The notes under the pieces: model-generated
The model's input: only the letters and a program-made list of their open reading frames with translations
The model's database searches: none
What the model was told of the DNA's origin: nothing
In this document: in pieces, positions 1 to 33,749 of the stretch
How the letters are laid out: each line of letters begins with the position of its first letter
How positions within the stretch are numbered: position 1 is the first letter of the stretch
Program-made: the position numbers and the translations under genes
Assembly: GCF_000297775.1 (NCBI RefSeq)
Contig: NZ_JH815513.1
Span: 421,286-455,034 of the forward strand
Direction of reading: 5' to 3'
Source of the DNA: Sutterella wadsworthensis 2_1_59BFAA
GTDB taxonomy: Bacteria; Pseudomonadota; Gammaproteobacteria; Burkholderiales; Burkholderiaceae_F
Length of the DNA: 33,749 nt

Positions 1-94
1 TCAAGCAAATTAAGCGACGAGCTTATGGCTTCCGAGACGATCTGTACTTTTTCTTAAAAGTCAAGGCCGCGTTCCACGGACTTCCGAGATGAAC

Positions 95-127
95 CAAAAA
101 AAGAGACCCAGCGAATACCGAGTCTCT
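95..127 (-). terminator. Intrinsic terminator after rplT
   Basis: On the minus strand an AGAGAC/GTCTCT stem is followed directly by a run of T, about 70 nt past the rplT stop. It would end the thrS-infC-rpmI-rplT transcript. In enterobacteria pheST follows rplT and is attenuated. I looked for a Phe-rich leader frame between rplT and this hairpin and saw none. The region from 1 to 94 holds no recognisable gene. Confidence 0.75.
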
Positions 128-195
128 TCTTCTCAAAGCTTCCGGATGAAAGCAAGACGATTCAGTGCAAACCGTCCGTCCGGACATGCTTCGAA

Positions 196-546
196 TTAGG
201 CACCCTTGACCTGGTTGACGAGGGAGGCGAAGCCTTCCTTGTCGAAGATGGCCATGTCGGAAAGGACCTTGCGGTCGAGACCGATGCCGGCCTTCTTGAG
301 GCCGTTCATGAACACGGAGTAGGTCATGCCGTTGGCGCGAGCGCCGGCATTGATACGGGCGATCCACAGACGGCGGAACGTACCCTTCTTGTCACGGCGG
401 TCACGATAGGCATACTGACCGGCGCGCATGACAGCCTGCTTGGCAACACGGTAGACGTTGTTGCGGCGGAGGCTGAAGCCCTTGGAAAGGGCGAAAACTT
501 TCTTATGACGGGCACGAGCCGTCACACCACGCTTAACTCGGGGCAT
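196..546 (-). CDS. rplT: 50S ribosomal protein L20
   Basis: This 116-residue protein has the usual L20 length and the family N-terminus ([16 protein letters not shown]), a very basic extension that threads into 23S rRNA during early 50S assembly. The globular C-terminal half holds the conserved [10 protein letters not shown] segment. The start has an AAGGAG Shine-Dalgarno and lies 18 nt after rpmI, the last gene of thrS-infC-rpmI-rplT. In E. coli L20 represses translation of rpmI and itself by binding rRNA-like structures in the infC-rpmI region. A strong hairpin sits in the equivalent place here (849-879), but I did not show an L20 site. Confidence 0.98.
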
Positions 547-564
547 CTTCTATATCTCCTTTAA

Positions 565-762
565 TTAGGCGTAAGGCAGCATGCGACGCACGGAAGCGAT
601 ATCGGATTCATGGATATCGACCATGCCGCGGAGCTGGCGCTTGTTCTTCGTCGTACGCTTCGTAAGGATATGACGCTTCGTAGCGTGGGCACGCTTGATC
701 GAGCCACTGGCGCGCGGCTTGAAACGCTTGGCGGCAGCGCGCTTAGTCTTCATCTTCGGCAT
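565..762 (-). CDS. rpmI: 50S ribosomal protein L35
   Basis: This small basic protein of 65 residues begins [15 protein letters not shown] and contains the L35 signature with [15 protein letters not shown]. It is a structural protein of the large subunit. It starts at an ATG preceded by AGAGGT at about 8 nt. It is separated from infC by a 164-nt spacer, unusually long for this operon, which contains a perfect terminator-like hairpin. Expression is therefore probably controlled independently of infC. rplT follows 18 nt downstream. Confidence 0.98.
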
Positions 763-848
763 TTGCCGTTACCTCTTTATTTGATGAACCACAGGCGCCC
801 CATCCAGACGACGGGAACTTTCTCAAGCCCGAGGCTCACTTGTTATCC

Positions 849-879
849 AAAAAACGGACCGACTTGCGGTCCGTTTTTT
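849..879 (-). terminator. Terminator/attenuator hairpin between infC and rpmI
   Basis: A perfect 12-bp inverted repeat (AAAAAACGGACC / GGTCCGTTTTTT) flanks a 7-nt loop. Read on the minus strand it is a GC-rich stem ending in six U. It lies 48 nt after the infC stop and 86 nt before rpmI. Either it terminates thrS-infC transcripts, with rpmI-rplT made by read-through or a separate promoter, or it is a conditional attenuator that matches r-protein supply to demand. Confidence 0.8.
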
Positions 880-891
880 GGGAAAGACAGA

Positions 892-911
892 ATTCTACCT
901 CAATTTTGAGG
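892..911 (-). promoter_or_regulatory. Possible weak promoter and small palindrome downstream of infC
   Basis: On the minus strand TAGAAT (892-897) resembles a -10 element. Directly upstream is the palindrome CCTCAAAATTGAGG (898-911). No good -35 lies at 17 bp: CACACA matches only half the consensus. If used, transcription would start just before the hairpin at 849-879. This is a weak call. Confidence 0.3.
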
Positions 912-926
912 CAGTGTGTGAAAAAA

Positions 927-1448
927 TCACTTTTTCTTTTTAGGAGCCAGCACCATGATCATCTGGCGGCCTTCGAGCTTGGGCTGATGTTCAACCTGAG
1001 CCACTTCGGCGAGCTCCGTGCGGATGCGGTCCATCAGCTCCATGCCGAACTGCTGGTGAGCCATTTCACGGCCGCGGTAGCGCAGCGTGACCTTGGCCTT
1101 GTCGCCGTCATTGAGGAATCGCACCAGGGAGCGGAGCTTCGTTTGGAAGTCGTTTTCGTCCGTCACCGGGCGGAACTTCACTTCCTTGACCTGAATCACC
1201 TTCTGCTTGGCCTTGGCTTCCTGAGCCTTCTTCTGTTCCTGATAACGGAACTTGCCGTAGTCCATCAGGCGGCAGACCGGCGGCTGGGCGTTCGGCGCGA
1301 TCTCAACGAGGTCAACGTCGGCGTCCTCAGCCATGCGCAGGGCTTCCGCAGTGCGGACAATGCCGATCTGGGCGCCATCGACGCCGGTCAGTCGGACCTC
1401 AGGAACTCGGATCTCACCGTTGATCCGATGCTTGCGATCTTGTGCTAT
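927..1448 (-). CDS. infC: Translation initiation factor IF-3, non-canonical start codon
   Basis: IF-3 binds the 30S subunit, blocks premature 50S joining and proofreads start-codon choice. The first in-frame ATG (1334) would remove the conserved N-terminal domain. Homology-like sequence ([18 protein letters not shown]) continues upstream to an ATA at 1446-1448, six nt after a perfect AGGAG at 1455-1459. An in-frame ATT (1452-1454) directly abuts the Shine-Dalgarno and is too close. With the ATA start the protein has 173 residues, normal for IF-3, and ends in the usual Lys run (APKKKK). In E. coli infC starts with AUU, which lets IF-3 repress itself; an AUA start would do the same. It lies 29 nt after thrS. 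Confidence 0.93.
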
Positions 1449-1477
1449 GACAATCTCCTAAATCGTTAGTTTTGCGG

Positions 1478-3397
1478 TTAGTGCGCAAAGGGCGAGCGGG
1501 CTTCGTCCTCCTGCTTGATCATCGCGATGAAGTCATCGAGCTTGATCGAGCCGAGGTCCTTGCCACCGCGGGCGCGAACCGCCACGCAACCGGCCTGCTT
1601 TTCCTTCTCGCCCACGACGAGAATGTACGGAATCTTCTGCAGGCTCAATTCGCGGATTTTATAGTTAATCTTTTCGCTGCGCAAATCAGACTGCACGCGG
1701 ATGCGGGCAGCGTGAAGCTTGGCGGCGACTTCGTCGGCGTAGTCCTTCTGGGCGTCCGTGATGCAGGCGACCGCGCACTGGACCGGGGCGAGCCAGGTCG
1801 GGAAGGCGCCGGCGTATTCTTCGATCAGCATGCCGATCCAGCGTTCGAGAGAACCGAGGATGGCGCGGTGAAGCATGACGGGAACCTTGCGCGAGTTGTC
1901 TTCGGCGACGTACTCGGCGCCGAGGCGGCCCGGCATCTGGAAGTCCACCTGGATGGTGCCGCACTGCCAAGAGCGACCGAGGCAGTCCTTAAGATGATAT
2001 TCGATCTTGGGACCGTAGAAGGCGCCTTCACCCTCAAGAACTTCATACTTGATGCCGAGAGCGTCAAGACTCTGCATCAGGGCATGCTCGGCCTTGTCCC
2101 AGACGGCGTCCTCACCGATGCGCATTTCGGGGCGTGTGGCGACCTTGTAGGCGATCTCGGTGAAGCCGAAGTCCTGGTAGACGTCCTTGACGAGCTTCGT
2201 GAAGGCTTCGCATTCGGCGAGAATCTGGTCTTCCGTGCAGAAGATGTGGCCGTCGTCCTGGGTGAAGCCGCGAACACGCATCATGCCATGGAGCGAGCCG
2301 GAGGGTTCGTTGCGGTGGCACTGGCCGAATTCGCCGAGGCGGAACGGCAGATCACGGTAGCTGCGCAGCGCGCAGTTGAAGATCTGGATGTGGCCCGGGC
2401 AGTTCATCGGCTTGAGGGCGTAGTAGCGGTTCTCGGACTCGGTCGTGAACATGTTGTCACGATACTTGGCCCAGTGACCGGAACGTTCCCAGAGCGAGCG
2501 GTCGAGAAGCTGCGGAGCCTTGACTTCGCCGTAGCCGTTGTCCTGGTAGATGCGGCGCATGTACTGCTCGATCACCTGCCAGAGGGCCCATCCCTTCGGA
2601 TGCCAGAAGATCATGCCCGGGGCCTCGTCCTGGAGGTGGAAGAGGTCGAGCTCGCGGCCGAGGCGACGGTGGTCGCGCTTTTCGGCTTCCTCAAGCATCG
2701 TCAGATAGGCCTTGAGGTCGTCCTTCGTGGCCCAGGCGGTGCCGTAAATGCGCTGGAGCATCTCGTTCTTGGAGTCGCCGCGCCAGTAGGCGCCGGCAAC
2801 CTTCATCAGACGGTGCACCTTGAGGGCGCCCGTGGACGGCACATGGGGGCCGCGGCAGAGGTCGGTGAAGTCGCCCTGACGGTAGAGCGAGATCGTTTCA
2901 CCCTGCGGGATGGCTTCAATGAGTTCGGCCTTGTACTTTTCGCCGAGATCCGTGAAGAACTTCACGGCTTCGTCGCGGGACATCTCGATGCGTTCGATCT
3001 TGATGTTGCGCTTGACGATCTCGTCCATGCGCTCCTCGATGGCCTTGAGGTCCTCGGGGGTGAACGGACGGCTGTAGGAGAAGTCGTAGTAGAAGCCGTT
3101 TTCAATGGCCGGCCCGATCGTGACCTGGGCTTCCGGGTAAAGCTCCTTCACGGCCTGCGCCATCAGATGGGCGGTCGAGTGACGGATGATTTCAACACCT
3201 TCGGCGTCGCGGCCCGTGATGATGGCGACCTGAGCGTCCTTGTCGATCACATGGGAGAGGTCGACGAGCTTGCCGTCGACGCGGCCGGCGAGAGCGGCCT
3301 TGGCCAGACCGGCACCGATGTCGGCGGCGACATCGGCAACGGTGACGGCGGCGGCGAATTCGCGCTTGGAGCCGTCCGGAAGGGTAATTGCAACCAT
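1478..3397 (-). CDS. thrS: Threonyl-tRNA synthetase
   Basis: This class II synthetase charges tRNA-Thr. Its 639 residues match the usual length. In order: an N-terminal TGS domain (about 1-62); the editing domain with the HSTAH motif (His73, His77) and Cys181 in DLCRGPH, which removes mischarged serine; the catalytic core with a zinc Cys333 in MNCPGH, motif 2 around RNEPSG and His384; motif 3 ([11 protein letters not shown]); and the C-terminal anticodon-binding domain. The ATG has a GAGG Shine-Dalgarno. It heads the infC-rpmI-rplT operon. Upstream lie a terminator hairpin only 24 nt away and a Thr-codon leader frame, so it is probably controlled by attenuation, unlike the translational autoregulation of E. 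coli thrS or the T-box of Firmicutes. Confidence 0.98.
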
Positions 3398-3421
3398 TTT
3401 TAACCTCGTTTTCTACAGGCG

Positions 3422-3450
3422 AAAAAAAAGTGCGGACATGAGCCGCACTT
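3422..3450 (-). terminator. Terminator hairpin of the thrS leader
   Basis: The minus strand reads AAGTGCGG, loop CTCATGT, CCGCACTT, then a run of eight T in all. The 8-bp stem is perfect. It ends 24 nt before the thrS start codon, too close for a separate promoter downstream, so thrS transcription must pass through it. It also serves as terminator for the tRNA-Val genes upstream. An alternative 10-bp pairing with 3484-3493 would open the top of the stem. Confidence 0.85.
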
Positions 3451-3483
3451 CTTTGCCTTGGACATTTTGTTGGACAACGTTTC

Positions 3484-3516
3484 GCTCACGCCCTCAATTT
3501 TTCAAAGAGAGGGTGT
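3484..3516 (-). promoter_or_regulatory. Alternative pairing segments of the thrS attenuator
   Basis: Read as minus-strand RNA, segment 1 (ACACCCUC, 3509-3516) overlaps the third ACA codon of the leader frame. It pairs with GAGGGCGU (3488-3495) at 7 of 8 positions. The overlapping stretch GGGCGUGAGC (3484-3493) can instead pair with GCUCAUGUCC (3434-3443) over 10 contiguous positions, including two G-U pairs. That second partner is the loop and top of the terminator stem. The two helices cannot coexist, as expected for an attenuator. Pairings were found by eye. Confidence 0.6.
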
Positions 3517-3546
3517 TGTTGTGCGAAAAGTCTGCGAAGAACACAT
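3502..3546 (-). CDS. Putative threonine-rich leader peptide of thrS
   Basis: A 14-codon open frame reads MCSSQTFRTTTPSL and stops with TGA. Four of fourteen residues are Thr, and codons 9-11 are consecutive ACA (3514-3522), a codon that looks rare in these GC-rich genes, where ACG and ACC dominate. It lies between the tRNA-Val gene and the thrS terminator hairpin. A ribosome stalled on the ACA codons would cover segment 1 of the alternative structures and favour the antiterminated form. This matches the logic of the thr, ilv and pheST leaders of enterobacteria. Weak point: the only Shine-Dalgarno-like sequence (GGGA) is about 12 nt from the ATG. Confidence 0.62.
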   Translation of the reverse strand: MCSSQTFRTTTPSL

Positions 3547-3573
3547 CGTTCAACAAAATCCCAAATAAAATTC

Positions 3574-3650
3574 TGGTAGGCACGATTGGATTCGAACCAA
3601 CGACCCCCACCATGTCAAGGTGATGCTCTAACCAACTGAGCTACGTGCCT
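3574..3650 (-). tRNA. tRNA-Val (anticodon GAC), downstream copy
   Basis: The 77-nt gene folds as a complete cloverleaf: acceptor AGGCACG/CGTGCCT, D-arm GCTC/GAGC, anticodon loop TTGACAT giving GAC (valine, GTC codons), T-arm GTTGG-TTCGAAT-CCAAT, encoded CCA. It is identical to the copy at 3749-3825. Its 3' end lies 27 nt before the leader-peptide ATG, so transcripts continuing past it enter the thrS leader. Confidence 0.97.
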
Positions 3651-3662
3651 GTCAAGGTTTTT

Positions 3663-3691
3663 ATTATGCCTGAGATTTTGCGCATTTGCAA
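3663..3691 (-). promoter_or_regulatory. Promoter of the downstream tRNA-Val copy
   Basis: On the minus strand TTGCAA (3686-3691), a 17-bp spacer and CATAAT (3663-3668) lie 12 bp before the tRNA. The stretch AAAATCTCAGGCATAAT also precedes the other tRNA-Val gene, so the duplication carried the -10 region along. Confidence 0.65.
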
Positions 3692-3748
3692 ACTCTTGCA
3701 TTCGCGGTCCTTGAACCGCTTCACACGGACGTCGCAGGAAGAAGTTCC

Positions 3749-3825
3749 TGGTAGGCACGATTGGATTCGAACCAACGACCCCCACCATGTCAAGGTGATG
3801 CTCTAACCAACTGAGCTACGTGCCT
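3749..3825 (-). tRNA. tRNA-Val (anticodon GAC), upstream copy
   Basis: This 77-nt gene is identical in sequence to the copy at 3574-3650, including the GAC anticodon and encoded CCA. The two genes are separated by a 98-nt spacer with its own promoter-like sequence. It is the first gene of what may be a tRNA-Val-thrS transcription unit. Confidence 0.97.
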
Positions 3826-3841
3826 GCCGTGTGAGAACGAA

Positions 3842-3869
3842 ATTATGCCTGAGATTTTTGAAAAAGCAA
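3842..3869 (-). promoter_or_regulatory. Promoter of the upstream tRNA-Val copy
   Basis: On the minus strand TTGCTT (3864-3869), a 16-bp spacer and CATAAT (3842-3847) end 16 bp before the tRNA. The -10 and the bases before it (AAAATCTCAGGCATAAT) are shared with the second tRNA-Val promoter. Confidence 0.65.
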
Positions 3870-3933
3870 GACCATCGAAAAATAATTTTTCGACGCTCCG
3901 CACCTAAAAACTCGAAAGACCCTGTCGCACAAC

Positions 3934-3964
3934 AAAAAAGGCGAGAAGCCGAAATTTCTCGCCT
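3934..3964 (-). terminator. Intrinsic terminator after relA
   Basis: The 9-bp perfect stem AGGCGAGAA/TTCTCGCCT is followed on the minus strand by six T. It lies about 50 nt after the relA stop and insulates relA from the tRNA-Val promoters. Confidence 0.85.
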
Positions 3965-4015
3965 ACCGTTTTTACGGTATTTTATTTGTAACCCAGCCTC
4001 AGGAGGCCTGCAAAA

Positions 4016-6127
4016 TCAGCAGCGGCGTGCCGACAGGACGCCCTTGAGCTCGCGAATGGTCGTGAGCGTGGACGTCAGGCTCGAAGCCGAGGGAATCTCG
4101 ACCGTGAAGCGCATGTGGACGTCGGTCTTCACCTTCTGGGAATTCATGCCCACGAGGTTCTGCTTGGCCTTCATGAAGATTTCCGAGATGTCCCTGATGA
4201 GGCCGGGACGGTCGGTCGCGACGACGAAGACCTCGGCGGGGAAGACGCCGTCGCCTCCCCTGCCCCAGCTCACTTCGATGAGGCGGCCGTGGTCCTGCTC
4301 GGACATGTTGCGGATGTTCGGGCAGTCGGCGCGGTGGATCGTCACGCCGCGACCGCGGGTGACGTAGCCGACGATCTCGTCGGGCGGCACGGGATGGCAG
4401 CAGCGAGCGAGCTGCGTGAGGAGCGAGTCGACGCCCACGACGAGCACGTCGCTCTTGCCCGTGTTGCGGGACTGGCGGATGAGGACCTCGTCGGGCTCGG
4501 GCGCGGCGGGCTTGGGCGGCTGCACGGCGGTGGCGAGCGCCGTCTGCGTGATCTCCTCCTTGCCGTATGCAAGGCAGAGTTCGTCGACGCCCTCATAACC
4601 GAGGCGCTTGGCGAGATCCTCGAGCTTGACCGCAGTCTTGCCTAGGCGCGCAAGCTCCTTGTCGATCTTCTCGCGGCCCTGGGCGGTGAGCTCCGCAGTC
4701 TGCTGGGCGTTGAACCACTGGCGGACCTTGTTGCGGGTGCGCGGACTGGCCGCAAAGCCCTTCTCGGCGGAGAGCCAGTCGCGGGACGGCTGTCCCACCT
4801 TGGCGGCGATGATCTCGACGGTCTGGCCCGTCTCGAGCTTGGTGTTGAGCGGCACGAGCACGCCGTCGACCTTCGCGCCCTTGGTGCGGTGGCCGAGCTG
4901 CGTGTGCACGGCATAGGCGAAGTCGACGGGCGTGCCCCCGCGGGGCAGCTCGACCACGCGGCCCTGCGGCGTGAGCGCATAGATGTGGTCGTCGAGCACG
5001 GCCTCGCCCTCGGGCTGGCCCTGGTTCTGCATGTCGCTGCCCCAGGCGAGCAGCTGGCGAAGCCAGGCGACGCGCTGCTCCTCGGCGCTCGTCGCGCCGT
5101 TGGAGTTGCCTGCCTCCTTGTAGCGCCAGTGCGCGGCCACGCCGAGCTCTGCGAACTCATGCATGGCGCGGGTGCGGATCTGGATCTCGAGCGGACGGCC
5201 CGCCTTGTCGGTCACGACCGTGTGAAGCGACTGGTAGCCGTTGGGCTTGGGCTTGGCGATGTAGTCGTCGTACTCCTTCGAAATCACGGGGAAGTTCTCG
5301 TGGACGATGGAGAGCACCTGGTAGCAGCGCTCGACCGTATCGACGATGATGCGCACGGCGCGCACGTCGAAGAGCTGGTCGAAGCGCAAGTGCTTGCGCT
5401 GCATCTTCTTCCAGATCGAATAGATGTGCTTCGGACGTCCCGAGACTTCGGCCTTGATGCCGTTCTCCTCAAGAAGTCCGCGGATGCGCAGCACGGCGCT
5501 CTGCATGAACTCGATGCGCTGCTCGCGCGATTCGTCGAGTTGCTGTGCGATCTCACGGTATTCGGACGGGCGCGTGAAACGCAGCGACAGGTCCTCGAGC
5601 TCCCACTTGAGCTGCCAGATGCCGAGGCGGTTGGCCAGCGGTGCGTAAAGGTCGAGCGTCTCGGTGCCGAACTTCTCGGCGCCTTCGCGCTTCGAGGCGG
5701 CGAACCAGCGCAGCGTTTGCAGGCGGCTCGCAAGCTTGAGAAGGACGACGCGCAGGTCCTTGCACATCGAAAGGAACATGCGGCGCATGGCCTCCACCTG
5801 ATGACGCGTGTTCGCCTCCTCGTTTTCGGAACGGGCGCGGCGGGAAAGTTCGTTCACTTGTCCGAGCTCCTGCACGAGCCCGTTGACGGCGGGACCGAAG
5901 CTCTTTTCGATCCATTCGCCGGAATTCTGGATCACGGAAGGCACGCAGAAAAGATAGGCTGCGCTGATGAGTTCCGGATCGTCCCTGACCTCTCTGAGAA
6001 TGCTTGCGATGCCGTCGGCATGCTGCATGACGTTCTCACCGGTCGGAAGGGTAAGGTCGCGATAGAGCGGCTCGACCATGCTGCGTGCAAGCGAGACGTC
6101 CACGACCAGGGCAGGCGTTTCCGACAT
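4016..6127 (-). CDS. relA: GTP pyrophosphokinase RelA, ppGpp synthetase with degenerate hydrolase domain
   Basis: This 703-residue long RelA/SpoT homologue makes (p)ppGpp from ATP and GTP/GDP on stalled ribosomes. The N-terminal HD-like region (about 30-180) lacks the catalytic HD and ED pairs of SpoT: the expected segment reads HADGIASI followed by YLFCVPSV. The synthetase domain (about 230-345) has EYDD at 285-288, the acidic EXDD version typical of monofunctional RelA (bifunctional enzymes have RXKD), followed by KPKPNGYQSLHTVV. A TGS domain, the helical/zinc-finger region (RCCHPVPPDEIVGYVTRGRG) and a C-terminal ACT domain follow. It is therefore a synthetase-only RelA by motif, and a separate SpoT is expected elsewhere. 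It is flanked by an intrinsic terminator on one side and a hairpin-rich 190-bp gap on the other. The ATG has only a distant GGAG. Confidence 0.95.
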   Translation of the reverse strand: MSETPALVVDVSLARSMVEPLYRDLTLPTGENVMQHADGIASILREVRDDPELISAAYLFCVPSVIQNSGEWIEKSFGPAVNGLVQELGQVNELSRRARSENEEANTRHQVEAMRRMFLSMCKDLRVVLLKLASRLQTLRWFAASKREGAEKFGTETLDLYAPLANRLGIWQLKWELEDLSLRFTRPSEYREIAQQLDESREQRIEFMQSAVLRIRGLLEENGIKAEVSGRPKHIYSIWKKMQRKHLRFDQLFDVRAVRIIVDTVERCYQVLSIVHENFPVISKEYDDYIAKPKPNGYQSLHTVVTDKAGRPLEIQIRTRAMHEFAELGVAAHWRYKEAGNSNGATSAEEQRVAWLRQLLAWGSDMQNQGQPEGEAVLDDHIYALTPQGRVVELPRGGTPVDFAYAVHTQLGHRTKGAKVDGVLVPLNTKLETGQTVEIIAAKVGQPSRDWLSAEKGFAASPRTRNKVRQWFNAQQTAELTAQGREKIDKELARLGKTAVKLEDLAKRLGYEGVDELCLAYGKEEITQTALATAVQPPKPAAPEPDEVLIRQSRNTGKSDVLVVGVDSLLTQLARCCHPVPPDEIVGYVTRGRGVTIHRADCPNIRNMSEQDHGRLIEVSWGRGGDGVFPAEVFVVATDRPGLIRDISEIFMKAKQNLVGMNSQKVKTDVHMRFTVEIPSASSLTSTLTTIRELKGVLSARRC

Positions 6128-6193
6128 TTCTGTTTTTTCTCCTCCAGGCGCCTCCGCAGGCCTCTTTCCTAGCAGCGGAGGGCTTCAACAGTC

Positions 6194-6240
6194 ATGCAGG
6201 CGGACGTCCCGCGGACTTCCCGCAGAGCGCACGCCTGCAT
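6194..6240 (-). repeat. Inverted repeat between the autotransporter gene and relA
   Basis: A perfect 9-bp inverted repeat (ATGCAGGCG/CGCCTGCAT) encloses a smaller GCGG/CCGC hairpin. No T run follows on the minus strand, so it is not a classical intrinsic terminator. It could be a Rho-independent structure without a U tract, an mRNA 3' end stabiliser for the upstream gene, or a relA 5' leader element. Confidence 0.5.
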
Positions 6241-6319
6241 CTTCCATTTTAGAGGATCATCTGTCGGATAGGCAGACCCGCGACGCCCGACGCCTTCCGA
6301 CGACGGGCGCAGGCCCCGC

Positions 6320-8434
6320 CTAGAACTGGTAGTCAAACGACACGCCGCCCGTCCACGAGCGCGAGCCGTCGGGCCCCGTGGAGCCACCGACATGCAGCCC
6401 CGCCACGCTGTCGCGCAGACGCACCTTGAGGGCGGCGTCGCCGAAGATCTCGCCTCGAGTCAGGTCGTCGTGCCCGACGCTTGAGGAGGCGCCTCCCGCG
6501 CTCACCGTCTGCCTGACCTCAAGGTCGCCCGCGCGCACGCGTCCCCCGAGCGTGACGTCGGCCTTGATCCAGGACGAGGACGCCGGACGGAAGAGCCTGT
6601 GCCAACCCGCCTGCAGCTGCAGCGTGCCCACCCACCTGCTCTCCTCCTCCACGTCCATGACACGCTCACCGTCAAAGGCGATCCCATATGTCGACTTAAG
6701 ATAATTCGTCAGGGAGACGGCGCCCGTGAAGTTGACGTCCTTGTAGCCGCCCCAGTCGGGATAGAAGCTTCCCGCGACGCCCGCCGTCATGGCCCGGCGG
6801 GACGGATCGCCCGTGGTGAGCATGTCGCCCGTCGAGATGACGCGGACCTTGTCGTTGGCGCCCGAGAACATCCCGTAGCCCGTCACCGCAAACCTGTCGC
6901 TTGATTCGCCGTAGTAGACGGCCAGAGAAGCGATGTTCGACTCCTGACTGACGTCGAAGACATCGAAGGAGCTTCCGACGTCCGCGTCGGCATAGGAGAC
7001 GACCAACCCGCCGAATCTGGTGAGGTGCCTGAGATGCACCTCGAGGTCAAGCCCCGTCACGTCCCTCGACCACTCGGCGAATCCTCCTGTACTGCCATCG
7101 ACGCTCTTGAAGCGCCCCCTGCTCGAGCCTGTTCTCGCGGACACCCTGACGGCCTGGTCGTCCTCGAAGGCGACTGCAGCCCTTGACGTGAGCTCGACGA
7201 CGTTCTCCGCCGTCCTGATCATCTCCGTCGAAGTGCCCGCCCCCACCATCAGTTCGGTCATCCAGTTGATGGTCTTGCCGAATTCACTCGGGCTCTGCCT
7301 CCTGAGGAACTCCTTGCGCAGCGCCTTGGGCGCATCGGCCTTCATGGCTTCGACGCCCAGTGCGTTCACGACCTCCTCAAGTGGCCCCTCGTAGCGCCAC
7401 TCCCGCTCAACGACCCTCCAACCGTCCTCCGTCTGCTCGAACTTCATCGAGCACACCTGCCCATCCTTGGTCAGAAAACCCTCGAGGTGCTCCACGCCCG
7501 TGACCTCCGATCCCGCGACCGCCTTAAAGACGAGGCGCTCTTCCACAGGCACTTCCTGCGCCTCGTCGTCCGCCTCAAACTCTTCAGGTTCGCGCAGGTC
7601 GTCCATGCCGTCCGTGATGATGAAGACGGCCCCCTTCTCAAAGACGGCCTTCGTCCCCTTGCCGAACGTGATCGCCCCCTTGTCCTCGGCGAGTCCCATG
7701 AACCACGACTTGTTGATCACGACGCCCGCCGACGGTCCCAGATGGAAGTTGGCATTCGTCTCTTCGGAGCCCTCGACGCCGAAGCTCATCTGCACATCTG
7801 GCGTGACGTGGAGATGCCCTGCAATGACAAGCACGTCCTGAGGGTTCCTGCCCACCGTTTCAAGCGCGGCGCGCCCGCCGTTTGCGAACGCATGCACAAG
7901 CTTCGCCCCCGCCTTGAACTGACCGTCCGAATAATCAGCCTGATTCTCGTCGGAAAGCAGACGAAATCCACCCAGATCACCGAGGTCTTCGTCGGGATTT
8001 TCGTTGCCAGAGCCGCCGTCCTGACCATCATCCTCAGGCAGGTTCGACGTGTCCATCACGATGGTCGTTGTGCCGCCCGAAGCCAGCACGTTCACGGGAC
8101 CCTTGCCGGCGGGAAGGACCAGCGAGACGCCCGTGAGGGCGTTCGAGACGCCGAAGCCCTGAAGCCTGAAGGTCGTTTCCTGCTCGACACGAGGGGCGAT
8201 CAGGACGTTGTTGAAGCCCGCCGTGATCGTTGCGGTCTTCACGCCCGTCACAAGAACGTCGCGCGTGTCCTCCCCCGGAACGAAGACGGTATGCTCGAAG
8301 GGATCGAGCTCGATTTCCATGCTCTCCTGCGCCATTGCGGGGGCGCCAAGGGCAGCGGTGACGGCACCGGAAAGGAGTGAGAGGCGGACGGCGTTGAGGC
8401 CCAGAGAAGGGACGATGGGGGTGCTGGCTTTCAT
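6320..8434 (-). CDS. Autotransporter with acidic passenger of unknown function
   Basis: The 704-residue protein starts with a signal peptide (about 1-35, hydrophobic LSLLSGAVTAALGA, likely cleavage after AMA). It ends in a putative beta-barrel of roughly the last 250 residues, with alternating hydrophobic strands and the terminal aromatic VSFDYQF recognised by the BAM machinery. The passenger (about 36-440) is short and acidic. It begins with a beta-rich stretch, has an Asp/Glu/Gly linker near 129-156 and a second acidic patch near 275-300 (EEFEADDEAQEVPVEE). No protease triad or obvious adhesin repeat was seen. It is a type Va secretion candidate, exposed or released at the cell surface. It stands alone, with its own AT-rich upstream region; AAGGA lies 9 nt before the ATG. 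Gene-poor flanks and no operon partner fit a variable surface gene. Confidence 0.82.
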   Translation of the reverse strand: MKASTPIVPSLGLNAVRLSLLSGAVTAALGAPAMAQESMEIELDPFEHTVFVPGEDTRDVLVTGVKTATITAGFNNVLIAPRVEQETTFRLQGFGVSNALTGVSLVLPAGKGPVNVLASGGTTTIVMDTSNLPEDDGQDGGSGNENPDEDLGDLGGFRLLSDENQADYSDGQFKAGAKLVHAFANGGRAALETVGRNPQDVLVIAGHLHVTPDVQMSFGVEGSEETNANFHLGPSAGVVINKSWFMGLAEDKGAITFGKGTKAVFEKGAVFIITDGMDDLREPEEFEADDEAQEVPVEERLVFKAVAGSEVTGVEHLEGFLTKDGQVCSMKFEQTEDGWRVVEREWRYEGPLEEVVNALGVEAMKADAPKALRKEFLRRQSPSEFGKTINWMTELMVGAGTSTEMIRTAENVVELTSRAAVAFEDDQAVRVSARTGSSRGRFKSVDGSTGGFAEWSRDVTGLDLEVHLRHLTRFGGLVVSYADADVGSSFDVFDVSQESNIASLAVYYGESSDRFAVTGYGMFSGANDKVRVISTGDMLTTGDPSRRAMTAGVAGSFYPDWGGYKDVNFTGAVSLTNYLKSTYGIAFDGERVMDVEEESRWVGTLQLQAGWHRLFRPASSSWIKADVTLGGRVRAGDLEVRQTVSAGGASSSVGHDDLTRGEIFGDAALKVRLRDSVAGLHVGGSTGPDGSRSWTGGVSFDYQF

Positions 8435-8671
8435 GAGGGAGCATCCTTAAGGTTGCGTTGTCGGGCTTCGTTCCGCTCGTACGGACATATAGGAAAAACA
8501 AACGGCAAACCCCAAGGCTTCATTCCCGAAACGATTGTGGCACACGCGTTTCCATCATACACGCAGTATCAATACCACTTATCATATCGGTACTCATGCG
8601 AAACTCACCACATAGCGTATCGCACTCCCTGCACAATTTCCACCAAAACCAGTATTTACCCTCTCTTCTAG
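8435..8671 (-). promoter_or_regulatory. AT-rich upstream region of the autotransporter gene
   Basis: This stretch is visibly richer in A and T than its surroundings and contains no gene. On the minus strand a weak promoter, TTGGGG - 18 bp - TATATG, can be drawn about 65 bp before the ATG, but I would not rely on it. Short inverted repeats (GTATTGATAC and neighbours) occur near 8567-8600. Confidence 0.35.
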
Positions 8672-8713
8672 CAAAAAAAAAGGCGCCGCCTCCAAAACAG
8701 GAGGACGGCGCCG
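8672..8713 (-). terminator. Strong intrinsic terminator after the DUF711 gene
   Basis: The stem GGCGCCG-(A)-CCTCC pairs with its complement around a short loop. It is 12 bp with one bulge, followed by nine T on the minus strand. It closes the lolC/E-lolD-tatD-ACT-DUF711 gene set. Confidence 0.9.
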
Positions 8714-8773
8714 TGAATGGTCGTCGCGACAGGCGGACGGAGCGTCCGCCGCGACCCGGACAGGTTCAGCCGA

Positions 8774-10147
8774 TCAGTTCTTGAGGGAGTGGATCGGCGC
8801 GGGGATGCGGCCGCCGAGCTTCACGAAGCCCGTCGAGTCGCCGCCGGGCACGCGGATGATCGCAGCTTCGCCGAGCAGGCCGCCGAAGACGGCCTTTTCG
8901 CCGACGCCCTTGCCGGGCACGGGAATGATGCGCACGGCGGTGGTCTTGGAGTTGATCATGCCGATGGCCATTTCGTCGGCGATCATGCCGGAGATCGTGG
9001 CCGCGGACGTGTCGCCGGGGATGGCGATCATGTCGAGACCGACGGAGCAGACGCTCGTCATCGCCTCAAGCTTCTCCATCGTGAGGGCGCCGCTGCGGGC
9101 CGCGGCCTCGATGGCGCTGTCCTCGGAGACGGGGATGAAGGCGCCCGAAAGGCCGCCCACATGCGAGGAGGCGAAGACGCCGCCCTTCTTCACGGCGTCG
9201 TTGAGCATGGCCAGAATGGCCGTCGTGCCGGGAGCGCCGATCGAGGAGAGGCCCATCGTCTGGAAGATCTCGCCCACGCTGTCGCCCACGGCGGGCGTCG
9301 GCGCCAGGGAGAGGTCGGCCACGCCGAACGGCAGGTTCAGGCGCTGGGCGACCTCGTTGCCGATGATCTCGCCCACGCGGGTGACCTTGTAGGCCGTGTG
9401 CTTGATGACCTCGGCGGCGTCCGTGATCGTGAGATAGTCGCCCTTGGCCTCGAAGGCGCGGTCAAGCGCCTTCTTGACGACGCCTGGACCCGAGACGCCC
9501 ACGTTGATCACGACGTCGGGCTCGCCCACGCCGAGGTAGGCGCCCGCCATGAACGGCACGTCCTGCGGAATGTTGCAGAAGACGACGAGCTTGGCGCAGC
9601 CGATGGCGTCACGGTCGGCCGTGGCCGCGGCCACGTCGAGGATGCGCTCGCCCATGAGCTTCACGGCGTCCATGTTGATGCCGGCCTTGGTCGAGCCCAC
9701 GTTGATCGAGGAACAGATGCGGTCCGTGGTGGCAAGGGCCTCGGGAAGCGCGTCGATGAGGTTGCGTTCTCCGGGCGTCATGCCCTTTTCAACGAGCGCA
9801 CCGAAGCCGCCGATGAAGTCGACGCCCACGTCCTTGGCGCAGTCGTCGAGCACGCGGCACGCCTCGACCATCTGGTCGCGCGTGAAGCCCGCGCAGACGG
9901 TGGCCATCGGGCTCACCGAAATTCGCTTGTTGACGACGGGAATGCCGTAGCGGTCGCCGACGATGTCGCAGGTTTCAACGAGCTTCTCGGCGTTCCTGAG
10001 GATCTTGCTGCGGACCTTGTAGGCGAACGTGTCGAAGTCGGGGGCCGCGCAGTCGAAGAGCGAGATACCCATCGTGACGGTTCTGACATCGAGGTGTTCA
10101 GAACGAAGCATGGACAAAGTCGCAAGGACTTCAGAATCAGTCAACAT
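8774..10147 (-). CDS. UPF0210 / DUF711 family protein (PFL-like fold)
   Basis: This 457-residue protein matches the UPF0210 family, often labelled 'PFL family protein'. Recognisable stretches are [12 protein letters not shown] near the N-terminus, [43 protein letters not shown] and the Gly/Ala-rich C-terminal third. Members have a pyruvate-formate-lyase-like barrel but no proven reaction, and I saw no glycyl-radical motif (RVSGY-like) in it. It lies 20 nt after a two-ACT-domain protein. That pairing is common across bacteria and suggests the ACT protein senses a small molecule, perhaps an amino acid, for this enzyme. AAAGGA precedes the ATG by 10 nt. The biochemical role is unknown. Confidence 0.9.
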
Positions 10148-10167
10148 GTTTTAGCTTTCCTTTCGTC

Positions 10168-10728
10168 TCAAACCACACGGACGCGGTGAATGGCTTCGAA
10201 GATGGCGGCGTGCTGCATGGAGAGCCTCAGCCCCATGCGCTTGGCGCGCTCGCCCATGATGCGGTGCAGGGAGCGGGTGTCGACCTGCTCGGGGATGACG
10301 ACCTCGAAGACCTGAAGGCTCTGGTCGTCCTCGATGCGGAAGGCCTTGAGGCCCTCGACGTTGATGCGCTGTTCCGCGAAGATGCGGGCGAAGGTGGCGA
10401 TGATGTCGTTGCGGTCGTGGCCCCAGATGCTGACGATGAAGGGCTCGCCTGCGGCGGCCTTGCCTTCGGCCGTCTCCACGTCGCGGATCGAAACCGTCAG
10501 ATGAAATTTCTTCGCATCGTAGGCGGTCTGGATCTCCAGCCGGATGTTCTTGTTTTCAATGTCCTCGGGCTTGTTCACGAGGTACACGGCCGTGAACTGA
10601 TCCCTGAGGGTCGTCTGAGTCATCTGCTCGATGTTGCAGCCGAGTCTTGTCAGCGTCTCCGCCGTCGCGGCCACGATACCGGGCTCGTCGAGCCCGATGA
10701 TCGAGACGAGTATGTCCTTCGTTTTCAT
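10168..10728 (-). CDS. Two-ACT-domain regulatory protein (GcvR/UPF0237-like)
   Basis: About 186 residues form two ACT domains: roughly 5-75 (VSIIGLDEPGIVAATAETL) and 96-175 (IVSIWGHDRNDIIATFARI). ACT domains bind small ligands, usually amino acids, at dimer interfaces. GcvR and the smaller UPF0237 proteins are built the same way. The ATG at 10726-10728 is 10 nt from GGAGG. A TTG two codons upstream (10734) is only 4 nt from it and is the alternative start. It is followed at 20 nt by the DUF711 gene and preceded by tatD. A regulatory partner of the DUF711 protein is the likeliest role (inference from gene pairing). Confidence 0.85.
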   Translation of the reverse strand: MKTKDILVSIIGLDEPGIVAATAETLTRLGCNIEQMTQTTLRDQFTAVYLVNKPEDIENKNIRLEIQTAYDAKKFHLTVSIRDVETAEGKAAAGEPFIVSIWGHDRNDIIATFARIFAEQRINVEGLKAFRIEDDQSLQVFEVVIPEQVDTRSLHRIMGERAKRMGLRLSMQHAAIFEAIHRVRVV

Positions 10729-10766
10729 GAGCAATTCACCTCCAATTTTGGGGTACTTAGCCCATC

Positions 10767-11564
10767 TTAACGAAGTTGGCGCAGCTTGAGCCGCTTAAAC
10801 GCGGCTTGTGTGGTTTGGATTGACTGAAATAAGAGTTCATCCCTAGTGACGCCGCGAAGCCGGGCGGCAAGCGAGGCCGTCTGGGCGACGTCGGCGGGCT
10901 CCGACCTCAGGTCTCCGGAGTCCCTTCGGGCCGACGAGGGCATGTCGGGCGCATCGCTCTCGAGCACGAAGGCGTCCGCAGGCACCTCGGCGAGATGCCG
11001 CCTGATCCTCAGGCTCCCCTCGTAGGTGGCGGCGCCGCCGAACCCGAGCTTGAGGCCGAGCGCAAGGAAGGCGTCCCGCTCGGCATCCGAGCCGTTGAAC
11101 GCATGGACGACGCCCGTGACGCGGATGCGCCTCAGATGGTAGAGAAGCCTCGAGGCGCTCTTTCGCACGTGAATGGAGCACGGCAGGTCGAGGCGGGCCG
11201 CAATCCTGAGCTGCTCCCTGAAGAAGTGCTCCTGACGTGCGTCGATCGTCATGACGAGCCCCTCAAGTCCGATCTCGCCGATCCCGATGAAGTGCGGATC
11301 GGCCATCGATGCCTCGGCGAGCGCCGAGAGCCTCTCGAGGTCTTCCTCATGCGCCTTGGGAACGAGGAGCGGATGAATGCCGAGCATGTAGGCAAGCCCG
11401 TGCTCACGGGCGACACAGGCGGTCCTCTCCCAGTCGTCGGAGCCGCCCGCACACACCACCATGTCCGCAACGCCTGCAGCGCGGGCGCGCGCGACCACCT
11501 CCGCAAGATCGGCCTCGAAGGCCAGCGCCTGCAGATGGCAGTGCGTGTCGACGAGTCCCTGCAA
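10767..11564 (-). CDS. TatD-family metal-dependent hydrolase / DNase
   Basis: The 265-residue TIM-barrel hydrolase carries the full TatD metal-ligand set: DTHCHL (Asp6, His8, His10), GIGEIGLE, IHVRKS, HAFNGS and ESDAPDM. TatD proteins are Mg-dependent 3'-5' exonucleases or nucleases active in DNA repair, and related members hydrolyse other phosphoesters. It most resembles the YjjV/TatD branch by motifs. The start is a TTG with GGAGG 7 nt upstream; no ATG fits. It begins only 2 nt after the lolD stop, so the genes are translationally coupled. Function beyond the hydrolase fold is not certain. Confidence 0.9.
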   Translation of the reverse strand: MQGLVDTHCHLQALAFEADLAEVVARARAAGVADMVVCAGGSDDWERTACVAREHGLAYMLGIHPLLVPKAHEEDLERLSALAEASMADPHFIGIGEIGLEGLVMTIDARQEHFFREQLRIAARLDLPCSIHVRKSASRLLYHLRRIRVTGVVHAFNGSDAERDAFLALGLKLGFGGAATYEGSLRIRRHLAEVPADAFVLESDAPDMPSSARRDSGDLRSEPADVAQTASLAARLRGVTRDELLFQSIQTTQAAFKRLKLRQLR

Positions 11565-11566
11565 GG

Positions 11567-12250
11567 TCAGGCCTCCCTGATGACGCCCGCGTCGAGCCTG
11601 AGGATGCGGTCGCAGCGGGCCGCAAGTCCTTCGTCGTGCGTGACGATCACGATGGCCGTGCCCTCGTCGCGCGCGAGCTTGAGGAAGATGTCGAAGACGC
11701 CCTGGGCGGTCGCCTTGTCGAGGTTGCCCGTCGGCTCGTCGGCGAGAATGCAGACGGGCTTCGTGACGATGGCGCGTGCAATGGCGACGCGCTGGCGCTC
11801 GCCGCCCGAGAGCTGCGAGGGCAGGTGCTGCAGGCGGTGGCCGAGACCCACGGCCTCGAGCATCCTGCGGGCCTCCTCTCTCGAGGCCTCCTGATCCTCC
11901 CTGCGGATCCAGAGCGGCATCGCGACGTTGTCGAGCGCTGTGAACTCGGGCAGGAGGTGGTGAAACTGGTAGACGAAGCCGAGCGAGCGGTTGCGAAGCT
12001 CGCCGAGCGCCTTCTGGGAAAGCCCCGAGAGGCTCGTGCCCGCCACGCGAACCTCTCCCGAATCGATCGTGTCGAGCCCGCCCACGGCGTGCAGCAGGGT
12101 CGACTTGCCCGAGCCCGACGAGCCGAGGATCGCGACGGTCTCCCCGCGGGCCACGCTGAAGGTGACGTCGGAGAGGACGGGGACGGGATGGTCGCCGTCG
12201 TGATAGACCTTGACGAGGCCCGAGACCTCGACGGCAAGTTCCTTATTCAT
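11567..12250 (-). CDS. lolD: Lipoprotein-releasing system ATP-binding protein LolD
   Basis: This ABC ATPase of 227 residues energises release of outer-membrane lipoproteins from the inner membrane to LolA. It has the Walker A GSSGSGKST (43-51), the signature LSGGERQRVAIARA, Walker B ILADEPTGNLD and the switch His in IVTHDEGLA. The length and the EPTGNLD variant fit the LolD/MacB subgroup. It overlaps the end of the permease gene by 8 nt, showing coupled translation and one complex. The neighbouring permease makes LolD a firmer call than other members of the subgroup. Confidence 0.95.
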   Translation of the reverse strand: MNKELAVEVSGLVKVYHDGDHPVPVLSDVTFSVARGETVAILGSSGSGKSTLLHAVGGLDTIDSGEVRVAGTSLSGLSQKALGELRNRSLGFVYQFHHLLPEFTALDNVAMPLWIRREDQEASREEARRMLEAVGLGHRLQHLPSQLSGGERQRVAIARAIVTKPVCILADEPTGNLDKATAQGVFDIFLKLARDEGTAIVIVTHDEGLAARCDRILRLDAGVIREA

Positions 12251-13502
12251 AGCGAAGTGCCTCCGCAGGCTGGGTGCGGGCCGCGCGCCAGCTCGGATAG
12301 AGCGTGGCCGCGAGGCTCAGCAGGAAGGAGAAGAGCGCGATCGGAATGATGTCGGACATCCTCGGATCGGACGGCATGTCGGAGATGAAGTAGATCGACT
12401 TCGGGAGGAACTCGACATTGAAGATCCCCTCGATCGTGCTCACGATCGCGCCGACGTTCTCGGCGACGAGCAGGCCCGATGCGACGCCGAAGGCCACGCC
12501 GACGATGCCGACGATCGTGCCCTGGATGACGAAGATGCGCATGATCGCGCCCTCGCTCGCACCGAGCGTCCTGAGGATGGCGATGTCGGCCTGCTTCTCC
12601 TTGACGGTCATCACGAGCGAGGAGACGAGCCCGAAGGCGCCCACGAGGACGATCAGGAAGAGAATGATGCCCATCATGCGCTTCTCGACCTGAACGGCCG
12701 CGAACCAGGTGCGGTTCTGCCTCGACCAGTCGGAGGCGTAGGCGCCGGGCGGCAGCGTCCTGACGAGCGAGCGGGCGACGGAGGGCGCAAGATCCATGTC
12801 GGTGACGCGCACGCGAAGGCCCTGGGGACCGCCCGTGCGGAAGAGCGCGGCGGCGTCCTGCATGTTGACGAGCGCCATCGTGCTGTCATATTCATAGTGG
12901 CCAGAAGACAGGTAGCCGAGCACCGTGAACTGCTTCATGCGGGGCACGAGGCCCGCGGGCGTGACGCTGCCCTGCGGCACCATCATCGAGACGCGGTCGC
13001 CGGGACGCACGCGCAGCGCATGGGCGAGGTCGCGTCCGAGCAGGATGCCGAAGCTGCCGGGCTTGAGAACGTCGAGCGATTCGACGCGCTCAAGGTGCTG
13101 CGAGATGTCGCTCACGCCGGGTTCCGTCTCGGGATCGATGCCCTTGACCATCGCGCCGCGAACGACGCTGCCCGAGTTGAGCAGGCCCTGTCCCTGCACG
13201 TAGGGCGCGGCCGCAACCACCTCGGGATTCTTCATGACGTCGGCGGCGACGCTCCTCCAGTCGGTCATGGGACCCATGCCGTTTGTGATCTCGATGTGCG
13301 GGATGACGCCGAGCATGCGGTCGCGGACCTCCTTCTGGAAGCCGTTCATGACGGAGAGCACGATGATGAGCGCGGCCACGCCGAGCGCGATCGATGCGAC
13401 GGACATGCCGGAGATGAACGAAAGGAAGCGGTCCTTGCGGCGTCCCCTGCGTCCTGCTCGCGTGTAGGTGAGGCCGATGGTCAGTTCAAACGGAATTTTC
13501 AC
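12243..13502 (-). CDS. lolC: Lipoprotein-releasing system permease LolC/LolE
   Basis: This 419-residue inner-membrane protein has the MacB/FtsX-like layout: an N-terminal membrane segment (about 27-48, VASIALGVAALIIVLSVMNG), a large periplasmic domain (about 50-265) and three C-terminal membrane segments (near 275, 325 and 385). The opening IPFELTIGLTYTRAGRR and the ending AARTQPAEALRYE are characteristic. Only one permease gene is present, as in many betaproteobacteria where a single LolC/E-type protein (sometimes called LolF) replaces the LolC-LolE pair. Start is GTG at 13500-13502; no clear Shine-Dalgarno was seen. It is divergent from the gene at 13574, with 71 bp between them for both promoters. 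Confidence 0.94.
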   Translation of the reverse strand: MKIPFELTIGLTYTRAGRRGRRKDRFLSFISGMSVASIALGVAALIIVLSVMNGFQKEVRDRMLGVIPHIEITNGMGPMTDWRSVAADVMKNPEVVAAAPYVQGQGLLNSGSVVRGAMVKGIDPETEPGVSDISQHLERVESLDVLKPGSFGILLGRDLAHALRVRPGDRVSMMVPQGSVTPAGLVPRMKQFTVLGYLSSGHYEYDSTMALVNMQDAAALFRTGGPQGLRVRVTDMDLAPSVARSLVRTLPPGAYASDWSRQNRTWFAAVQVEKRMMGIILFLIVLVGAFGLVSSLVMTVKEKQADIAILRTLGASEGAIMRIFVIQGTIVGIVGVAFGVASGLLVAENVGAIVSTIEGIFNVEFLPKSIYFISDMPSDPRMSDIIPIALFSFLLSLAATLYPSWRAARTQPAEALRYE

Positions 13503-13573
13503 GGGCTGACAAGGTGAGGAGTTGGGAAGGTTTCCATTCTAGCCTGTCCTCCTCCCGTTACAATGCTCAAACT

Positions 13574-14644
13574 ATGTCGAAAGCTTTCATTCTCATTCCC
13601 GGCGCCCGCCTGCCAGAAGGCGAGGCGCAGCGCATCCTGTCCTCGCTCCCCGAGGCGTCCGCACGTGCGCTCTCGAGCCTCGGCGAAGGCGCGGGACAGG
13701 TCGTCGCACAGGTGCTCGACGCAGGCTGCTACCGCCGCGCCCCGCACCTTTCCTGGCTCTGGCGCGTGATCACGCGCCGCAATTCCACGCCCCATGAGGC
13801 GCCCTGGCGCTGGCTCTCCCTCGGAGGCCGCGAGCAGGCGCCCGAACTCTGGTGCCTCACGCCGCTCTCGCTCGAAAACGGCCACGTTCTCGCCGAACGC
13901 CCCGAACTCGAGGAGCGCGAATTCATGGAGCTCACGTTCGCCATCGAGCCCGTCTTCCTGAAGGCGGGCCTTCGCGTTCAGATCTGGGACACGAGCTGGT
14001 TCCTGACGCGTCGCGAGGACTGGGCCGTCACCACGGCGCCCGCCATGGCGCTCCCGGGCCTCATGCTGGACGAGGCGCCCGTCGAGGGCGAAGCCGCCGA
14101 AGAGGTGAAGGGGCTCCTCAGGGAGGTCCGCGCCATTCTCGCCGACCATCCCGTCAACGCCGCCCGCCGCGCCGCAGGCAGGCACGCCGTCGACGCCCTC
14201 TGGATTTCGGGCGGCGGACACGAGGAGCTCTTCTTCCCGCCCACGCTCATCCGCAGCGTCGCCTCCGACGACGCCGCCGTCCGCGGCTGGGCCAATGCCG
14301 CAGGCATCCTCATCGAACGCATCGGCAGGGACACGGGCCGCTGGCCCGAGGCGCCCCACGGCGACGTCGTCGCCGTGATCGAGGACCTCTACCCCGCCTG
14401 GCTCGCACGAGACTGGGAGGCCTGGGCCCGCGCGTTGCCCGAGGTCGCCCGCAAGGCCGCCTCCTACAGGGAGGACGCAAAGAGATTCGAAGCCGACGAC
14501 GTCCTCGTCGTCGCCTTCGGCGAGACGGGCGCCGCCACGCTCGCCCCCGCCGAAGCCGGCCTCATGGAGAGGCTCTTCCGCAGGAAGTCCTCCGTCGAAC
14601 CCGCCGCCTGGTGCCCCGACCGCTATGAAGGAGCCGTGCAATGA
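13574..14644 (+). CDS. Conserved hypothetical protein upstream of recJ (phosphoglycerate mutase-like by annotation tradition)
   Basis: The 356-residue soluble protein opens MSKAFILIPGARLPEG and contains DALWISGGG near its middle. Relatives in the same position before recJ in other betaproteobacteria are, from memory, labelled 'phosphoglycerate mutase' or 'regulatory protein' on weak grounds. I saw no convincing alkaline-phosphatase-type metal-binding set to support that enzyme. No signal peptide or membrane segment is visible. The stop overlaps the recJ start as ATGA, so it is translationally coupled to recJ. The start has no Shine-Dalgarno, but a TACAAT sits at 13559-13564, so the mRNA could be nearly leaderless. 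An upstream extension to 13514 is open but unlikely. Function unknown. Confidence 0.8.
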   Translation: MSKAFILIPGARLPEGEAQRILSSLPEASARALSSLGEGAGQVVAQVLDAGCYRRAPHLSWLWRVITRRNSTPHEAPWRWLSLGGREQAPELWCLTPLSLENGHVLAERPELEEREFMELTFAIEPVFLKAGLRVQIWDTSWFLTRREDWAVTTAPAMALPGLMLDEAPVEGEAAEEVKGLLREVRAILADHPVNAARRAAGRHAVDALWISGGGHEELFFPPTLIRSVASDDAAVRGWANAAGILIERIGRDTGRWPEAPHGDVVAVIEDLYPAWLARDWEAWARALPEVARKAASYREDAKRFEADDVLVVAFGETGAATLAPAEAGLMERLFRRKSSVEPAAWCPDRYEGAVQ

Positions 14645-16338
14645 CCCGCATCCTCAACCGTGAATTCGATCTTGAGGCCGCGCGACGCCTCCATGAAGAG
14701 GGCTACCTGCCGCCCGTCGCACGTGCGCTTTCCGCACGCGGCATCAGGGACGCCTCCGAGCTCGCCCAGGACTGGAAGTCGATGCTGCCGCCCGCCATGC
14801 TCGAGGGCACCCGCGAGGCCGCCGAACGCCTTGCGCTCGCGCGTGAGCGCGGAGAACGCGTGACCGTCGTCGCCGACTACGACTGCGACGGCGCCACCGC
14901 CTGCGCCGTGGCGATCCGAGGACTCGGCATGATGGGCGTGAAGGCCGACTACTTCGTGCCGCACCGCGTCCATCACGGCTACGGCCTCTCCTGCGCCGTG
15001 GTCGACCTGCTCGCCGCACGCACGCCGCGCCCCGACGTGCTCCTCACCGTCGACAACGGTGTCTCCTCCGCCGAAGCCGTGCGCCATGCCGCGGAGCTCG
15101 GCATCGACGTCATCGTCACCGACCACCATCTGCCCGGCGCCGAGCTTCCGCCCGCCGTCTGCATCGTAAATCCGAACCTCGCGGACTCGGCCTTCCCCTC
15201 GAAGGCCCTTGCGGGCGTGGGCGTCATGTACTACGTGCTCCTCGCCCTCAGGGCGCTGCTTCGCGAGCGAGGCGTCTACACGCAGCAGACCCAGCCCAGG
15301 CTCGACGCCCTCGTCGACCTCGTCGCACTCGGCACCGTCGCCGACGTCGTGAAGCTCGACAAGAACAACCGCATCCTCGTCGCCCAGGGCCTCAACCGCA
15401 TCAGGCTCGGCCGCACGCACGCAGGCATCAGCGCGCTCTTCGCCGTCGCGGGCAAGAAGCCCGAGGCCGCGGGCGTGCGCGACTTCGGCTTTGCGCTCGG
15501 GCCCCGCATCAACGCGGCGGGTCGTCTCGACACGATGGAAAACGGCATCGAGTGCCTCCTTGCCGATGATCCCGTCGTCGCGCTCGACTATGCACGCAGC
15601 CTCAACGACTTCAACGCCGCCCGTCAGGAGCTCGAGACGGAGATGCAGCAGGCGGCCGAGACCGCGCTCTCGTGCTGCAACGTCGACAGCCTTGCGACGC
15701 TCACGCTCTACGACGGCCGCTTCAACGAGGGCGTCGTGGGCCTCGTCGCCTCCCGCCTCAAGGAAAAGGTCAACCGTCCGACGATCGTCTTCGCGCCCAC
15801 GGACGACGGCGCGCTGAAGGGTTCGGGCCGCTCGATCGCGGGCGTACACCTGCGCGACGCGCTCGACCTCGTCTCGAAGGCCCTGCCCGGCGCCGTCCTC
15901 CGCTTCGGCGGCCACGCCATGGCCGCAGGCCTCACGCTCAGGAGCGAGGACGACCTGCCCGCCTTCCGCGACGCCTTCGAGAAGGCCGTCAGGAGCATGG
16001 TCGACGCCTCCGTCTTCGAGCGCGTGATCTACACGGACGGCGGCCTCGCCCCCGACGAGATCACCGAGCGCCTCGTGCAGGCGATCGACAGCCAGATCTG
16101 GGGCCAGGGCTTCGACGCGCCCGTCTTTGCGAACGAGTTCCGCGTCGTGCGCCAGAGCCTCGTGAAGGACGCCCACACCAAGCTCATCCTCGAGCTCGGC
16201 GGCCAGCGCTTCGACGCGATCTTCTTCCGCCACACGGAGACGCTCCCCGGCATGGTGCGCCTCGCCTATCGCCCGAACATCAACGAGTTCATGGGCAGAA
16301 GGAGCGTGCAGCTCGTCATCGAGGCCGCAGAGCTTTGA
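14641..16338 (+). CDS. recJ: Single-stranded-DNA-specific 5'-3' exonuclease RecJ
   Basis: RecJ degrades ssDNA 5' to 3' in the RecF recombination pathway, mismatch repair and base-excision repair. The 565-residue protein has the DHH phosphoesterase motifs DYDCDG (79-84), VDNG (137-140) and TDHH (160-163). The DHHA1 domain with SGRSIAGVHLRDAL and GGHAMAAG follows, then the C-terminal OB-fold region. These provide the Mn-binding catalytic centre. The ATG overlaps the upstream hypothetical stop by 4 nt. A strong intrinsic terminator follows. The recJ-prfB-lysS order is typical of betaproteobacteria. Confidence 0.97.
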   Translation: MTRILNREFDLEAARRLHEEGYLPPVARALSARGIRDASELAQDWKSMLPPAMLEGTREAAERLALARERGERVTVVADYDCDGATACAVAIRGLGMMGVKADYFVPHRVHHGYGLSCAVVDLLAARTPRPDVLLTVDNGVSSAEAVRHAAELGIDVIVTDHHLPGAELPPAVCIVNPNLADSAFPSKALAGVGVMYYVLLALRALLRERGVYTQQTQPRLDALVDLVALGTVADVVKLDKNNRILVAQGLNRIRLGRTHAGISALFAVAGKKPEAAGVRDFGFALGPRINAAGRLDTMENGIECLLADDPVVALDYARSLNDFNAARQELETEMQQAAETALSCCNVDSLATLTLYDGRFNEGVVGLVASRLKEKVNRPTIVFAPTDDGALKGSGRSIAGVHLRDALDLVSKALPGAVLRFGGHAMAAGLTLRSEDDLPAFRDAFEKAVRSMVDASVFERVIYTDGGLAPDEITERLVQAIDSQIWGQGFDAPVFANEFRVVRQSLVKDAHTKLILELGGQRFDAIFFRHTETLPGMVRLAYRPNINEFMGRRSVQLVIEAAEL

Positions 16339-16367
16339 TTTTCCAAGGCTTTCGTGCACTTTTGAGG

Positions 16368-16396
16368 GCGCCTGCGGCAAAAACCGCAGGCGCTTT
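16368..16396 (+). terminator. Intrinsic terminator after recJ
   Basis: The perfect 10-bp GC-rich stem GCGCCTGCGG/CCGCAGGCGC around CAAAAA is followed by TTTCGCCTT. It separates recJ from prfB. A perfect TATAAT hexamer follows at 16402-16407 and may be the prfB -10, although no good -35 is placed for it. Confidence 0.85.
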
Positions 16397-16504
16397 CGCC
16401 TTATAATTGATTGATTTTTCAGCCGCACTCCGCGCTTCGCCTCCAGCGAACGCCCTGATCGGGTGCGGCCATTCCTTTTCCACCCCTACAAAAAGCAGAG
16501 TTAC

Positions 16505-17621
16505 ATGATGGAAGTCGAACGCATCAACCAGATCCAGAACCTTACGGACGACCTTACGCGCCGTCTGACCGAACTTCGGGGGTATCTTTGACGTCGATCG
16601 CAAAGCGCGCCGTCTCGAAGAAGTCAACCGCGAGGTTGAGAACCCGGATCTCTGGAACGATCCCAAGCATGCTCAGGAAGTGAGCAAGGAAAAGAAGCTC
16701 CTCGACGACATCGTCGGCAGCTTCAACAAGCTCACCTCGGGCATCAACGATGCTGCCGAGCTTTTCGAACTCTCGATGGCCGAAGAAGACTGGGACACGG
16801 TTGAAGCCGTGGGCCAGGACGTCGAGGAAATCGAGAAGGAGGTTGCTCAGCTCGAATTCAAGCGCATGTTCAACCAGCCGATGGACTCGGCCAACTGCTA
16901 CCTGGAAATCCAGGCAGGCGCAGGCGGCACCGAGGCCCAGGACTGGGCGAGCATGCTCGAACGCATGTACATGCGCTACGCCGAACGCAAGGGCTTCAAG
17001 GTCACCCTTGAAGAAGAAAGCCCGGGCGAAGTCGCCGGCATCAAGTCCTGCACGCTCTACATCGAGGGCGAATGGGCCTACGGCACGCTTCGCACCGAAA
17101 CCGGCATCCACCGCCTTGTGCGCAAGAGCCCGTTCGACTCGAACGCCCGCCGCCACACGTCCTTCACGTCCGTGTACGTCTACCCTGAAGTCGACGACTC
17201 GATCGAAATCGAGATCAACCCCGCCGACCTCTCCGTGGACGTCTTCCGTGCATCGGGCGCCGGCGGTCAGCACATTCAGAAGACGGAGTCCGCCGTCCGA
17301 ATCCACCATATTCCGACGGGCATCATCACGATCTGTCAGGACGACCGCTCCCAGCACCGCAACCGCGAGAAGGCCATGCAGCAGCTCAAGGCCAAGCTCT
17401 ACGAGCTTGAGATGCGCAAGCGCATGGAAGAGCAGACGAAGCTCGAGGAGAGCAAGTCCGACATCGGCTGGGGTCACCAGATCCGCAGCTACGTGCTCGA
17501 CCAGTCCCGCGTGAAGGACCTCCGCACGGACGTCGAAACCGGCAACACGGGCGCCGTGCTTGACGGCGATCTCGACCAGTTCATCGAAGCGTCTCTGAAG
17601 AACGGCGTCGCCGCCGCCTGA
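16505..17621 (+). CDS. prfB: Peptide chain release factor RF2, programmed +1 frameshift
   Basis: RF2 reads UGA and UAA stop codons and triggers peptidyl-tRNA hydrolysis. The gene is in two frames: 28 codons from 16505 end in an in-frame TGA (16589-16591), and the rest begins at GAC 16590 after a +1 shift, giving about 371 residues. The second frame has the SPF tripeptide (RKSPFDSN), which marks RF2, and the catalytic GGQ in [15 protein letters not shown]. It is not a pseudogene: the slippery site is canonical. ATG at 16508 is an equally possible start; no strong Shine-Dalgarno precedes either. lysS follows at 66 nt, as in many Proteobacteria. Expression is autoregulated, because RF2 shortage gives more frameshifting. 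Confidence 0.97.
16579..16592 (+). promoter_or_regulatory. prfB programmed +1 frameshift signal
   Basis: The site reads GGGGGTATCTTTGAC from 16578. It combines an internal Shine-Dalgarno-like GGGGG, the slippery CTT and the UGA stop followed by C, the weak stop context used across bacterial prfB genes. P-site tRNA-Leu slips from CUU to UUU and the next codon is GAC. The base before the G run is C, where E. coli has A. Confidence 0.97.
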
Positions 17622-17642
17622 GACACGATCCGCTTCTAGGAA

Positions 17643-17669
17643 GGCCGCGACGGCACGTCCGCCGCGGCC
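17643..17669 (+). repeat. Hairpin between prfB and lysS
   Basis: A perfect 7-bp stem GGCCGCG/CGCGGCC encloses a smaller CGG/CCG pairing. No T run follows, so it is not a simple terminator. It lies 18 nt before the lysS ATG and just upstream of its AGGA. It could reduce read-through, set relative prfB/lysS levels or stabilise a processed lysS mRNA. Confidence 0.5.
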
Positions 17670-17687
17670 TCACCACAGGAACACAAA

Positions 17688-19217
17688 ATGTCCGAACAGA
17701 CTCAGAACCAGGAAACCGCCCAGCAGTTGGCGGAAGAAGAAAACCACATCATCGCCGAGCGCCGCGCCAAACTCGCCGCCCTGCGCGAAGCCGGCGTCGC
17801 CTATCCGAACGACTTCGTTCGCACGGACCTCTTCGGCGACATCCGCGCCAAGTACCAGGACGCCACCGCCGAAGAGCTCGAGGAGCTCAAGCCCGCAGTG
17901 GCCTGCTCCGGCCGCATGATGCTCAAGCGCATCATGGGCAAGGCGAGCTTCGCGACCGTCCGCGACTTCACGGGCGACATGCAGTACTTCATCACGAAGG
18001 GCGACATCGGCGAAGAAGCCTATGCCGCCTGGAAGACGTTCGACCTCGGCGACATCGTCGCCGTCAAGGGCACGCTCTTCCGCACGAAGACCGGCGAACT
18101 CTCCATCCGTGCCCATGAGCTTCGCCTCATGACGAAGAACATCCGTCCGCTGCCCGACAAGCACAAGGGTCTCGTCGACACCGAAATGTGCTACCGCCAG
18201 CGCTACGTCGACCTCATCATGAACGAGGACTCCCGCAACCGCTTCCTCGTCCGCTCCAAGGCCATCGCCGCGATCCGCAGCTTCATGCTCGCGCACCGCT
18301 TCCTCGAGGTCGAGACGCCGATGCTCCACCCGATTCCGGGCGGCGCCAACGCCAAGCCGTTCATCACGCACCACAATGCGCTCGACATGGACATGTACCT
18401 GCGCATCGCGCCGGAACTCTATCTGAAGCGCCTCGTCGTGGGCGGCTTCGAGCGCGTCTTTGAAATCAACCGCAACTTCCGCAACGAAGGCGTCTCCGTC
18501 CGTCACAACCCCGAGTTCACGATGATGGAGTTCTACTGCACGTACTGGACGTACCGCGACCAGATGCAGTTCACGGAAGACCTTCTCCGCACGGCCGCCC
18601 GCGAAGCCACCGGCTCCGCCATCCTGCCCTACCAGGGGCATGAGATCGACCTCGAGAAGCCCTTCGACCGCCTCACCCCGGTTGAAGCCATCCTCAAGTA
18701 CTCGCCCGACTACACGGCCGAACAGCTCGCCGACGAAGCCTTCCTGCGCGCCGAACTCGTCCGTCTCGGCGAGCCGCAGCCCGACTACGTCGGCCTCGGC
18801 GCCCTGCAGATGGCCCTCTTCGAGGAGACGACCGAAGCCAAGCTCATCCAGCCGACCTTCATCATCGACTATCCGACGGAGATCTCCCCGCTCGCCCGCG
18901 CCTCCGACGCCAACCACGACGTGACGGAACGCTTCGAGCTCTTCATCGCCGGCCGCGAACTCGGCAACGGCTTCTCCGAGCTCAACGACCCGGACGATCA
19001 GGCCGCCCGCTTCAAGGCCCAAGCCGATGCGAAGAGCCACGGTGACGACGAAGCCATGTACTACGACGCCGACTACATCCGCGCCCTCGAGTACGGCCTG
19101 CCCCCGACCGCCGGCTGCGGCGTCGGCATCGACCGCTTCATCATGCTCCTCACCGACGCCCCGACGATCCGCGACGTGCTGCTCTTCCCGCACATGCGTC
19201 CGGAATCGGGCAACTAA
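17688..19217 (+). CDS. lysS: Lysyl-tRNA synthetase, class II
   Basis: The 509-residue class IIb enzyme charges tRNA-Lys. A short N-terminal helix precedes the OB-fold anticodon-binding domain (about 60-170). The catalytic core carries motif 1 ([20 protein letters not shown]), motif 2 ([20 protein letters not shown]) and motif 3 ([14 protein letters not shown]). The length is usual. An AGGA lies 9 nt before the ATG. It follows prfB and precedes a Nudix gene by 7 nt. Confidence 0.98.
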
Positions 19218-19224
19218 GAAGCCC

Positions 19225-20043
19225 ATGGATCGACTCGACTCGATCCGACGCAGCCGGGCTGCGGAACTCCTCGCGGAGCTTCGCACCCGGATGCAGACCG
19301 AAAGCCCCGAGTCCCTCGGGGCTTTCGTCGCTCGAGGACTCGAGCTCGGAAGCCTGCGCGAAGACGTCATGCACGCCCTGCGCACGGATCCCGAACTTCG
19401 GGCCCTCGCACCCGAGGTGCGCCCGCGCGTCTTCGAGCTTTTCGCGCCCGAAGGCCTCGAGCCCGCGTTTGCGGCCCTGACGGCCGGACTTGCACACCAC
19501 GGCCTCACCCAGAAGCGCCCCTTCGAGCTCCTCGACGTGAGAGATGCCCGCGGCCGCATCGTCGCCCGCGCCGAACGCTCGGTCTTCCGCGCACTCGGAC
19601 TCGCCACCGTCGTCGTGAGGCTTCTCGCCCTCGCACCCGACGGCCGCCTGCTCCTTCAGCAGAGAAGCCTCTCCAAGTCGATCGGTCCCGGCCTCTGGGA
19701 CAATCTCGCCGCAGGCCTCGTCTCCTCGGGCGAAACGCCCGCCGAAGCCATGCTGCGCGAACTCCATGAGGAGGCGGGGCTCGACCCCGAATTCTCCCGC
19801 CTTCACTCCCCCGCACACCTCTCCTGGCAGGTCCTTCACGACGTTCCCGAAGGCCGCATGCAGGAGAGCACCGCAGGCTTCATCCTCAGGCTCTCCCCCT
19901 GCGACGCCCCCGTCAACCTCGACGGCGAGGCCGCGGGCTTCGCCGTCTTCAACACCGAAGAAGTCCTCTCCATGATCGAGGAAGGACGCATCATGCCCGA
20001 GGCCGCCCGACTCATCCTCGAGCACCTCCTTCACGCCGACTGA
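19225..20043 (+). CDS. Nudix hydrolase with N-terminal DUF4743-like domain
   Basis: The 272-residue protein has a complete Nudix box at 164-186 (G-X5-E-X7-RELHEEAGL) for Mg-dependent hydrolysis of a nucleoside diphosphate linked to a moiety X. The preceding 110 residues resemble the extension (DUF4743) of Nudix proteins annotated as thiamine pyrophosphokinase-related. ERSVFRALGLATVVVRLLA begins the Nudix fold. The ATG at 19225 is 7 nt after the lysS stop and is preferred over far-upstream codons inside lysS. Substrate unknown; a housecleaning or thiamine-related role is only suggested by family labels. Confidence 0.88.
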   Translation: MDRLDSIRRSRAAELLAELRTRMQTESPESLGAFVARGLELGSLREDVMHALRTDPELRALAPEVRPRVFELFAPEGLEPAFAALTAGLAHHGLTQKRPFELLDVRDARGRIVARAERSVFRALGLATVVVRLLALAPDGRLLLQQRSLSKSIGPGLWDNLAAGLVSSGETPAEAMLRELHEEAGLDPEFSRLHSPAHLSWQVLHDVPEGRMQESTAGFILRLSPCDAPVNLDGEAAGFAVFNTEEVLSMIEEGRIMPEAARLILEHLLHAD

Positions 20044-20137
20044 CTTTCACGTCCTCCGCCGACGTTTCCGAACGCCACCCTTTCGCGCCCGAATTGAATA
20101 TGTCGACTTATAAAGTCAAGATTGCAGTCGTCTTTGC

Positions 20138-20166
20138 TTGACATCAACCCCTTTGGGAGTTATGCT
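20138..20166 (+). promoter_or_regulatory. Strong sigma-70 promoter of the DUF134/ATPase operon
   Basis: A consensus -35 TTGACA (20138-20143), an exact 17-bp spacer and TATGCT (20161-20166) precede the first gene by 30 bp. It is among the best-matched promoters in the window. The -10 is overlapped by a perfect palindrome. A smaller palindrome, GACTT-ATA-AAGTC, lies upstream at 20105-20117. Confidence 0.85.
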
Positions 20167-20177
20167 CATTTGAGCAT
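20162..20177 (+). promoter_or_regulatory. Palindromic operator candidate
   Basis: The perfect 16-bp palindrome ATGCTCATTTGAGCAT covers the -10 hexamer and the expected transcription start. Placement fits repression by a dimeric HTH protein. The first gene of the operon encodes a DUF134 HTH domain, so autorepression is the simplest reading. Confidence 0.7.
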
Positions 20178-20196
20178 TAACTAGCGAGACCTGAAC

Positions 20197-20880
20197 ATGA
20201 GCCGTCCTCCGCGCAGCCGCATCGTCGACATGCCGATGCGCACCGTCTACTTCAAGCCCTCAGGGAAGCTTCCCGCCTCAGCCGAGCGCGTCAGCCTCAA
20301 GTTCGAGGAGCTTGAGGCGCTGCGTCTGGCCGACCTTGAAGGGCTCTCCCAATCCGAGGCAAGCTCGGGCATGGGCGTCTCGCGCCACACTTTCGGCCGC
20401 GTCCTCGCCTCTGCGAGGAAGAAGGTGGCCCTGAGTCTCGTCAACAACATTCCGCTCGTCGTCACGGGCGGCACGAACTCGTGCCGTCGCGAATCCGGCG
20501 AGCTGCTCAAGGAGCATCCCGCCATGAAGATCGCCATTTCCGCCGAAGGCCCCACGCTTGAGGACGACGTCGACCCTCGCTTCGGCCGCGCCGCCGGCTT
20601 CATCATCTACGACACGGAGACGAAGGCCGTCGAATACATCGAAAATGGTGCGGGCCAGACCGCCGCACAGGGCGCGGGCCTCATCGCCGTCGAGACCGTC
20701 TCGAACGCAGGCGCCACGGTCGCGCTGAGCGGCTACATCGGTCCCAAGGCCTTCGATGCGCTACAGGCGATCGGCATCGGCACCGTCCAGGACGTCGACA
20801 ACCGCACGGTGGGCGAAGTCGTCCGCGCCTTCGAGGCGGGCGAGCTCACCGTCATTCTTCCCTCGAACAAGGAAGCCTGA
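20197..20880 (+). CDS. DUF134 (UPF0251) HTH regulator fused to a NifX/NifB-like cofactor-binding domain
   Basis: The 227-residue protein has two parts. Residues about 1-105 are a DUF134/UPF0251 domain with a sigma-70 region-4-like helix-turn-helix (LSQSEASSGMGVSRHTFGRVL, near 51-71). Residues about 109-227 are a dinitrogenase iron-molybdenum cofactor-type domain: MKIAISAEGP, DPRFGRAAGFIIYD, then SGYIGPKAFDALQAIGIG. Such domains bind metal-sulfur clusters in NifX, NifY and the orange protein ORP. The fusion suggests a regulator whose DNA binding answers to a bound cluster (inference). It is the first gene of a five-gene operon, with an operator-like palindrome at its promoter; its stop overlaps the next start by 1 nt. 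An internal start at 20524 could yield the NifX-like domain alone. Confidence 0.9.
   Translation: MSRPPRSRIVDMPMRTVYFKPSGKLPASAERVSLKFEELEALRLADLEGLSQSEASSGMGVSRHTFGRVLASARKKVALSLVNNIPLVVTGGTNSCRRESGELLKEHPAMKIAISAEGPTLEDDVDPRFGRAAGFIIYDTETKAVEYIENGAGQTAAQGAGLIAVETVSNAGATVALSGYIGPKAFDALQAIGIGTVQDVDNRTVGEVVRAFEAGELTVILPSNKEA
20509..20526 (+). promoter_or_regulatory. Internal ribosome binding site in the DUF134-NifX fusion
   Basis: A perfect AAGGAG (20509-20514) lies 9 nt before an in-frame ATG (20524-20526). This ATG is exactly where the NifX-like domain begins (MKIAIS). Initiation there would give a 118-residue free NifX-like protein, similar in size to the separate one at 22677. Confidence 0.55.
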
Positions 20881-21764
20881 TGCGAATTCTCTTTGCCAGC
20901 GGCAAGGGCGGTGCGGGCAAGACCACCGTCACTGCGGGCATCGCCGCCTTCTGGCCGAATCCCGCCGTCCTCGCCGACGCCGACGTCGAGGCGCCCGACC
21001 TCGGGCTCTACCTCCCGCACGCGTTCGCCGAGGAAACGCCCGTGGGGCTCGAGGTACCCGTGCGTGTTACGGACGCCTGCGACCTCTGCGGCGAATGCAC
21101 GTCAATCTGCCAGTTCAATGCCATCAAGAAGCTCGGCGGCCGCATCATGCCGTTCTCCGATATGTGCCACGGGTGCGGCGGCTGCACGGCCGTCTGCGCC
21201 CCGCACGCCATCGTGACGGGCGCACGCGAGCTCGGCCGCATCGGTTTCGGCGCGCTTGAGGACGGACGCATCTTCCTCGAGGGCCGCTCGCGCGTGGGCG
21301 AGGCGATGACGCCTCCCCTCATCAGGGCACTTCTGCGCAAGGCCTCGGCCTGCGCCGCGCGTGAGAAGGCCGACCTCCTCATCGACGCCCCGCCCGGCGT
21401 CTCCTGTCCCGTCATGACGGCGGCGGCCTCCGCGGACGCCGTCGTGCTCGTCATCGATCCGACGCCTTTCGGCGTACACGACTTCAAGCTCGCGCTGCGC
21501 GCCTTCGAAAGGCTGGGCAAGCCCATGGCCGCCGTCATCAACCGAAGCGGCCAGCCTTCCGCCGCCGCTTGCGAAGCGGAGCTCATCGCCTTCTGCGGGG
21601 AAAAAGGCCTGCCCGTCGCGGCCCGCCTGCCCTTTGATCGCGAGGCCGCCGCACGCGCTGCCGCAGGACGCCATCCGATGCTCGACTCCGAGGACTGGCG
21701 CGAGTGCCTGTCCGAAGCCGCTCGCACCCTCAGCACCCTTTTCGAGGGAGGCCATCATGCATGA
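20880..21764 (+). CDS. MinD/Mrp-type P-loop ATPase with inserted 2x[4Fe-4S] ferredoxin domain, first copy
   Basis: The 294-residue ATPase opens with the deviant Walker A SGKGGAGKTT (residues 7-16) and has DADVEAPD after it. A bacterial-ferredoxin insert carries two CX2CX2CX3C motifs: Cys67-70-73-77 and Cys96-99-102-106. The MinD fold then resumes with DLLIDAPPGVSCPVM and VIDPTPFGVHDFKLA. This architecture (COG1149-like) occurs in anaerobes beside NifX-like proteins, notably in the orange-protein gene cluster of Desulfovibrio. Likely role: ATP-driven assembly or electron transfer to a metal-sulfur cluster protein (inference). It overlaps both neighbours (1 nt before, 8 nt after), so the subunits are probably made in fixed ratio. 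Confidence 0.92.
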   Translation: MRILFASGKGGAGKTTVTAGIAAFWPNPAVLADADVEAPDLGLYLPHAFAEETPVGLEVPVRVTDACDLCGECTSICQFNAIKKLGGRIMPFSDMCHGCGGCTAVCAPHAIVTGARELGRIGFGALEDGRIFLEGRSRVGEAMTPPLIRALLRKASACAAREKADLLIDAPPGVSCPVMTAAASADAVVLVIDPTPFGVHDFKLALRAFERLGKPMAAVINRSGQPSAAACEAELIAFCGEKGLPVAARLPFDREAAARAAAGRHPMLDSEDWRECLSEAARTLSTLFEGGHHA

Positions 21765-22680
21765 GATCGTCGTACTGAGCGGCAAGGGCGGCGCAGGCAA
21801 GACCAGCGTCACCGCAGCGCTTGCGCGCGCCATGAGCGCCCGCGAGAAGATCGTCGTCTGCGACTATGACGTCGACGCCCCCGACCTTCACATTCTTCTC
21901 AGGCCCGAGACCGAGATGAGCGCCGACTTTGTGAGCGGGCATCTCGCCGTCTTCAACTCCGACAACTGCATCGACTGCGCCCAGTGCCTTGCCTTCTGCA
22001 GGTTCGACGCGATCAAGCAGGCGGCTCCTTGCGAATACCCTGTCATCGAGCAGCTCTGCGAAGGCTGCGCCGTCTGCGTGAAGCTCTGCCCCGAGCTGGC
22101 CTTCGACTTCGTGCCCAGACACTGCGGCGAGTACTACCGCAGCCGCACGCGCTTCGGCACGATGATCCACGCCGAACTGACGCCCGGGGCCGAAAACTCC
22201 GGCCGCCTCATCCTGCTCCTCAAGCAGGAGGCAGCCAAGGCGGCCCAGGCGGACGGCGCCGAAATCATCCTCTCGGACGGCACGCCCGGCATCGGCTGCC
22301 CCGTCATCAGCTCGCTCTCGGGCGCAGGCCTCGTCTGCGCGGTCATCGAGGCGGGCGCCTCGGGCATCGCCGACTTCAAGCGACTTGCCGAACTTGCACG
22401 CCGCTTCAGGCTGCCGATAGCCGTCATCGTCAACAAGGCCGACCTCAGCGCCGAAGCGACGGAGGCCGCCATGCAGGCCGCCCGCGACGCAGGCGCCGAA
22501 GTCCTCGGCACCCTTCCGTTCACGCCCGTCTTCACCGAGGCCATGAGCCGCGGCGAAGCCGTCGGCGAGACGCCGTCGGAGCTCGACGGCCACTTCCAAA
22601 ACTTTGCCGACCGCCTGCTCGCGCTCGTGCGCGGAGGCCGCCGAAGCAGAATCATTCCCATCAAGGAGAAAGCATCATGA
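21757..22680 (+). CDS. MinD/Mrp-type P-loop ATPase with inserted 2x[4Fe-4S] ferredoxin domain, second copy
   Basis: The 307-residue paralogue of the preceding gene has Walker A SGKGGAGKTS (8-17), DYDVDAPD, ferredoxin cysteines 71-74-77-81 and 101-104-107-111, then SDGTPGIGCPVISSLSGAG and VNKADLS. The start ATG at 21757 lies inside the end of the first ATPase gene (8-nt overlap) with GGGAGG just upstream. A longer in-frame start exists upstream but would cut deep into the first gene. Two such ATPases in tandem probably form a heterodimer, as proposed for the ORP system. The next gene starts in an ATGA overlap. Confidence 0.92.
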   Translation: MHEIVVLSGKGGAGKTSVTAALARAMSAREKIVVCDYDVDAPDLHILLRPETEMSADFVSGHLAVFNSDNCIDCAQCLAFCRFDAIKQAAPCEYPVIEQLCEGCAVCVKLCPELAFDFVPRHCGEYYRSRTRFGTMIHAELTPGAENSGRLILLLKQEAAKAAQADGAEIILSDGTPGIGCPVISSLSGAGLVCAVIEAGASGIADFKRLAELARRFRLPIAVIVNKADLSAEATEAAMQAARDAGAEVLGTLPFTPVFTEAMSRGEAVGETPSELDGHFQNFADRLLALVRGGRRSRIIPIKEKAS

Positions 22681-23048
22681 AAATCGCCATTCCGTCCGTT
22701 CTTCCCGGCGGCCTCGAAGCCCAGGTCGGCGCCCATTTCGGCCACTGCGACTGCTACACGCTCGTCGACGTTGAGGACGGTGCCGTCGTGAAGTCCGAAG
22801 TCATCCCGTCCTGCGCCCACGAGCACGGCGGCTGCCTCGCCCCCGTGAATTACCTCGCCGACCGCGGCGTCACCGTCCTGCTTGCTGGCGGCATGGGCAT
22901 GCGCCCGCTCATGGGCTTCCTGCAGGAAGGCGTCGACGTCTACTACGCCGCCGGCATCGAAACGGTTGAAAAAGCCGTGGCCGCCCACATCGCGGGCGAA
23001 CTGCCGCGCTTCTCGCCGAACCACTCCTGCGGCGGCGGTCATCACTGA
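22677..23048 (+). CDS. NifX-like metal-cluster-binding protein with Cys/His tail
   Basis: The 123-residue protein is a single dinitrogenase iron-molybdenum cofactor-type domain: MKIAIPSVLPGGLEAQVGAH, HFGHCDCYTLVDV (His20, Cys24, Cys26), SCAHEHGGC, and LLAGGMGMRPL in place of the usual G-x-x-G-P loop. It ends NHSCGGGHH, a probable extra metal site. Relatives include ORP of Desulfovibrio and the MTH1175 structural family. It is coupled by ATGA overlap to the second ATPase and is its likely client. It carries more Cys and His than the NifX-like domain of the fusion, so the two may play carrier and sensor roles. Confidence 0.92.
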   Translation: MKIAIPSVLPGGLEAQVGAHFGHCDCYTLVDVEDGAVVKSEVIPSCAHEHGGCLAPVNYLADRGVTVLLAGGMGMRPLMGFLQEGVDVYYAAGIETVEKAVAAHIAGELPRFSPNHSCGGGHH

Positions 23049-23061
23049 AAGAGGCCTCTTC

Positions 23062-23430
23062 ATGCAGATTCTCATCGTCACGCCCGAGGCCGCCCGCTGG
23101 ACGGCCTTCGGCGAAGGCCTCAGGGCCGCAGGCCTCTCCTGTAGCTTCGCAGGCGCCCCTGACGACCTGAAGGCCGAGTCGCTCAAGGCCGACCGCCCCC
23201 TGCTCGTCCTCTGGGACGAGCCTTACACGGGCGATGCCCTTCGCGCCGCAGGCATCGGCGTCATCATGGCCGATGCGCGCATCAACCAGTCCGCCTGCAC
23301 GGACGAGGGGCACGAAACCTTCCACAAGAAGGTTGAAGGACTCGGATTCCTTCCCAACGTTCCGCTCACCCGCACGGCCGAAGACGCCCGCGCGCTTGCG
23401 GACTCGCTCGTCAAGGTCAGCGCCCTCTGA
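23062..23430 (+). CDS. Small protein of unknown function, last gene of the ATPase operon
   Basis: I do not recognise this 122-residue protein. It starts with an alternating beta/alpha pattern (MQILIVTPEAARWTAFGEGL, then LLVLWDEP and GIGVIMAD) like a receiver or Rossmann domain. It lacks the conserved acidic pocket and Lys of response regulators. A Cys/His-containing stretch (SACTDEGHETFHKK, near 73-86) may bind metal. It lies 13 nt after the NifX-like gene and before the shared terminator, so it belongs to the operon. It could be a small accessory subunit, possibly analogous to the unassigned gene in ORP clusters (weak inference). Confidence 0.8.
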   Translation: MQILIVTPEAARWTAFGEGLRAAGLSCSFAGAPDDLKAESLKADRPLLVLWDEPYTGDALRAAGIGVIMADARINQSACTDEGHETFHKKVEGLGFLPNVPLTRTAEDARALADSLVKVSAL

Positions 23431-23457
23431 GACGGACGCCGCGCCTGCCGCACGGAC

Positions 23458-23494
23458 AAAAACGGCGGTCCTCCCATCGGGAGACCGCCGTTTT
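23458..23494. terminator. Bidirectional terminator between the ATPase operon and iscX
   Basis: The long stem AACGGCGGT-(C)-CTCCC pairs with GGGAG-ACCGCCGTT around ATC, with A runs on the left and T on the right. It can stop the plus-strand ATPase operon and the minus-strand isc operon, which converge here. Confidence 0.92.
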
Positions 23495-23518
23495 GCTTTG
23501 CCAGAACACCGCCTGCGC

Positions 23519-23719
23519 TCAATCGCGCTCGTCGAGCCACTTCATGAGGATCCCCTCGAGGATCTTTTCATTGGAGGCTTCGGGATCGTCGTCGAAGTCA
23601 GGCAGCGCGCAGATCATGTCGTGGAGCTTCACAAAGGAGAGCGTGAGCGGATCAAGATCGGGATCCGCGTCATAGAGTTCCTCGGCAATCGCCTGGGCGT
23701 CCGTCCACTTGAGAGACAT
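23519..23719 (-). CDS. iscX: Fe-S assembly protein IscX
   Basis: A 66-residue acidic protein with the IscX pattern: [38 protein letters not shown] and the C-terminal LMKWLDERD. In E. coli IscX binds IscS and iron and modulates cluster assembly. It begins 3 nt after the ferredoxin stop and is the last gene of the isc operon, directly before the bidirectional terminator. Confidence 0.97.
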
Positions 23720-23722
23720 GGC

Positions 23723-24058
23723 TTACTCCTCGCGTGCGTGGTTGCGGCTGTACTTCGGGATTTCGACCGTGATGTCGCCCTCGCCAACCTTCGTCTGGCA
23801 GGAGAGACGGGAGAGCACGCTGGCGCCCCAAGCGGTGTCGAGATGATCAAGCTCGTTGTCGTCGGGCTCCTCGAGGGAGTCGAAGCCTTCGCGGATGATC
23901 ACGTGGCAGGTGGCGCAGGCGCACGAGAATTCGCACGCATGCTCGATCTTGACGCCGTGCGCAAGGAGCGCGCGGGCCAGGTTCTCACCCGTAGCAGCCT
24001 CAAAGACGAGGCCTTCCGGGCAAAGCGTTTCGTGGGGGAGCACTGTCACTTTCGGCAT
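23723..24058 (-). CDS. fdx: ISC-type [2Fe-2S] ferredoxin
   Basis: The 111-residue adrenodoxin-type ferredoxin supplies electrons for Fe-S cluster assembly on IscU. The ligands are Cys42, Cys48, Cys51 and Cys87 (pattern C-X5-C-X2-C-Xn-C in ACEFSCACATC and LSCQ), at the same numbers as in E. coli Fdx. The extra Cys46 found there is also present. It sits between hscA and iscX. Confidence 0.97.
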   Translation of the reverse strand: MPKVTVLPHETLCPEGLVFEAATGENLARALLAHGVKIEHACEFSCACATCHVIIREGFDSLEEPDDNELDHLDTAWGASVLSRLSCQTKVGEGDITVEIPKYSRNHAREE

Positions 24059-24094
24059 TTCATCACCCTTTCCAGTGAATGTTCTAGTGAATCG

Positions 24095-26053
24095 TCAATA
24101 GTTCTTGGATTCGTCTTCGGGCTTCTCGTCGAACATCTCGTCGTCGACACTCATGCCCGAGAGGGCTTCGCGGATCGAACGGTCCATGCGGCGCTCGGCC
24201 AGAGTCTCGGTGCCCTTCGTAAGGGCCTCGATGCCCGCCTTGACCGCCTCGACGTCGTCGGAGATGACGAGCGCGGTGAGGCGTTCGACAAGCGCGTCGA
24301 CCTCGGCGCGCTCGGCATCGTCAAGCAGGTCGCCGTCGGAGGCGAGTGCGGAATGCGTGGACTCGAGAAGCCGGCGGGCCTCGACCTGCTGCTCGCGAAG
24401 CTCGCGGGCGCGCATGTCCTCTTCGGCGCTGCCGTTGCCGTCCTGCAGCATGCGGACGATGTCGTCGTCGGAAAGACCGTAGCTCGGCTTGACCTGGATC
24501 GAAGCCTCGACGCCCGTCGTCATTTCGCGTGCGGAGACGGAGAGAAGGCCGTCGGCGTCGACCTGGAAGGTCACGCGGATGCGGGCGGCGCCCGCAGCCA
24601 TCGGCGGAATGCCGCGAAGCTCGAAGCGGGCGAGCGAACGGCAGGCGTCGACGAGCTCGCGCTCGCCCTGAACGACGTGGATCGCCATGGCCGTCTGGCC
24701 GTCGCGGAAGGTCGTGAAGTCCTGGGCAAGCGCCACGGGAATCGCACTGTTGCGCGGAATGACCTTTTCAACAAGGCCGCCCATGGTCTCGAGACCGAGC
24801 GAAAGCGGCGTGACGTCGAGCAGCAGCCAGTCGTCGTCGCCCGAGGTGTTGCCTGCAAGCTTGTTGGCTTGCATCGCGGCGCCGATCGCCACGACCTTGT
24901 CAGGATCGATGTCGTCGAGCGGGGCGAAGCCGAAGAACTTCTCGACGGCCGTGCGGACGCAGGGCATGCGCGTCGCGCCACCGACGAGCACCACGCCGCG
25001 GACGTCGGAAACGCCGGCGGAAGCGTCGCGCAGAACGGCCTCGACCGTGTCGATCGTCTTCCTGACGAGGTGGCAGGTCATTGCGTCGAATTCCTCGCGC
25101 GTGAGATCAAGCTCGACCTCGTCGCCGTTGTCGAACGCAAAGCGGATGCAGGTCGACTCGTCCTTCGTGAGGGCCTCCTTCGCGGCGCGCGAGAGCGCCA
25201 TCAGACGGCGCTTTTCGGCGGCGGAGAGGATGTGGCCGGGAAGCGTGTCGGCAGGCTTGCCGTCAACCGTGAAGCGGGCCTTGGGATTGCCGCCGCGGAA
25301 GCTCTCCGTGACGTGACAGAGGACGCGGTGGTCGAAGTCGTCGCCGCCCAGCGCCGAATTGCCGCCCGTGGCGAGAACTTCGAAGACTCCGCGCGTGAGC
25401 TTGAGAAGCGAGACGTCGAACGTGCCGCCGCCGAGATCGTAGACCATGTAGGTACCCTCGGCACCATTGTCGAGGCCGTAGGCGAGCGCAGCCGCCGTCG
25501 GCTCGTTGAGAAGGCGCAGAACCGTGAGGTTCGCAAGACGGGCGGCGTCCTTCGTCGCCTGGCGCTGCGCATCGTCGAAGTAGGCGGGAACCGTGATCAC
25601 GGCGCCCGTCAAATCGCCGCCGAGACGGTCCTCGGCGCGCTTTGCAAGAGAGCGGAGGATTTCGGCACTCACCTCGACGGGAGACTTGACGCCTGCGGAC
25701 GTGGCGATGCGGACCATCGACGGATCGTCGACGAGGTCGTACGGCAGATTGTGGACGTCGGCCAGATCCTTCATCGTGCGGCCGATGAGGCGCTTGGCGG
25801 AGGAAATGGTGTTCTTGGGATCGCGGCTGGCGTCGCGCAGTGCGACCGCGCCGACCGTCACTGTGCCGTCGGCGGCGTAGTGAACGACGGAGGGCAGGAT
25901 GGCAGCGCCCCCTTCATCGAGGATCACCTCCGTGGAGCCGCTGATGACGCTTGCCACCAAGGAGTTCGTGGTGCCTAGGTCGATGCCGACCGCAAGGCGG
26001 TGTTCGTGCGGGGCGGCGGAAAGGCCGGGTTCTGCAATCTGAAATAAAGCCAT
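24095..26053 (-). CDS. hscA: Hsp70-class chaperone HscA
   Basis: The 652-residue specialised Hsp70 releases clusters from IscU with the co-chaperone HscB. The ATPase domain shows [13 protein letters not shown] (23-35), the phosphate-2 loop [14 protein letters not shown] and [15 protein letters not shown] substrate-binding domain follows, then a helical lid near the C-terminus. The C-terminus (EDESKNY) lacks the EEVD-like end of general DnaK. Position between hscB and fdx identifies it as HscA rather than DnaK. The client motif LPPVK is present in the IscU of this window. Confidence 0.97.
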
Positions 26054-26070
26054 GAGGGGACCTTCTCTTT

Positions 26071-26571
26071 TTATTTGGAGTCGCGCGCCGCTTCCTCAAG
26101 GAAACGGTCGATGAACATCAGGCGGCGCGTGAGATCAACGGCGGCGGCCCAGTCGGCCTTTTCGTCAATGGCTTCGGCAAGCCCGCGAACGACGTCCACA
26201 CGCACCCCGCCTGCCTCAGCGCGGACGGCGTCCGCCGCGCCTGCGTCGCCCGACTCGAGGGCTTCGCGCCACATGATCTGCGTCATGAGGAAGTCGGCGG
26301 GCATGCGGGTGTTGGTTTCAGCCTCGATCGGACGGCCTGCGTTCTCGCAGAGCCAGGCCGCGCGCTTCACGGGGTTCTTGAGGAGCTTGAACGCTTCGTT
26401 GATGCGAGTGCTCCACTGCTCGGCCACGCGCCTTTCGGCGGCGGGCCTGTCAGCAAAGCGGTCGGGATGCACCTTCATCATGGCGGCCTGATAGGCCGCC
26501 TCAAGCTTAGCTTCGTCGATCATGAAGGCGGGCTTCATGCCGAACAGCTGGAATGGACTCATCTGCGCCAT
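26071..26571 (-). CDS. hscB: J-domain co-chaperone HscB
   Basis: The 166-residue protein has an N-terminal J domain with the HPD tripeptide ([14 protein letters not shown]) and a C-terminal helical IscU-binding domain. It stimulates HscA ATPase and delivers Isc[13 protein letters not shown] at the start is the usual Hsc20 opening. It lies 17 nt before hscA and 78 nt after iscA. Confidence 0.96.
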
Positions 26572-26649
26572 CGTCGGTTCTTCCTGTCCTTTTCTTGCTT
26601 TTCCTGCCCAAAAGGGGACCCGCCTTTCGTGCGTATCCCCGATGATCCA

Positions 26650-26973
26650 TCAAACGTGGAAGGACTCGCCGCAGCCGCAGCGGCTCTTTTCATTCGGGTT
26701 GTGGAACTTGAAACCCTCCTGGAGTCCTTCGCGGGTGTAGTCGAGCTCGGTGCCGTCAAGGTACGGAAGGCTCTTCTCGTCGACGATCACCTTGACGCCG
26801 AAGCTTTCCCAGACCTGGTCGTCGGAGTTGACCTCATCGGCGAACTCAAGCTTGTAGGCCATGCCCGAGCAGCCCGAGGTCTTGACGCCGAGGCGCAGGC
26901 CGACGCCCTTTCCGCGCCGGGTGAGGAACTTCTGGACGTGCTTCGCGGCGGCTTCAGTCAGCGTAACTGCCAT
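26650..26973 (-). CDS. iscA: A-type Fe-S carrier IscA
   Basis: The 107-residue HesB/IscA protein has the three conserved cysteines: Cys35 in [12 protein letters not shown], and Cys99 and Cys101 in RCGCGESF. These carry an Fe-S cluster or iron for delivery to apoproteins, mostly [4Fe-4S] targets. It follows iscU by 6 nt and matches IscA length. ErpA is similar, but the operon position supports IscA. Confidence 0.96.
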
Positions 26974-26979
26974 GATTCA

Positions 26980-27366
26980 TCACTCCTTGGACTGCTTGTT
27001 GCGGTAGTCGTTGATGGCCGCCTTGATCGCGTCCTCGGCGAGGATCGAGCAGTGGATCTTCACGGGCGGAAGCGCGAGTTCTTCGGCGATGGCGGCGTTG
27101 GTGAGCTGGCCGGCCTCGTCGAGCGTCTTGCCCTTGACCCACTCTGTCACGAGAGAGGAGGAGGCGATGGCGGAGCCGCAGCCGTAGGTCTTGAACTTGG
27201 CGTCCTCAATCACGCCCTCGTCGTTCACCTTGATCTGAAGGCGCATCACGTCGCCGCAGGCGGGGGCGCCGACCATGCCGGTGCCGACATTGTCATCCTT
27301 GACGTCGAGCGTGCCGACGTTGCGCGGATGCTCGTAGTGGTCCATGAGTTTTTCGCTGTATGCCAT
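26980..27366 (-). CDS. iscU: Fe-S cluster scaffold IscU
   Basis: On the 128-residue scaffold new [2Fe-2S] clusters form from IscS sulfur. The ligands are Cys37, Asp39, Cys63, His105 and Cys106, at the same numbers as in E. coli. LPPVK (99-103) is the HscA recognition motif. It is separated from iscS by 73 nt holding a GCGA-loop hairpin, the only sizeable structured gap within the operon core. Confidence 0.98.
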   Translation of the reverse strand: MAYSEKLMDHYEHPRNVGTLDVKDDNVGTGMVGAPACGDVMRLQIKVNDEGVIEDAKFKTYGCGSAIASSSLVTEWVKGKTLDEAGQLTNAAIAEELALPPVKIHCSILAEDAIKAAINDYRNKQSKE

Positions 27367-27381
27367 GTCTTGTATCTCCGT

Positions 27382-27406
27382 CGGAGGGCGCTCGCGCGCC
27401 TCTCCG
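27382..27406 (-). repeat. GNRA-capped hairpin between iscS and iscU
   Basis: On the minus strand CGGAG-(A)-GGCGC, loop GCGA, GCGCC-CTCCG forms a 10-bp stem with one bulged A. The tetraloop is of the very stable GNRA class. It ends 16 nt before the iscU ATG, with the Shine-Dalgarno lying between. No T run follows. It may stabilise or separate the iscU-distal mRNA. Confidence 0.65.
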
Positions 27407-27439
27407 GTCAGTGTTGTGTTCTGTGCGGGTTCCGTGGGA

Positions 27440-28654
27440 TCAGTGTTCGGACCACTGAACCTGATTGAGGTCGACGCCCTGCTGGTGCATTTCCCAGAGC
27501 GGGCTCATCTCGCGCAGGCGGGTGACGCCTTCGACGAGGGTTTTGATCACGTAGTCGATCTCCTCCTCGGTCGTGAAGCGGCCGAGTGTGAAGCGGATCG
27601 AGCTGTGGGCGAGCTCATCGTCGCGGCCGAGCGCTCGGAGCACGTAGGAGGGCTCGAGCGAGGCGGACGTGCAGGCGGAGCCGGACGAGACGGCGATGTC
27701 CTTCATGGCCATCATCAGGCTTTCGCCTTCAATGAACGCGAAGCTCACGTTGAGGTTGTGCGAGGAGCGGTGCTCCATGCTGCCGTTGAGGTAGACCTCG
27801 GGAATGTTGTTGCGGATGCCGTCCCAGAGGCGGTCGCGAAGGCGCGCAAGACGCGGCATCTCCGTCTCCATCTCCTCCTTGGCAAGACGATAGGCCTCGC
27901 CCATGCCGACGATCTGGTGGGTGGCAAGAGTGCCCGAGCGCATGCCGCGCTCATGGCCGCCGCCGTGAATCTGGCATTCGATGCGCACCCGGGGCTTGCG
28001 GCGCACGTAGAGGGCGCCGATGCCCTTCGGGCCGTAGACCTTGTGGCCGGAGAGGCTCATCAGGTCGACCTTGAGGCGGTCGACGTTGAGGTCCATCTTG
28101 CCGGCGGCCTGCGTGGCGTCGCAGTGGAAGATGATGCCGTGCTCATGGCAGATCGCGCTGATCGTCTCGAGGTCCTGAATGACGCCGATCTCGTTGTTGA
28201 TCGCCATCACGGAGACGAGGATCGTGTCGGGACGGATGGCCGCACGGAAGGCGTCCATGTCGATGAGGCCGTCCTCCTTGACGTCGAGGTAGGTCACCTC
28301 GTAGCCCTCGCCTTCAAGATGGCGCATAGAGTCGAGCACGGCCTTGTGCTCGGTCTTCACCGTGATGAGGTGACGGCCCTTGTCCTTGTAGAAGTGCGCG
28401 GCGCCCTTGATGGCGAGATTGTCGCTCTCCGTTGCGCCGGACGTCCAGACGATCTCGCGGGGATCGGCGCCAATGAGGGCGGCAACGTGACCGCGGGCCT
28501 CTTCAACGGCCTTCTCGGCCTCCCAGCCGTAGCTGTGGCTGTGGCTGGCGGGATTGCCGAACTTCTCGTAGAGATACGGAACCATCTTGTCGACCACGCG
28601 GGGGTCGCAGGGCGTCGTCGCGGAGTAGTCAAGGTAAACGGGCAGCTTCATCAT
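27440..28654 (-). CDS. iscS: Cysteine desulfurase IscS
   Basis: This PLP enzyme converts cysteine to alanine and passes persulfide sulfur to IscU, tRNA thiolation and other pathways. It has 404 residues from the first of two adjacent ATG codons. The PLP lysine is Lys205 in [12 protein letters not shown]. The sulfur-carrying cysteine is Cys328 in [13 protein letters not shown], the extended-loop version of group I desulfurases. The C-terminal QVQWSEH is typical of IscS. The second ATG (28651) is better spaced from AAGGA (6 versus 3 nt) and may be the true start. It follows iscR by 88 nt. Confidence 0.98.
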
Positions 28655-28742
28655 GAATCCTTTTTGGGAACGGATCGTCGGTGCCGGCGATGCTTGTAGG
28701 TTTAGAGGGGGCTCTTTTGTGCTTCGGCTGAAAGGCGGCGCC

Positions 28743-29201
28743 TCAGGCGTGCTTTCGCACCGGAATGACGGCGGACACGACCTGCTTGCCGTGGCGGGCT
28801 GCGTGAGCCTCGACCATGCCGGCGAGCGTCACGCCCTCCAGAAATTTTCTCGTGGTCCGGTTGAGGTCCTCCCACAGATGGTGCGTGAGGCAGGCGGCGC
28901 CGCCAAGGCAGCTGCCGTCGCCGCGGCACTGCGTGGCGTCGATGTCCTCGTCCATCGCCTCGATGATCGCGGCGGCGGTAATGTCGCCCGCCGGAGCGCC
29001 GAGACGGTACCCGCCGCCCGGACCGCGAACGCTCGCAACGAGCCCTGCACGGCGGAGCTTGCAGAAGATCTGCTCGAGATAGGCCACGGAGATCTGCTGG
29101 CGTTCGGAAATCTGCGTGAGGGAGATGGGGGCCTCCTCTTCATGCAGGGCCAGGTCCACCATGGCCGTGACGGCAAATCGTCCTTTGGTCGTCAGCTTCA
29201 A
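28743..29201 (-). CDS. iscR: Fe-S cluster-sensing transcriptional regulator IscR
   Basis: The 152-residue Rrf2-family regulator represses the isc operon when holding a [2Fe-2S] cluster. The winged helix (about 1-80) has the [17 protein letters not shown] opening and [15 protein letters not shown] recognition region. Cluster ligands Cys92, Cys98, Cys104 and His107 are at the same numbers as in E. coli IscR. The start is TTG with GGAG 7 nt upstream; no ATG fits. It is the first gene of the isc operon, and its own promoter carries a type-1 IscR box. Confidence 0.97.
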
Positions 29202-29261
29202 GATGCAGCTCCAATTTGACGGGGGTTGAATGACGGGAAATCACGGGAGAGTGACCGAATC

Positions 29262-29278
29262 CCGACCAAGTTGGTCGG
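29262..29278 (-). promoter_or_regulatory. Perfect palindrome at the isc transcription start
   Basis: CCGACCAA-C-TTGGTCGG (8-bp arms) abuts the -10 hexamer and spans the expected start site. It is distinct from the IscR box upstream. It could be a second operator or a 5'-terminal mRNA hairpin. Confidence 0.75.
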
Positions 29279-29307
29279 ATATTAGCGAAGAATACCCGAC
29301 TAATCAA
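29279..29307 (-). promoter_or_regulatory. isc operon promoter
   Basis: On the minus strand -35 TTGATT (29302-29307), a 17-bp spacer and -10 TAATAT (29279-29284) drive iscR. The IscR box overlaps the -35. Confidence 0.85.
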
Positions 29308-29316
29308 GTCAATTAT
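29292..29316 (-). promoter_or_regulatory. Type-1 IscR binding site
   Basis: The 25-bp site has the core TTGACT-TGATT-AGTCGGGTAT preceded by ATAA. It matches the type-1 consensus (ATA-YYGACT-N5-AGTCRR-STAT) at all positions but three. It covers the -35, consistent with repression by [2Fe-2S]-IscR. Confidence 0.88.
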
Positions 29317-29374
29317 TGAGTCTACGCAAAAAGGAGGACAAAACTTACACGCCAGAAAGCCCCCCATCAACGCG

Positions 29375-29398
29375 AAAAGCCCGCGGGAGCGGGCTTTT
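29375..29398 (-). terminator. Intrinsic terminator after the phosphatase gene
   Basis: The perfect 10-bp stem AAAAGCCCGC/GCGGGCTTTT around GGGA has A and T ends and could work in both directions. It lies just after the phosphatase stop and upstream of the isc promoter, so isc starts its own transcript. Confidence 0.88.
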
Positions 29399-29421
29399 CA
29401 ATGCACGGGCCGTCCTGAGGA

Positions 29422-29934
29422 TCAGCCGGCGGCCTTCGTGGCCTGAAGGCTCTTCTGCATCATGCGGGCCTTGCGCTCGAGCGTCTCGAGCAGGCCGCCG
29501 CAGGCGTCGGTGCAGTAGTCGAGCACCTGATTGAAGCCCTCGTTGAGGCCGTAGTACGGATCCGGCACGACGGCGGCGTCATAGTCGTTGGCGTAGCGCA
29601 TCAGCAGATGGATCTTGTGCTTGAACTGCGGAGGAGAGCGGTGCTGCAGATCGGTGAGATTCTCCCAGTCCATCACGAGGATGAGGTCGAACTTCGCGAA
29701 ATCCTCGGGCGCAATCTCACGCGCACGGTGCTCCTTGATGTCGAGACCGCGCTTGCGGCAGGCAAGCTGAGCCCTCACGTCGGGCGTTTCGCCGACATGA
29801 TGTCCGCTCGTGGCCGCGCTGTCCGAAAAAATCACGTCATCAAGCTTGGCCTCCGCGACCTTCTTGCGGAAGATCGCCTCGGCGGTCGGACTGCGGCAGA
29901 TGTTGCCCGTGCACACAAAAAGAACCTTAATCAC
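29422..29934 (-). CDS. Low-molecular-weight protein-tyrosine phosphatase
   Basis: The 170-residue enzyme has the N-terminal phosphate loop VCTGNICRSPTAEA with catalytic Cys8 and Arg14, and the general-acid motif DPYYG near residue 128. These proteins dephosphorylate tyrosine kinases and arginine or tyrosine phospho-proteins. Location just upstream of iscR is usual in betaproteobacteria, although a separate terminator and the isc promoter lie between. The substrate is not predictable; no capsule or exopolysaccharide kinase is nearby. Confidence 0.95.
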   Translation of the reverse strand: MIKVLFVCTGNICRSPTAEAIFRKKVAEAKLDDVIFSDSAATSGHHVGETPDVRAQLACRKRGLDIKEHRAREIAPEDFAKFDLILVMDWENLTDLQHRSPPQFKHKIHLLMRYANDYDAAVVPDPYYGLNEGFNQVLDYCTDACGGLLETLERKARMMQKSLQATKAAG

Positions 29935-30141
29935 TTTCTAGTTTTCCGAAATTCTGCAGTGCCCCGTCCGTCCTCGGGAGGGGGCAGGTTTTCCAAACCA
30001 ACGTGCATATGCTACTGCAGAAGGCGTGTTCTGCCTAGTCTCAATTTCACCCGTCATCCCGTCTTCATTGCCGCAGAGGCATATGCAACCTGAACAAATT
30101 TTGCGGGGAAAGCCGCTAAGGCCTCTTCCCGAGCCGTTCGC
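29935..30141. other. Intergenic region between uvrB and the phosphatase gene
   Basis: No gene is seen. A GC-rich inverted repeat TGCCCC...GGGGCA (about 29960-29993) has no convincing T run. Two GCATATGC-like words occur at about 30005 and 30080. A weak AGCGG/CCGC hairpin followed by AAAATTT after uvrB might end that transcript. None is firm. Confidence 0.4.
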
Positions 30142-32178
30142 TCAGGCTTCAGCGGATGCTCCGAACGCCTGCTCCCTCAGGTGCTTGATCTCCTCGCGCA
30201 CCTGAGCGGCCTTCTCGAAGTCGAGGTTTCGCGCGAAGTCCATCATGCGGGCTTCGAGCTCCTTGAGCCTTGCGCTGAGGCTCTTCTCGTCGAGCGCTCC
30301 GAAGTCGGTCTCCTCGACGCGCCTCGAGGCGGGCTTCGCGACGTCGGGGCCCCTGTAGACGCCGTCGATGATGTCGCGGATCTCCTTCTTAACGCCGCGC
30401 GGCACGATGCCGTGCTCGGCGTTGTAGGCGAGCTGTTTCTCGCGGCGGCGGCCCGTCTCGGCAAGCGCGCGCTCCATCGAGTCGGTCATGCGGTCTGCAT
30501 AGAGGATCGCCCTGCCGTTGAGGTTTCGAGCGGCTCGGCCGATCGTCTGGATGAGCGAGCGCTCGCTGCGCAGGAAGCCCTCCTTGTCCGCGTCGAGAAT
30601 GGCGACGAGCGAGACCTCGGGAATGTCGAGGCCCTCACGAAGCAGGTTGATGCCCACGAGCACGTCGAACCTGCCCGCGCGCAGGTCGCGGATGATCTCG
30701 ACGCGCTCGACGGTATCGATGTCAGAGTGGAGGTACCTCACGCGCACGCCGTGCTCGGAAAGGAAGTCCGTGAGGTCCTCGGCCATGCGCTTTGTGAGCG
30801 TCGTCACGAGCACGCGCTCCTCCTTCTTCACGGTGAGCGTGATCTCGGAGAGCAGGTCATCGACCTGGGTGACGGCAGGACGCACCTCGACCCTGGGGTC
30901 GACGAGGCCCGTCGGACGCACGACCTGCTCAACCACCTCGCCCGAACTCTTCTCGAGCTCGTAGGCTGCGGGCGTCGCCGAGACGAAGACGCTGCGGCGC
31001 ATCTTGCGCTCGAACTCGTCGAAGCGGAGCGGGCGGTTGTCGAGCGCGGACGGAAGACGGAAGCCGTAGTTGACGAGCGTCTCCTTGCGCGCGCGGTCGC
31101 CGCGGTACATGCCGCCGAGCTGTCCCATCATCACGTGGCTCTCGTCGAAGAACATGATGCTGTCGGACGGGAGGTAGTCGATGAGACAGGGCGGCGCCTC
31201 GCCGGGCGCAAGGCCCGTGAGGTGGCGGGAGTAGTTTTCAATGCCCTTGCAGAAGCCCACCTGATCGAGCATCTCCAGATCGAACATCGTGCGCTGCTGC
31301 AGGCGCTGCGCCTCTACGATGCGCCCGTCGGCATAGAGCTCGGCGAGACGCTCCTTGAGCTCGGCCTTGATGCCCGTCATGGCACGTATGACCTCCTCGC
31401 GGGGCGTGACGTAGTGGCTTGCGGGGTACACGACGAAGCGGGGCACCTTCTGCTCGATGCGGCCGGTGAGCGGATCGAAGAGATGCACGGCCTCGACTTC
31501 GTCGTCGAAGAGCTCGATGCGTACGGCGCTCTCGGCATGTTCTGCGGGGAAGACGTCGATCGTGTCGCCGCGAACGCGGAATGTGCCGCGCACGAAGTCC
31601 GTGTCGGTGCGGCGGTACTGCATCTTGACGAGCTGCGTGATGAGCCGGCGCTGGTCCTTCCTGTCGCCCTCGCGAAGGATGAGCCTCATCTCGGTGTAGC
31701 TCTCGGGCTTGCCGATGCCGTAGATCGCCGAGACGGTGGCGACGATGATCGTGTCGCGGCGCTCGAGAATGGACTTGGTGGCGGCAAGACGCATCTGCTC
31801 GATGTGCTCGTTGACGGCCGCGTCCTTCTCGATGAAGAGGTCGCGTGCGGGGACGTAGGCCTCGGGCTGGTAGAAGTCGTAGTAGGAGACGAAGTACTCC
31901 ACGGCGTTCTCAGGGAAGAAGTCGCGCATTTCAGCGTAGGTCTGCGCGGCGAGCGTCTTGTTGGGCGCCATGATGAGGGCGGGGACGCCGAGCCTCGCGA
32001 TGACGTTCGCCATCGTGTAGGTCTTGCCCGAACCCGTCACGCCGAGCAGCGTCTGGAACATGACGCCGTCCTCAAGCCCCTCGGAGAGCGCCTCGATGGC
32101 CGAGGGCTGATCGCCCGCCGGCGGAAAGGGCTGGTGAAGGATGAAGGGCGAGTCGGGATATCGGACGATCTGTGCCAC
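30142..32178 (-). CDS. uvrB: Excinuclease ABC subunit B
   Basis: UvrB verifies DNA damage after UvrA loading and recruits UvrC for incision. The 678-residue protein has Walker A GVTGSGKT (46-53), the beta-hairpin region [12 protein letters not shown] that is inserted between DNA strands, Walker B with DESHV, helicase motifs V/VI ([34 protein letters not shown]) and a C-terminal UVR motif ([19 protein letters not shown]) that contacts UvrC. The start is GTG with GAGG 6 nt upstream. It is divergent from an aminotransferase gene. No clear LexA box was found in the 200-bp gap. Confidence 0.98.
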
Positions 32179-32343
32179 TGGAAACCTCGGTCAGGGATCT
32201 GAGATGGTTAGACAGTCGATTGTATGCTGTTTTGAAGCGAACACGCAGTACCTCATAGTCCTTATGGCATCTGACCAATCTCGAAATACCCTCAGAGAGC
32301 CGCCCGCCGAGCCGACGGGCGGTCCCTCGGTTGGTTATAGTGA

Positions 32344-32382
32344 ATGGAGCTTCTTTTTCAACACGGGCTCCACACAAAATGA
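32344..32382 (+). CDS. Possible 12-codon upstream frame overlapping the aminotransferase start
   Basis: An ATG at 32344 opens MELLFQHGLHTK and stops at TGA 32380-32382, overlapping the aminotransferase ATG as ATGA. A 6-bp hairpin TGGAGC/GCTCCA (32345-32372) lies within it. The main gene has no Shine-Dalgarno, so coupling to this frame is possible, but no Shine-Dalgarno is seen for the small frame either. Speculative. Confidence 0.3.
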   Translation: MELLFQHGLHTK

Positions 32383-33575
32383 CTCGCGAATACTTTGCTT
32401 CCCTTGAACCCCGTCCTGACGATCCCATTCTCGGCCTCGTTGAACTCTACAAGAACGATCCCCGCGACACGAAGGTCAACCTCGGCGTCGGCATCTACCT
32501 CGACAACGAAGGCAGGCTTCCGCTCATGAAGGCCGTCGGCGCGGCCGAACAGCGCCTCGCCCAACGCGGCGCTCCGCACGGCTACATCCCGATGTCGGGC
32601 CTTCCCGCCTACTGCGCCGCCATCCAGAAGCTCGTCTTCGGCGCCACGAACGAAGCCGTCCTCTCGGGCCGCATCGCTACCATCCAGTCTCTCGGCGGCA
32701 CGGGCGCGCTCCGTCTAGGCGCAGTGTTCGCGCACGAATACCTCGGCCTCACGAAGGCCGTCGTCTCCAACCCCACCTGGGGCAACCACATCACGCTTTT
32801 TGAGCACGCAGGCCTCAAGGTCGACCGCTACCCCTACCTCAACAAGGAGAAGAACGGCGTCGACTTCGAAGCCATGAAGGCCTGTCTCGAGGGCCTCGAG
32901 GCCGGCACGGTCGTGCTTCTGCACGCCTGCTGCCACAACCCGACCGGCTACGACCTCAACGCCGAGCAGTGGGCCGAGGTCACGAGGATCATTCAGGAAC
33001 GCGACCTGCTTCCCTTCCTCGACATCGCCTATCAGGGCTTCGGCTCCGGCCTTGACGACGACGCAGCCGCCGTCCGCGCCCTGTGCGCCGCCGGCGTCTC
33101 CTTCATGGTCAGTTCCTCCTGCTCGAAGAACTTCGGCCTCTACGGCGAACGTGCGGGCGGTCTGCATGTCGTCACTCCCAACGCAGACGAAGCCGCAGTG
33201 GTCACCTCCATCATCAAGGCCATCGTCCGCGCCGAATACTCCAACCCTGCCACGCACGGCGCCGCTATCGTCAACGAAGTCCTCAACGACGAAGAGCTCT
33301 ACGCCGTCTGGGAGGATGAGGTGACCGGCATGCGCACCCGCATCCGCTCCATGCGCGAGAGCCTGGTCGCCGCGGGCGAGGCCGTCGGCGCCGACCTCTC
33401 CTTCGCCGTCCGTCAGGCGGGCATGTTCTCGTTCACAGGCCTCAACGCCGAACAGATGCTCGCACTGCGTGAGAAGTACGGCGTCTACGGCGTGGCCAAC
33501 GGCCGCATTTGCATCGCCGGCCTCAACACTGAAAATGTAACCTACGTCGCCAAAGCGATTGCAGGAGTAAGATAA
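32379..33575 (+). CDS. tyrB: Aromatic amino acid / aspartate aminotransferase (class I)
   Basis: The 398-residue PLP enzyme of the AAT Ia family has HNPTGYDL (Asn187, Gly191 region), Asp215 and Tyr218 in FLDIAYQGF, the PLP lysine Lys250 in SSCSKNFGLYGERAGG, and the phosphate-binding Arg258. It exchanges amino groups between 2-oxoglutarate and aspartate or aromatic amino acids. Motifs cannot separate AspC from TyrB. Betaproteobacterial genes divergent from uvrB are usually called aromatic aminotransferase, hence the symbol. MTREYFASLEPRPDDPILG is the typical start; the open frame extends 16 codons further upstream without support. Confidence 0.9.
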   Translation: MTREYFASLEPRPDDPILGLVELYKNDPRDTKVNLGVGIYLDNEGRLPLMKAVGAAEQRLAQRGAPHGYIPMSGLPAYCAAIQKLVFGATNEAVLSGRIATIQSLGGTGALRLGAVFAHEYLGLTKAVVSNPTWGNHITLFEHAGLKVDRYPYLNKEKNGVDFEAMKACLEGLEAGTVVLLHACCHNPTGYDLNAEQWAEVTRIIQERDLLPFLDIAYQGFGSGLDDDAAAVRALCAAGVSFMVSSSCSKNFGLYGERAGGLHVVTPNADEAAVVTSIIKAIVRAEYSNPATHGAAIVNEVLNDEELYAVWEDEVTGMRTRIRSMRESLVAAGEAVGADLSFAVRQAGMFSFTGLNAEQMLALREKYGVYGVANGRICIAGLNTENVTYVAKAIAGVR

Positions 33576-33597
33576 GAAGAAAAAATCGGCACGAGGC

Positions 33598-33617
33598 ATA
33601 CCGTGTTTATGGTATTT
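33598..33617 (+). terminator. Weak terminator-like hairpin after tyrB
   Basis: ATACC/GGTAT around GTGTTTAT is followed by TTTT. The stem is only 5 bp and AT-rich, so function is doubtful. Confidence 0.35.
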
Positions 33618-33630
33618 TCAAGAAATTCTC

Positions 33631-33660
33631 TTGCCAAAGACTCAAAGTCTCCGATATACT
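33631..33660 (+). promoter_or_regulatory. Promoter of tRNA-Asn
   Basis: TTGCCA (33631-33636), an 18-bp spacer and TATACT (33655-33660) end 13 bp before the tRNA. The spacer contains a short inverted repeat, AGACT-CAA-AGTCT. Confidence 0.75.
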
Positions 33661-33673
33661 TCGTGTCCTTGAT

Positions 33674-33749
33674 TCCCCGATAGCTCAGTCGGTAGAGCGA
33701 CGGACTGTTAATCCGCAGGTCGCTGGTTCGAGCCCAGCTCGGGGAGCCA
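33674..33749 (+). tRNA. tRNA-Asn (anticodon GTT)
   Basis: The 76-nt gene runs to the window edge: acceptor TCCCCGA/TCGGGGA, D-arm GCTC/GAGC, anticodon loop CTGTTAA giving GTT, T-arm GCTGG-TTCGAGC-CCAGC, and encoded CCA. It is complete. Confidence 0.97.

Follow-up and report, generated by a model that had tools for sequence, protein, structure and literature searches.

Attenuators that respond to the codons of an amino acid are known from the thrABC, his, trp and pheST leaders of E. coli. For thrS, the gene encoding threonyl-tRNA synthetase, other forms of control are known. In E. coli the ThrS protein binds its own mRNA near the start, at a tRNA-like site which mimics the anticodon arm of tRNA-Thr, and in the Firmicutes thrS is under T-box control, which senses Thr-tRNA and acts on a terminator. 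Attenuation of aminoacyl-tRNA synthetase operons was reportedly surveyed by Lopatovskaya in 2010, and that survey may already name thrS. In Streptomyces lividans a Thr-containing leader peptide, thrL, precedes thrS and has been proposed as an attenuator, according to an excerpt of PMC8079986; it was the single precedent for thrS among the open-access literature searched. The original prediction for the locus described here knew of no ribosome-mediated attenuation of thrS, a statement that has to be narrowed, since thrL is listed in that excerpt. The main text of a terminator survey, as excerpted, names threonyl-tRNA synthetase once, for E. coli (PMC2965389), and the excerpted part of PMC10219788 holds nothing on thrS. 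The kind of device is known and, one survey and one supplement aside, is apparently undescribed for thrS in this group.

The window analysed in this study, a stretch of 33,749 nucleotides from Sutterella wadsworthensis 2_1_59BFAA (contig NZ_JH815513.1), carries between a tRNA-Val gene and thrS a short open reading frame (ORF), a leader hairpin (P1), an alternative pairing and a terminator, all on the minus strand (Table 1). Ribosome-mediated transcription attenuation of thrS by Thr-tRNA charging is very probably the best reading of this arrangement, as judged from its sequence and from modelled folds. Under this reading the leader would be translated, the tRNA promoter would drive thrS and Thr-tRNA charging would be the signal, three points which we infer. 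The downstream ORF, which we take to be thrS, encodes a protein 77% identical to that of Mesosutterella porci, the closest named record among the best 80 of at least 581 matches.

Table 1. Positions in the window of the leader elements and of the neighbouring genes.
Feature	Coordinates	Strand	Basis or detail
Leader ORF MCSSQTFRTTTPSL with stop, 14 codons	3502..3546	-	ATG at 3546, TGA 3504-3502
Three consecutive ACA (Thr) codons, proposed stall site	3514..3522	-	read from sequence
Segment 1, the 5' arm of P1, ACACCCTC	3509..3516	-	pairing check; swap test
3' arm of P1, GAGGGCGT, part of segment 2	3488..3495	-	pairing check
Segment 2 of the antiterminator, GGGCGTGAGC	3484..3493	-	pairing check; genus alignment
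Segment 3, GCTCATGTCC	3434..3443	-	pairing check; genus alignment
Intrinsic terminator hairpin, AAGTGCGG-CTCATGT-CCGCACTT	3428..3450	-	stem 8/8 paired
Run of eight T, the first two also closing the terminator hairpin	3422..3429	-	read from sequence
Outer helix P0, 5' strand	3544..3565	-	best fold; swap test
Outer helix P0, 3' strand, between segment 2 and terminator	3456..3479	-	best fold; swap test
thrS, threonyl-tRNA synthetase, 639 aa	1478..3397	-	full-length matches in relatives
Proximal tRNA-Val (GAC), just upstream of leader	3574..3650	-	tRNA detection
Distal tRNA-Val (GAC)	3749..3825	-	tRNA detection
Sigma-70-like promoter of proximal tRNA-Val, TTGCAA-17-CATAAT	3663..3691	-	consensus match only

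The elements of the original prediction were all located where it had placed them: the 14-codon frame with three consecutive ACA codons, P1 with 7 of 8 positions paired (ACACCCTC with GAGGGCGT), the perfect 8-bp terminator stem, and the alternative pairing, or antiterminator, of GGGCGTGAGC with GCTCATGTCC, in which all 10 positions pair, two of them as G-U. Segment 3 of this pairing is made up of the last base of the terminator 5' arm, the loop and the top of the 3' arm. The intrinsic terminator lies between the leader ORF and thrS, and the distance from the T run to the thrS ATG (3397) was measured as the expected 24 nt. The search pattern for this terminator has a single match in the whole 2.72 Mb genome (11 contigs). 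A consensus terminator scan listed the hairpin at 3428-3450 on the plus strand only, and its absence from the minus strand is probably explained by the extension of the stem into the T run, which leaves a tail too short for the rule of the scan. Folding of the leader region, which had been put forward as a check, gave -49.7 kcal/mol compared with -34.6 (sd 3.9) in shuffles (z -3.86), and none of the 200 shuffles was as stable. The best fold combines P1 and the terminator with a long outer helix, P0 (3565-3544 with 3479-3456), an element absent from the earlier account. Two features of the region count against attenuation, namely a weak Shine-Dalgarno sequence for the leader, which consists of GGGA only, 12 nt before the ATG, and the fact that this GGGA and the leader start codon are both covered by P0.

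Known RNA families do not explain the leader. No match to the T-box, nor to the threonine operon leader, a family which we take to exist in Rfam, was found in the window at the gathering threshold or in 18 relatives at E values up to 1. Rfam returned only tRNA, HPnc0260 antisense matches and one sub-threshold match to DUF805b, in L026. The HPnc0260 matches overlap tRNA-Val, and two of them are just above the gathering score (L005, 1293-1432; L031, 3593-3734); these two lie opposite tRNA-Val and the leader and seem to be carried by the tRNA part.

Comparison with relatives proved informative. In all, 243 thrS upstream regions were assembled: 62 of the 63 matches in the family (G037, a match without the N-terminus, was left out), 80 of at least 277 non-family matches from other members of the order, 80 named records (the best 80 of at least 581 matches, a set which partly overlaps the order set and includes records from outside the order), and 21 of 131 from other orders of the class. 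Using as a test an ORF of 6 to 30 codons with three or more Thr within five codons, and dinucleotide shuffles as the control, Thr-rich short ORFs were found in 39 of 62 family regions (1.9 in shuffles), in 26 of 80 from other members of the order (1.6) and in 29 of 80 named records (2.1). Outside the order, within the same class, only 1 of 21 regions had such an ORF (0.6 in shuffles), and an extension of the element beyond the order is unsupported. By the same test no other amino acid was as enriched as Thr, the rest lying far nearer the shuffled counts. Their larger departures, with shuffles in brackets, were as follows: family, Leu 12 (8.0), Ala 7 (2.9) and Glu 3 (0.6); order set, Phe 8 (3.7); named set, Ser 14 (8.2), Phe 8 (3.9) and Cys 3 (0.8); class set, Ile 3 (0.6) and Val 3 (0.9). 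The short ORFs before thrS are in this way enriched in the codons of the cognate amino acid. In two regions of the Lysobacterales, L163 and L178, thrS is preceded by short ORFs, MSTTSSQR and MSTRTAVNN, and by terminator-like hairpins; these are possibly independent Thr leaders outside the order.

A leader accompanied by a terminator is present in 50 of the 62 family regions, and in each of these the best-scoring leader has at least two Thr; the ORF in this count was chosen for Thr, the controlled count being the shuffle-based 39 of 62. The element is absent from the remaining 12 regions, which belong to genera g5, g8, g9, g16, g17 and g18. By the rules used to pick the non-family leaders described below, a leader with terminator was found in 38 of 80 order loci, representing 16 of 33 sampled families with none in the other 17, and in 32 of the 80 records with names. 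The 12 family regions and the 17 families that have no such element weigh against attenuation, as do the 13 of 67 non-family leaders that contain only one or two Thr. Conservation of the Thr run and of the helices in relatives had been set as a test of the original prediction, and all of them recur, both in the 50 family regions and in some other members of the order. Seventy non-family leaders were taken for further comparison from 160 regions by selection rules that favour RT-type peptides, so that 70/160 is not an unbiased frequency; the look-alikes L099, L106 and L233 were passed over by these rules. Under a loose rule, a Shine-Dalgarno-like word accompanies 33 of 50 family leaders and 59 of 67 others.

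The leader peptides of the family have a common Arg-Thr core, as in MCFILNFRTTTPSL, MCNGLSFRTTTTRER, MLPRFTTRTTTTR, MTFRTTTTGS and MASFRTTFTGS, and leaders were also read from Massilia (MTPRTTTLEGFKRR), Cupriavidus (MTPRTTTAEQRQ), Ralstonia (MIQAPRTTTASERQ), Comamonas (MTPRTTTTQSAGR), Vogesella (MFKRTTTTRISR) and Azoarcus (MIFRTTTEAGN). The first core Thr of the 45 distinct leaders in the family is encoded by ACT in 27, ACA in nine and ACG in seven, and is not Thr in two; the second is encoded by ACA in 25, ACG in 15 and ACC in two, and is not Thr in three. Five near-duplicate family leaders were left out of this codon count, as well as of the swap test, the shuffle comparison and the stall-position scan described below. 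That Thr is kept while its codons vary is the mark of a translated frame, here a putative one, though outside the family the CGA-ACT codon pair itself hardly varies.

It is conceivable, if rather improbable, that the sensor is not the run of Thr codons but a fixed CGA-ACU pair encoding Arg-Thr, or a hexamer that doubles as codons and as an arm of P1. Non-family leaders show almost no variation in the hexamer CGAACU (CGA in 61 of 63, ACU in 59 of 63), and 13 of 67 non-family leaders have only one or two Thr; MFRTCSLALYC, MGFRTCMPDSMHRF and MTPRTFLLKR are examples of such leaders in which the pair is kept. A slowly read CGA would in this case occupy the P site, with the Thr codon in the A site. 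If true, the leader would be a one-codon sensor of Thr-tRNA which doubles as the terminator of a tRNA operon.

The use of ACA codons in the leader also deserves comment. ACA was predicted to be rare in this DNA and it is, accounting for 13 of 386 Thr codons (ACT for 15) in 17 window frames judged to be genes by inspection and not with a gene finder. Each of the four Thr codons in the window leader is either ACA or ACT, and among the 10 distinct leaders of the genus ACA accounts for 26 of 32 Thr codons. The sharpened response that was expected from this rarity need not follow, as the rare-codon account is called an oversimplification in the excerpted text of PMC1183508, which notes that the leader of the thr operon has eight ACC codons. 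How a rare ACA affects the response is a matter of the balance between the supply of the tRNA that reads it and its use.

If ribosome-mediated attenuation by Thr-tRNA is the correct reading, the origin of the transcript has to be considered. A consensus promoter scan of 3380-4010 gave two minus-strand hits, both of which are one site before the proximal tRNA-Val, and no promoter was found inside the leader on the minus strand between tRNA-Val and thrS. The promoter-like site ends 12 bases upstream of the tRNA. The proximal tRNA-Val promoter is the likely source of thrS transcripts, and the terminator would then both end the tRNA transcript and gate thrS. It may be argued that the hairpin is the terminator of the tRNA-Val transcript and nothing else, with thrS expressed by constitutive leak-through and the Thr codons incidental. 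A tRNA end does lie within 420 nt upstream in 40 of the 50 family loci with the element, and in some relatives thrS is preceded by tRNA-Val and a plain terminator, with no Thr leader. However, no tRNA was detected within that distance in the other 10 family loci (nine of genus g2 and one cut by a contig end), nor in up to 34 of 70 non-family loci, a figure inflated by tRNAs which the pattern misses, such as that in L076. Since the same leader is kept where no tRNA is detected, and since a plain terminator requires neither a Thr ORF nor a competing segment 2, this explanation appears very improbable.

Other observations concern the surroundings of thrS. The ORFs beyond it on the minus strand are presumably infC and rplT. 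In the infC-like ORF (1458-1446, minus strand) GGAG is followed by six bases and then ATA, with an in-frame ATT right after the GGAG, and the next in-frame ATG, at which the program-made list starts this ORF, is 38 codons further in; the CATAGC context of this start is also present in L006, L011 and L013. The ORF seems, on its sequence, to start at a non-standard codon. infC is known for its poor start codon, and the start in the window fits. A 643-aa open frame on the plus strand (1472-3403) lies opposite the whole of thrS, and probably just mirrors a G+C-rich gene, without being a gene itself.

Besides the terminator, the pairings that recur in relatives are P1, which joins the Thr codons with segment 2, the antiterminator and P0. 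They were compared in a swap test, in which native pairings are set against between-species pairings within groups, for the 45 distinct family leaders with 5000 permutations. The native mean was -18.2 versus -16.4 for P0 (reached by 0 of 5000 permutations), -16.5 versus -15.6 for P1 (28 of 5000) and -16.3 versus -15.9 for the antiterminator (70 of 5000), numbers which serve as guides because related species are not independent. The signal is uneven between groups, and this counts against attenuation. The largest, group X with 15 leaders, has no P1 signal (-16.6 versus -16.6) and a native antiterminator that is slightly worse than the swapped one (-15.9 versus -16.2); the P0 signal comes from g1, g4 and g15, and in the P0 test the best duplex is sometimes not P0 itself, as in L018 and L047. 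MAFFT left P0 unaligned between species and placed L015 off by two columns in alignment A1, so that per-pair counts are given for the antiterminator only and the swap test was used instead. In the genus alignment 92.8% of antiterminator cells are paired, compared with at most 57.7% when the alignment is slid, and the pairing is nearly invariant within the genus, with one pair changed on both sides (41 of 500 shuffles), which is a further point against attenuation. The antiterminator partners of segment 2 are the terminator 5' arm and loop, and in the window's genus the loop and 3' arm.

The strength of the P0 and P1 structure, together with the near fixation of CGAACU outside the family, might suggest that the leader RNA is bound by the ThrS protein, which would thereby control termination or translation, the peptide not being the sensor, and E. 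coli ThrS does regulate its own expression according to the excerpted PMC2965389. We give this explanation little credence, as the P1 loops and P0 sequences differ between genera and, in the family, Thr is kept through synonymous changes.

The preferred reading, in which a ribosome stalled for want of Thr-tRNA sets the fold, was examined with a masking model fixed at the moment when the terminator 5' arm and loop have been made. In the family the expected number of pairs between segments 2 and 3 was 2.2 with no ribosome, 11.0 for a stall at the core and 8.4 when the ribosome is placed at the stop codon, and the stalled value exceeded that without a ribosome in 49 of 50 leaders and that at the stop codon in 39 of 50. 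Masking brings no gain in L051, and in L012, where the chosen ORF enters segment 2, the masked pairing is low (2.7). A gain of at least five pairs was seen in 37 of 45 family leaders, compared with 35% for one kind of shuffle and 33% for another. Masking also adds pairs in shuffled leaders, from 3.6 to 7.2, which counts against attenuation. Outside the family, with three duplicates of the 70 leaders left out, the corresponding values for 67 distinct leaders were 2.3, 10.8 and 6.2, and 55 of 67 gained at least five pairs compared with 42% of shuffles. In this computation a stalled ribosome favours a mutually exclusive alternative pairing, for which the swap signal is uneven.

Pairing peaks at 10.5 to 11.0 when the ribosome sits at the first core Thr codon or immediately beyond it, and falls gradually upstream to an average of 6.3 pairs for stalls nine codons before the core; in the window leader a stall anywhere from Arg8 to Leu14 switches the modelled fold, so that the fold alone does not single out Thr. 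That the frame senses a general slowing of translation, caused by antibiotics or a low ribosome supply, more than Thr-tRNA is nonetheless scarcely credible, for while any of these modelled stalls would free segment 2, it is Thr codons that are specifically enriched before the cognate gene. For the window leader the model gives 2.6 pairs without a ribosome, 10.8 with a stall and 9.9 with a ribosome at the stop codon (footprint 13 nt), the last falling to 6.7 with a 16-nt footprint. A ribosome at the stop codon therefore hardly blocks the window antiterminator, and termination in replete cells would need its release followed by the closing of P0 and P1.

Attenuation by Thr-tRNA charging might thus operate as follows. 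RNA polymerase coming from the tRNA-Val promoter would enter the leader, with a ribosome trailing on the Thr-rich frame. When Thr-tRNA is ample, the ribosome would pass the Thr codons, get to the stop codon and depart, after which P1 and P0 would close, segment 2 would be locked, the terminator would form and thrS expression would be low. When Thr-tRNA is scarce, the ribosome would wait on the Thr codons and mask segment 1, segments 2 and 3 would pair and the polymerase would continue into thrS. If no ribosome is loaded, P0 and P1 would close and transcription would stop as well. The central claim of the original prediction, that stalling on ACA would free segment 2 and prevent termination, is supported by the recurrence of the element in relatives and by the masking model.

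If this is true, codon-based attenuation would represent a third solution to the control of thrS, used in about half of the sampled families (16 of 33) of one order, and the sensing system of one housekeeping gene would have been exchanged more than once. In a group that includes Cupriavidus, Massilia, Comamonas and gut Sutterellaceae-like bacteria, it would predict how ThrS behaves when Thr is limiting or a ThrS inhibitor is present. The leaders also make up a collection of short genes whose function can be tested.

The thrABC, his, trp and pheST leaders have in common with the present one a short ORF of cognate codons, an exclusive antiterminator and terminator, and a T run before the gene. 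They differ in that here thrS is the gene controlled, often on a transcript with tRNA-Val, and in that the peptides are short, with an Arg-Thr core, and P0 covers the leader start. The resemblance to the E. coli thrS operator is autoregulation of the same gene, but that operator is a site on the mRNA bound by the protein, whereas the present leader is proposed to be codon-based. T-box leaders of Firmicutes thrS likewise sense Thr-tRNA and act on a terminator; the present leader, which has no T-box match in Rfam, would act through a translated ORF. As described in the excerpt of PMC8079986, S. lividans thrL is similar in being a short Thr-containing ORF preceding thrS, but it is an actinobacterial and leaderless ORF with two Thr codons and one hairpin, for which that excerpt reports no U-rich sequence and no clear terminator, and its peptide, MKRVRPFLETTPGFVPAR, is unlike the present leaders except for TT.
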